Shown here piece after piece: positions 1-64,000 of a stretch of DNA of 64,000 nucleotides. The translations under genes were made by a program, and so were the position numbers. Within the stretch, counting starts at the first letter, position 1. Every line of letters starts with the position of its first letter. The DNA comes from Paramecium tetraurelia (taxonomy: Eukaryota > Ciliophora > Oligohymenophorea > Peniculida > Parameciidae): positions 199,204 to 263,203 of the forward strand of contig NW_001799377.1 of the NCBI RefSeq assembly GCF_000165425.1, given 5' to 3'. The notes beneath the pieces were generated by a model. That model was not told where the DNA came from, did no database searches, and saw only the letters and a program-made list of their open reading frames with translations.

Positions 1-409
1 AAGAGTATAATAATATTAAAATATTCATAAATAGAGTCATTTATATAATAAACTAAAGAGATACATATGATTTTATGACAATTATTATTTATTGTTGATT
101 TTATTAATTTCTCAATTTATTTTGATAAAATGCTATTCAATTAATTTTTCTATTTAACATCAACATCGAACTTTTATTTACAGTCTAAAATTGATTACTT
201 ATATTGTTAGAATATAAAAATAATTTTAGAGCCAAACCCAAAATTTAAGAATAACAATGAAAAGCACAGCCACTTTTTCATTACATTTTGTGAAAAAATT
301 TAATTAGAAATTTTTTTCTAATTTTGTTTTGGAAATAATTGGCTAGCAATAAAATGAGGATAGACATTTAAGATGCTATAGGATATAATTACATGATATA
401 TTATATAAA

Positions 410-930
410 TCAGGCTGTGACGAAGTCTCCTCTAACTGTTTCAGCAACAGCGACGGTTTATTCGACCAAATCAACAGCAACGCCAGCTGAGGTCAATGCA
501 CTTCTCAAGTCAATTACTGTTGTGAACTGGGCGTTTGTTACTTCCATGTTGGCATGAACTTCCTTCAAGTTCTAATAAATATTAACATAAAATTTAGTAC
601 TCTGCCTCCCAAAGCCTTTGGTTCTCCAAGAGCAGCGCATAAAATGAAGCTTACTTATTTTTTTAATCAGCCATATTGATTCCATTGAAGAAATTGGAAA
701 CTGTAGCGTCAGCTTGGATATTAGCATAGAATTATGGTGTCACAGCTGTGACAGCGGCTTCACCTCCCAATTTATTCAAAGAGTGTCTTTTTAGAGTTTC
801 TGGACTTTTTATTAATGAATTATTAGGATATTTGAGTTAGTTTTGAACCCAATAAATTAAAGATAGTTTGAAATGGAATAAATTATTGTCTCTTGAAATT
901 ATCATTTAAAAAAACCGCACTGACACTATG
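410..930 (-). pseudogene. Trichocyst matrix protein (TMP) remnant
   Basis: Read on the minus strand, the 3' part gives a helical, alanine- and valine-rich segment (LNKLGGEAAVTAVTPQF, then [16 protein letters not shown] and AVAETVRGDFVTA before TGA at 410-412), which resembles the C-terminal half of Paramecium trichocyst matrix proteins, the crystalline cargo of the exocytotic trichocysts. A canonical 29-nt intron (572-600) lies inside. The exon upstream of that intron does not join in phase, and no signal peptide or credible N-terminus is present upstream, where the frame dissolves near 930. I read it as a truncated copy. An assembly indel could explain the phase slip but not the missing N-terminus. 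Confidence 0.5.
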
Positions 931-1415
931 ACAATTAACTCATCCCTTTAACTATTTCAATCCATCATTTTCTGAAGTCTATTAATAAAATTTCAAAGAA
1001 TTAATAGTTAAACATTTCATTGTAATCAGATGTCATAAAAAAATATTTAAAATAATCAATTCTTTAATTGATATGCAAAAAGAGTACTATTTTAAATTAT
1101 AATTATTAATATTGATTCTTATTTATTATTATGTTGAAAATTAATATGATGATAATGTGAAGAATATTATTTATAGTTAATTTGATTTAATTTAATATTT
1201 CAATAAATGATTGCAATTTATATTTAATCAATAAGTATCATTATTCTATGATTAAATTTTAGTTAATTTTCTTTTAAAAATATCCTCACTTAATTAAAAG
1301 TATGAAAAATTTTGAGAGTAGTTAATAATAATTATGATAAATATTTTTTGATAAATGAGATAGTTTGAATGTGTAAAATTATTTAATCAATTATTTATAT
1401 AATTTCAAAATAGAA
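931..1415. other. AT-rich spacer
   Basis: About 485 nt of very AT-rich sequence between the TMP remnant and the MORN gene. No open frame with coding character was seen on either strand. It presumably holds the promoter of the downstream gene, but I recognise no motif. Confidence 0.5.
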
Positions 1416-2622
1416 ATGGGTAATTGTCAGGCATGTATGAATGATCCACAAAATTTAAATGAATATGGTACTCATTAAAATGCTAAACAAACATCTTTGC
1501 ACTCAATAGTTAGAAGATCGTAGCCTTTTTCAAAAGCCTCATTGGCAGAGATTGTGAATACTTCTTAACACTAATTGAGAACAAGTCAAAAACCATCAAT
1601 TAATATTTAAAAAGAGGCCTCACTATCAATGGTTGGAAATGGTGTGGACATTTAAAAATAAAAAACTAACTCTGAACAATTAATTTCAGTGCATTGTCCT
1701 ATAGCCAAATTAGCATAACCTTGGGGTAGACCAGCAGGCGAATTATAAAGTTTGATTGGTCCCAAAGTTAAAATGGTCCTTAGTAAATTAAAGGAGTACT
1801 AGTATACAAGAGGTGATGATCCAGAGGCAGTATACCTGGAACCATAAATATTTGAACAAGGGATGGTTTATGATGGTTAATGGAAATATGGATTAAGACA
1901 GGGTCGAGGTATGGAATTAATTAAATATATCAGGAAGACAAGTTTGGAAGGAAGGTAGTTATTATGAAGGATATTGGAAAAATAGTTGTGCACATGGTCA
2001 TGGTAGATTAATACATGCAGATGGAGATTATTATGAAGGCGAATGGGACAATGACAAAGGTAAAGTATAGTAAGTATAAAAATAGCACATGGATAAGGGA
2101 AGTATGTCCATGCTGATGGGGCAAGTTATGAAGGTAGTTGGAAAGATGATAAGTAAGATGGATTGGGACATGAAATATGGCCTGATGGTACAAGTTATAA
2201 AGGAGCTTACATTTAAAGTAAGAAGGAAGGACATGGCATTTTCAAATGGCCAGATGGATCATATTACGAAGGTGAATTCTTAGATAATGCAATACATGGA
2301 ATGGGAACATATGTTTGGGGTGATGGGAGAACATACATTGGATAATGGAGGCAAAATAAAATGCATGGATTAGGAGAGTTCAAATGGGCAGATGGGAGAA
2401 GATATAAAGGATCTTATTAGAATGATAAGAAACAGGGTTATGGGACATTTGATTGGCGTAAATCAGCATAATATTCTTATAGCTGATGGATCTAAGTATG
2501 TAGGAGAATGGCATGACGGCAAATAACATGGGTTAGGTTCGGTCGTTGATGAAAAAGGAGAGGAACATAGAGGCAGATGGGACAATGGGACATTATTGGA
2601 ATGGATTACTTAAAAGGATTGA
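1416..2622 (+). CDS. MORN-repeat protein with MGNC N-terminus
   Basis: About 376 aa in four exons; introns 1909-1933 (25 nt), 2060-2085 (26 nt) and 2458-2482 (25 nt). The protein starts MGNCQAC, a classic N-myristoylation (Gly2) plus palmitoylation (Cys4/Cys7) signature, so it should be membrane anchored. A basic, serine-rich linker follows to about residue 150. Then come about eight tandem MORN units of the type Y-x-G-x-W-x-x-G/D-x-x-H-G-x-G to the end, for example YYEGEWDND and [18 protein letters not shown] arrays bind membranes and scaffold cortical or ciliary structures. All splice junctions restore MORN periodicity, which supports the intron calls. The exact cellular role is inferred only. 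Confidence 0.93.
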
Positions 2623-2655
2623 TAGTTTATTTAATTAACTATATAGTATATTCAA

Positions 2656-4503
2656 ATGGCTTTTGTATATAGAAGTGAAAATAGAGGGACATACATACCT
2701 AAAACTGAATAGGTAGGACCTGGACAATATGATCACATTCCTGAAATTGAATCAAGATCTAATCAACATCCATTTAACTCAACTGTCGATAGAATACATA
2801 AATCTAATTAGCTCCATCCTATTCCTGGCCCTGGAACTTACAATCTGTCTGGCTCCTTCGAGTGTCAGAAGGTGATATTCTAATCCGATGAACAAGAAAT
2901 CAAAATTTTGGAAGTACCTAAACCAATATCAGTTTTCAGATCAACTACTGTGAGATTTAAAGATGATAGATTTGAAGGACCAGGGTAAAAGTGTCTTATC
3001 TATCAATAGACCAACTCAATACTTTCAAGAAGAAAGGAAGAAATTTCATTCCGCAGGCCAAGTGAATCGCTCAAAAAAACTCAATATTTTAGAGTAATTA
3101 GTAAAGGACAACAAATACATCAGCATACCTTCCATCCCTTCCAATGTTCATTAAGGCTATATTGAGAATAAAGGTTTTACTCAATAATAAATCAAGACAA
3201 TCAGTTGGAATAAAATCCAGTTGACTCCTCAAATGATGTTGGACCAGGATCATATGACTTTAAAAGTACATTCAACAATACAAAACCCAGGGGAGTTTCT
3301 TGGCATAAACCAAGAAGCTAAGACAAAAAGGACTATAAATCACCAATTGGCCCTGGTTATTATGATGTCAGCAGTCAATCTTAACCTATGTACCAAATGA
3401 AACCAACCACAGCATTTAGTTCCAAATAAAGTAGAAATTCTGATTTCAGATTCCAAAATCTTAAAAGCAACACTGGATATATTAAAAAGGGATTGGACAA
3501 TAAATAGTATAGTTTTCATCAATCGACCAATCCAGCTACTACTGCTCGAGAAACAGATGCTGATTCAGAATATAGTTATATTGAAGTACTATATTTAAAT
3601 GAATTAGGATGCAACACCAGGTCCTGGTTACTATGAAAATGCTTCTACTTAATAAACTATTTCTTAATTTTTAAACTAATCTCAAATTAAAGGATCAATT
3701 AAAACTAGAACTAAAAGATTTCAAACAAAATCGCAACATACTCCTGGTCCTGGTAGTTACTAATTGGAAATCGCTGCTCAAAGATATAAAGGTGCCTAAC
3801 CTCCCTTTTTGATTAGCAAGAGTAGGTTCGAGGAGTAAATTTCAGAAACTCCTGCTCCAGGGTAATATAAAGCAAGTAATACAATGGAATAAAAATTAAT
3901 CTAAAAGTTAATGAAGGCCCCCTTGGGATAATTTGGAGTTAATGAGAATAGATTTAAAGAATAAAAGTTGTTAGTACCTGGACCTGGAGCATATGAAGTC
4001 AATAAAATAGATGACGAAAAAAAGGATAGGAAATTACCAGAATAAAAGGGAACATTTGCTTTTATGAGTCATGCTCCTAAAAGCTAAGATCTATCCATAC
4101 CAAATATAAATCCAGCCCCAGGTGCCTATAATGTAAATTAACATACAATTTCCAATAAAATTATTAAACCAGAAGAGGAAGATCCTAAGCTGGCAGTAGT
4201 TAAACCTCCATTTGGAGTTGGAGCTGAGAGATGGAAAATAAAAGAAGCTAATGAAGATGAGGAGGAGGATGAACCTTTTTATTTAGAAAAATCAGCGTAA
4301 AATTAATTAGGAATATTTAAAAAAAAAAAGAAAGATCCACCCCCATTTATGTGCAAGGTATTAATACAATTCAATATAAATAGCAAGAACGATTCTCAAA
4401 AAGTGTTCCTAAAAATATTATCCCCGGTCCGATGGATTATGCTGATGGAATGTTTCCGAATTGGAATAAAAGGACATTTAACATAATATTTGCTGAGATT
4501 TGA
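2656..4503 (+). CDS. STPG/SHIPPO-repeat (sperm-tail PG-rich) protein
   Basis: About 583 aa; introns 2985-3009, 3174-3196, 3586-3607 and 4358-4383 (22-26 nt). The protein repeats the motif P-G-P-G-x-Y about ten times (VGPGQYD, IPGPGTYN, VGPGSYDF, IGPGYYDV, TPGPGYYE, TPGPGSYQ, VPGPGAYE, NPAPGAYN) with phenylalanine- and arginine-rich linkers in between. This is the STPG family, found in cilia and flagella and along axonemal or cortical microtubules. The intron at 3174-3196 ends CAAG rather than TAG but is needed to keep the repeat in frame. It ends only 16 nt before the next same-strand start. Co-location with MORN, EF-hand and enkurin genes fits a ciliary role (inference). Confidence 0.92.
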
Positions 4504-4519
4504 AATTATTTTAATTATC

Positions 4520-5553
4520 ATGTTCAATTTTTTTTAATCCATCTGCTGCTTCTCTAATAGAGAAAAACCAGAGAAATCCAATAGACCAATACAAAAACCA
4601 GCATAAACTTTGTCTATCTAACCTGTAATTTAAGAAGCCATGACAAACTAGGCTTAATAGAACTCTATTATAGAAACGGATTAATACTTACAATTGGATA
4701 ATGACTACTACATGGAATAGATGGAGTATGTTCTTATTTGTTAATATAAGTTTTTAATCTTCGAGTGATCCTCCTTCTACTCAATTACCATCCGGTTTTA
4801 TCCTCTAAGATGAAGTCATCAGTAATCAACCTATGTAAGAGGAAAATGAAAGTAATATCAAAAAGGAACAAACTCACACAAAAAAAGTATTATTTATCTC
4901 CTTATATCACCTAGAAACGAATATTGAAGCTGTGGGATGCCAATGAAGATGCTTAATTGCGTATCCAATATGAGAAGCATAATGGAAAGTGGAATGAAAT
5001 TGCTAAGCACATGCCAGGAAGAAATGTTTCATAATGTTGTTAAAGATGGAGGAGATTATAACCTGTTAAGATTGTAATAAAACATATATATATTTCTAGA
5101 TTAAAAGAAAGTAATGGACTCAAAATGAAGATGAGAAAATTCTTCAATTAGTCTAATAACATGGCAAGAATTGGAAGCTAATCGCTTTACGTAAAAATTA
5201 ATTCAACTATAGTGCCCTAGACTTTCCGGGTATTTTGAGCAAATAGATAAGAGAACGATATATTAATAAAATTGATCCAGATATTAACACAGGTCCATGG
5301 ACTGAAGTTGAAGATGCCACCATTATCAGATTGTATTAGGATTATGGAGGCAAATGGAGTCTTATTTCATCTCATCTAAAAGGCAGACCTGTATATTTAT
5401 TATTCTTAAACCAATTAGGAAAACATGGTAAAAAACAGATTCTATTGTTACATCAGAAGAGTTCATCTTGGAGTTTAAAACCCATATTAAATTGTCTATT
5501 AAGAAAACTCAGATAGTGAACTCAGTTCAAATGATGATATGGAATTTGAATGA
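4520..5553 (+). CDS. R1R2R3 Myb-type DNA-binding protein
   Basis: About 308 aa; introns 4726-4750, 4887-4914, 5074-5099 and 5391-5418. A Q/S/P-rich N-terminus of about 110 residues is followed by three Myb/SANT repeats with spaced tryptophans: LWDANEDAQLR...KWNEIAKHMPGR, then KWTQNEDEKILQLV...NWKLIA, then GPWTEVEDATIIRL...KWSLISSHLKGR. An acidic tail (DSELSSNDDMEFE) ends the protein. Three-repeat Myb proteins are sequence-specific transcription factors of cell-cycle and developmental genes. The start is uncertain: ATG at 4520 is only 16 nt past the previous stop, and the in-frame ATG at 4640 would leave a more normal spacer, but the intervening codons look coding. Confidence 0.88.
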
Positions 5554-5950
5554 TTTTTATATTATCTAACAATTCCTTATTAATATGTAAATAAGTTTTT
5601 AATTAATAATTAATTACTAAATCAATACAAATTTTATCAGAATATTAGTATTAAAATAGTAAAATAATAGTGTATTCTTAATATCTGCATTATTTTTAGA
5701 ATTGGAGATCATTATTAAAATCATTCAATTTTATCAATAGAAATTATTGAATAACCAAAATTTCCATTTTTAAGATTGATATCTTTATATTGAATCAAAA
5801 TGTGATATTTGGTATCTTAACCAAACAAATAAAATTCACCCAATATATTAATATTTTAATGATCTAATTATTTAGATAAAAAACCTAATTTTGTTTAAAA
5901 TCATAAGAGAAAATTATTATATAAATTACATTTATTATATAAATATTATA
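5554..5950. other. AT-rich spacer before the giant GTPase-like gene
   Basis: About 400 nt, extremely AT-rich, with no coding signal on either strand. It is longer than most spacers here. No structured RNA or repeat was recognised. Confidence 0.5.
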
Positions 5951-8900
5951 ATGTTTCAAGACATCAAAGTGTCTAATTATAATAGGACAATCGAGATGTA
6001 TGCCATCGTGGATGATAGAGAAAATAATAATTTAATCACATCTGATTACATCCTTAAGCGCATAATTAAAAGTTTTATTCATAAATTAAATGATGATGAT
6101 AAACAACTGGCTATAAAATACTTTTTGCAGTACTTTCCGTATAATTCAACTCTTTTTTAAATCATCAAAGAATAAGATGCGCCAAAAAGTTTAATAAAAA
6201 AGATTAATTATTGTAATGATTATTATGGTTTAAAACAAAATCAAAAAGTTTATGAATAAAATGAGAAATTATAACTAATTCTATTTGATGAAGATTATCA
6301 TAAACTAATTAAACTATTTGATGAAAAAGAATTTTTAGAAAACTACTAGATTCCTACTTTATTTCGTTAACACAAGCATATCATTGAAAAAATTAAAAAT
6401 CATAGTTTCAAGCTTATTGATTTAATAGAATAATGTTATGATTAGTCATTTCAATTAAATTCAACAATTTTGAGCCATTTAGTATTCTTTTTTTATATCC
6501 TGAGGAATTATAAATAAGCAGTAAAGAATAAATGGAATTATATCTATTATTAGGGGAAATCTTATGTGAATGTTGCATGTAATTTGAGTATCATATTGAA
6601 TTATTGTAATTCCAATAATAGAATTAAAATAAAGTCAAAACTCTTTCTGAAATTCCTTAATTATTATTATCACCTGATTTGGAGATGTTAAAAATTTAAA
6701 TGTAATAGGTATTTTAAATACAATAATTTTGTCAAAAGAATAGGTAAAATTCTATTAATAAAAAAAAAATAAGTGATAAATGTGGCTTAATAATAAATCG
6801 AAAATTGTTAGATAAAAATGATTAAATTTTTAATTTTGAAGAAATTGATATTCTAATTTAACAATAACTTCCAGTCATTTTTGAACTTTAAGTTATTTTT
6901 TATTAGATATGTTTTTATTGCATGGCACATTTCAATTAATATTATGAAAAATATATGCTTGCCTCTAATAAGGTTGAAAGGTATAAAGAACTTAATTTAT
7001 ATATATAAGAAAAAAGCAAATATAATTTGTAGTAATTTAATCAAATGTAATTTAAAAGTTATGAATAATATTCAAATGAATAAATATCAAATAATGGTGA
7101 ATGGAAAACATTGATCAGTTAGTCACTTGATGAGATGCTTTAAAGAATAATTGAAGATGATTTTCATTACCTCAATAAAAGGTTGCATATTATACATTTA
7201 AATGAATAAAATGATTAAAGGGCAAAAATATTCAACTTACTTACTGAAATACCTGTTTATGTTAAACGATAAGTATAAATGATTTCGGGAAATTACAAAG
7301 AATTAAAAATCAATTAAATAATATTTTTGTAAAAATTGTAACATCTTTAGCATCCTTATTGAAATCCTTAAAAACTTAAAATTTAATTCATGTTGCTGAG
7401 GAATTATAATAATTAAAAACAACCTATTCTAATTAAGAATTAGAAATTGTTTTCAGAATAGTAGTAAAATTCAAAATCAAGACTTTACTTCATTTTTATT
7501 TCTTAAATAATCTTTGAAAGAGAAATGGAGAACCTTTTTAAAAATATCATAATATAATGAAAATATGAAATTGGATAAAAAAATTGAATTACTCAATGAT
7601 TTTTCAGATGATCATTGGTATTTAGTGAAAAAAAAAAAATTCAATTTTTAATTGCACAATATTTCTAATCTCAGTCGTAGAACATATCATTATAAATTCT
7701 AATTTTTTTGAGAAAACTTTTTGATAAAAATAGAGCCATCCAATAGTAGAATGAGTAAACTCGATATTTTTTTTTGATGTTCTCATGTTTACAAGACTAC
7801 TAAATTCATAAATTGATATCTCTTAATAAATCAAATTAAATTTTATATGATGATTATATGAATTCTGTTGAAATATTATTTTAAGTAATTAACACAATAA
7901 AGGATGAAGAGACATATTAATATATGTTTGATATAGAAAAAGTATCAGAATTTCACTAAATTTACTGTCTGAACTTCTTTTTTGAATTATAAAAAAATAA
8001 AGTTGGTTTGGAATATTTAAAGAAGGTTTATAAATTAATTTATTATTGGTAATTAAACGAATTATAAGAGTTGAGAAACAATGCTCAATAGTTTTATATT
8101 ACAGATGCATATTAAATACCAATTGATATTCTAAAAAGTCAATTACTTTAACAATCCATAATTTCACCCTGAAATATTTGAGTTGTTATTAAAAAGTGAC
8201 ATTTATCCAAGAAATCTAAATATTTCATTAGAAGAGTTTAATATTGCATCAACATTATTAAGTAGAGCAGATCAATTAGGTTTAGTAAATAATTGGATAA
8301 AGGATGCAAAAGATTCTATTAATCTTAAGAAATTAATACCATTCTTTTTTAACATCATAAAAAGAGGAGAATCATCTAAAAATTTCTTATCAATTGTTAA
8401 CTAGTAATTAATGAGTAGCAAAGAATTGCAAGAAAAATATGGATATTTTAATTAAAAGTCAATTTTTTAAATATTCTATACTAATGCTAATTATGAATTA
8501 AAGATTATACTTCTTAAACTAATTAGTAAATCATATCCAATTCCTTTATTATATAAAACTCCCTCCAAAAAAAAAAAAAAAGATTTAAACAAATTAACAT
8601 TTAATAAGAATACATTTTATGTTTTCTAAGAGAACTTTCCAATTATAAATTTAAGTTTAGATCCTGAACAACAAAGAATAGGGAAAACAGAATTAATTAA
8701 CAAAATTTCCTTTTAATAAAAGAAATTTGAAATTTTGGACAGTAACTAATTGAATAATTAAACAATTGATATTATGTATGATTTTGAATTTAGTGGATCA
8801 AGAAATCTATCAGTAGCTGATGCTCATAATTTTATTCCTTTTGAAACTTTAGATGATATTTGCGAATGTTTAGATTATGGATTATTTAATTAAATACTGA

Positions 8901-11900
8901 AAAAGAAATTGAAATGACCATATAAAATTTGTAAAAATTATAATCTTTTTATAATAAAAACAAAATAGTTTGTTTTTTGATTCGAAATTCAAGTTAAGAT
9001 TTGGATGACAACCAAATTCAATTATTAGAGTCATTAAATATATAGTTTAAATAAATTATAGATTTATCGGATAAAGATTTAAATAAATAAATGATAGATG
9101 ATGAAATTGAATAAGTATCTAAGTTTTTGTATGATATTATTAATCAAAAGAGATAAGACTTCACTTTAAATTAAGATTAATATTTTAATCTTATTTGGTA
9201 AATGAAGGAACAAAATCTGGAATTAACCAACGAAATGAGGTTAGCATAGGAATTATTTTCAGATATTGAAATAGAATTAGCTGACTAAATGAAACAGGAA
9301 TAGGGTTTCTAAAATTAAAATGCCTTTCCTTTAAGAAGTATTGATTGGTAAATGAAATAATAAAAAGATAATTATGTTAGAGTTTATTNNNNNNNNNNNN
9401 NNNNNNNNNNNNNNNNNNNNNNNNNNNNNNNNNNNNNNNNNNNNNNNNNNNNNNNNNNNNNNNNNNNNNNNNNNNNNNNNNNNNNNNNNNNNNNNNNNNN
9501 NNNNNNNNNNNNNNNNNNNNNNNNNNNNNNNNNNNNNNATTAAAAATACATAATAAAGAATTCTTTAATAATTAATTTGATTACATTAATTTATTAGACT
9601 CTGAAGGTCTTCAGAATCCATACCAGAAAGATTATGAATTTGATAAAAAAATAGCGCTATTTGTTTTGTCTATTAGTGATATAAATTTGAATTCTGAATT
9701 TGTTAATCAAAAAGATGAATTTCAACCAATTGATTATAATGAAGTTCTTGGGATCACATAGGATAATATCAAAATTTTAGGATTTGCATCTACTGAAAAA
9801 TTGTGGAAATAGAATGAAAGTGATGGAGTTTATGAAAATTGGAGGTAATTAATTATTGATGGTACATACTCAGAAGAGTCATACGAATATGGAATTAAAG
9901 TAATAAAAGCATATGTTGATAAATTTGGAATAGGAGATGATTAATAAGGACTAGGAAAATAAGTGGAAAATTTAAAAAATTTTATATAAAAGATTGAAAT
10001 AATTTGGAGAAGTATAGAAAGTCTGCATGATTCACTATAATTTTCTAAATAAATACAACATTAACAAAACCAATTTATGAGACAATAATTTACTGATATA
10101 GTTGTTCAATAAAAGTTCCCTCATCAAAAGGATTTTATCAAGGAAGTTTAAGAGAATATTTAAGATATTAATGAAAAATTATCTCTTGAAGTATTAAATA
10201 CTATTGAGAGATAATAAGTTACAAGGATGAGTCAAGAATTTGATTAAATAAGGATGAAAATCATTAATAAATTAACATCTATACAAAATGAAAAATATAA
10301 TTCACAAAAATATATTACGAATTATATTAAAATGATCAATGATAGAATTAATAGCGAATATTGGGATGTAGTTTGGCAATATATTCTGAGATGAAAACGT
10401 AGTAAACTAAATTTTAAAAGTTCAAGGGGTTTAATTAAATTGATTAATTTATTGAAGGCTTACTCTAAAGGGAAGAAGAATTACAAGAATATAAGAAAGA
10501 TGAAAATAAGATATAGAATAAGTTTAATCAAATCTGGGCTTAAATCTTAAATCATCACATCTAGCAATAAGAAGAAATGTTTAAAGATTATTGTGATTAA
10601 CTTTTTCAAACAATCTCATCCGAACTCTCGGAATATCTATTAAAAACAACTAATGAATCTCAATATAAATAGGAGTATCATCTACAATTAATAAAAACTC
10701 CACCATAAGATGAAGAATTTCTAACTGCATTTAAGATTTTGAATTCAGAAGTACAAAATTAATAATTTATTTCCATTCCAAAATCTAATTATAACAGTAA
10801 TAAAAAAGTAGAAAAAGTTACTATATTTTATAGATAAATAAATATTACTCCTAAAAAATTGAATTATAATGGATTACAAAGCAGGATTTTGAAAATTATA
10901 TGAAAACGATGTTATTTCTGATTTTGAAAATTATTATCATAATAATACAAAAGATGCAAGATATGCGATTAAAAATTTTTTATTATTATTCACTATTTTC
11001 GGTTATGAAATAGATGATAAACAGGTTGATAAAATATGTAATATTTAAGATTCTTGGTTTTAGTCTGATACATAATAATCTCATATTTAATGCTTCATAC
11101 CTTATTAGAGACTATAATATAATCACATATAATATTAGATATCAATTACTTCCATCAACAAAAATTGTAAAGGTCTTGCAAAACATATTTAAAATAAGGA
11201 ATAAATAATTTCTTTTTCTGACAATTTAGAAAACTTGATTAAATAATATGATTAAGGCGATAAATTTTTAATTTAATTAGATAAATAATTAATTGTTGAA
11301 TCTTTAGATATTTTAGATATTGACCTTTACAATATCCAATTAAATGCACCAAAAGGCAGCTCATAATCAACAACAAAATTTTATAAGAAAGGTAAATTCT
11401 AGTCAAATTAGTAGTCTGAGACCATATCGTCAATAAACACTCAAGTAAGTTAAAAAAAATAATAAGAAACAATTAAAGATATTTTTCAGTATATTTTAGA
11501 TCAAAAAACGGAATATAACAAATAGAAACAATTTGAGAATTATATTGTTACATTGATTTCATAGCTAATGAATTACAATAATAATGAAGGCTGGAATAAA
11601 ATGTATGGAGAGATTCATTAGATGATACTAGATGAAATTATAGAAAAAAATGTAGATGATAAAAAAAATGAAAATATAAAAGTTAAATAATATAGTTTCA
11701 GTTTAATTAAACGAATTATGCAAAAAATTGAGGTTAAGATTACAGAATTTAATTTGCAATTTTCTGATTTTGGCGTAATTTTAACTAACATAGGAGATAG
11801 GTGCCTATACTATTTTGCAATGTTAACAATCTGGAGAATACTATGTTTTGGTTAATATCAGTCAATAGAAAGTAATATCAAAGAATTAAAAGATTAGACT

Positions 11901-12760
11901 GAAGAGTAGTATCGTAAATTTAAGGCTCATATTTAAGAAAATAAGAAAGAACAAAGCAAAATTCAAGGGTAAACCTGAGTTTAAGATATCATTAATTTCG
12001 CAACTTAAAGCTTTTATAAGAAATATTGTGAAGATGCTGCATAAATTCTAGAAATGTATAGCACTGAATCAAGTTATGATTTAATGTAGAAATTTGACAA
12101 AGAAATTTTAGAAAAATTGGATAAAAATATTCCATATGATGAAATTATTGAATATATCAGAAATCAATCTAATTATATTGAAAAATATGTTTAAAAGAAA
12201 ATTTCTAAAATTAAAACAGAAATTTCAGAAATGTTAACTGACCAATTGAAAAAGGATTTGAAGTCTCATCTTGAAAAGGTAAATACAAATACAAAAAATT
12301 TACAAAATTTTGTTTTTGATGATTCAATAGCATAAGATTATTTTAAACAATTAAATAATCCCTCTGAAGGTCCAGAACTATTATATAAAATAGTTTTAAG
12401 TTGCCTTTAAGGATAAGTCTAATAGAATTTCCTGGAATCTATCAAAGATGATAAAAGAGATGCATTCTAAACTTAAGATTTTCATATCTTGGATTGCCCT
12501 TTGGGGCTGCCAAGATAAAAATCAGATGCTGAAATTTAAATATTGCTTGATTTTGTTTAAGCTTTTTAAAAGAAAATTTAAGATGCAATTTAAAGTTTAG
12601 ACACTTAGCAGATAGCATTTGAAAAACTGTTTGTTTCAGCTGATTTAGATGCTTTATAACTTAAATGAATTTGGTGTTTAGAAATCTATCCTTGTTGTAA
12701 AAGAAAATGTGATGAAGATATAGAATTTAGTAATCATACACATTAATGCAAAAATGGTCA
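5951..12760 (+). pseudogene. Very large GTPase-like (VLIG/URGCP-type) protein, broken
   Basis: A stretch of almost 7 kb encodes a protein of roughly 2,100-2,200 residues when reading frames are followed piecewise. Before the gap lies a P-loop-like segment (EQQRIGKTELINKISF) followed by SGSRNLSVADAHNF and ETLDDICECLDYGL, the order seen in very large inducible GTPases. A long coiled-coil region follows, and near the end comes a Cys/His cluster (CCKRKC...HTHQCKNGH) like the zinc-binding tail of that family. Introns at 6566-6588, about 8065-8090 and about 10365 are plausible. Frame breaks I could not explain by a short GT-AG intron lie near 7250-7300, 7450, 7705 (T-run), 8895 and 10895, and there are in-frame TGAs near 11980 and 12665. 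The 150-N gap lies inside. Family assignment is inference from motif order; decay is likely, though homopolymer errors may add to it. Confidence 0.55.
9389..9538. other. Assembly gap (150 N)
   Basis: Run of 150 N inside the giant GTPase-like gene, just after its predicted G domain. Its round length suggests an estimated scaffold gap. The protein on both sides is coiled-coil-like, and the frame across the gap cannot be checked. Confidence 0.99.
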
Positions 12761-13093
12761 TATACATTAATGAGGTATTTATACATTAATTAAGATGTAA
12801 TATTATTGTCGAAAGTCTAATGACTTATAAAATCAACTATTATTTATTTTCAACTCTTAATTGTATTCATTCGAATTGCGATGATTAAAATTCTCACAAC
12901 AAAAAAATTTTTTGTGAAGTCAAAAGATATAAAAAGCAAAAAATCTTCTCCTAAAGAATGCTAGGAATATTGATAATTAAGTAGAAGGAAATCTTTGGTT
13001 AAAATTGAACCTCAAATTCCAAACCATTAAGGGAATTCTAAATAATATTTGCTGAATTTATTTTTTAAAATCTTTGATTATTTATAGTTTAAA

Positions 13094-14328
13094 ATGAAAG
13101 TGGGAATTATTGGAGGAATTAGTTCATATTTGAGTTATTTAGTTTGGAATAACTATAATAGCAATCAAGTTGAATTGTATTCATTAAATAATGAATTGCA
13201 AAATGAAATTGTCAAAAACTGTCCATCTCTTACATCTTATAGACCTCCTGCATTTTATTGTGGATTTCTACATACAGTAATTCCCACTATCTCAAGACCA
13301 AAAGAGAAGCACATATCTTTTTTCGAGAAGTTAGGGGATACAGGCATTTCAGTAGATTTTGTGGATAAGGGACAATCAATTAATTCTAATCAACCATTAT
13401 TATTAATAATTCCAGGATTGACAGGAAAAGTGTAAAATGGGTAAGCGTAAATATTTAATCATTTAGTTATGTGAATAGCCTCATTACGTAAGCTCATCAA
13501 TATGGCTTTAATAATATTGGCATTTACACTTATAGGATGTTATCAAAGGATGCCGATTTCCATTTTGTGCCTCCCTTTTAAGATTATGGAATTGATTTTC
13601 AGGGGGCAGACAAGGAATATTTTAGGGATGATGTTGTTACTGGGTAAACGACAAGGATAGATTTACCAGCTGATTTACACTACACGTTAAAATATATAAA
13701 GGATAAATACAAATTCAAATAGATATTAGCCATTGGTTGTTCTTATGGTGGCGTGTAATTAGGAAATTATTTAGGAAGATTTTAAGAGCATTCATATATT
13801 GATGCGGGTGTAACTGTATGTTCACCACATAATATCACTGATTGCGAAAGCAATATTTCCACTATCATGGATTTTACAATGACATATATATTAAGAAGAG
13901 GATTGAATATAAATAGACATTTATTTGATGATCAAAAAAATTATCCATAGCAATGGAAACCATCAATATCTAAAGCAATGAATTCTTTGTTTGTTCATCA
14001 ATTTGATAGGTATTATACATCTCAAATATATGGATATAAATCTGAAGTTGAATATTATAAACATTTTTCTTCATCTGATAGATTTTCGCACATTAAAATA
14101 CCTATGTTATGTATAGCTTCCAAAGATGATTATGCTGTTAACATAAAAGCATTGTCTTTAGATAAATTACTTTCAAATAAATAAACAATTGTTTGTTTAG
14201 CTCAATGTGGAGGGCACATAGGTTTTTTAGAAGGTTTGAATGCTGATAGCACTTGGTTTCCAAAACCTGCTTTGGAATTCTTACGACATTTTTCAAAGGA
14301 ATAAAAAATAGAATTTAAAGCTATATGA
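13094..14328 (+). CDS. Alpha/beta hydrolase, ABHD1/3 (YheT/EMB8) type
   Basis: About 402 aa with one 26-nt intron (13441-13466). A hydrophobic N-terminal segment (VGIIGGISSYLSYLVW) suggests a membrane anchor. The hydrolase core begins with LLLIIPGLTGKV, the oxyanion-hole strand. The nucleophile elbow is GCSYGG (Ser about 208), the acid is in SKDDYAV (Asp about 335) and the histidine is in GGHIGFLEG (His about 366), so the triad is complete. ABHD1/3 members act on phospholipids or other acyl esters at membranes; the substrate here is unknown. The gene is intact although broken giant-GTPase copies lie on both sides. Confidence 0.92.
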
Positions 14329-14391
14329 TATATTATATATTCAAATACATCAAAGTATTCAGTGATTTCATCAACTTCCTTAATTCCAAAA

Positions 14392-14945
14392 TCACCGAAG
14401 AATTAAGTAAGCACAGAGCCTTTTTGGAGCTCCAAAACTATCTAATTGATTAATAACTTTCGTTTAATCTTCAATAGTGAAGTTGATATAGTATTCAAAA
14501 ACATTTTAATTAAAACAGAGAAGTACTTTAATAGATTCAATTTGGGATCCTAATTATTGAATTAATTTTTTGTTATTTTATGGAAAATTAGATTCAGATA
14601 ATTATTCTTCTTTCAATTCTTAGCTTTATTAATGGTAAAGTCACCAAAAGGATCCCCAGATCCTTTTAAATCACATATTTTTCATAATATCATAATCAAT
14701 ATGTAATGCTTAATGCTTAATACATCAGAAAGTGTTTAATAAGATATCTCTTGCTTACTTCACTTCTGTATCTTTCTTTCTAGCAACTTTCACTACTGTA
14801 TGAGCACCCTAGCTAATCCAATTTATATCTATCCTCAAATTTAAGTGCAGCATCAAATTGATTAAGTGTAATAATTTCTGAATTTATTTCATCCTCATTG
14901 ACTGATATCTAAAATTTAAGACGATGACCAACATTCATTTTATAT
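14392..14945 (-). pseudogene. Protein-kinase-like fragment, decayed
   Basis: On the minus strand the pieces KFEDRYKLDQLG and GAHTVVKVARKKDTEV resemble the glycine-rich loop and VAxK strand of a protein kinase, preceded by about 50 residues from an ATG near 14944. The two pieces are in different frames, no catalytic loop could be followed, and TGAs interrupt the rest. A downstream stretch (IEDQTKVINQLDSFGAPK, 14392-14500) is also partly coding in appearance. I treat it as a short relic. The kinase identity rests on one region only. Confidence 0.3.
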
Positions 14946-15499
14946 ATAATATTAAATACATGAGTTTATTTCATAACCATATCAAATTAGTTTCCTAACT
15001 AATCTAAATTAGAAAAGAATTAATCCTGACTATAAATTGAACAAAAAGACAAAGGCTTATTCAGCAGGGATCCATTAAAATGTTTGAATCCTTTCTTCCT
15101 AAATCTTCAACTATTATTCTGATGCCAACAGGAACTTGTTTTTGTTGTTATGAATTGTTATGAATTTTACTATCTAACTTATTGTTTCTAGTTTTGATGA
15201 TTATCACTTCCATTATGACTTTTATTAAGATTGCTGATCATATTTCTTTAAATCTTAAAGCTTTCTAAAATAGCCAAACTCCAACAAATAATTCATTTAT
15301 ATTTTATTTTATTTCTCTAATGCTAATTGAACCTCTGTTACATACCTTACAAAAATTAAATTATAAGGTCTTATCTATTAAAATATTCTGAAAAAAGATA
15401 TCCGTTGAGCGAAATAGATAATTCTTATCGATATTCTTTTTGTGATCTAATTATACAATAGATTTGGGGCTGAAGTAAATTTCCTTATAATCACCCAAC

Positions 15500-16450
15500 C
15501 TTAATTCTGCTATTTAAGGACGCCTATTGGTCTAATTTTCACTAATAGCTTATTTTCATAAAAATTAATATTGTATCAATTTTTGGTCAATTATGCAATT
15601 TATAATTTTGGATTTTACTAATATTATGTTATTTTTAACATATTTTCTATATCTTAAATATTCAATATAATCATTTGTAATATTTATCTGATCTCTCTAA
15701 AATATCTTAGTCAAGTTTCTTCGTTAAATCATAACTTGATTTATTATTTTATATGGTTATAATTGCAGCATTTTGTAGTACTTCCTTATAAAAATATTAA
15801 ATTCCTTAATCGAAGATTTTTAAGCAAATGGTATCTTGAAAATATTTTATTTTTTTTGGTTTATAAAATTCAATATAAAATTTAGTCTATAATCATTTAA
15901 ATCTAAATTTTAATTCTTTAATAATAATTGATATTATCCAAAGTATAATATTCTCTAGTTAGCGTGTGAAAATTACAAAATAATATATTCATATTCTCCT
16001 TCGTCATTTAAAATACTATCAAATTCAGAAATTTACATATTGAATTCATTTATATTAACTTAAATTTTTGCAAGATATAATTTTACTGATCTTCTAAATT
16101 TACTTTGGTAATTCTTCTTAAATATTGTGCTTATTTATTTTGATAATTTAATCTAGTTCACTAAATTAGTTGTGAATTATTCAATTTTTAAGATATTTAA
16201 TTGCATCATTTAACGAATTCCTCCTTAAATTTGATTCCACATTCATTATTAACAACATTTAACAATGCAACAATATAATTCTTAAATTGATTATATTTAT
16301 GAGATTCTAATTTTTTATTCAATATCTATTGAATAATATCTTTTATTGTTTACTATCTATACATTTTACCAACTTAATAAGAATTTTTTTATGGGTTGAT
16401 GGTTAAGGTGGAATAATTTTTGTAAAAAAATATTTATAAAATATCATGAA
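15500..16450 (-). pseudogene. Second, inverted relic of the giant GTPase-like family
   Basis: Read on the minus strand, degraded pieces line up in order with the C-terminal half of the + strand gene at 5951-12760: KNYIVALLNVVNNECG against ENYIVTLISQLMNYNNNEGW; INEFNMQISEFDSIL against ITEFNLQFSDFGVIL; RILYFGQYQ against RILCFGQYQ; SSYDLTKKLDQDILERSDK against SSYDLMQKFDKEILEKLDK. The pieces fall in several frames with TGAs between them, so it cannot encode a protein. No N-terminal or G-domain part was found nearby. It lies head-on to the larger copy with the hydrolase gene between them. Confidence 0.6.
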
Positions 16451-17849
16451 ATATAATATAATTAATCGGTTGAGGAGCCAATTTATATGCAAGTCTATTT
16501 TCACGCACCAACCAAGCATTTCAAACTGCCAACAAATTTAGGACAACGAAAGGATGGGAGAGTGTTTCAAAGGAGGAAGTATTAAAATGTTATTGAATTT
16601 ATAGGGTAAAATGGTTATGTTCCATTGAATCAAATTTGTATAGTATATTTTTTTTAGTTCATTAATTAAGACATCCATAATACTAAAAAGTTCTTCTAGA
16701 ATATGTATTATCTCCATAATTTTTCGAAATCTTTGTCGAATGTTTTGTAACTATTTAAAACTAAACTCGCACTTTTACAAAAATAGTTTTATTGATCTTC
16801 AACTTTCTCTTTTGACACAATTCAAGTCTTTATATATTTTAAATGCCTTTGAGGTTTAATAATTAGATTTTTCTATCATCTTCTTTGTATAATTAAATGA
16901 AAATTAGAAAAGTCTGCATGAAATTGAACAAACTTACATCTCAAATTTAGCTTTTATCTATGAAGTTCTTCATTATTCATTAATTTAAATTATAGTTTAG
17001 CCTTTTTAATTTATTAAAAATATATTAAAAATATATATAAAATTTCCAACGAATATCAATTATGATTCCTGATTTCAATAATGGGTATAGCCAGACAGAG
17101 AGTTTGATCCCAAATTTTTTGGAAAACTCAAATTTAAGAGACAACTTTTTAATAAAAAGAAATTTGAATAATTTTATATATAAGATTAATAATTCAAGAT
17201 TAAATTCATTAATCTAACATCTAAGCTCTCATAATGAAATATATAAACTCACATATTTTTTTCGTAAGTAATATGTCAAAAATTAGTTTAATCAATGGAA
17301 AAAATTCAAGAATTTATAAATTTCAACCCAATAATGATAAATGATAAATAACACATATTTTCAAATTGGATTGTAAGAAATAACTTAACTTTTAAATTGA
17401 ATTAAACAGCTTTGTAGAAGGAGGTAGAAATCTATAGGGAATCCATTTTAGAATATATTGTAGAATATTCCAATCGATTGACTATTGAATATTATTGAAT
17501 TTAATTGAAATGAAAAGTTTAGCATATATAACTATGATTTTTAGGTTTTTCAATGATGCTATTTTGTTGATGAAATATTGTGGGAATCAAGTGGTTTTCC
17601 AAAAATTTATTTTTATTCATTTATTTTAATTAATCCATAATCACGATAAATTGATCTTTTTAATATATTTTCTCCACCCCCATGTAGTTCTTTTTAATTT
17701 AACTAAGAAATCATCAGAGATCTGAATTAAAAGTATTGCATATCATTTTTAATGTCTCTTTTTTTAATTATTATTAATTCTAAAACGGTATCTAATAGAA
17801 AATATTGAAGTGATTATTTTTCTTTAATTTATTTCATTGCTCTAAGGAA
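16451..17849. other. Long region without a recognisable gene
   Basis: About 1.4 kb with fragmented frames on both strands. The segment at about 16465-16580 is less AT-rich than its surroundings and might be an old exon or an RNA, but I could assign nothing. The remainder is low-complexity A/T sequence. It may contain further unrecognisable parts of the relic to its left. Confidence 0.4.
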
Positions 17850-18447
17850 ATGGATTTTTAATTTTTTTCATTTACTTTAATTATTGCATTTTATTTTTCA
17901 CTTTTGTCTTTTACAACAGCAGATATAACTCAGATCAAAAATGAAATTTATTGCAATTTAGAAAGTTACAAACATTTAAATTTTAATCCTTTCTTTCTTA
18001 TCATTTTATCACTAAGATCCTATTTCTGGCTGTATGTATATTTCAGTCAATTTCAATTTGTTGTTGATTTCTTAGGTTGTCATGATGCTACACAAATATA
18101 TAGTTACAACAGTTGGAACAACACCCAAAAGAACAATAAATTCATAGTAAAAAAAAAATGAATATGCTTTTGAAGATTTGCTTGTTTGGCCTCAATAATA
18201 ACCTTGGATTCATATATAAAAGACAGTTTACATCTGCATAAGCTAATAGTAATTATGAACATTAAGCTAAAATTAGCTACGAACATTAAGCGAAAATCTG
18301 AATTTGATGCTGGGCAATATGTTATTTTATGCGTATTCTTATGTAAATGATCCAAGATATTCCAAAACCAATTACCCAGATAGTGGTGTTACAAATGCAT
18401 CTACTTATAATTATAGCAAAATCACATTTTTCAAGAATCGTGTTTGA
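17850..18447 (+). pseudogene. Secreted-protein-like remnant
   Basis: ATG at 17850 opens 104 codons to TGA 18159-18161, starting with a strong signal-peptide-like stretch (FSFTLIIAFYFSLLSFTTA) and an extracellular-looking body (LGCHDATQIYSYNSW). Coding-like sequence continues past the stop in shifted frames (YAFEDLLVWPQ, then YAYSYVNDPRYSKTNYPDSG) to TGA near 18447. A tandem duplication near 18255-18295 repeats an (N/S)YEHQAK element. I do not recognise the family. Either a decayed secreted or surface protein, or a short protein followed by debris. Confidence 0.35.
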
Positions 18448-18486
18448 TATTTGGATTATAAATATTTTATATGATATAATATTTGA

Positions 18487-21400
18487 TCAACCCAAATAGA
18501 GCATTATTAATTTCAAATAGTTCTTAGCAATTTCTCCATTTCCACCGCATCTAATACCCATTCTTAAAAATTCTGTTGATTGATCAAGAGAGGATATGAC
18601 AACCTTTATTGGTAGATTTAAAATATTATTTTATTCTGGCGGCTTAATTATCAATTGTCCGCAAGCCCAAATCATTTGTAAACTTTCAAGAGAGGGAAAT
18701 GGTTGCCTTCAATATTAATTACGCTTTCAAATTTAATCCAACAGAAAGTAGTCCTCCTGTCTTTCTGAGCACTTCAGTCATTAGGATGTTAGAAGGTGTT
18801 GTGTTTCTTATAAAAGTATCTAATTTAAAATAGTTCTAATTGCTTAGATTGTTACTAATGATAATCTTAGAATAATTACGCAAAATCATCGAAGAATTTT
18901 GTAAACTTATCATGTTGCATATCAACAGGTTAAACAAATTTATTTGTATAAATAGGTAGATGGAATTCATGTTTCTTTTGTTATCCATTTTATTCATAAA
19001 AAATGGATGAAATAGGCAAAGTCATATTCCCATCATAGCTTAAAACTTGCATCATTACTTGAGGAAAATCTCCTTGTTTTATTGGTAAGATGTTGTACAA
19101 CATACCATTAGTTTAGGAATCTAGTATAGATAGATTAGATATTGGAGAAGTTCCTTCAAATTAGAAAGAAACCTACATATATATATACTGTTATTTGGAA
19201 TACCTTTCCTAGATGTCCACTTATTTCAGATTTATATTAAACTACTAATTCTCCAGGTTTGTCGACTACTTTTCCAACTTATGCAGTTAGCAACACTTTA
19301 ATTTAATTTAAATTGCTAATAGTCTGAGACTTTAAGTTATTCTCCTGGAGGTGGAGGCACCATAATATTAATACCTTCAAGAGCGACTGATCCTTGGGAT
19401 TAATTCAAATAAGGGCATGCTTTCAACCAACTGAGATGCTTTTATAATTATTCAGGCTTGTTTTATAATCTTTATTCAGCCATTGCTATTTCCTGACTTG
19501 CTTAAATTCTGGCCTGATTTAAAAATGTAGGATCCTTTTGTTCTTTTGGATTTAATACCATTCCATAAATTCTCTTTGTAAGGGGATTATTTTATTAAAC
19601 TTATTCTGAATAGGGAGGTATTTTAACAACTATTTAATTAAGAGTTTGTCATCTTCCATTAACAAAGAGAAGTACTCAATTCCTCTTTATTAAATATCTG
19701 GATCAAAGTGTTCTCCATCTATTTGACAAATCATGATTGCTTAGTCTCTTAATTCTGGATATTTGCGCGCTAACTTTACAAAGTCGTTTAATAACATTTA
19801 TCTACTTCTTTCAGTACTAAATGTATAATGTTTGTTAAAAATATCGAATAGTTTTTAAGGTTCTTTATTTTATTCCACTAGCATTTAAGAATATTCACTT
19901 ATAATAAATGCTCCTATGCAAATCAAAGTTTTATGAACATGTGGCATGGATAATTAAGAAAACAATTTAGTGGCTGCATACTTTTATAATTCTTAGTTTC
20001 CTTCTTTTTAGAATCCTACAATAATTTGAATGATTCTAAACCAAATATCTTCAGTTACAAAATCTCCTGATGAATTTATAATCAATATAATTTAAATATA
20101 GGATCTAGAATCTTTTGAATATATAATTCTCACAACTACATCAATGTACCAATAGAGGTTCTCTGCAAATTTTTCAGATAGAATAGCTATTTTTAAAACT
20201 AAATTATCTTTAATTTGTAAATCTGCCCATTTTCAGCATAATTGAGCAATTCCTCCACTATTCTTTAACTTTTATTTGGACTACTTATTAGATATAGCAA
20301 ATCTAATGCTCTTTTTCTGATAGAAATATCATTATCTCTTCAAGATTTAAAAATAGTATTCAAATGGTCTTCTTAAGTATCACCTGCAAGTTTGACAAAT
20401 TTACACATTGTTTCTAATCCTAAATATCTTAAATTTGGTTCTTTAACTGATATGAAGATACCGAGCAATTTCAAAATATCATTCTTCAATTCCATTCCAA
20501 ATGCTCCATTATAAGTTATAATAAGATTCGCAGCTTCGAATAGAATGCCATGATCTACATTATTTTTATTAATGCTTTTTGTGACTTCTGTTTTTTTTTT
20601 TGATAATTTTAGTCAAACATTCTGTCAATTAACGATGAGAATCAGTTGAAGGAGGAGGTGTTGAGAAGAATGATAGAGCCTTCAAAATCTTTACCTGTAA
20701 CCATGGAGCAGGAGTGGCATAATAATTGTAATCCACAGGGCTGTCCTTTTGAATGGCAATTCTATGAAGCAAATTAATCAATTTTGGTGTGCAGTCTTCA
20801 AATATGGATGGGTTGTCTAACTAACATGTTCCTACCAATAACGAAGTAACAGCAGTCATAAATCCTAATGTGGGGTATCTTTGTATAAGTTACACATATA
20901 TAACTGACAAACATCTATTAAATACCTTAAGCCTATTAAGATGGCTAGAATTTGTCTTGATATTTTCTATACATTCTAAGTAAGCAAGCAAATGCCTTCT
21001 TTCGAACATGGAATGTTGATCTAGGCTCTGTCAATGCCAATTTCTAAACATCTTAATGCAAAGCATTGACTAATTCCTATGGTGCCTATGTTCCAACCAT
21101 TGTGAGAGCAAATGATTGAATTATTTCATATGCAGATTGTAGATCAACTCTTATCGAATGCGCTGCTTGTGTGGGTGAGTCATGTGTTTTTTCACTCACC
21201 AGAATTGAAGTGGCTACATATCCTGTGTATTTCTCACTAAATTTTGAAGAATTAATCAAGAAAGCGCACGCTTATAATCCAAAATCGACTTCATAACCTA
21301 ATTTAATAATACTCATTATTGCTACCTAAAATATTGATGTACAGCAATTTCCAAACGTATTTCTTTTTTTAATAACTAGCTAATCCTTTTTAAGATGTAA

Positions 21401-21516
21401 ATTTGCCTCTTATCTTTTACAATTCCTTCTCCACCCTTTTCTCTTCTTATTCCTTATTTTGAGCAATGACGAATGTCAGTGATGAATGTATTCAACCCTC
21501 TCATATTCGTACTCAT
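18487..21516 (-). CDS. AP2A: AP-2 complex subunit alpha (adaptin)
   Basis: The minus-strand protein of about 980 residues starts MSTNMRGLNTFITDIRH and continues KIRGKFTS, ASYQKKKYVWKLLYINILGYEVDFG, GYVATSILVSE, DYNYYATPAPWLQVKILKAL and LEDLLYLISS-type HEAT sequence, the signature order of the AP-2 alpha trunk. It ends with an appendage-like tail (FLRMGIRCGGNGEIA). AP-2 links clathrin to cargo and PIP2 at the plasma membrane. Clear introns are 21298-21325 (28 nt) and 20904-20925 (22 nt). Two phase slips remain: near 21450 (CATTGCT, one base too many) and in an A11 run near 20600. Both are single-base events in an otherwise well-conserved gene, so assembly errors are more likely than decay. I did not resolve every intron between 18500 and 20000. 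Confidence 0.85.
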
Positions 21517-21618
21517 GACTTAATTAATCTTTTTACAATAATTCTATATATACTTTCAAAATTTTTAAATATGCAAATTGACATCTCCATAATAAAGATA
21601 TTATTATCATACCCATTC

Positions 21619-22370
21619 TCATATATGTTGAGGCATTCTCTTCTATCCAAATGCCTTCAATCCTTCTAATCTATCCTAATTGTGGCAAATTTAATAATAC
21701 AAATATTCCTCATTTTAAATTCTCTTTACATATCGACTTCAATTCCTTTATTAATATCTGCCTTGGCTGTTCTAACTCCTATTGGACTCTTAATTATTAC
21801 TCATTATACATTTTAAATATCTATATCCATCTTCATATACATTATTAACTAATCCTATTTTTCATGAATCTTCAACATTTTATCTTCTTCCTATATAGTT
21901 AATTCTTATGCCAACGCTACACCAATCACCCTAGGTGTTTTTAGATTTAACACTTTTATATATATTACTCTCTTGGTATAATTGCTAATCCTATTTCAGG
22001 TAAGAAAATATAGATGACTTTGTTACTACTCTTAAATCACATGCCAAGGGCAATTCTAATCCTCCACCTAATTCAATTCATTTATCACTCAAATAACGGT
22101 TGAGGTAAGTTGGCAATTTCATTAAAGTATCACTTAAATTCTTTACGATTAATTAAGTCTCAAAGTTATTTAATCCTATCATTTTTCAAACAGTTGCAGT
22201 ACAAAATTACTTTGAAATTGATGATTTGAGTATAACACAATTGATAATTTTGAGGTTGCTTTTTCAATAATTGACTATCTCTTTTCAAGCAATAATTATT
22301 TAGATAATGCATTCATTTAAAGGATTATTCAATTCAGCAATTGAAAATCCTTTAATTTCATCATGATTTT
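21619..22370 (-). pseudogene. Enoyl-CoA hydratase (AUH-like) relic
   Basis: Minus-strand pieces spell the crotonase fold in order: GFSIAELNNPLNE, VILKSSISK, LGGGLELPLACDLRVV (oxyanion-hole loop), LPEIGLAIIP, PRVIGVALAQEL, KADINKGIEVDM and DRLEGLKAFGQKRMPQ before TGA at 21619-21621. The order and the DRLEG...F..KR ending fit mitochondrial methylglutaconyl-CoA or enoyl-CoA hydratases. The pieces sit in different frames (for example single-base slips before LPEIG and before NEEYLYYQ), TGAs interrupt the N-terminal half, and the TQRL segment is garbled. No GT-AG intron repairs these, so this is a pseudogene. Confidence 0.72.
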
Positions 22371-22379
22371 GACACAGTA

Positions 22380-22719
22380 GAGTCCTATTGAAAATTATAG
22401 ATTAATTTTTTACATATATTTATATTCAAGTAAGTTAATTCTAGGAGTATTATTATAATTTAATCATTACTCATTTTATTATTTTCTTAATATAGGATAT
22501 ATAACTTTTTTTTCCACTTATTGAATAAATAAGAAACATATTATTTAATTAACACTTTAACATTGAACAAACTTATTAATAATCAAAAACTATATCCAAT
22601 TGCAACATTTTACATTTTATAAAATATTATAATAATTTATTAGGTTTATTGTTTTTTAATGTTAATTTCTGAGTCTTGAGTTCTTAATTTATAGGTTTGG
22701 ATCATAAAATATTTATTTT
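22380..22719. other. AT-rich spacer between divergent genes
   Basis: About 340 nt between the hydratase relic on minus and the RRM protein gene on plus, presumably with divergent promoters. Nothing recognisable beyond A/T tracts. Confidence 0.45.
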
Positions 22720-23880
22720 ATGAATAATTATTCCAGAGATCCACCAAGCAAAATTTTGCTTCTTGTTATTACATAACTATCTCCAACCTTTCCACTTTGT
22801 AACGATCTTCTTTTCGAGCAATTCGCAAAATATGGTGATATCAAAAAAATTCTCATTTTCGAAAGAGGCAAGGCAAACAAAGCTTTTGTTGAATATTATG
22901 ATGTGAAACATGCCATAGAAGCAAGAAAGGATAAACTAGGCAAATATTTAGCTGAAGGGGAAGGAAAGTAGGTATATTTAAATAAGTTTAGACTTACCAT
23001 CCACTTCTCTCGTCTTAAAAATCTTGATCTAGAAGTTGTGGACAAATCTCGAGGAACAGATTACACTTAAGCAAGCAGCACAAATTCAGACACAATGAAG
23101 CACTCTAATACAGATGATCCCAACGTACTTAGATAATAGATTGAATCATTTACTCGTACTTTCACACAAACTTCTTAAAGAAATCTCACTCCTGCCAGAA
23201 ATGACGAAATTAACAACTTATTGAATTCAGATTCAGACGATGACATAGACATTTGGAAATAGCAGAAATAACAAGGACCACAAATATCTTAAGATGTTTA
23301 AAATATGATCACTCAAAAACCATCCAAAATTATTAAAGTGACATCTATCGACGATCGAGTTACTGCTAAAATGCTATATAATATTTTTAACAAATTTGGG
23401 AATGTTGAAGAACTTCTATACGAAAAGTAAATGCAAAGAGTCTTTGTCAGATACCAAACTATCGAGTTTGCTCAAATCGCCAAAGAATATTTAAATAATA
23501 TTTAATTTTTCGATCAATAAGTAATCAAAATATATTAACCTTAGTGGCGAATTTCTTATCACCCTTTATAACAGTTACAACCAACCACCATTTCAGATGA
23601 ATATATGATATACTACAACCCCAATGGACCAAAACTGATTGTTCCTTTATCAAAAACCATCATTCTTAGCGGCGTAATTGAAGCTATGGAAATATCAGAG
23701 ATGATGAGACTCGTTGCCAAAGTCCTTGGTAATTTATACCTTATATTATTAGAAATTAAAATAGTAGCTTCTGATAGTTTAGAAATAACTATGATGAATA
23801 TTTCAGAAACTTTAAAAATCATAGCAGTATTTTCTGACTATGAATACAAAAATTAAAAATTGATTATTTCTATAAAATGA
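22720..23880 (+). CDS. PTB/hnRNP-L-like RNA-binding protein
   Basis: About 378 aa with one probable 24-nt intron near 23729-23752. The N-terminal RRM reads PPSKILLLVITQLSP...LLFEQFAKYGDIKKILIF...ANKAFVEYYDVKHAIEA, followed by FRLTIHFSRLKNLDL, the RNP arrangement of polypyrimidine-tract-binding proteins. A serine- and aspartate-rich linker (about 120-190) leads to a second RRM, SKIIKVTSIDDRVTAKMLYNIFNKFGNVEEL...RVFVRYQTIEFA. Such proteins bind pyrimidine-rich RNA and act in splicing, stability or localisation. Only two RRMs are clear against four in animal PTB. The last 60 residues are unassigned. Confidence 0.85.
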
Positions 23881-24406
23881 ATCTATTTTATAGTATATCA
23901 ATATCTAAATTATTAATTTTTTTCTCTACATATTCTCTGAAATTCAATTCTGATAAAAAAATATATCGAAAATTCAGCTTAAAAGAACAATAGTATAAAA
24001 CTATTATAGCTTCTAAAGAATAACTATATATTAACAATATAAAAGATTTTATATTTTTGAATTAATATAATTCATTAATATATAAAATGTGAACAAATAA
24101 TCTAATTTGAAATAATTTTTATATTTCAAAAGTTCATCAACAAAATTTCTATGAAGACTACTTTATTTGAATGAGTGATATATCCAATATCTTAATCAGT
24201 GGCTTAGCTTTCCTTATAATGTATTATTTGAATTTTCCAAAAAGTATTGCAATAACCTTAATGAGGCTAACTAATTTAAAATCAGAATATTTATTGAATT
24301 ATTGAAAAACCTTTTATATTCAATATTAATTATATTAATAAAATAAAAAATATAATTTATTTAGTAGTTCTTATGTTGAGCATTCAAAACTTAATAAAAA
24401 TAAATA
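23881..24406. other. AT-rich spacer between convergent genes
   Basis: About 525 nt between the 3' ends of the RRM protein gene (+) and the unknown protein gene (-). Very AT-rich, no coding frame, no recognisable RNA. Confidence 0.5.
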
Positions 24407-25741
24407 TCAGATATGAATTACATTTGATTTTTTGAGTTACTCCTTCTTTAATTATTTGTTTAAAATCTAATCTAAGAGATATTTTTATTTCAGTCCCTCT
24501 AATTGTTAAATTTCATTTGCTCTTTTTAGTATTGAGATATTTAATTTGGTTTTCTAAGCGGATTTTTCAACTTGGTTTGATATATTTGATAGATCGACTT
24601 ACATTGGAGATTGTTCTAAAATATTGTATCTTAAACGTGGCTTTATTCTAGGGGACTCTTGATAATTCAACTTTGGTTAATGTTATCTCTCTGATTTTAT
24701 TTAATTGTTATCTCTTGCATAATTAGGATTAGAATCAGACATAGATCTTACTTTTTGAGACAGATTACTATTATTTTATCGGAAAGTTTGATGCTGATTG
24801 ATTGATTAATTATTTACTATTTCAAGCTAGTTTAAATATGAATCTTCCTCTTAATAAGGACCAATCAAGCTCAATATCAAATCATCATTTGGTACAATAG
24901 CATTTAGAGCATCCCATGTAACGATTGGAGTTTTCTTTTAATATATTTATTCTTTTGGTGCAGCATTTAGACTATAAGTAAGCTTAGTTAGAGGTTTAAA
25001 GTTGCTAATATGTTGTGTTACCTTTTTCTTTTAAAGGTGTTATATTAATTGAATTTTTTCAGGATATTTTTCAATCAATTCAGTTCCACTTGTAAACTTT
25101 AGTTCGAATTGCAACTTTTGCTTTGTTTTTTTCTCTCTTTCATTATTTTTATTATTTTCTGATTTTAATTTTCTTTATCTTAAAATTTCTTTAATGAGAT
25201 TTTCATCTTTGATATCAGGATGGAATAATTTGAATTAATAATGAAGCTCATCTTTTGTAAATCTTTATCTGTCATCTTTCATGTAAAATGGTTTACCAAG
25301 CAATTTCATTTTCTTTTAATTTTTTAACCAAACATCAAAACCAAGTTCTGAATAAAATTCACACAAATCAATTCCTCGATATAATGCTAACAAACTAAAC
25401 AATTATTCGAACTATTATAAATTGATGTTTTATCCATTAGTTGCACATTTCTTAAAAAGATCTTGGAGTTCTTGCTTATTAAGAAATTTAATGTTAAAAT
25501 CTCTACAAAAATGAAAGAATTTAGCTAAATTCAATTGATTACTCTCTTGAGATTATCTATCGAATGTTGCATTTACACCTATAGCATATGTTTATTTAGT
25601 GTAGAAGTGGAAGATTTATTGGATTACAGTGTTATTAGAGGGAACAGAATAACTATTTCTTCTTGTATTCTGTTCTTGAGTAGCCGTTGGAACATTTCTA
25701 AATACGGAACTCTCTTCAGATAATTTATTTTTGTTTTTCAT
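24407..25741 (-). CDS. Conserved-looking protein of unknown function, helical
   Basis: A single uninterrupted minus-strand frame of 445 codons (444 aa), no intron needed. The first 200 residues look like a folded helical domain (LAKFFHFCRDFNIKFLNKQ, LCEFYSELGFDVWLKNQ, RFTKDELHYQFKLFHPD). A charged coiled coil follows (LIKEILRQRKLKSENNKNN), then a Q/N/S-rich disordered part and a basic C-terminus (LNKQLKKEQLKKSN). I do not recognise the family. The N-terminal block has an EF-hand-like helical rhythm but no calcium loop. The codon pattern and single open frame make it a confident gene. Confidence 0.85.
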
Positions 25742-25779
25742 TTAAAAAATATATTGAAAAAACTAAAATGATTGTATTA

Positions 25780-27130
25780 AATGAAAAATATTGAAAGAAT
25801 GAGAATGATAGGGATATATTATGGATTAACACAAGGAGAAGAATTCGATTTCGATAAGAATTAAAATAATTTATTAATAAAAATGAGACACAAATCTCAA
25901 ACTGTTAATGACAGAGGATTGAAAAAATTATAAGCAGTAGATTATAAAAAATGCATATATAATTGTTTATTGATCAAACAAAAATTTATTGGAAGGGGTC
26001 CAAGGTACATTTATCTGTTTAAGAATCAAATTTGTATAGGAAAGGTATAAGTTTATTTTAGGATTTTAAGTCTCCTTTCATTTAAATTCCTGAACGATAA
26101 TTCCAAATAAATTAAGATATAAGAATATAGTGGTCTTATAAGAAAAACCAATTAAAATCAGTAATATTTTATGTAGGCGGAGAGCAATTAGAATACTTTG
26201 GGACCAATCAATAACTTAGAGAACTAAAATAAAAATGTGCTCTTTATGTATTTTAGGTCAAAATATAAGATGAATATCAAGCTGAGTCAATTTTAGGATA
26301 GGGATCATATGCTACAGTTCTGGAATTATCAAATTTATAAACTTAAAAACAATTTGCAGCCAAATGCATCGATTAATAACGTATCAATGAGAAAAAAAAT
26401 GGATATAAATAATTACTATAAGAGATAGAAACTATGCGTGTTCTCTCAGAAATAAAACATTAAAATATCTTATAATTATATGAACTCTATATAGGAAATC
26501 AAAATTACTATTTGGTAATGGAGGATCACTCTTGTCTTTGATGAAAAAGCGTCAGACACTTTTCATTAGATCTGAAATTAGAACAATATGAAATAATTAC
26601 TAGAAGGCCTAACGTTTATTCGCAGCTATAATATCATGCATAGAGATCTTAAGCCAGAATATATTGTTCATGAATAAAGATTTAGAATCCTTAGTCATAG
26701 CAGATTTCGGATTGGCATAATCAGTAGATTATCATCCATACACATATCCAAGGTGTGGTACTCCAGGATTTGTTGCTCCAGAAATTTTAGAATAAGATTC
26801 TGATTATGCAAAATATTCAGCTCTTTGTGATATATAGTGCTGGGGTGATATTATATGTTCTGTAAGTATTTATAACAATCTTAGATTGATAGGTGAACCT
26901 CTATTTGAAACCAAGGATAGGAAAGAGTAATTTGAATTGAATAGAAAATGTGATATTAATCTTAGTAAGTTTACCAATGATTTAATTAAATGATGTCGAA
27001 AGGATCTTTTGATTAAGATGCTCTCAGAGAATCCTGAATTCAGATGGTCAGCAAACAGTCTAGTAAAACATAAATTTTTCGTTTCTGATGATTAGATAGA
27101 GAGTGAGGTAAACTTCTATAAACTCAATAA
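25780..27130 (+). pseudogene. CaMK-type protein kinase, decayed
   Basis: A recognisable kinase read in shifting frames: an N-terminal PH-like or regulatory part from ATG 25780, glycine loop ILGQGSYATVLEL, FAAKCID (VAxK), HQNILQLYELY, then GGSLLSLMKKR, MHRDLKPE (catalytic loop), IADFGLAQS (DFG), CGTPGFVAPEIL (APE), WGDIICS and LIGEPLFETKDRKEQF. Phase is lost after LVMED, after EIRTI and after LKPE, and an in-frame TGA replaces a residue in DLIK-TGA-CRKDLLIKML. None of these sites has a GT-AG intron that repairs it. The catalytic residues themselves survive, so inactivation looks fairly recent. Confidence 0.68.
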
Positions 27131-27705
27131 TATGTCCATGTATGATAAGCATAAGATATTAGTTTGAAGAAATCCATGATGCCAACGTTTCTCAAAAATC
27201 CATTTATGTAGAATTCGAAGAATTAAAACACAATCTCCTATTCATAGATAAAGAAATTGCACTTTAGTTATGTAGACTAACTTAAGATTTGATAAATCAT
27301 CTTAAGAATAATTAAATACTGCATAAGTAAATGGAATAGGATCTTTTGGGTTATTTAAAGATGAAATTAATTAAACAAACTTTTGAATAATAATAAATAA
27401 ATAAAACCTATGCTTACTCAATTTTCACAATTGATTTAACTTAAAATATATATTATTAAATTAATATTAATAAATCTAATTTACTAATTTAGACACTAAT
27501 TCTATCTTGTTTAACTACATATTTATCATAATAAGATGGAAACTCTAGTTATTTTTCATTCAAAGAAGATATTTTTATTCAAGAAAACAATTGTATAATC
27601 ATGAATAAATATCGCTTAACAAGCAAAAGCTTGATATTTTTTTTAGTTGAATACTAAGAGATTTTAAGAATATATTAATAATATTACATATAACTTAGCA
27701 TAATT

Positions 27706-28279
27706 GAATTCTAAATAATAATCTATTAATATTATATATTATTTGTTTAACGGTCACTTTGTATGTCGAGAAGACAAAAGGCAAAAGCTTATTAATAATG
27801 AGAATGAGAACCCTTCTGAAAATTATGAATGCAAATTTAATGAATCCCCTTAAAGACTTTGCTAAGAAAGAAGAGCATAATAATGCTTAGAATAAATCAG
27901 TTCTCAATTCCTCCTATCTAACACCTTTGATATATATGCTGGTTGGAACGAAAAAGAAGAGAAGCCTTTTAAAAACTATCCTAGACCAGTTTAATCGTAA
28001 AAATCTACATTAGACTCATCATTTCGAATTAGAAGCCAAATAAGAACTGCTACTCCTAATCAGCGCAGGTCAAAACGAACTCAATCTCATATGAAAGAAA
28101 CAAAAATTTTATTAGACATCTGCCCAAAGCAGTGTTTTAATTATCCAATTCCTGCTTTTAAAACAAAACAATTTTCTTAAAAAGAATAAATTAAATATTT
28201 TCAAGGGTTTTATGATAGAGATGAGAAATAATTTGATTGGATGAGTAATTTACTCTAAGTTAGGAAAATTAAGAGATGA
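27706..28279 (+). CDS. Unknown basic protein, 5' end unresolved
   Basis: One frame is open with coding character from about 27770 to TGA at 28277-28279: EDKRQKLINNENENP, then NTFDIYAGWNEKEEKPF, SQIRTATPNQRRSKRTQ, LDICPKQCFNYPIPAF and FQGFYDRDEKQFDWM. There is no in-frame ATG after the upstream TGA near 27705, so the start is missing or hidden behind an intron I could not place. It may be an independent gene or the decayed 3' end of the kinase to its left. Family not recognised. Confidence 0.45.
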
Positions 28280-28384
28280 TATATATAAATACACTCACTT
28301 GATTATTTCATTATCATTAATATAACTATAGTAAAGCAATAGTAATGAAAATAATGTGATTGCATACATAATGTTAAAGTTTAA

Positions 28385-30786
28385 TCATAATAATTAATAT
28401 TTCTCTAAGAGAAATGTTAGATCATTCATTTATAAAGGTTTTCCTAAATGCATATCAGCACCAATTCGTTTAGTTAATTTTTGGTCAAAATCATCGTTTC
28501 CACCTGATAAAATACATATAATTGTTTTTTTTAACTACAGTGATCGTTCTTCATCAAGTTTTCTGATATGCTGAATTGCTTCAATGCCATTCATTATTGG
28601 CATATTAATATCCATAAAAATTAAGTCATATTGTTGTTTATTTGCTTTTTCAACTGCTTCTTATCCATTTAATGCTTCATCTATAAATGGTTTTACTAAT
28701 CTTTTCTATAGAATTAATTTAAGAGCTTGCAAATTGAATGCTTAGTCGTCCACAATCAGTATGCTTAGGAGTTGTTTAGGATGTTTAGATAAATCTATAA
28801 GAGTCTTAGCTTTTTGATTTAACCTTTGTTATTATTAAAAAATTGAAAAGCTAGGCATTTACTTAATTGGGGATGGATCATTTTCTGGAAATTCTTGATC
28901 ATAACTAGAATTTTATGGTTCGATTTCTTTATCTTACATATTGGCATAGATTTTAAAAATAAAGGAAGAGCCTTGATTTTCTTTTGAAATTAATTCAATT
29001 TAAGGTTTTGGTCCTAATAAACCAACAAGATTCCTTGATATAACTAATCCTAAACCAACTCCTTTTTGGTTATGATTTCCTAAATTAAATGTAGAGTAAG
29101 CCTTGAATAGTTAATTTTATATTTAAGTAGGTATCCCAAGTCCTGTGTCTTGTACAGTAAATTAGATTAATTTGGTTTCATATGCCTGTGTGATTTCAAT
29201 AGTTAGGGATATCTTTCCAGAGAAGGTAAATTTAATTGCATTTGAAATTAAATTAAAAAGTATTTATTATAGTCTAGTTTGGTCTGAATATAGAATAATC
29301 TTCTCATTAAGGTCAGTAATAATAAATGATAAGTTTTTTAATTCTATTTATGTCTTAAACATTTATCTAATTTATTAAACACATGAGGATAGATTAAAAT
29401 GCGTTAGATTCAATCTTAATCCTTAGGTCTTCATTTATGAATAATCAATTAGATCATTGATCATGGTAGCTAGAATTTACTGGTTTGCTAACATATCTTC
29501 CAGATGGTTAATGATTTCTAAAGTTGGATTAAGAAATTAATACCTTAGATTTCTGATTTATATATTTCTTGTTTATTTTCTAAACTAGTTTTGATTACAT
29601 TAGTTAAGAGTGTTTAGACATGCAAAGGAGTCTTTAGATCATGAGATACTGCTGCTAAGAGATTATCTTTGTAGTTATCTAATTCTTTTAAATGTTACAA
29701 TCGTAATTCACGATCTGTAGCATCGTTCAATATTAACATGATACATTGCTTTCCATCCCAGAGACAACCTTATGCAAGGGCGTCATAAAATTAGAGTTTA
29801 TCCTATTTTGTTTACTAATAATTATAAAATGGATTTTTTACTCTTTAACATTACATTTTATGATGTAAAGATATAAGTTAATAATCAAATGGGTGATAAG
29901 TATTTAATTAAATTTCTGTTTAAATTTTAGATTATAAGTCTAATATTTTTTCAATAAATTTCCTTCTTTCTTTATGTAAAATGGAATTGTCCATACTAAT
30001 GATCTCTATTTGTTATAGTCTTTCTGTCAGAGTATCTTCATTATTAGTTTCAAAATGAATAGAAGCACTTTTGTTAAAGTAAGTGACATTCATTGATCTA
30101 TTTTCTTAAGTGTGTAATTATTCTCTTTAACTTGATGCTGAATTCAACATGTCATTTTTTTAGCAATCTTACGTTGAAATTTCTTCTAATATTATAATTG
30201 ATGCGGGAACAGTCTCATCAAATAATTTTTTACATGCTTCTAAATTAGTTTAAGTTTTGTGAATCAAAAGATAGTTCAGTCTGCTTGTTTTTTCATTCTG
30301 TCTTAACAAATAGCAGGTAAACAACAATAGAATGTAATGAGACCATAATCGATTATTTTAAAATTATTCAAATATTCCCATCAATGTAAGAAAGTAACTA
30401 GTGATGGTTAAACTCTGCATCAAATAGTTAGACTAGATTAAAAAAAAACTTATTGAGAACAATCCTTATTATAATCCTGAGATCAATGAAATACTCAATA
30501 CATCTTCAATATTATCTTAGGTGTTGATAACAAATTTCATAAAATAGGCATATAGCAACACATTCAATACACTATTAATGAGAATTAGTATATTGATTAG
30601 GGAATTCCAATATGTCTTAGAAATCTTTTATATTGCAAGTGAGATTAACATCCAAACTATATATATTGATCTATATTTGACTATTTCAGGAGAATAGTAT
30701 ATCAAACAAGTATTGATGATGTAAACTAAATTTATTAGTATTTGCAACACAATAGAAATCCTAAATTATACAATAACCTTGGCCAT
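28385..30786 (-). CDS. Membrane hybrid histidine kinase with receiver domain
   Basis: Minus-strand protein of roughly 790-800 residues starting MAKVIVQFRISIVLQ. Six or so hydrophobic helices occupy the first 200 residues (ILINLVYIINTCLIYY, YIVWMLISLA, LINILILINSVLNVLLYAYF, FLTLMGIF, HYILLLFTCYLL). A PAS-like region follows, then the phosphoacceptor H-box VSHDLKTPL (about 29625-29648), an HATPase with N-box LNLISNAIKFTF and G-box GVGLGLVISRNL, and a C-terminal receiver (ILIVDDQAFNL, phospho-Asp in FMDINMPIMNG, threonine/lysine switch in ILSGGNDDF...LGKPL). This is a complete two-component hybrid sensor kinase. The ligand and the downstream partner are unknown. Small introns in the linker were not all placed. 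Confidence 0.85.
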
Positions 30787-31365
30787 TTATCGATTTTAAT
30801 AACATTATTCCAATTCTGACTAGATAAATTAGAGTGTAAGACTATTTAAAGAATTCTCATTTTTATATAGTTCTTATATCTAACTCTACAGAAAGAATTC
30901 CTTCAAGCACATCTTAACTGCTTTCATTTACCAATAATAATTAATATACAAATAAAGGATTTGCAAAATTTGGATTTTATAATTAATTATTTAATTTATG
31001 CAATTGTAATTGCTTGGGAAATGTCTACTCTAATACAAAAAATATATCAACCTTAATTTTTGACAAAATGTCATATAGAATGTTGAATTTTGGAATTCTT
31101 AATCTCAAATTTAAGAAAGAAATACTTCTTGATTTTTAAGTTGCCACTTTAGCCTATTTTTTATGAGAAGGATAGAGTATTATCGTTGCAGAAATAAGTG
31201 GTAAATTTAAATCACGAAAATTTTAATAGCATGTGAACTTTACCCATTATTAATGAAAATATTTAATAAACTACTAAATTAATATAAATGAATTATTAGT
31301 GAACTAACAGAAGTATTTAGATTTTATGGGTTGTTAACATAAACATATTAGAAGAATTAAAAGTT
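30787..31365. other. Spacer between divergent genes
   Basis: About 580 nt upstream of the histidine kinase (-) and of the small unknown protein (+). Some weak open frames on minus (30900-31130) continue upstream of the kinase start, but their composition is not convincingly coding. No RNA gene or motif recognised. Confidence 0.4.
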
Positions 31366-31707
31366 ATGATTTTTGATGAAATACCATATGATGATTCAAA
31401 TTAGAATGAAAACTTATATGAGAACACTTCTCATGAATTACTTCTATAATAATTGAAAAACCTAGCAACTGTATAGGAAGCAAAAATTTATAGTACTTTA
31501 AATCAAGATTGGAAGGGTATCAATATTTTGTGATATTGTCTAGCTCAATTGGATCCTTAAGTAAGATAATGGATGACTTAAGTGAGATAACAATATTTTG
31601 AGACATAAAAAAAGTCACAGAAAGTTGTCTCTAATATTTAACTCGAATCTTTCTCAATTGATAATCAAACTGCTGATTTACAATTAGATGATTATTTCTA
31701 ATTGTGA
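31366..31707 (+). CDS. Small acidic unknown protein
   Basis: 104 aa with one 27-nt intron (31517-31543). Begins MIFDEIPYDDSNQNENLY, with a helical glutamine-rich middle (LLLQQLKNLATVQEAKIYSTLNQ), then a segment QVRQWMTQVRQQYFETQKKSQK and an acidic tail (QTADLQLDDYFQL). No domain recognised. The intron removes an in-frame TGA and the frame ends at TGA, which supports the model. Confidence 0.7.
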
Positions 31708-31893
31708 AATCAGAAATCACTGTATTCTTTTGTGATTCAATATCTATTCATGTAATTAAAGTTCTTATCACTATAAACTTATAACTCTTCATATTTTATT
31801 CTTTATTTTAGATTAATTCTTTGATTATTATTCAATTATATAAAAACTAAGATGTTAATCAAAATCTGATATTAATAATATAAAAAATAACTG

Positions 31894-33477
31894 ATGGATT
31901 GGAGAAACAAATTAGAGTTGATTCAAAACAAAATAAGAGGCTAATTACATGCTCGTAAAATAGATGACTTGGAAGGAGTGTACCAATTAATGGCAGAATT
32001 TGATAAAGATAATTCTGGTATGGATATTTCTAATATAGGTTATTTGGATAAAGATGAATTCTAAAAGTTTCTATCTAAAATAGGTGTCTTCCTTACAACT
32101 CAAGAATTGAGAGCAGTCTATGATAAATATGATTCAAATAAAGATGGCAATATAGCTTATGCTGAATTTGTGAATCTCATAAGAGAGAATATGAGTGAAA
32201 AAAGAATCAATGTTGTCAGAAGTACCTTCGCATTTCTTGATCATCAAAGACAAGGAAGACTCCTTTTAGAAAGCTTGTATAGACTCTATCAAGCCAAAAA
32301 TCATCCAAGAGTAAGAACTAGATAAAAGACTGCAGATCAAGTTACAAAAGAATTTGTCAATGCCATCTCAAAAAGAAGCAAAGATGGTCAAAGTATCAGT
32401 GAAGATGAATTCCTTAATTATTATGCTGACTGCAACGCAACTCTACCTAGTGAAAAAGAAGAATATTTTACAGAAGTATTCTCTATCATATAATGTCTAG
32501 TTATTGACATCCACTTGGGGAGTGACTTCAGGAGCTGATTATGTTTCTCCAGAAAGACTTGCACAATTAGAAATCATTTTGTTTGAAAAAATAAGATAGA
32601 AGACAGTTACAAAGGATGATGAAGGTAAGACAGCCAAAAAGGCATTTATGTATTTTGATTTAGAGAATAAAGGGACTATTGATATTTACCAATTTGCTTA
32701 GGCACTTTAAAAGTTTGGCTGTGTTTTCAGTGACAAAGAAATTTAAGCATTATTTAATAAATATGATGCTGATAAAAGTGGAAGATTGTGTTATGATGAA
32801 ATCTGTGGATTGATTGCTTTAATGGGATCTGGAAATAATGCAAATGTTAATCCAGTATTTCAAATTGCAAGAGCTCCACCTTCAGAAACCTTAAATAGAA
32901 TTAGAGCTGATTTAATAAAGAAAGGTTAACATTCTGTAATTAAAATGGCTACAATCTTTGCAAATTCAGATAAAAATAAGAATGGAACATTAAATAGACA
33001 GGAATTCTAATGGGCTATGAAGGAATCTGGGTTTTTACTTACTAAGACAGAATATGATAATCTTTTTAGATATTTTGATAAGAATTGTGATGATGAAGTC
33101 TCATTTTTTGAATTCATTAGTTTTTTAAGAAGTATGTTTTCAATTATAATTATCTTAGAACCCTTAACTTAATTTAGAGCAGATCTAGTTAATTAATTGT
33201 GGAATAGAATATCAAACGGATAATAGTCGGTAACAATCTAATAACTTAAACGTAAATTGAAAATAATAACTATATAGAATTTTATGATGCTTCCAAGAGT
33301 CAAGATGTAACCTTAGGTATCAAAACTGTTGCTGATGCTACTAAAGACTTTAATGACATTTGGAAGGATGTCTAAGCTGTTACTTAATAATAATTTAATG
33401 AATATTTAACTGATATAAGTGCTCTTATAGAAAGCGAAGCAACTTTTGAGAAATTCATTAGAAATTCATGGAAATGA
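31894..33477 (+). CDS. Multi-EF-hand calcium-binding protein (calcyphosin-like)
   Basis: About 494 aa; introns 32018-32038 (21 nt), 32476-32500, 33132-33158 and 33252-33277. EF-hand loops appear in pairs: DKDNSGYLDKDE, DSNKDGNIAYAE, a degenerate DHQRQGRLLLES, a degenerate KDGQSISEDE, DLENKGTIDIYQ, DADKSGRLCYDE, DKNKNGTLNRQE and DKNCDDEVSFFE. The array and length resemble calcyphosin-like proteins, several of which are ciliary in protists. The first intron splits the first loop exactly: removing its 21 nt gives a perfect 12-residue loop. At least four loops keep the acidic residues at positions 1, 3, 5 and 12. The C-terminal 70 residues are helical and unassigned. Confidence 0.92.
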
Positions 33478-33549
33478 ATATAACATCATATACATTATAT
33501 ATATCATTCATTCTAATTAAATAATAATGATACAGAAATGATGATTAAA

Positions 33550-34340
33550 TTTTACTCTGATTAGGTATAGAAGTTTTATGCTGTTTGTGGTTTGTGTATG
33601 GGGGATATCTAAATAACATAATAAATATCATACCTGCTGATGGATCAATTGTTAATTTTACAAGCACTGGTTTTAGATGCTGCCATTAATCAAATCCAAA
33701 CATGATACTAGAGACTCCATAATCACTATCACCTACTGCTCAAAATGGCAATTCTTAATTAATTAAATGAAAGATGCAATCATTAACACAAACACCTCCT
33801 GAGGATGTAGATTCAAGGATAGCATTTTTATGGAATTTGTTTGTACCAAAGTAATATAGAACCAATGGTTTAGGTCTAGAATTGATGAAATTAATAGCTT
33901 CTTCGATCTTCTTTTAAGTGATAATAGGAAGCATTGGTCTAAAGATTTCAGATCCTCCAGTAAAAATGATAAGGTCAATAAGTTATTTGATAATTTGTTA
34001 TCAATTTTGCCAAGAGATTAGAAATATGAGGAATCATTTCAGAAGGTTTCAAGACAACTGCATTTCCTTCTCATATGGCTTGAGCTACTTAAGGTAACAC
34101 ATGAAAATGGGATAATCCTAAGCTCCAATTACGAAGACAATCCGCTGAGTTCTGACACAAAATAACTAGTTCCTGGAGCTATAATTATGCATGCGCTGAT
34201 AGATCTTATTGCTTCTTATTTGTAAATGTTTTAAATATCACATTCGATATGAGTTAACACTTCTTAATATTGTACTAATTCACAAAAGAGTTAATCTTAG
34301 TTCCTTAAGGGTTGGAACTATGACTGATACGTCATCTTTA
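33550..34340 (-). pseudogene. Aldehyde dehydrogenase (class 3/FALDH type) relic, catalytic core deleted
   Basis: Minus-strand pieces in order: VIVPTLKELRLTL, SYFVSEPQRIVFVIGAQDYP, GNAVVLKPSEMIPHISNLL, then directly FTGGSEIFRPMLPII, INSRPKPLVLYYFGTNK, SSGGVCVNDCIFHL, LPF-TGA-AVGDSDYG, MFGFDQWQHLKPVLVKL and a YPPYTNHK ending. This is the class 3 ALDH order, but about 150 residues between LKPSE and EIFGP are missing, including the ELGGK segment and the catalytic cysteine region. One in-frame TGA sits where LPFGGVG is expected, and other frame slips occur. It cannot be an active dehydrogenase. Confidence 0.75.
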
Positions 34341-34393
34341 ATAATTGAGTTTCCATATTAATAATTTACTATTTTCAGTATTATAATTAAGGA

Positions 34394-35653
34394 ATGTTCT
34401 TTATTTATTTTGCATCATTAATATATCTGTTTGCAGCCTAAGGAGAAGAAGAATCCTTTGAAGATGATGACTTTTTGATGCCGCCTCCCGATGACGAGGG
34501 TTCATTCGCACATCCTTTGCATAGAACTTATTTAGAGGATTCATATTGTATGGATGGCACAAAAGCAGCGGCTTATGTCTTTGAAGGCAGCACTGATGAC
34601 TTAATTATGTATTTCTATTCTGGGGGAATCTGCATTGAGGATAGCACCAAATTTCTGAAATATGGAGATTATATTTATATCGATAATTGCACTCATAGAA
34701 ACACTACATTCTATGGTACTAGCAATGGATATCCAGAAGAATTCAATGCTAATTAAGGTTTAATGGGAAATAATAAATATTAGAATGTACATCTTAGAAA
34801 AGCTCATAAAATGTTTTTAATGTATTGTGATGGCAATATGTGGTATTAACAAATGAATTCATAAGTCTTTAAAGGAGCATTATCATAAATGAAGTTGATC
34901 CCTAAAAGAATAATTTTAGCAGGATCTGGTGTAGGAGGATGGTACTTGGTTAATAAATATAATGAATTAAGAGCAGCCATTAAAGAATTTTATTAAGAAG
35001 AGGTTGAATTGAGGATCCTTTTGGATAGTGTCATTTTTGATATATCTAGAAATCAAGATATTGTTGATGCATACACTGAAGCTACAAAGAGAGCGGGTAT
35101 AACTATGAATGATATTTTCTCTTTCGATGCTCTCTTAAAGGTTGATATCCCCACTTTTATAGTACATTCTCAATATGATTGGTGGCAATTAGAAATTAGT
35201 GATGGATTCGAATGCATTGGTAAGATCCATTTGGATAAATGCACTCCAAAGGAGAAGAAATAGATAGAAAAGATTAGATTAAGCATTCTATAATAATTGA
35301 AGGATTTGATGAAAGCCAAACCAGACTGGGGATTATGGGCAATAAGTTGTGTGTTTAATGAATTGGTCATCTGGACTGAATCATGGAACCATCCTAAATT
35401 CTAAATTCCTATGTAAAAAGGAGGGTTACTATCTGATAAATTTTAAGAGTATCTATATTTGTTTATTTATTTTAGTTGGCTAGAAAATAGAGGAGAAACT
35501 AATGTGCATTATGACATTGTGCCTTGGCCAGATAATAAACCATGTAGCAATATCTTTCATAATGGCAAGACCGATCCATAATTAGATGAGATGATCAGGA
35601 ATTACGAGATTAAGGAGTCAAGGAGTAAGAGAGAAGAAAAATATGATTTGTGA
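34394..35653 (+). CDS. Pectin-acetylesterase/Notum-like protein, probable pseudoenzyme
   Basis: About 410 aa with a 27-nt intron (35449-35475). A signal peptide (MFFIYFASLIYLFAAQG) is followed by an acidic stretch, then the family pattern: YCMDGTKAAAYVFEG, FYSGGICIED, the TFYGTSNGYPEEFN region, NVHLRKAHKMFLMYCDGNMW, RIILAGSGVGGW, DSVIFDISR, SQYDWWQL and IFHNGKTDP. In active members the nucleophile lies in G-x-S-A-G-G; here the aligned motif is AGSGVGG, with glycine where the catalytic serine should be. The gene is intact and well conserved, so a non-catalytic secreted role is likely (inference). The next gene starts 18 nt downstream. Confidence 0.85.
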
Positions 35654-35671
35654 AATATAATTAATTATTTA

Positions 35672-36567
35672 ATGGAAGAAAGCATCTATAATATAATAAC
35701 TGAAGATCCACTTCCATCCAAGAGATTAAAAAAATATAAATCCTAATTTCCTGGTACAATATAACCATCTTATAGTACATTTGCTAATCACTCAAATGTA
35801 ATTTAGGTATGAATTCAGTGTATACACAAGGTTAAAAATATTAGTGGAGATTACTAGTTGGCATCTTAAAGATATGCATCTGAGAGTGGAACGATAGGAA
35901 AAGCGAAAACATGTTTATTATTGAATTCAATTATTTAGAACAACTTTCTCCCATCAAACCTAGAATTATGGGTACAAACAATTTGGATGAATGGGTCGAG
36001 AAGGGATCTCTTGCTAGAAGTCGAGAATTGACTCATTCGCATAGAAATAAATTGAAACCTCTGGTTCCTAGATCTATCGAAAGACCTACTATGGGATTAT
36101 AATCTAATAGAAATTTCATAGCTACAAACAAGATTGATGCTATTCTCAAATGTTATTTCGATCTTTATTTTTAGCTCCAAAACAAGAAGATGAAGAATTG
36201 AATTGGTTAACCAAAAAAGATTATGGACATATTCCATTATATTTAAGTTAAATCAAAGATCACCTCTAATAATCTTATTTAGAAGAATAAGAAAATGTTA
36301 AGCGATAATTGGAAGCACAAAATGATAAATTGTAAATATCTAATATTAATTAGATAATTATTGTCTGAAGAAGAATTAAAATAAATTAGGGAAGGCTTGA
36401 AATAAAGATATGATGAAGTTAATAAACAATATCAATAATATACTCATCTTAAAAAGTTTGACACTGTTGGGTTGAAAAGAAGAAAGGAATAATTCGAAAA
36501 AGAGTTGATCTAACTAGAAAAAGACATGGATAAATTGAAAAAACCATATGTATTTGTAGGGAAATGA
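35672..36567 (+). CDS. ENKUR: Enkurin
   Basis: About 266 aa, the usual enkurin length; introns 35807-35830, 35913-35938, 36152-36174 and 36332-36353. The N-terminus carries SIYNIITEDP, the middle has basic and proline-rich stretches (KPLVPRSIERPTMG), then FIATNKIDAILKSPKQ, and the C-terminal enkurin domain reads LSEEELKQIREGLKQRYDEVNKQYQ...RRKEQFEKELIQLEKDMDKLKKPYVFV. Enkurin is a microtubule inner protein of ciliary doublets and an adaptor for calcium channels and calmodulin. The first intron (24 nt) contains an in-frame TGA. It sits between other probable ciliary genes. Confidence 0.93.
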
Positions 36568-36586
36568 AATTATATATAATATTAAT

Positions 36587-37350
36587 ATGAGTAATTATGA
36601 TGATCTGAAATCAAAGGAAGATTAATTAATGAGAATAAACTCAGAATTAGAATAATAAAGAAGAGCTTTGAAAGAAGATTATGTATGATCTGAATGATAG
36701 ATTTTAGTTCATATTCAAAAATAAAGATTCAAATTATTAAGATTAAAATTACGATGAGAATATAGATTACAATGAAAAATGAATCCAACGATGTATTTAC
36801 CATCTAAAATTTATATTAGGTGTAAAAAGATGAAAGCGATTAGGATAAACAATAATAATAATAAAAGTATGATCATCAGAAGATGAAGTTTTCAATAATT
36901 ATGTTGCTATACAATTGATAGTTAATCAAATAAGAAGCATCAAAAGTGTTTAATAAAATGGAGATAATTAATAATCTATGAAATATGATGATAAAAATAA
37001 GAAATTTTGGAATGGGAATTGATTGTGGATGAACAAGGAATTCCTGATCTAAATAATAAGAATGTAAAGACTAAAGATAGGTGCTTTGAAATAAGATTTA
37101 GATAGTCTTCTCTAATAAAACATAATCAAAGAAAATTTAATTTAAGAAATAGAATAGAAAGATAGATAATGCACACATTTTTGTTAGTTTGAATGAAAAA
37201 TAAGAATAATTTAGATTAAAATTATAAAGACAAATTCAAAAAAGATAATTAAAGAATTGAATAACAAATAACAAAATCACTTTAGCTTTAAAAAAAATAA
37301 TTAAAGCTAATTGAAATTCTTAAAAGATAGTGAATCTATATAATTGCAGC
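36587..37350 (+). pseudogene. Q/N/K-rich coiled-coil remnant or unresolved gene
   Basis: ATG at 36587 starts MSNYDDLKSKEDQLMRINSELEQQRRALKEDY, and with a 25-nt intron the frame reaches TGA near 36780. Further coiled-coil-like pieces follow in different frames (SSEDEVFNNYVAIQLIVNQ, EILEWELIVDEQGIPDLNNK, LLQQNIIKENLIQEIEQKDR) to about 37350. I could not join them with a consistent set of introns. It may be a decayed coiled-coil gene or one whose introns I misplaced. No family is suggested. Confidence 0.3.
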
Positions 37351-37958
37351 AAGGTTGTCTTAATTTATTGAATCAGACTTTACTAAAACTACTGACCTAA
37401 GTAATAAAATATAATACTGAAATAAATTAGTATTAATTTATATATTCTAAATTTCTTAACTATTAATAGTCTAGTTAATACTAATATTTTGGGTTACTTA
37501 TAGCTTTGTCACCAACCATTTATTTAAATGTTTATTTGGATTTAAAAATGACAATTTTATAATATTAATATAAATTATATAGATTAGAATTACTTGTTTA
37601 TCAATCTGAATTCCTAAAAAAGAACAGATATTTCAGTAGATTATAGTGAAATTAGATTGGCTATTTCCTAATTTAATTAGAAATCTCTATTATATTTAAT
37701 AATTTTATATTGAAATAAAAAACAATAAAATAATAATCTAATAATTTAGCAAAAAAAGATGCTATTATTTTGATTAAATTTATAAAACAAAATAAAAATA
37801 AAAAATGTTATAATAATTTAGAGTATTGTATGAGAAAGTATAAGGAAATGTAATTTTATGTAATTGAATGAGAATGGGATTAGTTATATTGAATAAAATA
37901 TTTTTATCATGAAATTTGTTTGGTTAATTAAATCCACCTTTTTTATAATATAAATTAA
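37351..37958. other. AT-rich spacer
   Basis: About 600 nt, almost entirely A/T with short runs. No coding frame, RNA or repeat recognised. It precedes the ULP-type protease gene. Confidence 0.5.
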
Positions 37959-39386
37959 ATGATAAAACAAAAAAAGAAATAATATTAAAACAAGATGGAG
38001 TAGCTTATTCAAAATAAGAGACTAGAGCATCTGGAGTTATTGAATTAATTGGAGAGACTGGAAATATAATAATCAACAAAAGAGATACAAATAATTTAGA
38101 CGATTACACAATAGCAAAAAAGGGAGCAAGATATTGAGATAATGGCTGCACCACAACTAGTTTCACCGAAATGGTTAATGAATTTAAAGCCTACAATGAC
38201 ATATGAATGTGATGTTGTAACTCAAGAAGAGAGTGAATTAGATTAGATTGTTAAGCATCAATTAAAAGAGAAGATTCAGAAGCAGAAAGTAAGATATAAT
38301 ATGAATGAAATAGGAAATGCAATAACAAGCTTATTTAGAATTAATAAACGAATTAGACTTGTAATCAAAACATCACGCTTATGATGAGAAAGTAAAAGAG
38401 GATTTCAAATGCACATATCAATTTATGAGTTAGAGGAAACAAGTAAGTATTGACATAAAGTATTATGATTTCTTGAAATTAAACCCTCAGAATTATGTCA
38501 ATGATACTATCATTAACTTTTTCTTAAGATTCATAGAAAATGATATCTTCAAAAACAAATCTCTATTTATTTACAACACTTACTTTTGCACTCGACTGTT
38601 ATCATTTCATGCAGAATACAAACAAATTTATACACAGTATTTATAGAACAATTAAATGTTACAGAGATGGACAAAGGATAACATCTTTATGAAACAATAT
38701 ATTTTGTTTCCTCTGCATTTACGTGAACATTGGGCAGTGATATTTGTAGTGAATCCATTGCAAGTTTGCGAACAATTGTGTAATAATAACTATTAATTGA
38801 GTACTGATGTGAATAAGAATGGGTATTTAATCTATTTCGATTCGCTTCTTATTTAGGATCAAAGGATTGGAATTCAGATTAAGTTTTATTTGATGCATGT
38901 GTATAATCTTGAGCACAAGAGATATACTGATGATTAGATCTATGAGATTGTAATGAGATCAACTGTCCCTGTGTATTAGCCTATAGTACCAAGATAAACC
39001 AATCTAGTAGACTGTGGATTGTATATGTTGGAGTATGTGGAGAGGTTTTTAATGAATCCCTATTAAATTCTTAATAATTTGGAGTAGGATCACTTGAAAT
39101 GGTTTCCCAAAGTGATGATTTTTATTAAACGCATATTAATTAAAAAAATATTAAATGCCTTAAGTTCTGGATAAAAAGATTATGCACTTAGATACCAGGA
39201 AAATTGTAGAATGATCGATCAACAATTCAGTATTTATTTATTGATTATTATATATTAGCTGACTCAAATCAATACGACTATATAGATGAATAACTACTTG
39301 AATAATTGTAAGTGCCACGTTTACAATTTCATTTAAGCGAAGATTATAATTACTATTATGATGTTTCGCCTAGTGTTGGTGTGTGA
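37959..39386 (+). CDS. ULP1/SENP-type SUMO-like protease with coiled-coil N-terminus
   Basis: About 450 aa; introns 38289-38313 and 39164-39191. The N-terminus (start 37959, or the in-frame ATG at 37995) is a coiled coil (MEQLIQNKRLEHLELLNQL). The C48 cysteine-protease domain follows: YYDFLKLNPQNYVNDTIINFFLRF, HLREHWAVIFVVN (catalytic His), YLIYFDSL (Asp) and PRQTNLVDCGLYMLEY (Gln and Cys). The catalytic Gln is encoded by TAA. These enzymes cleave SUMO or NEDD8-type modifiers. One frame slip in an A7 run near 39142 (one A too many) is needed to reach the natural C-terminus RLQFHLSEDYNYYYDVSPSVGV; it looks like an assembly error. Confidence 0.88.
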
Positions 39387-39587
39387 TAAATATATATATA
39401 TTATCATTAATTTGACTATTTATTCTCATCCTGAATCGTATCCCATTTACACTTTTGTTAACTCCTTCTATTTTTCATTTTTCATCCTCTTTTCTAATTT
39501 GCATATTCAGAATCTAATTCTTTAACTAACTAAGTTTTTCTGGAAAAAGAATATGAACAACAAAGTCAATTGATTTATTAAGCAATG

Positions 39588-39970
39588 TTGTAATCTTGGT
39601 CATTCTCTTCTAAGTGTTATCTGGGAGGAATGATGGCTTAGTAATAAGTGATTAAGTCTGTGTTATTTATTTACTTGATAGGCCAAGATAAGATTAATTA
39701 CTAAAGAAACATCAGTCTTTTTTACCTTTATAACCTATGTAAAAGATTGGTTTGTTAACTATTATTCATTTATTATTATTCCCTATTCACATGTTATTCT
39801 TGTATTATGTTGAACATTTCTATGACAATTAAAATTAAAATTTACTAATGCTAGCTAAGATTTTGGTTGGTTTTGAATTCATTTAGTTAGTGTCTATTAA
39901 ATTTACTGTTATGCTAATTTTTATAAAGTTCCTATCACCTCAAACTCACAATTATCTAAATTTTAAATGA
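39588..39970 (+). CDS. Small multi-helix membrane protein, start uncertain
   Basis: From about 39588 the frame reads MLQSWSFSSKCYLGGMMAQQQVIK, then a 26-nt intron (about 39648-39673), then a basic linker and two to three hydrophobic helices (IGLLTIIHLLLFPIHMLFLYYV, LLMLAKILVGFEFIQLVSI, FTVMLIFIKFL) to TGA at 39968-39970. Coding-like sequence continues upstream (LTNQVFLEKEYEQQSQLIYQ) without an ATG, so the 5' end probably lies behind an unrecognised intron. Family unknown. Its stop lies 13 nt from the stop of the convergent gene. Confidence 0.55.
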
Positions 39971-39983
39971 CTTCAGCTCAATA

Positions 39984-40552
39984 TCATTTATATCTCTATA
40001 TAGATGCAGTCAAGCACTATTCATAGTCTCTTGCCTAAAAATTAAATCTCCTCTCAATAACCTACAACTTTTACTATTAATAACTAATGAAACTGAACTT
40101 CAACCATATATGTAACTTAGTTCTATCATCAAACACTTCTATTTTATTTTATATAATTTAATTTTCCCACCAATCTATTAAATTAACAAGGAAGAGCTAT
40201 CTATACAAATAAGCTGGTTATTTTAGAGTCAAACTCAATTCATATACTGAAGTTAAAGATTAGAGTGCATCACTATTCACCAAAGAGAGTTTCCTTTGCA
40301 TAGAGATGTGATGCATTTTAAAGTGATCTCAATGATTTTGGAATTAAATATTGCACTCTCATAAAATGCTACTCTTTTGTGTGTGTCATCTGAACTTTTG
40401 ACTTGAGCTTCTCCTAAGTCAGAGTTCTTATCATCATCTTGAGATCGCACATTTAATATTATATAATGCTTATCTTATTTAGTGGAGAGGTCTAGTGATT
40501 TTGAGTTACCCTCCTTTAAATCAAATAAGAAATCCTTCTATTTTTTGGCCAT
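39984..40552 (-). CDS. Unknown 179-aa protein
   Basis: Minus strand, start MAKKQKDFLFDLKEGN at 40552, one 29-nt intron (40328-40356), stop 39984-39986. The first half is acidic and polar (SQDDDKNSDLGEAQVKSSDD); the second half is helical with aromatic clusters (HFKMHHISMQRKLSLV, LYRQLFLVNLIDWWENQI, KLHIWLKFSFISYQQQ). No family recognised. The intron is supported because it moves the frame past a TGA into a clearly coding stretch. Confidence 0.7.
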
Positions 40553-40609
40553 CTCTTAGATGACCATCAAAAAAATAGCAGTCAAGAGGGTAATCATTAA
40601 TTAAATTAA

Positions 40610-41284
40610 ATGCACTCATATTTAGAAGAATTAAAGTAAAAAGATGTCATAGCTAAATAAATCAATTTACTCATTCAATAACTTCAATAACATCAATTAA
40701 CCTAATCTCTTGTTCCTAAAAGTCATTAAGATATAGCAGAATTTATGGTACTCAATAGACTCAGGAATATTGACACATATATTCAGTTATGTGAAATGAC
40801 AGGAAAATGTTTGGGATAGGCCAGATCAGATATTAAAGAAAATGACAATCAATTAAATGATCAATTTCACATACAATTATTGTAGTTTGGACTACAAAGA
40901 AAGAAGCTAGAAAAGAAGAACTCTCGGAAATAACAGAAAATGCCCATCATTCACATTAATACTCCCAGTACTGAATAAGATTCTTGTAGTTTATATAATA
41001 AAAAATTAAAGAAAAAGGATAAATATTTAAAATTGCAGTAAGTCATGAGTGAAGTACAATCGAAATAGTCCTTAAAAGATAGAGTGAAAATCGAAGAATA
41101 CTTTTAGAATAAAAAATTGTAGAAGTTATTGCAAATAGATGGATGGAAGATTATCGATTAATCACCTTTATATGAACCAGTACCTGATAGCTTAATAAAG
41201 TAATCCTTGCATCATTATTATTCATATTGTAAGGTAGTTCTTGAGGAGTTTGCAGATATTATCGCTCTTAAGTCATAATCTTGA
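40610..41284 (+). CDS. Unknown coiled-coil protein, single exon
   Basis: 225 codons without intron (224 aa). Starts MHSYLEELKQKDVIAKQ, with a Q-rich helix, a central helical part (AEFMVLNRLRNIDTYIQLCEMTGKC), a basic segment (RKKLEKKNSRKQQKM) and a C-terminal portion LQIDGWKIIDQSPLYEPVP...YCKVVLEEFADIIAL. No known domain. It diverges from the minus-strand gene, with 57 nt between the two starts. Confidence 0.8.
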
Positions 41285-41387
41285 TTTCTCAGTATTTTAT
41301 AATATTCATACACAATTATCAAATTATTAATACTATATTTCTATATAATTTTGACAATCATCTAAAATTTTAAAGAAAACCTACATT

Positions 41388-41774
41388 ATGCTAAACAATC
41401 AAACAGATTCAGAATTAATACTTAGTATCGATAGTTAAATGGAAAATAACAATCAATAACTTAAAGTAAATAAACAAACAGATCCAATTATTGAATGGGA
41501 AGACTAGAAATCTCAATCCATTCTTAAGACCAATCATCTTCCAATCACACTAGATAATTCATCTCAGGACAGAAAAAGATTCTATTCCAACAATGAATTT
41601 AGAAAAGTCTCCTTTGATGAGAGTCTCAATACAGTGCATACATATACTAAAGATAATAGAAAAGAAATAAAAAACTTTGAAACAAGCTTTAAACAAAAGA
41701 AAAAGGTAGATAAACCTGAACTTCCAAAATCCAAGAGATTTGGAAATCACAAAAAAAGAAAAAACTCTTTTTGA
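41388..41774 (+). CDS. Protein phosphatase 1 docking/regulatory protein
   Basis: 129 codons, no intron (128 aa). Carries the two docking motifs used by PP1 regulators in the usual order: SILK at residues 44-47 (KSQSILKTN) and RVxF-type KVSF at 73-76 (FRKVSFDESLNTVHTY), with a basic C-terminus (KSKRFGNHKKRKNSF). SILK plus RVxF is seen in inhibitor-2 and a few other PP1 partners. The rest is polar and probably disordered, as expected for this class. Binding to PP1 is inference from motifs; which cellular process it steers is unknown. Confidence 0.75.
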
Positions 41775-42204
41775 CCAATAATTAGATGTTATATATATTA
41801 CCGTTATTATAGATCTATTTAATTATTTCTCTTTCTATTTACATCATTCTTCCAATTGTTTAAGTAGTAGATCCTGTCATCATATATATTTCTCATAGCT
41901 ATCCTAATTTAATGGAATAATTTTAATTTATTCTTAGGCTCAAATCTTAAAGTAAATTACATATTAAAAAATATTAATATATTATTATATAATTGAAAGA
42001 TTGTCAAAATGATTTTTAAAGCAATTAATAATACAAATAGATGATTTCCATTTATTTATAAAAATTAAATTTAAATGTTGGAATGAAGTTGCCTACAAAT
42101 AATAATTTGAAAACGATAACATTTAGTTTTATGTTTAAAATTTCTAGTTTATAAATTGTTAATTGCCAAATATCTTGTTTACAATACAGAATTTAAATTA
42201 GAAA
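41775..42204. other. Spacer between convergent genes
   Basis: About 430 nt of AT-rich sequence between the PP1-docking gene (+) and the F-BAR gene (-). No coding frame or RNA recognised. Confidence 0.5.
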
Positions 42205-44071
42205 TCAATCCTTTTTATTTTCTTATTGAGCTTTCTCAATTTACTCCTATATTTTTTGAAACTATGCTTCTTTCTCTAAGGCATCATTAATTTTTTTTTG
42301 GTTTTCAAATCCTTCAATTGCATTCTAAAAATCAAATAAATATATTACAAATAAATCAAGTGTTATTTCTTCATTCAATTCAAAAAATGCTAAAAATTTG
42401 TACATAATATCTTTCAATGCTCCAATTTTAAAATTAAACAATAACATATTTTATGCCATTTGAGTTAAAATTGTTAAGATCATATTCTTTTCTGCTTAAA
42501 TTTATTCATTTTGACTAAATTGAAATATATCTAATACTTTGGTAATCTTTATTTCTTTTATTACTCTTTTATTTTTTCATAAATTGATTAAATAATACTT
42601 GTTTCCCACAAATCTCGAGTTTCCCAAACCTGATGTTTAGCAAATTCATTTGATAAAAAGTAACACTGCATTTTGTTATTCTCAATTTTCTCTTAATAGA
42701 AAGTAAATGAAAGATTCATTAATTATCTTGAAGTCCCTGCATCAAATGTATCTAAACACTAAATTATTTTAATTTAATACTATTTCCAATAATGAATTGA
42801 ATAACTTAAGTACATTCTAAAAGGCTATAGTTCCTAGTTTGAATTAAGTATTCAGTCTTTTATTTTAAATTGCCAAAATTACGAGCATTCTCTATTGGTA
42901 ATTATCCTTTGTTTTTTTCTTTAATTCTTGGAATACTTGAATTGAGAGTTCCTCTTCCTTCCAACAATCATGTATCAATTTAGCAGCATAATAAGTTTCC
43001 TATTATTTTTAATCTTCTGGTAAAACCTCGATTCCTTAGTCAACGCTAGCAATGATATTATTGACAGATTCATCATTATTTAAATTCAATAATTCATCAA
43101 ATTCTTTCTAGAAGAACTTTTATAAACTATTGCTAATAAAGGTGTTCAAATGAACTATTTCAGTTTTTTCAAAAAGTGATGGACCATCTTGTTTAATATT
43201 GGTAATAAATTTATTAACTTCATCTTTAGGTTAGATTTCATTGATTACTTCTGTAATTTTCTCAAGATCATATTAGACATTTTTAGAATGAGAGACCTCA
43301 AAGATCTAAGTGTGAATATATTAATTATTTACAATTTGTCGTATTAAAGTATCTTAGAGTATGCCAATCCTCTTTTCTTCTTGCTCTTACATAACATTTA
43401 GTATTTCTTGCATTCTAGTTTTAGAGGTTTCACAACTGGAATTATACTCGAACACAGATTGTTTATATTATTATTCAAGATCTGAGTATTCCTTCTTGAT
43501 TTGATTCACCTTATAGTATTAATTGATTCTTTTCTTCTCTGAGTATTCAGATAGTAGATTATAGACTACCAAAACAGTTGCATACTACTCATACTCTCTT
43601 TTCTTTTATTTGTACTCTTAGAAACTCTATTAACTTTTAATTCAATAATACTTTCTTGAATTCCTAATTTAAGAGTAAATTCTCCTTCTCCATTTTCTTG
43701 GCTTCTTCTATCAGCTTTTTTGATGCACCATTTTATTATTGAATGACTTATTTAAGCTACGTAATCAGATCCTCCCTTATTTAAGAACACAAACTCTAAG
43801 CCTAATATTACCTGCTTGATGTTAGACTTTTCAAACAGAAAATAGGAACCTTGTACATTCTATTAATCACTTAATATTTGTACTGCTATCTCTCATCCAA
43901 TTTGGCAATATTAGACACTAATTTTTCTAATGATTTGGCATATTTTTCTTCTAAATTTGCTCTCTCTTCAAACAAATCTATAATCTCTTCAATTATTTTT
44001 CGACCTGTCTAAGATTAATTTGCCACCTATGTAAAATATGAAAACAATGATTCTGCATAATTTTGTTGCAT
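42205..44071 (-). CDS. F-BAR domain protein
   Basis: Minus-strand protein of roughly 580-590 aa. The N-terminus MQQNYAESLFSYFTQVANQSQTGRKIIEEIIDLFEERANLEEKYAKSLEKL is the classic F-BAR opening. Helical sequence follows (LCSQIREDLITQLKQ, EEAKKMEKENLLLNQEFKK, REYEQYATVLVVYNLLSEY), then a second helical region (YYAAKLIHDCWKEEELSIQVFQELK, FFELNEEITLDLFVIYLF) and a charged C-terminus. F-BAR proteins bend membranes in endocytosis and cytokinesis. Introns that restore the frame include GTATTATTG...TAG near 43615, GTATTAAAT...TAG near 42790 and GTATTAGAT...TAG near 42530. The exon around 43800-43880 could not be resolved fully. Confidence 0.83.
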
Positions 44072-44236
44072 TTTATTAATTAATTATCAAATATAACAAG
44101 TAATATTCTATAAGATATTCTTAAACTTTACTTCTTCTTATTATCATTTTAATTAGTATAAACGACAACATTCATAAGAATAATGTTCTAAGCTAATATC
44201 TTTATTAATTTTTTTATTTTCTTAAATTAATATTTC

Positions 44237-45597
44237 ATGGAGGAATAACTTTCACAATTAAAACTTTAAGTTGATCAACTAACTGAAGAAGCAGAGTATG
44301 ATTTCCAAAAAGGAGAACATTACAAACCTCAAATTACATCCATTATTAAATAAATTGACTCCTTGATTGAAAATGAAGAATTAGAAAGTAATTTGAATTT
44401 TTTATATTTTTAGTCTCAAAGAAGCATAAGATAGAGCTCTATTTCTTAAAAGGAAAGGCCTCAGATATTCTACCAGAATATTCCAAGTTTGCTGAAGAAG
44501 CTCTTACCAAAGCAGTAAAAATTAATTCAAAATCAAATTTAGATGAAATTGAACCCTTTTCACATAGACAGCTTAAATACCCTTGGACATATATTATGGA
44601 AGAAAAAAGATTTTCTAGCAGCCAAATAATGTTTTGAAACTGCAATTGAAAAAGATCCAAATAATATAAAATCATTATAATACTTATCGATTGTTTTGAG
44701 ACAAGTCGGAGATTAAAAGGATAAGAGTGCAAATGTGACCAAATCTTTAGAAATAGCTAAGAAAGCCTTAACTTTTGATTTAAAAAATTCATAATCTTGG
44801 TATTTGGTTGGGAATGCTTACCTCTCTGATTATTTTATGAATCCAAAGAAAAATAATAATGAATTAAATCTCGCTTTATCTGCATACAATTAATCAGAAA
44901 AGAATTAAACTAGAGAAAACCCTGATTTATATTTCAATAGAGGAAATGTAATAGTATATTATCTAATCCTAGATTCACTGTTATTTTGAAGATTATCAAT
45001 TGGCCTTCAATGATTATCAGAAAGCCAATTAAATAGACTAATCCTTAACCAATGATACATTAAAAGAAGTCTAATAGAAAGTACTAAAAGTGTATGATTT
45101 GGTCACAAACAAATGCAGGATAACATAAAAGAAGCTATCAAACATTGTCAAATAAATTCCAATAGGATTGAGAGAATAACCTAAAGGATTCGATAAACCA
45201 CTTTAAATGTGTACCATAGGAGATCTTAAAGATGGAATAAATAAAGGCGTGATTCTAGCTAGCAAAAGTTTGGTAAGTTATACACAGTAAAATACAGTGC
45301 CTGCTGGATTTGTGATAGTGGATAGTAAATTAAATTTTGCTAGTCTATCTATTTATAATGCCTCATAAGAAATTTATGAGAAGATTAGAGAATTAACTGA
45401 TGTGTTTATAATTGAACCAGAAGTGAAATAAATAAATTGCGAAATAGATGGAAAAGTAATAAATATAGAGATTATAATAGCAAATATCTTATATGTGTAT
45501 ATAGGTAAAAGACGCAAACAAAATTTACGTTGAGAACGAAAAAATAGTTAACCAATTAGCACATTCAATGGTCGTTAATTAAACATTTGAGAAGTGA
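44237..45597 (+). CDS. TTC5: TTC5 (STRAP)-like tetratricopeptide/OB-fold protein
   Basis: About 418 aa; introns 44388-44413, 44515-44542, 44948-44972 and 45456-45480. TPR helices read EEALTKAMKLNPFHID, LNTLGHILWKKKDFLAAKQCFETAIEKDP, YLSIVLRQVGD, SQSWYLVGNAYLSDYF and LALSAYNQSEKN...NPDLYFNRGN, closely matching TTC5. The C-terminal OB-fold part gives ASLSIYNASQEIYEK and IYVENEKIVNQLAHS. TTC5 is a stress and actin cofactor in animals and recognises nascent tubulin for mRNA autoregulation, a role that would be interesting in a microtubule-rich ciliate (family knowledge plus inference). Confidence 0.88.
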
Positions 45598-45722
45598 GAT
45601 TTTGATCTATAATATTTTTGATTGAAGTATCATTATGATTTGATAATGTATTTTAGATAAATATTTAAAATTCAACCATTCTTCAAACGTGAAATCTAAT
45701 AATTAAATTACTATATTATTAA

Positions 45723-46735
45723 ATGCAGCAAGGTGAAGTTAATTTAACAGAGAAGAGATAAATGAGAAGAGCAAGAACTAATTTTGAGAGTGAAATGTAA
45801 TTTCATAGTTTATAGAATAAAGGGATGACTAAATGAATGAGAAAATGACATGCTATGAAAGTGTTTTAAATTGTTTTGGATCCTTCTTTGGAACCTTGAG
45901 AGCTTGGTTCCCATGCTGTTGTTGTTGCTTTCCATATCCGTATTATGAAATAACTCAGGGATCCAAGGGATTGTTATAAAAATTCGGAAAATATTAAAAG
46001 ACCTTGGAACCTGGACTACATGAATTCAATCCGTAATCTATTTATACTATTCCTTAGCTTTACAGATAGAATCATTCCTGTGAGTACAAAGACATTGTAA
46101 TTCAATTAGATTTTAATAGTTTAGCATCATTGATTTAGAGAGATAACTTATTTTGACTAAAGACAATATCACTGTCAATATTGATACGATCGTTTATTAT
46201 AGAGTTGTAGACGTGTGTAAGTCAGCCTATAGAGTCAAAAAAATTGTAGAAGCAGTTAAAGAAATAACATACGCAGTATTAATAATATTTGATTTTAAGA
46301 CTCTTCGAACCGTTGCTGGTGAACACACTCTATAGGATATAATTGAGAATAGATAGAAGATCGCTGATGAAATAGAGGGGTTTGTATTTGATGTTGTATC
46401 AGAGTGGGGTGTATTTCATTGTTTATTTACGTTAGGAATCTTCTTAGAACATGTTTTCATTAAGGATATGTAAATGGGAGATGAATTATAAAGTTCATTA
46501 TCAAATGCTCCCAAGGCCTAGAGATTAGCTTAGTCTAAAATCATTTCAGCAAAAGTAATGTTATGTTAAACTTTAGAGTGATGTTGAGGCTGCTAAGCTC
46601 ATGAGAGAGGCTGCTGATATGTTAGATTCTAAGGCAGCTATGTAAATTCGATACTTTGAAACTATTTAACTTATTGCAAAAAACAAAAATCCAAAAATAT
46701 TGTTTTTGTCTATGGATTAGACTTAAAAAAAATGA
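45723..46735 (+). CDS. Stomatin-like SPFH membrane protein
   Basis: About 296 aa; introns 45797-45822, 46097-46119, 46276-46299, 46409-46435 and 46555-46576. A short hairpin membrane segment with a five-cysteine cluster (WFPCCCCCFPYP, likely palmitoylated) precedes the SPFH domain: EITQGSKGLLQKFGKYQKTLEPGLHEFNP, LTKDNITVNIDTIVYYRVVD, TLRTVAGEHTL, IADEIEGFVFDVVSEWG, and the C-terminal helix SDVEAAKLMREAADMLDSKAAMQIRYFETIQ. Stomatins oligomerise on membranes and modulate ion channels. The intron calls restore the TLRTV motif exactly. Length matches stomatin (about 290 aa). Confidence 0.93.
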
Positions 46736-46877
46736 TTATAGATTATCACAATTCATTCATGTTCAATAATATAATATTGAATAATGGATCTAAATTTAGA
46801 TATCATTATATTATCATCTATTAGTTTTAAATAAGAACAGAGTCTGATTTATTTTTCTAATAAATATCAAATTAAAA

Positions 46878-47686
46878 ATGAATTAAACAGGAGATTTGGA
46901 AATTTTAAATCACTAATTGAGCATCTAAAACAACAAGATGTCCCTTTAAATAGAGGTCTTATCATAATAACTCTAATTACTTAGAAAATAAATTCAATAA
47001 TTATAAGAAAGGGCAGCAGATTACTAAAATTTAAGTGCTGAAAATGTAACTTTAAAAAAAGACATTATGAATTTATAAGAACAAATTTAGGCACAAGAAT
47101 CAGAGTAATTGTTAGTTCAAGAGAGTTAGTTCAACTCGCAAATTCAAGAAATGCAAAAAAGACATAAAAAGCAAATATAAGACTTAAAAACTTTATATGA
47201 GGATAAAATTATAACGTTGTAGAAAGAAAAGACCTCTATGTAAGATTAGGCTATGTAAATGGGAGTGTCTAATTAAGCATCGAAAACCTTGGAATAGTAA
47301 GCTGCTAAAATAATACAAATAAGCCATAAGTTAGAGTAATTAATTTATATAAGTCAGAAAAACCTTGTCTGATCTTCCATCCCAAAGTCCCAGTCATGGA
47401 CATATAGGAATATCTAAAGAAATGTACGATTAAATGTTGGAACAGTTAAAAACCAAATCCTCGAAAAATATAATCTTGGAAAAAATACATGACTAGCAAA
47501 ATAAGTAAATTCTATTTGCTATAGTTTAGTTCTCAGCGATACAAGAAAATGTCCATTGCCAACATCAAAAAGGAAACTAATTTTAGTGTCAAAAGAATTT
47601 TGCATTACAATAAACCATAAGAGTCTCCAAGAACTCAAAACTCTATAAATGCTCTCACAATAAGTACATTAACCAAGAAGTCTTGA
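46878..47686 (+). CDS. Coiled-coil protein
   Basis: About 253 aa; introns 47336-47357 and 47505-47529. Starts MNQTGDLEILNHQLSIQ and runs as a nearly continuous coiled coil (EVLSQQLQLLRKQIQQLQER, NLSAENVTLKKDIMNLQEQ, KRHKKQIQDLKTLYEDK) to about residue 165, then a serine-rich segment (DLPSQSPSHGHIG) and a basic tail (SIANIKKETNFSVKRILHYNKPQ). No domain beyond the coiled coil. Likely cytoskeletal or centrosomal by character only. Confidence 0.8.
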
Positions 47687-47871
47687 TCATTATTTTACTT
47701 AAATATAATACATTTCATAAATTTAACAGAAAAAATTTAGACGGTTGTCATTGGCAGCTTGATTTCTTTTAATAACATATAAATTAATTTGTAATATTTG
47801 ATTAAGTTTAGAATGAATCGTATAAGGAAAATTATTGGAATATGTTTAAACTAAATGATTATCAATAGTAA

Positions 47872-50479
47872 TGATTAATTAAGTCTATCTCTCTTAAGAC
47901 TGACTACTTACCATATCTATTTCTTTTTGGAGTTCCAACGACATAGGTTGAGGATGACCGAACTTCTCTAACAGGAGTAGAACGCTTTATTTAAGTTTCA
48001 AGAAAAGTATTCTTGGACTTTTCATAGCATTTCTCATCAATTAATCTACTGTTATCCTTTTTTAAAGATGATACTCGATACTCTAGCAATATAGTCAATA
48101 TAAATATATTACCCATTTCATTAATTAGTTTAGTACTTTATTTCTCATATTGTTTTAGTTACAATTACCATTATTAACATTATTCTTTAAGATTTTTGTT
48201 CTCTTCTGTCAATGTGGCAATTTATGAATGTAGTTGCACAACAAATTAATTATATTATATTTATTATGCTTCAGATAATCCTTTTAATTCTAATCTAAAT
48301 GATATTTATTATTATTTACTTAAAAACATGATCTATATTTATCAAATATTTTTGCTAATCTACGAGGAGATCTTAAACTTACAACTTGAAATATTCCTAT
48401 TATTGCATTATTTCTGTTTTCAACAACTAATTTTCTGTATTTAAATTCTAAATAACATTTTCTAACCCTCTTTTTTCTAATGTTATCTATTATGAATAGT
48501 TTTCAAGTTTTTCTCTTTCTTAGGCAATCTCTTTTTCAATTTTCACCTTCAAACTTGAATCCACTGCCTTTTTTAAGGCTTCAATTTCTTTTTAATGTTT
48601 ATCTTTAAGTAAACTCAATTACTCTCTTAATTAACTTGTTTCAGCCAATTCTTGAGATTATATTTCAATTCTATTTTCTGCAAATTTTAATTATTAATGG
48701 GTTTCTGATAACAATTATTTTATTTAATTTAAATTAGATAAGGTCTCTTACAAATTATTGGTTATTTTGATATTTTCTTCTTAGGTTTTATGTAATTTGG
48801 TTTATATCTATTGAATTTCATCTTAAAATCTTTATAATTTCTCAAGTTAGTCCTTGTTTTACATTTCATAATTTTCCTCCATACGGATAGTCTTTAATTT
48901 CCAATTATCTATTTCATTACTCTGTTCCACAGTAAGTTATTGAAGTCTGTGTAATTCATTTCTAAGACTTTGAATTTGCGGTCTAGTCTCTTCGATTTCT
49001 TCCCCTTTAATGTTACTTTGATAGGATAATTGCTATATGTAGGATGCTTATTCATCAATTTTCTGCAATAAAACATTGATTCTGTCGTTTAGATTATTGA
49101 CTTCTTTATTTTTTTATTATAAAATTTGTTCTGTTTACTAAGTTATAAGAATAATACGTTACCAATTTATTTTGCTGTTAATTTTACAACAATTTAATAT
49201 CAAATTGATTTTGTTATTATTTAAGGTAGGATGTATTCTCTTGAAACAATTTATCGAATTTCAACTTTTAAGCTTCTAACTCTTTATATTGCATAAGTAA
49301 TTGTTATTCTTTAATCTAAATATCTTAGGCATTGTCTGCTAATTACTTTTCTAGGGTAGTGGTTTTATTAATTTCATTATTTAGATTTTATCTAGTTTAA
49401 TTAAGTAGTTTTTATAAATCTTCATTTTCCATAATCACTTATTAAATTTACTTTTTAAGATGATTTATCTCCATGTTATAATTATTTTGATTTTCCTATT
49501 GTTATAACTTATGATTTCTGTTCAATTCGTTTAGGTTGGATTTCATCTAATTAATATCAATTTTATATTGTTAAAATTCTTAATCATTTTTTTCTAATTG
49601 TAACCTTTCTTCTTTTTCCAATAGCTTCAATTCTTCAAATTGTATTATTAATTCTTCATACTTTATTCTTCTACTCTCAATATCTTTTTCCAGATTGATT
49701 AATTTCTATTTTTATTATCTATTTTCATTGACTTATGATTCTAATGATATTTATAATTATGAGATCTTTTCGCTATTCTTTTTAATAACAGCATCCTACT
49801 ATTCCAAAATGTTACTAATTTATTGATTATTATTAAGTAACTCATTTCCTTTTTTATCCTTATAATCAAGTTGTTCTTTTACCATTTATAGTTCCTTTGT
49901 ACAAGTCTTCAATTTCTCTTCGTATGATTAAATATGATCTGAATTTTATTTTAATTCATTGAGTAACTTCTCAATGTTGACTGTTAGATTCTTATTTTGT
50001 TGTTCATACATTTCTCCATAATGAGCTTTCCATTTTTATTCAATCATTTCTGTTTCAACTTAAAACTTTTTTTGTAATGATTCATACTGATAAGACAGTT
50101 CTTCCAATTAGATTTGTAAGCTCTAATTCATTAAAACAACCTTCTCATTTTCATATATCATTTTTGTAGTTCTATTTTCTATTGTTCTATATCTATCATC
50201 TTTTTATGATTAATAAGCATTCTATAGCATTCGTTATTCCTCTTACAAAAATTCAATTTCTCTATTTTTATCATTCAATTATGATATTAATCTCTCATTC
50301 TCTGTCGCTAGCATCACTACTTTATTTTCTAATTCTTAAACTGTTAATCTTTGTTGGCTTTGATTTAACTCTGCTAATAGATCCCTTTGATAGAAATGAT
50401 AATCCTTTTTATCGCTAAGATTACTGATATTATGAAGAGATGAATCTTTATCAAAGTACATCTATCTCGTGTCATACAT
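47872..50479 (-). CDS. Long coiled-coil protein
   Basis: Minus-strand protein of roughly 850 aa starting MYDTRQMYFDKDSSLHNISNL. From about residue 40 it is coiled coil (LLAELNQSQQRLTVQELENK, MLATENERLISQLNDKNREIEFLQ), rich in Q, N, E, K and L with many TAA/TAG glutamines, almost to the end. The C-terminus reads VREVRSSSTYVVGTPKRNRY, then a probable 27-nt intron, then DLINHYY. It resembles centrosomal or basal-body coiled-coil proteins only in composition. Introns inside the coiled coil were not placed. Confidence 0.75.
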
Positions 50480-50952
50480 ATTATTTAAATTTAAAATTCT
50501 TTAAACAGTTAATCGATTTTTTTTATTAATAGATTTTCTCGTTATCAAAGAATATGTCAATTCTAACATTAAATATATTTATTAGATGGAATTGTTTTAT
50601 AAAGAGATAGCTTAATATTCTAACAATAATTTTTACATAACAATATTAGAATATATTCTTAGTAGGTGAATTAAGTAGATAAATATTTTAATAAAGATTT
50701 ATGAAATAACTGTTGTTAGATTACAACAACAAAATCTTGAATAGAGTTTAATCGTTAATCCTTAAATCTAATTGAAAGATTTGCTTAAAAAAATACAAAT
50801 GAATATTAGATAATTTAAATTATTGATATCAATAATATTATCAATAGATTAATTTTTTAGGTATATATTAACTTAGCTAAGATGGAGAATTGTTTGTTAT
50901 ATATTTTGTTGATAATAATCATTTATATTTTAAATAATCAAAAATAAATAGA
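50480..50952. other. AT-rich spacer between divergent genes
   Basis: About 470 nt between the starts of the coiled-coil gene (-) and the cyclin Y gene (+). A/T tracts only; no recognisable element. Confidence 0.5.
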
Positions 50953-52951
50953 ATGAAAAAATGGGATGATGATGCTCGATTGAAGAGTTATGTAAATAAA
51001 ATTCTAAATGTGAAATCAACTATGAGAAATAATTAAAAAACTACTTCCAAAAGTAATTAATTCAATGATTTTGATTTAGAGAGAATTAATAGAGATACTG
51101 AATATAGTAGCAATGTAACTAACCGTTCAGATTTAACAGGTTTTAAAGATAGCATACTTTTTAAGTAATGAGAATTAAGAAATAATAGGTAATTAGTGGA
51201 ATACAATTTATAATAATACACGAATAAATTATTGTTAAGAGGATATAAGAGTGGTTTACAATTATTAGCATAACAATCTTAAGAATCCTAAAACATAGTA
51301 TTGTAAGAGATTAAGCTATTACCTGGACATAAATAAAAATTTTAGGTTATGCTCAAGCAAATAAGTGATAATTTAGATACTTACAATGACAATAATACTT
51401 AGTTAGTAAATCATAATCATTTTGCTTAAAATCGATTTACTTTACCTGGCTAATTGAATTCTCATGGACAATTTGAGTAAACCAAAGAAGTATACATGGA
51501 AATTCTAAAGCCCATTAATAGAAAGGCATCCATGAAACATTTTTCACCTCCCCAGGAATTGAATTAAATTAAACCAAGAGTATTACCAAAATTGGAGAAA
51601 GTCTCAAGTAAAGGAAAAAAAGAAAGAACTCTTTAGGTAGAAGATATTACTGCAAAATAAGGAGATTAGTAATTTTAGAATATTGTATAATTACCTAATA
51701 CAAAGGAGATGGTTACTAAACAAGTATCCAAGACAGTTAAGAATCCTTCATAAAATTAAATAAAGAAAAGGGTAACTACATAGAAATCTTTTCAAGAAAA
51801 GCCAAATAAATTTATCAATAAATTATTACTAATAAATGGAAAAAACACTAATGAAATTAATTTAGAAAGGGAATCAATATAATTATTATATCAATCTTTT
51901 GATAATGGAAGATTAGCATCAACTTTAATTAACATTGATATTGAAGAAATCAGTTATTGTGTTGGGATTACCATTAAAAAAATGATGGTTTTAGCTGACT
52001 TAGATTAAATTAATAATATTAGTTAACTTTAATGTATTGATGATAACAAATAGAGTTAACAGGATAGTATAAAACAAATATATTATTAGATTAGTATATC
52101 ATAAATGAAAGAGATGTTGTAAATAATAGAGATGAAAATGAATTTATTTAAGATTAGACTTTTTAATTGCAACAAGACGATTATGAATAATAAGATATGA
52201 AACAAGACTATCTAGAACTATAGCAAGAGGAAGATCTCGACCAAAATTACCTTGAAAGTTTTGAAAATGCTGAATAATAAAACTGTCATCCAGATTTAGG
52301 ATACCTAAATGAATAATTCTAAGAAGATGATGAAAATAAGTTATTATTTAATACTATAATTTAAGTTAACAATTACTTCAATCGTAATTTTCAGTTGATA
52401 CAACGTTAAATTTACAAGATTCTCAGTTATTTAATAAAGTTTTTATTGATTTTTCATTGAGCAATTGTATACCCAATGTGGATATCATTCAAAATTATTG
52501 TAAAAACATTATGACAACAACTAAAATGGAAAGAGAAGTAGCAATTATATCTATGATCTATATAAATAGACTATTAGAACACAATTAAGGGTTAGAAATA
52601 AATTGTTTGAATTGGCAAAAGATATTGTTTACAGCATTAGTTATGGCTTCTAAAATTTGGGATGATGAATCATTTGAAAATAATAACTTTGCCAAAGTTC
52701 TACCATAGTTTTCAACTATTCAAATAAATGAAATGGAGAAAGTGTTTTTAAAATTAATTGAATATCATCTTTATGTCAATTCCGGTGATTACGCTAAGTA
52801 ATATTTTTTATTGAGAACTTATGCAGATAAAAAATAACGAAGTTTTACAGTTAAATAATTAGATATTGCTACTGTTTTAAGATTATAAAGAGGTGGTCCA
52901 TAGTTGATTACAAAGCAATAATTTTTAAATACTTAAAATAAAAGTTTTTGA
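50953..52951 (+). CDS. CCNY: Cyclin Y-family protein
   Basis: About 630 aa. A long polar, glutamine-rich N-terminal region (MKKWDDDARLKSYVNKILN onward) precedes the C-terminal cyclin box: VDIIQNYCKNIMTTTKMEREVAIISMIYINRLLE, NCLNWQKILFTALVMASKIWDDESFENNNFAKVLP, INEMEKVFLKLIEYHLYVNSGDYAKQYFLLRTYAD. The LVMASKIWDD and YAKxYFxLR signatures are those of cyclin Y, which activates PFTAIRE-type kinases at the plasma membrane. Introns: 51140-51172 (33 nt, carrying an in-frame TGA), about 52054-52076 (23 nt) and a possible 35-nt one near 52390-52425. The last is longer than usual, so an indel there cannot be excluded. Confidence 0.86.
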
Positions 52952-53072
52952 TATTACTCCATATTATAACTGTGTATATACACTCTTCCTTATTCATCTT
53001 TTCTTTTAGATCATAATTTTCAGTAAAATATTATAATAACTTATTTTAAGAAATAAATTAAAAATATGTAAC

Positions 53073-53638
53073 TCATTTCTTCTTTTATTTTGGATCTGTT
53101 TTATCTTAATGAAGTTAATCATAACAATATACCTTATGCTTTCGTGTCCTTCTTGTCATTTTTCCCTTAATTTTAATCTTTTGGATTTTTTTCCTTTTAA
53201 TCTTTATTACCTTTCTAAGGTGATTTATTTTTGTCATTTTTATCGTTTTTCTGGTCTGCTTTAACTTCGACTTTACTAGCTTGAAGCTAAGCCTTAAGTT
53301 TTTCGTCTTAGTTTATTTGAGTATATGCTACTTAATTAGAGTTCAGCCAAAGATTTCGCCATTGTCTGTTGTCGAAACTGTTCAGCTTATTTCTTTTTTT
53401 CATATTTTAAAACAGCTTAAGCTGCATACTCATAAACATTTCCACTTGGAAATCCATCCTTACAAAGTCTTCTCAAAAAATATTCATAAGCAGCCAATAC
53501 ACCACTGTTATTCAATATTTATTCTTTTCAATATTTTAAATGCTATATACATTTTTATTCTAAAATATGTTTCTCTTCGTTATTTAATTCTTGATCACCC
53601 TATAGTTAATCTTAAGTATCATCCACGGCTCCTTTCAT
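53073..53638 (-). CDS. Lysine/aspartate-rich unknown protein
   Basis: Minus strand, about 160 aa with three introns of 25-28 nt. Starts MKGAVDDTQDQLQGDQ, with a central folded-looking block (VLAAYEYFLRRLCKDGFPSGNVYEYAAQAVLKYEKKK) and a C-terminal highly charged tail (DKNDKNKSPQKGNKDQKEKNPKDQ). The central block looks conserved but I cannot name it. Each intron removes a TGA or restores phase. Confidence 0.7.
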
Positions 53639-54397
53639 AATTATTTACTAAATTATTTATAATATTAATTAATATGAGAAACTATGAATAATAAGTATAT
53701 ATTTGATCGAATTAAGTCGATTATTGCTGATCATTAAATTTTCGATTAAAATATCATATGAGAGTTCGATTTAAATTTAACCATAAAGATAAATCTTGTT
53801 CTTTTTTATTTAAAATATATGAATGATCACTTTTAGACAATTTTCAATCATTCTAAATTTTAATTCAGTATGTTTATCACACTAAAATTTTTATTCCATG
53901 AAACTATGAATTAGCAAATTTAGGTAAAGGTATAAAGTAAAGAATGATTCTTAAGGGTTTATCAACATCTCCCACATGATTTAGAGTTTAAACCTTTTTA
54001 TCTTTGAATAGGAAATTATTCTAAACAAGAAAAAGAAAAAGTGGTATCACCTATATGATTTCACACTATATTTACTTAGTTTAATTTGTTCTTAATTATT
54101 TTTCTATTACTTTTTTTATCTTGAAAAATAACAAATAGTTCAAAAAATCAAAGAGAGTTCAATCTATTATTCTTAATAATCTTGTTAAGTAAACCTTAAT
54201 TAAAATTGGCATCTTATAATAATTAAAATTAACATACTAATTTCAAAGTTTGCTTATAGAATTCTCATTCAAAGTAGGGATGTAAGTTATATTTTTATTT
54301 ATTTTTTGATAATTATAAAATTTTAATGTTTCCAAAGAATAAATTCAGAAATTTAAATAATTCAAAACATTAAAAATATTTTTATTTTTTTTTAATT
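53639..54397. other. Spacer of 760 nt
   Basis: Between divergent genes. Very AT-rich with a slightly more balanced stretch at 53880-54080. I tested for tRNA-like B-box sequence and open frames by eye and found none. A non-coding RNA cannot be excluded. Confidence 0.4.
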
Positions 54398-54793
54398 ATG
54401 AATCCCGCCTAAACCATTGCACAATAATTCCTTTAACAATACTACTAGACTTTAATGACAAACAAAATGGGATTAATCTAATTTTATACAGATGCCTCTC
54501 ATATGACATATGGTTTTTATTTGTATTTATTATTTTTAGGTGGATAATAACATGATGGCTTAAAATAAATCAACGAAAAATTGGAATCATTGGCTTTCTA
54601 AAAAATAGTTTATAAAATTGATGATATGGATGTTTAACCAGGAGCATTGGAGAATTCATTATTCATTTTTGTCACTGGGTAATTGCAGATGGATGATGCT
54701 GAGACATACAAATTCTCATAAAGTTTTTAAATTCTTCCAAATGGCTAAGGAGGTTTATACGTGCATAATGATATCTTCAGATTAGTTTATTGA
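54398..54793 (+). CDS. NTF2: Nuclear transport factor 2
   Basis: 122 aa, the typical NTF2 length, with one 27-nt intron (54513-54539). Sequence: AQQFLQQYYQTLMTNKMGLIQFYTDASHMTYG, then GQQHDGLKQINEKLESLAFQKIVYKID, DVQPGALENSLFIFVTGQL and the C-terminal GGLYVHNDIFRLVY. NTF2 carries Ran-GDP into the nucleus by binding FG repeats of nucleoporins. The intron splits the YG/GQQ junction as expected. It lies about 3 kb from the FG-repeat/Rae1 gene. Confidence 0.94.
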
Positions 54794-54821
54794 TATATAT
54801 TAATAATAAAAATTATTAAAA

Positions 54822-55336
54822 ATGGGATTCGAAGATTAGATTCCACCAATTCCAAATAGAGATTAAGAAAAGAGATATATTGCCACAGTTGAAAAGTCAT
54901 TCTACGACTAACCACTCTATAAATTTTATATGAATGAAGCATTAAGAGAAAGAAAGATGGATTATGCTGATAAATTAAACACATTCAAATATGAATGGAT
55001 TCTAAACTTTGCTGCTTCTGGAATTGTATTCAGCTTATTATATGTAATATTTAGTATTGAATCATTAGTTTATCCCTGTGTCATATTAATATAGATAAAC
55101 ATCAACAGGCGTTCCAACATACTATCAGTATTTATCTAAAATTTAATTTTAGACCCAAGAATAAAGCTGTCTTCAAATAAGGATACTTGCAAAATTAAAA
55201 TTGGAGGAGATTTAAATTGTATTCATTCCTTGTTTTTGGATCAGCATTCATATTTGCTCATACTTATACAGATAGATCATAAATTCATGATGAATATTAC
55301 AATAATGTGGGTGTCATCAAACCAAAGTTTGAATGA
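54822..55336 (+). CDS. Two-helix membrane protein, unknown
   Basis: 154 aa; introns 55044-55068 and 55128-55152 (25 nt each). An N-terminal soluble part (MGFEDQIPPIPNRDQEKRYIATVEKSFYDQPLYKFYM) precedes a hydrophobic helix (WILNFAASGIVFSLLYF), a basic loop with YYQPKNKAVFKQGYL, a second helix (LYSFLVFGSAFIFAHTY) and a short tail. The character fits a mitochondrial inner-membrane accessory subunit, but no family is recognised. It starts 28 nt after the NTF2 stop. Confidence 0.8.
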
Positions 55337-55887
55337 ATAAATCGATAAATATACAAATTTTAATTATAATAACAAAATTACTATTAGCGCATCAATATTT
55401 AAATAAATGAGAAAAAGATAATTTAAATAAGCAATTATGTTATCCGTTTAAATCTATACTATTCTCAATTATAATTGATCTATTCAATATTTATATTATT
55501 TATAATTTATTTTTAAAACAAAATTAATCAAAGCACAATTCTTAACACCATTCCAAACTAATTTTGTAAATCTTTGAAATCGATTCAGTGTCATTTAAAT
55601 CTTAAAATTCTAAGATCTTATTTAACAATATTTATTCATTAGATTAAGAAATGCCTTTATAGCAGGTGCATTGATAGCACATAAATCCCAGCAATTATAC
55701 GTATAAAATGTTACTTCTTACATAACACCTAATTTATATTATATAGAGAAGATCTTTATGCTGGATAAAATTGTATAAAGATTTTGTAACATATTTAATA
55801 ACTTATTAGGATTATTCAATATAAATTATGAATAGCCCATAATGGTTTAAATTAGAGTAAAAAATATTTAATGCAGATTATAAATAT
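55337..55887. other. Spacer between convergent genes
   Basis: About 550 nt. A + strand frame around 55640-55800 (RLRNAFIAGALIAHKSQQ) is open but has no start and no recognisable domain, so I leave it uncalled. The rest is AT-rich. Confidence 0.4.
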
Positions 55888-56936
55888 TCAATATTGGTAA
55901 CTATTCAATTAGACGATAAAGTCAGATGATTTTTATGCTACATTATTATCACATATTTGATATGATTTAAAAATTTCCATTTATTTTTCTAAACTATTTT
56001 AGGCAACTGATTCATTATTGTCATTACTTTAATCTAATTAGAATATATATATATAATACCAGACTCCTCAATATTTTACTACTCTTATTAAAAATCCTTT
56101 TCATTTTTTTATATCTATTTATCCATTTCTTCAAAATCTACAATATCAGGTTCCTAATTTTTTTAGTATGGAACTTTTTCATTTTAAACAATCTCCTCTT
56201 GACATTTATCCATTTTTTCAAAATCTACAATATCAGATTCCATATCTTGTTATTAACCATTCGTTTGCTCAAATATGTTTATAAAATTATTAAAGTGTTA
56301 TTGGTTAAGTTTCAGTTTATTATATTCTTAACATCTATCCAAAGAAGAAGATAATATCCTCTCTATATTTTCCCTCGATGAAACGCTTTGCATATTTTCA
56401 ATCAATCTATCAGAACTAGTGTATTTTGCTACTGATTTTAGCATATACTCAATTTATTTTGCTATTGATTCTAGCATACCCTTCAAATTATGATTGAATT
56501 ATTGACAAATTTTATTATTCATATTTTCACCATTTATGCCAGATAATAATGTATAATCACTATCTTCTATAGAAGTCTTGGCTTGAATTTTGCCCAGACA
56601 AAATTCCAGTTATTCTTTATTTGTTTTAAAGCCTTATTATATTTAATTATTATCCTTCTTACAACTTTTGAGTATTTCGGAACTTTTTTGAATTTCCTGA
56701 AGTAAATCATCATATTAATTTATTTTGTCCATATACATGTTCAAACTGGCTTAAATATACTCTGATATTAGAAATATTTTTGCTATTGAATTTTATTTTG
56801 TGATTTCAATTTCATAACATTCGCCACATAAGAACGTCAATATTTCTTGATCTATATAACATCCTATAGGCGTTTATCGTTGATCTATTAGATGAGTACA
56901 CTTATATCTATAATTGTGATGTTCTTACAAAATCAT
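55888..56936 (-). CDS. Zinc-finger (B-box-like) coiled-coil protein
   Basis: About 340 aa on the minus strand; one 26-nt intron (56034-56059). The N-terminus carries a Cys/His pattern typical of Paramecium B-box-like proteins: YKCTHLIDQRQTPIGCY, then FLCGECYEIE. Coiled-coil and helical sequence follows (ASLNMYMDKINQYDDLLQEIQ, MLESIAKQIEYMLKSVAKY). The near-identical blocks DIVDFEKMDK and DIVDFEEMDK flank an acidic linker near the C-terminus. In this family such N-termini are often followed by WD repeats; here the frame ends without them. Confidence 0.75.
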
Positions 56937-57029
56937 TTTTATTTTTTTTATAAAATTTTAATTTTTAATGTTTAGTTTAAGCTATATTATTATTAGTGAA
57001 ATGATAATAACAATATATATAGATATGTA

Positions 57030-58979
57030 TCATTTAGGATATCTTAGTTCATTCTCTGGAATAAAATGAACAAATATTTTTGGTTAAAATTCATTGAAGT
57101 ATTCAGGCCCTTTTGAAAAATCATTACCTAAAGCATATGCTAGCATGGAACCATCAGGACTCATTTTGGCACAGACAATAGGATTACAATTGAATTAAAA
57201 TGTTCTGATTTTATTTCTAACATTAATATCCCAAAAGATCATTTGACCTTCTCCTCCAGCTGTCATTAAAAAGTAGTTGTTTTTGATATTCATTTGGATG
57301 CAATTAACAGGAAAGAAATAGTTTTAAATTTTTCCTTTTTGATTATCTTCAACCTAAATAATGAACAATATATTTACTTTATGAGCTTTAAAAGTCATGA
57401 TTGATTTTAATGAAAATTCAGTAGGCATTCCGTGAGTGGATTTGGTTGTAATATTCGTCTAATGTCCTCTACCATCAATGGATCCCAAAGTAAACCCATC
57501 TCTTGCTGGAAATATTGCTATTGAAGTTAATTGTGAATAGGTTCCCAATGGTGAATCAATGTATTAAAATCTACCCGGTAACTATTACAATTCATTCAAA
57601 TTAATGATTGTTAATTTTTCAGATGCAAATCCAATAACCAATAATGGGAAATTACAATCAGATACCATTGGTTTGTATTAGAATTGACATTAAAATCTTG
57701 GTTATCCTGGAGCTCTGATATCCCACATTTTTAATGATTAATCTGTAGATATTGATAATATCATTTATGCTGATTCTATCCAATAAACAGAAATTATTAA
57801 TGCTTAATGTTGTCCTACTGAAACCATCTAGCCTGAATTAACATCAATAACTCTGACTGTGTGATCAAATCCACATCCTACGAATATTTGAGACAAATCT
57901 CCCTTAGCATCCATACAAACTATTGGATTTTATACTTATCCAACTGCTCCATCAACCTAAAAGGATCTTCTTTCAAATAATTCTCTTTTGTATGAGTTTT
58001 GTTGGATCTCCAATATTCTGACCTTACCATCCCAAGAAGATATAGCTAAGAAATTAGGTATGGTTGTTCCCCAACATATTGCTGAAACTGAATCTTCCAA
58101 TCTAATTCTCTATTCCAAACTTGCATCATTAACTGAATCATCAACACCTCCAGGCAATACGATTTAATTACCAACTTACCCTTATTGTCCTAATCCACCT
58201 CCAAATCCAAGACCTGGTTGAACTTATTATTAAGGTTATTATTAACCAAAAAGAGAAGTCCCAGGAGCAGCAGTTTATTATTATCCAAATCCAAATCCAG
58301 TCTGTTGTGGTTATTAAGGTGTCTATCCAAATAAGCCTCCCTATTGTTATCCAAAGGGTTAAGCAGCAGGAGCTGGAGCACCAAATAAACCTGTTGCTTA
58401 CTGTTATGGTTATTAAGGTTATTAACCAAATAAGGTTGGCTATTATTATTATTATTACTATCCAAATAGTCCTCCTCCACTTTAAGGAGTTTAACCAAAT
58501 AATCCTCCTTGCTAAGTTGTTTAACCTAATAATCCAGGCTATTATCCAAATCCAGTTCCAAGTGAGCCACCTAATCCTGTTCCTAACCCTCCTCCTAAGC
58601 CACCGAAAGTAGGTGCTTGTTATCCTAATACTGGGGGTTAGCCTAATCCGCCAGGCGCTCCAAATGTGCTTGATTATTATTGTTAAAGTCCGAGTCCACC
58701 TCCAAGCTAACCTCCTAGACCTCCTCCGAGGCCTCCTCCAAGACCACCTCCAAGGCCTCCGCCTAATCCTCCTTATTGCATCTAACCTCCCATTAAACCA
58801 CCAAAACCAGGTTGTCCTTGTGTTCCCTGTACTTAACCAAATAAACCTTATTATGGAGCTGTATTTGGAAATAGTCCTCCTTATACACCAGTTGGTGCCC
58901 CAAAATTACCTAATATACCTCCTATTCCTCCACTTGTTTAAGTTGGATTTTAGTTCCCAAACATACTACCTCCGAACAT
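57030..58979 (-). CDS. RAE1: GLFG-repeat nucleoporin domain fused to Rae1/Gle2 WD40 propeller
   Basis: One minus-strand frame of about 641 aa. Residues 1 to about 270 are G/Q/L/F/P-rich with FG and GLFG repeats (MFGGSMFGNQ, QGLFGQ, GGLFGQTPQ, GGGLFGQ, PTLFGQQ, TGLFGAP, TSLFGQ), the composition of phase-forming nucleoporins. From IVLPGGVDDSVNDAS a Rae1-type beta-propeller follows: VSAICWGTTIPNFLAISSWDGKVRILEI, FVGCGFDHTVRVIDV, TDQSLKMWDIRAP, FTLGSIDGRG, FFWDINVRNK-type blade, and the diagnostic AYALGNDFSKGPEYFNEF. One possible 24-nt intron (57354-57377). Rae1 normally docks on Nup98 through a GLEBS motif; here propeller and FG repeats share one chain. No frame break lies between the parts. Confidence 0.9.
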
Positions 58980-59274
58980 AATAAATTTAAATTATTTAAA
59001 ATAATTATTAAAAATTTAGAATGCAAATTTTAATAACCCTGGAAACCATAGTATTTTATCAAAATAAAGGAAGTAATTATAATAGAATCTGGAGAAACAT
59101 TATTTGTAATCAATAAGAATTTAAATTTGGAAATTCAAACGCAATCATATCTCTCTCAATATTACAGAATGATCCCTGTAAAGAATATAAGTGTTTAACA
59201 TAATCTACAATTTATCTAAATTGATTTTTGAAGCTATATTTTTAACTTATTATTTTTAAATAAATATTTAATTA
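58980..59274. promoter_or_regulatory. Divergent intergenic region
   Basis: 295 nt between the start of the FG-Rae1 gene (-) and the EF-hand gene (+). It must contain both promoters; no motif is recognisable. Confidence 0.3.
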
Positions 59275-60258
59275 ATGAAACAAGCCTAACCTTTCATTCC
59301 TCTTGCTGTTGATGATAATAAAGAATACGATATCAAAAATATACTTTAAAAATAAATTAAAACATTATCACCTGAGGAATATCATTTTTTTAGTTTCCTA
59401 ATAGCTACTAATCATGTTTTTGAACAATTAACTAATTGTTAAAACAAATTGAATAATGATCCAACTTTTAGTTTGTGGAAGCTCTTTGAATTCTTTGATG
59501 TTAATGGCGATAGAAAACTACAATTAGATGATTTTATTATCACATTACAAAAATTAGACATTCTTCTTAAAAGAGAAGAAATTGAATCCTTATTTACAAC
59601 TTTAGGTGGTGAGGATGACAATATCATTTCATACGCAGAATTTGCTAATTTATTAAAATTCTCCACTACACCATAATGGAGATAATCAAAAGTACCTTCA
59701 GAAGGTGTTTTGAATTAGGAACATTAAAAATTAATACATTAGATTTTTAGTTTGTATGCAAAAATAGAAAGGAGCCTTTTATATCTCAGAACACAAATAG
59801 GAAATGATATTCAAAAGCTTGAAGACTTTTTTAGAAAATTGGATTAGAAATAAAAAGGCTATTTAGTATTCAATGACTTTGTTGCTTATATAAAGTCCAA
59901 AGGCGTTCAAGTAAAAGGTAATGATTACTATAGAGTGTTCTTTATGCTTTAGTAATATAAATCAGGTAGAATTAGTTTTAATGAGTTTTTGAAGAAATTT
60001 TCAACAAGAGAAGAGTATCAAAATTATTAGCAATAATTAGATCTATTGATTCATCCTCCTTAAATGGCTATAAGAGAATCGATTGAATAATAGCCTGCTC
60101 TTCAATATAAAGTAGATAGCTCAGCCAATTTTGAAAACAAACAAGTACAATAAAATGAGATGTCATCAAAAATATCTTAGTAATCTAGATTTTCATAAGA
60201 TCTTGATGACTCTATCAGATTGCCAGGATATACTAGATATGTTTTTGGAAATAATTGA
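59275..60258 (+). CDS. EF-hand protein
   Basis: 327 aa in one frame of 328 codons. Helical N-terminus (LSPEEYHFFSFLIATNHVFEQL), then EF-hand loops DVNGDRKLQLDD (good), GGEDDNIISYAE (degenerate), DQKQKGYLVFND and QQYKSGRISFNE (degenerate). A polar tail ends in DSIRLPGYTRYVFGNN. A possible 27-nt GT-AG segment near 59688-59714 keeps the frame and has no TGA, and its translation fits, so I treat it as exon. Probably a calcium-regulated cytoskeletal or signalling protein. Family otherwise not identified. Confidence 0.85.
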
Positions 60259-60734
60259 ATCATAATTTATTACAATATTAATTAAGTATTTTTAGACTTT
60301 AGTTCATATACTTATATAATGTAATTTAAATATATATAATGTAACTAAACAACAAAATTATTTAATGTTACGTACTCTGACTAATTACTACTAAGTTTTT
60401 TTATGGATTATTTAAATAACGACCAAAAATAAAATTTAGTTTATTAAAGTTATTTATCCATTTTTAGCTTTCCCAGAAAATGAAAGATTTCATATGATTG
60501 CAATGAGAGTTAAAATACTTATGTAATTACTTGCATTTGAATCGATCTTTGAATTTAGAAATCTATTTTAGGTGAACTCTTTTTAGAATGTATTGTGACA
60601 ATGAGTCGTAGTTATTATTTAGTTAACTTTTAAAACAATAGGGATTTTATTCTAAACATATTTAAATATCCTCTTGGCAATGAATTAAATTTGAAAATAA
60701 TTTTAGTTAACTTAAAATTTTTATTAATTTTTTA
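60259..60734. other. AT-rich spacer
   Basis: About 475 nt between two + strand genes; A/T tracts, no coding frame or RNA seen. Confidence 0.5.
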
Positions 60735-62232
60735 ATGAACTCAGTATCCACTAACACTTCATTTACAGAAGTTAGGATTGTTAAAATCTACTTGAAGATT
60801 CATTACATAACAAAATTTGGATAGGCAATCTATTTATGTGGTGATGATGAATCTTTAGGAATGTGGGATCCTTGCAAGGCACTCCGTTTGTAATGGAATC
60901 AGGTACTTAATTTAATTACTTAAGAATCACGAATGGACCATCTGTATCAAGCTGCCTCGAATCAGCCGAAAATTTGAGTACAAATTCCTGGTCAACAACT
61001 ACAATGAGCCTTAAATTCACTATGCCTTTTGGGAACCTGGTGAAAATCGTATAATCACCAAGCACTTGCTACTTAATGGCAAGAAGAACGAGTACTTTAA
61101 TTGTAATGCAGTTCTAATACTATTTATAGAGGAGTTTTGGGGATATAGGACTATTAAATTAAAACTCAATCACACTTTACAACCGAAAGAACGCATGATG
61201 ATAATAGGATCTATTCCTGAGATTGGTTCCTGGAAATCACCTGTGCTTATGAAATAGCAAATGAAGATTGATATTTGTAATACATCAATATTGTATTTCT
61301 AGTAACTGAAGAGGCCACCCAACAATGGTCAATATCATTTATTGTGGACCCCCTTAACTTTTTCTTCCGTTACTATTATGTGATTAGAAATGATGACACA
61401 GGTAAAATGATATGGGAAAGAGGCAATGGGCGTTACTTAAAAAGTGCTGATTTATCCTCAATTAGGTAAGTATTGGATTAGTATGATCTTCATCCAATCA
61501 AAGTGAAGACTGAAATATACTCAGCTATTCAGGCTAGGCAATTCAATAAAAACGGATCTTTCTCTTCTTCAAAAATACCAAAATCTAAGATCAAATAAAA
61601 GAATCAAGGCTACTCCTTTGCAGATAAGGAGCCTTCCTTTTTTTATTACGAAGAATTTGGAAGATTAAATAAGTTGGATTGGAATTTTGTAGTTCAATTC
61701 TAAACTTATGAAATAAATGAGAATATTTTGATAGGACCTTATCCATAAAATGAGTAAGATATTCTTTACTTAAAATAATAATAAGTTAGAGCAGTTCTCA
61801 ATCTCTAAACACGTCTTGATATGTTCCATCGTGGAGTTAATTGGGAACAAATAGTAGATGCTTATAAGAGACACAATATTGTGATGAAGAACTATTAAAT
61901 TTTTGACATGGATTCTGAAGATTTCGAAAAAAAATCTAATAAAGCAGTTCAAATTCTTAAAAAATTAATTAATGAATATGAATATGTCTATGTCCATTGT
62001 ACAGCAGGAATAGGCAGAGCCCCTTCCATAGTAGTTCTTTACTTAGCATCAATCCTCCAATATGATTTAAAAGATGCAATAGAATTTGTCAAATAAAAAA
62101 GGCAATAATTTTACATTAATTATTGTAATAATAGCAATCTAATATTATTTAGCAATGTTAAAAAAGTCGTACTAAAAAGCACTTGTATTTAATCATGGAT
62201 TAGGTTATTAGGAGTTAGCTTTAACATTTTGA
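60735..62232 (+). CDS. Laforin-type glucan phosphatase: two CBM20 modules plus dual-specificity phosphatase
   Basis: About 473 aa; introns 60903-60924, 61277-61302 and 62125-62152. Two starch-binding CBM20 modules come first: YLKIHYITKFGQAIYLCGDDESLGMWDP...HEWTICIKLPR...FEYKFLVNN and RTIKLKLNHTLQPKERMMIIGSIPEIGSWKSP...FFFRYYYVIRNDDTG. The phosphatase domain carries ILIGPYPQNEQDI, VRAVLNLQ, MDSEDF (Asp general acid region) and VHCTAGIGRAPS, which fits the glucan-phosphatase version (C-x-A-G-x-G-R) of the active site. Such enzymes remove phosphate from glycogen or amylopectin. Laforin has one CBM20; two are present here. The last intron restores a coherent C-terminus (SYQKALVFNHGLGYQELALTF). 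Confidence 0.92.
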
Positions 62233-62341
62233 GATTGAATAGAGTCCTTGTTGTATAGATTTATTAATTTCATTAATAAATAGTAAATAGTAAATCTATC
62301 TTTAATAAAACCTAAAACAAAATTAATTATATATATAAATA

Positions 62342-64000
62342 TCATAATTTTGAATTATCTTATAATTCCAAATATTCTTGATCAACATTGATATTGTTAT
62401 CTTTTAATTGTATGATTTCTGATGATTGTATATTATTCCTTAAAATGTAATTTAATGCCTCCTAAGCTGCTGTTTATTTTCTATTCCTAATTTTATTTTC
62501 CTATAATTAATAGTACATATGATAATTACAATTTCAATCAGTTATTTGTCTTTCTATTCCTTCTTCAAGTATCTCATCATGGCATGCTTCTTAATTAAAT
62601 TGATCACAACAACTTTCTAGCCAATTTATTTGAATAATAGTTTAGCTCTGAGTCTCTCTCCTAAAAAGAGTTTTCTTAAATATTTAATATTGGATACTTT
62701 CTAAGAATTAATAATAAATTACTCTTTGAATTTGTTCGATGTTTACAAACAAAACTGGCAACAAAACAATAAATAATTTCCAAGCCATCCATAAAGCGTA
62801 AACTGCATTGATACCAGCCAATATCACTTCAAAAAAGATGATGATTGGTTCATTAGGATCAGTAAATTGATTCTTGAGAGATGCAATGACAAGTGCTATG
62901 TAAATGGTTCCAAAGGCTGTGAAACTGGAGATGACATTTACAAAATTCTATCTTTTATAGCCATAAGGTTATGTCACAAATGATGCAATTCCATAAATCA
63001 AGACTATAATTAAACATGATTCTGCCATATAGATATTATCATAAAAAAAGATTTCAATAGCTGTTTAGATCAGAATCTTTTCCAACAATCTGACAAACTC
63101 CCAATAATAATACTTTTCTCTGAATTCACCATTAATGTAATAATATTTATACTTTCTGAGTGGTCTCTTATCTTTCTTCCTCATGTCATTTCTAATGTGA
63201 TATAAGAGCATACAAGGAATGTAAATGACAAAGAAAAATAGACAAGGGATGGATATAAAAAGAGTATAGAAGAAATGTTAAGTGCCATAGCAATTTTGAT
63301 TTAAATCTGGTTTAAGATACCTGCCATCTCCAATATCTTTGCAATTCAATAATTGAAGTGTTTTTTCGTAAAAGCTTGGTAGGTAAAACAACCAAATGAC
63401 TAGCCAAGTAGCAGTGTAGTAGATTCCTCGTTTAATCTTTTGGTTTCTAAATAGGATTGTCCATATGAACATGAAAAATAACATTGATGATACTGGTTTT
63501 AATACTTCGATAATGTAATTCACATAAACCATAGGAATGTAATTATCAACATTGATCATGGGGCATTCCAAAGAGAAATCAAAAATAGAAGGATCTTGGG
63601 AATCTTGTAATTAGGAAGGAATGTCAACAACGATTTTAGTAACTAAGGAAGTCTTTTAATAGTAGGCCAAGAATATTTTCATTAATGAATTTAAATCTTT
63701 GACTTATCCTAAGTTGGATCCAATCTTTTTTAAAGGTGGTAATAATTAGTTTAAGCATGGCAATACACATAGGATGACAACATCTTAAGCCAGAAAGAAG
63801 ATGGACATAGTGAAATATATCAGAACTCCAATACTGGTCAACAATATTATAACTAATGGCCATTCTACTTAAGTACAAACAACACACATCGATCTTGTAT
63901 CTCTAGCATAATTGTTATCATAATCACAGGATTAGCACATCCTTCCCATATATCCTAAACCACATTAAGATTAAGAGACTCCACCTAAGCAATTGCTAAA
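62342..64000 (-). CDS. Cysteine-rich multipass membrane protein (3' part)
   Basis: Minus-strand gene entering from the right edge, so the N-terminus is outside the window. The visible part starts with an EGF/furin-like Cys pattern (QCGLGYMGRMCQSCDYDN...CVVC), then several hydrophobic helices (PLVIILLTSIGVLIYFTMSIFFL, MLFFMFIWTILF, WLVIWLFYLP, FISIPCLFFFVIYIPCMLLY, CLIIVLIYGIASFV, AFGTIYIALVIASL, LFIVLLPVLFV) and a cytosolic helical tail ending LELQDNSKL. Introns GTAATTTATT...TAG (22 nt, near 62695-62716) and GTAATTATCA...TAG (29 nt, near 62502-62530) bridge an otherwise in-frame TGA. This architecture is an expanded, uncharacterised ciliate family. Confidence 0.78.

Follow-up and report, generated by a model that had tools for sequence, protein, structure and literature searches.

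In the usual description, Rae1 is a mobile export factor that Nup98 holds. In the stretch of Paramecium tetraurelia DNA analyzed here (64,000 nucleotides, hereafter the window), one reading frame carries both a long run of FG and GLFG repeats and a Rae1-like propeller, and an earlier note on this DNA read it as a nucleoporin GLFG domain fused to Rae1. This raises the questions of whether the two parts belong to a single gene, here called FG-Rae1, how the FG part arose, and what such a protein would do at the nuclear pore.

The frame lies on the minus strand, starts with ATG at 58979, ends with TGA at 57032-57030, and comprises 649 codons if unspliced (ciliate code, NCBI table 6). The earlier note described a single uninterrupted frame with an FG part of about 270 residues and a full Rae1, and without a stop, splice boundary or frame change between them. 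This description stands: the frame is open from 58979 to 57030, the FG half has 276 residues, the match to RAE1 spans residues 15-350 of the 363-residue spliced propeller, and no stop or frame change separates the halves in the window frame. Moreover, when GTA...AG intron candidates were scanned at the junction, none of those listed (the shortest for each start) ended in TAG, and their A+T content was 0.54-0.63. The intron at 57377-57354 of the minus strand, by contrast, is of the GT...TAG type with the A+T content of 0.83. It is in phase and lacks TGA, and hence is readable in frame. It lies inside the propeller. The strand and this intron are additions to that note. As a duplicate of the gene, on contig C160, carries a 24-nt intron at the matching place, the spliced protein probably has 641 amino acids. 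The parts of the gene are as follows.

58152..58979, minus strand: FG tail, residues 1-276, with 18 FG including 5 GLFG, uncharged; 13 of the 18 FG are kept in the duplicate.
57378..58151, minus strand: first coding part of the Rae1-type propeller, residues 277-534, matched by phmmer to RAE1 chain 7byf_A.
57354..57377, minus strand: 24-nt phase-0 intron GTAAATATATTGTTCATTATTTAG; in the duplicate the place and length are the same and the sequence is different.
57030..57353, minus strand: second coding part of the propeller and the stop TGA, holding the equivalents of W300, D301, R305, and K307 (human RAE1 numbering).

No methionine occurs between residues 67 and 356 of the window protein, and therefore a complete propeller cannot begin at an internal ATG in this copy.

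The second copy was found by searching the genome itself (69.1 Mb, 231 contigs). Its G+C content of 26%, like the 24-nt intron and code 6, fits Paramecium, and six contig starts, one of which reads N, showed no telomere repeats. It is located at C160:226834-228753 and is 76% identical over positions 1-649 in the unspliced search. The surrounding segments are colinear: window positions 56988-60829 match the C160 segment at 78%, and identity is 88.7% for the EF-hand neighbour (59275-60258). The duplicate retains both halves, the frame, and the place of the intron. In the spliced pair, the FG half is 76.3% identical over 249 codons (dS 0.66, dN 0.157), and the propeller is 93.7% identical over 365 codons (dS 0.65, dN 0.035); the counts come from our own Nei-Gojobori script, and the repeats align less reliably than the propeller. 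The similar dS and the low dN in both halves indicate one gene, maintained as one. The FG half of the duplicate contains 14 FG, with 4.4 expected, and none of 20,000 shuffles reached 14. The C160 protein has a methionine at position 250, directly before the propeller, so that this copy could in principle produce a short form. Thus, the part of the earlier claim that places FG repeats and Rae1 on one polypeptide holds, given the single frame, the absence of an internal start in the window copy, and the syntenic duplicate, in which dN is low across both parts: as judged from the two sequences, FG-Rae1 appears to be a real and conserved polypeptide-coding gene in two syntenic copies.

Divergence along the duplicated segments is uneven, as window positions 54393-55386 are 92.9% identical to the C160 segment, compared with 78% for 56988-60829; perhaps this reflects gene conversion or strong constraint. 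Between these regions, the minus strand of the window has a 343-aa frame (55905-56936) of repeated IVDFE.MDK-like units. It has no Pfam matches at E up to 0.01 and no tblastn match in the C160 segment, though both flanks match.

The tail has the features of an FG nucleoporin. The 18 FG compare with 6.0 expected from composition, and none of 20,000 shuffles reached this number; none of the 276 residues is D, E, K, or R, while glycine makes up 32% and glutamine 23%. Hence the FG and GLFG repeats exceed composition and are separated by uncharged spacers. The FG domain of Tetrahymena Mac98A is likewise reported to be poor in D, E, R, H, and K (excerpt of PMC8245513). The Pfam family Nucleoporin_FG scored 30.3 bits on the window protein, below the cut-off of 32.2, and 21.4 bits on the duplicate. 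The same family had no matches in the genome, missing even the window gene, and this search is thus uninformative. A TTTGG triplet pattern with one mismatch allowed occurred at 37 places (control, 18), none of them in either FG-Rae1 gene. The Nucleoporin2 domain (autopeptidase S59) was absent from the window protein among the 25 of 30 Pfam families listed, and the gene was not among the five genomic matches of this family (PF04096). Similarly, as the earlier note had observed for the FG half, a motif scan yielded no GLEBS-like stretch in the two FG-Rae1 loci, and the GLEBS family was missing from the 25 of 30 Pfam families listed for the window protein; both are weak tests. The segment ASLEQRIRLEDS upstream of the propeller looks GLEBS-like when compared with the GLEBS letters SLEELRLEDY; in the alignment it falls on the first propeller strand of RAE1 and BUB3, and the likeness was therefore treated as coincidence.

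By search score, the propeller is closest to Rae1. Among PDB sequences, the best match of the spliced propeller was RAE1 chain 7byf_A (E 2.1e-31, 112 bits), and RAE1 chain 3mmy_A scored 109 bits (E 2.6e-30); yeast Bub3 scored 37 bits (E 1.9e-8). The chain 3mmy_A, presumably human, agrees with the human RAE1 sequence at all of 368 residues. Since homology over the whole propeller is better to Rae1 than to Bub3, the protein may be assigned to the Rae1/Gle2 type, although the pair has a low identity with human RAE1 (28.4 and 29.0%). The Pfam matches of the window protein were to WD40 and propeller models (25 of 30 families listed). Out of seven residues presumed to line the RNA groove of human RAE1, six are identical (R239, F257, W300, D301, R305, and K307), and K302 is replaced by isoleucine. 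As yeast BUB3 keeps five of these seven sites, the groove does not separate Rae1 from Bub3. The same is true for the SIEGR motif, which has been named for Rae1 (excerpt of PMC2951903) and is present here as GSIDGR, a conservative change from GSIEGR: it is found in Bub3 too and therefore does not discriminate between them.

Three further loci, on contigs C200, C14, and C43 (L011, L012, and L013, respectively), encode Rae1-like propellers with SVDGR or TVDGR in place of SIEGR. Among the listed frames longer than 120 residues within ca. 1.5 kb on either side of these loci, none was FG-rich. These tail-less paralogues may represent either Bub3 or another class of Rae1. In a tree with 12 rows, where five of the seven reference sequences were provisional, one 100/100 split set the FG-Rae1 pair and the three paralogues apart from RAE1 and BUB3. 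This split may be real or a long-branch effect (branches of 0.87 and 1.51), and the assignment of FG-Rae1 as a RAE1 orthologue therefore rests on the search scores. A single-sequence AlphaFold2 model of the window propeller with the intron retained had the mean pLDDT of 30.8 and was set aside. As expected, 33 peptide-pattern matches in bacterial and archaeal contigs and 14 in viral contigs included none confirmed by tblastn.

PF04096 identified five Nup98 loci in the genome, separate from FG-Rae1. Four of them, on C2, C228, C158, and C153 (L019, L020, L021, and L023), have NIF-type repeats, with 5-10 NIF and no GLFG in the frames counted, and resemble the micronuclear Nup98s of Tetrahymena. 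At the C228 locus, a 1120-residue frame contains the Nucleoporin2 domain and extends well past it, as in the Nup98-Nup96 precursor. The fifth locus (L022, C206:31000-39000) is the only GLFG-type Nup98 found. It is rich in G, Q, and L, has long GLGTGLG runs, and resembles the macronuclear Nup98; within the 250 residues counted after its N-terminus there are six FG and no GLFG. A search with its C-terminal half revealed no close second copy. The Tetrahymena Nup98s with GLFG are macronuclear, and those with NIFN are micronuclear (excerpts of PMC4432229 and PMC5450191).

At its N-terminus, and not inside the FG domain, the C206 Nup98 has a charged GLEBS-like segment ISRAETRVEYYRNQK, a weak candidate. 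In ten loci translated in six frames each, E.[RK].E[DEYN]Y, a pattern of our own modelled on GLEBS letters, matched nowhere else. The Pfam GLEBS family (PF21240) did not match this Nup98 and had no matches genome-wide at E up to 1; control genomes were silent too, and therefore this search does not show the absence of GLEBS. Tetrahymena MacNup98A has a 44-residue GLEBS (excerpt of PMC8245513), and in Toxoplasma, another alveolate, TgNup302 (Nup98/96) interacts with TgRAE1, according to a review (excerpt of PMC5785795).

GLFGQ was encoded at 139 places of the genome, compared with 137 for the reversed control pattern. Among the 100 of 139 places listed, clusters of at least two within 1 kb were observed only in the window gene (four places) and in its duplicate (three). 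The subsets with YTA and YTG leucine codons comprised 50 places (control, 38) and 34 places (control, 19), respectively, and all 84 were listed, yielding the same two clusters only; the remaining 55 YTY-leucine places were listed in part, and the count covers only GLFG followed by Q. By the measure of GLFGQ clusters among the places listed, FG-Rae1, rather than Nup98, is the GLFG-richest gene seen.

Could the frame instead run through two neighbouring genes, joined only by accident of the relaxed ciliate code? As TGA is its only stop, long chance frames are common, and many occur in the window; besides, the methionine of the duplicate lies directly before the propeller. Still, the conserved frame together with the lack of an internal start in the window copy argues strongly against two genes, as both the frame and the junction persist in the duplicate at dS of about 0.65 with low dN in both halves, and we regard this explanation as extremely improbable. 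It is also quite unlikely that the working Rae1 is one of the tail-less paralogues, with FG-Rae1 serving a different role. Such paralogues do exist, and the one searched, on C200, has RAE1 as its best PDB match, but with 67 bits compared with 112 bits for FG-Rae1, and the three are more diverged from human RAE1 (identity of 22.1, 22.5, and 26.2%) than the FG-Rae1 pair.

The origin of the tail allows for two readings. In a true fusion, a GLFG nucleoporin, e.g., Nup98, would have supplied a copy of its FG domain, which joined the Rae1 gene before the duplication. The composition of the tail is indeed close to that of the C206 Nup98 (glycine 32 and 29%, glutamine 23% in both, charged residues none and one, respectively), and both have GLG runs, 12 in the tail and 21 in the Nup98. 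On the other hand, the counted stretch of this Nup98 has no GLFG, tails of such composition could lengthen by repeat slippage, and the RAE1 of PDB 3mmy already has three FG in a tail of 20 residues at its N-terminus. In shuffles of 3mmy_A residues 2-23, at least three FG were obtained in 113 of 20,000 cases. Rae1 of S. pombe (MSLFG) and of Arabidopsis (MATFG) presumably have FG tails as well, and yeast Gle2 (MSFFN) presumably has none; the canonical short tail is confirmed by sequence only for 3mmy. A short FG tail may thus be ancestral and enlarged here. As RAE1 of 3mmy already has such a tail, enlargement is the simpler origin, and we infer it in preference to a fusion of two genes, which seems unlikely. 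The other part of the earlier claim, a nucleoporin GLFG domain fused to Rae1, is therefore not the simplest reading, given the tail of 3mmy, the lack of a Nup98-defining domain among the Pfam families listed, and the separate Nup98 genes. In the open, CC-licensed PMC literature, as far as its texts were accessible and with most subscription papers outside it, we found no description of an FG-tailed Rae1; nor did we meet there a discussion of the FG tail of human RAE1 (3mmy_A residues 1-20). A further explanation, in line with the earlier note, is that Nup98 no longer binds Rae1 and that the tail alone recruits it, replacing a lost GLEBS docking. PF21240 is unmatched both in the genome and in the GLFG-type Nup98, and the FG-Rae1 loci (L009 and L010) lack a GLEBS-like motif; however, the controls were silent as well, and the candidate ISRAETRVEYYRNQK and the GLEBS reported for Tetrahymena MacNup98A (in the excerpt cited above) speak against such a replacement, which we consider unlikely.

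We consider it reasonably probable that FG-Rae1 is a Rae1/Gle2-type propeller whose ancestral FG tail has grown into a Nup98-like domain, making Rae1 a resident nucleoporin of the macronuclear pore. According to this enlargement reading, a short N-terminal FG tail would have grown approximately twelve-fold into a charge-free, GLFG-rich FG domain. The tail would be cohesive, mixing with the GLFG-type FG phase of the macronuclear pore and keeping the propeller at a high local concentration within the channel, so that Rae1 would act as a resident FG nucleoporin instead of a freely shuttling factor. The propeller would bind the mRNP and perhaps also a GLEBS, any GLEBS docking being a second contact. 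Since pores of the NIFN and GLFG types differ in ciliates, the tail would be expected to direct the protein preferentially to the macronucleus, the site of mRNA synthesis. More speculatively, the GLFG barrier repeats could have effectively shifted from Nup98 to Rae1, as GLFGQ clusters among the places listed are found only in the FG-Rae1 pair and the counted stretch of the C206 Nup98 has no GLFG. Rae1 would then be a structural macronuclear FG nucleoporin, combining barrier and mRNA capture in one molecule and marking macronuclear as opposed to micronuclear (NIFN) pores; we find this doubtful.

The architecture appears to be a new variant of Rae1. If Rae1 does have its own Nup98-like FG domain, then a single molecule can serve as export factor and barrier. 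Such a protein would also allow a direct test of whether the two nuclei of one cell receive their export machinery according to FG type (GLFG or NIFN), and would make the short FG tail of human RAE1 worth notice.

Of the known systems, human RAE1 (3mmy_A) is similar to FG-Rae1 in a propeller homologous over nearly the whole length (E 2.6e-30), in GSIEGR (GSIDGR here), in six of the seven groove residues, and in FG dipeptides at the N-terminus. Unlike human RAE1, FG-Rae1 has a tail of 276 residues with 18 FG, rather than ca. 20 residues with three FG; the identity is 28%, and K302 is replaced. Bub3 belongs to the same propeller superfamily and shares the SIxGR motif and most of the groove residues, but yeast Bub3 has no FG tail and is a much weaker match (37 bits). 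The GLFG domain of Tetrahymena MacNup98A, like the tail of FG-Rae1, consists of charge-free, glycine-rich GLFG repeats (excerpt of PMC8245513). Unlike in Nup98, however, neither a Nucleoporin2 domain nor a GLEBS is seen in FG-Rae1, and the repeats lead into a propeller. Similar to FG-Rae1, Nup308 of Tetrahymena is a folded ciliate pore protein with GLFG repeats, which the authors suggest compensate for the few FG repeats of TtNup62 (excerpt of PMC5450191). In Nup308 the folded part is a Nup205-type scaffold with no mRNA-export propeller, whereas in FG-Rae1 the repeats are joined to a propeller of the Rae1 type.
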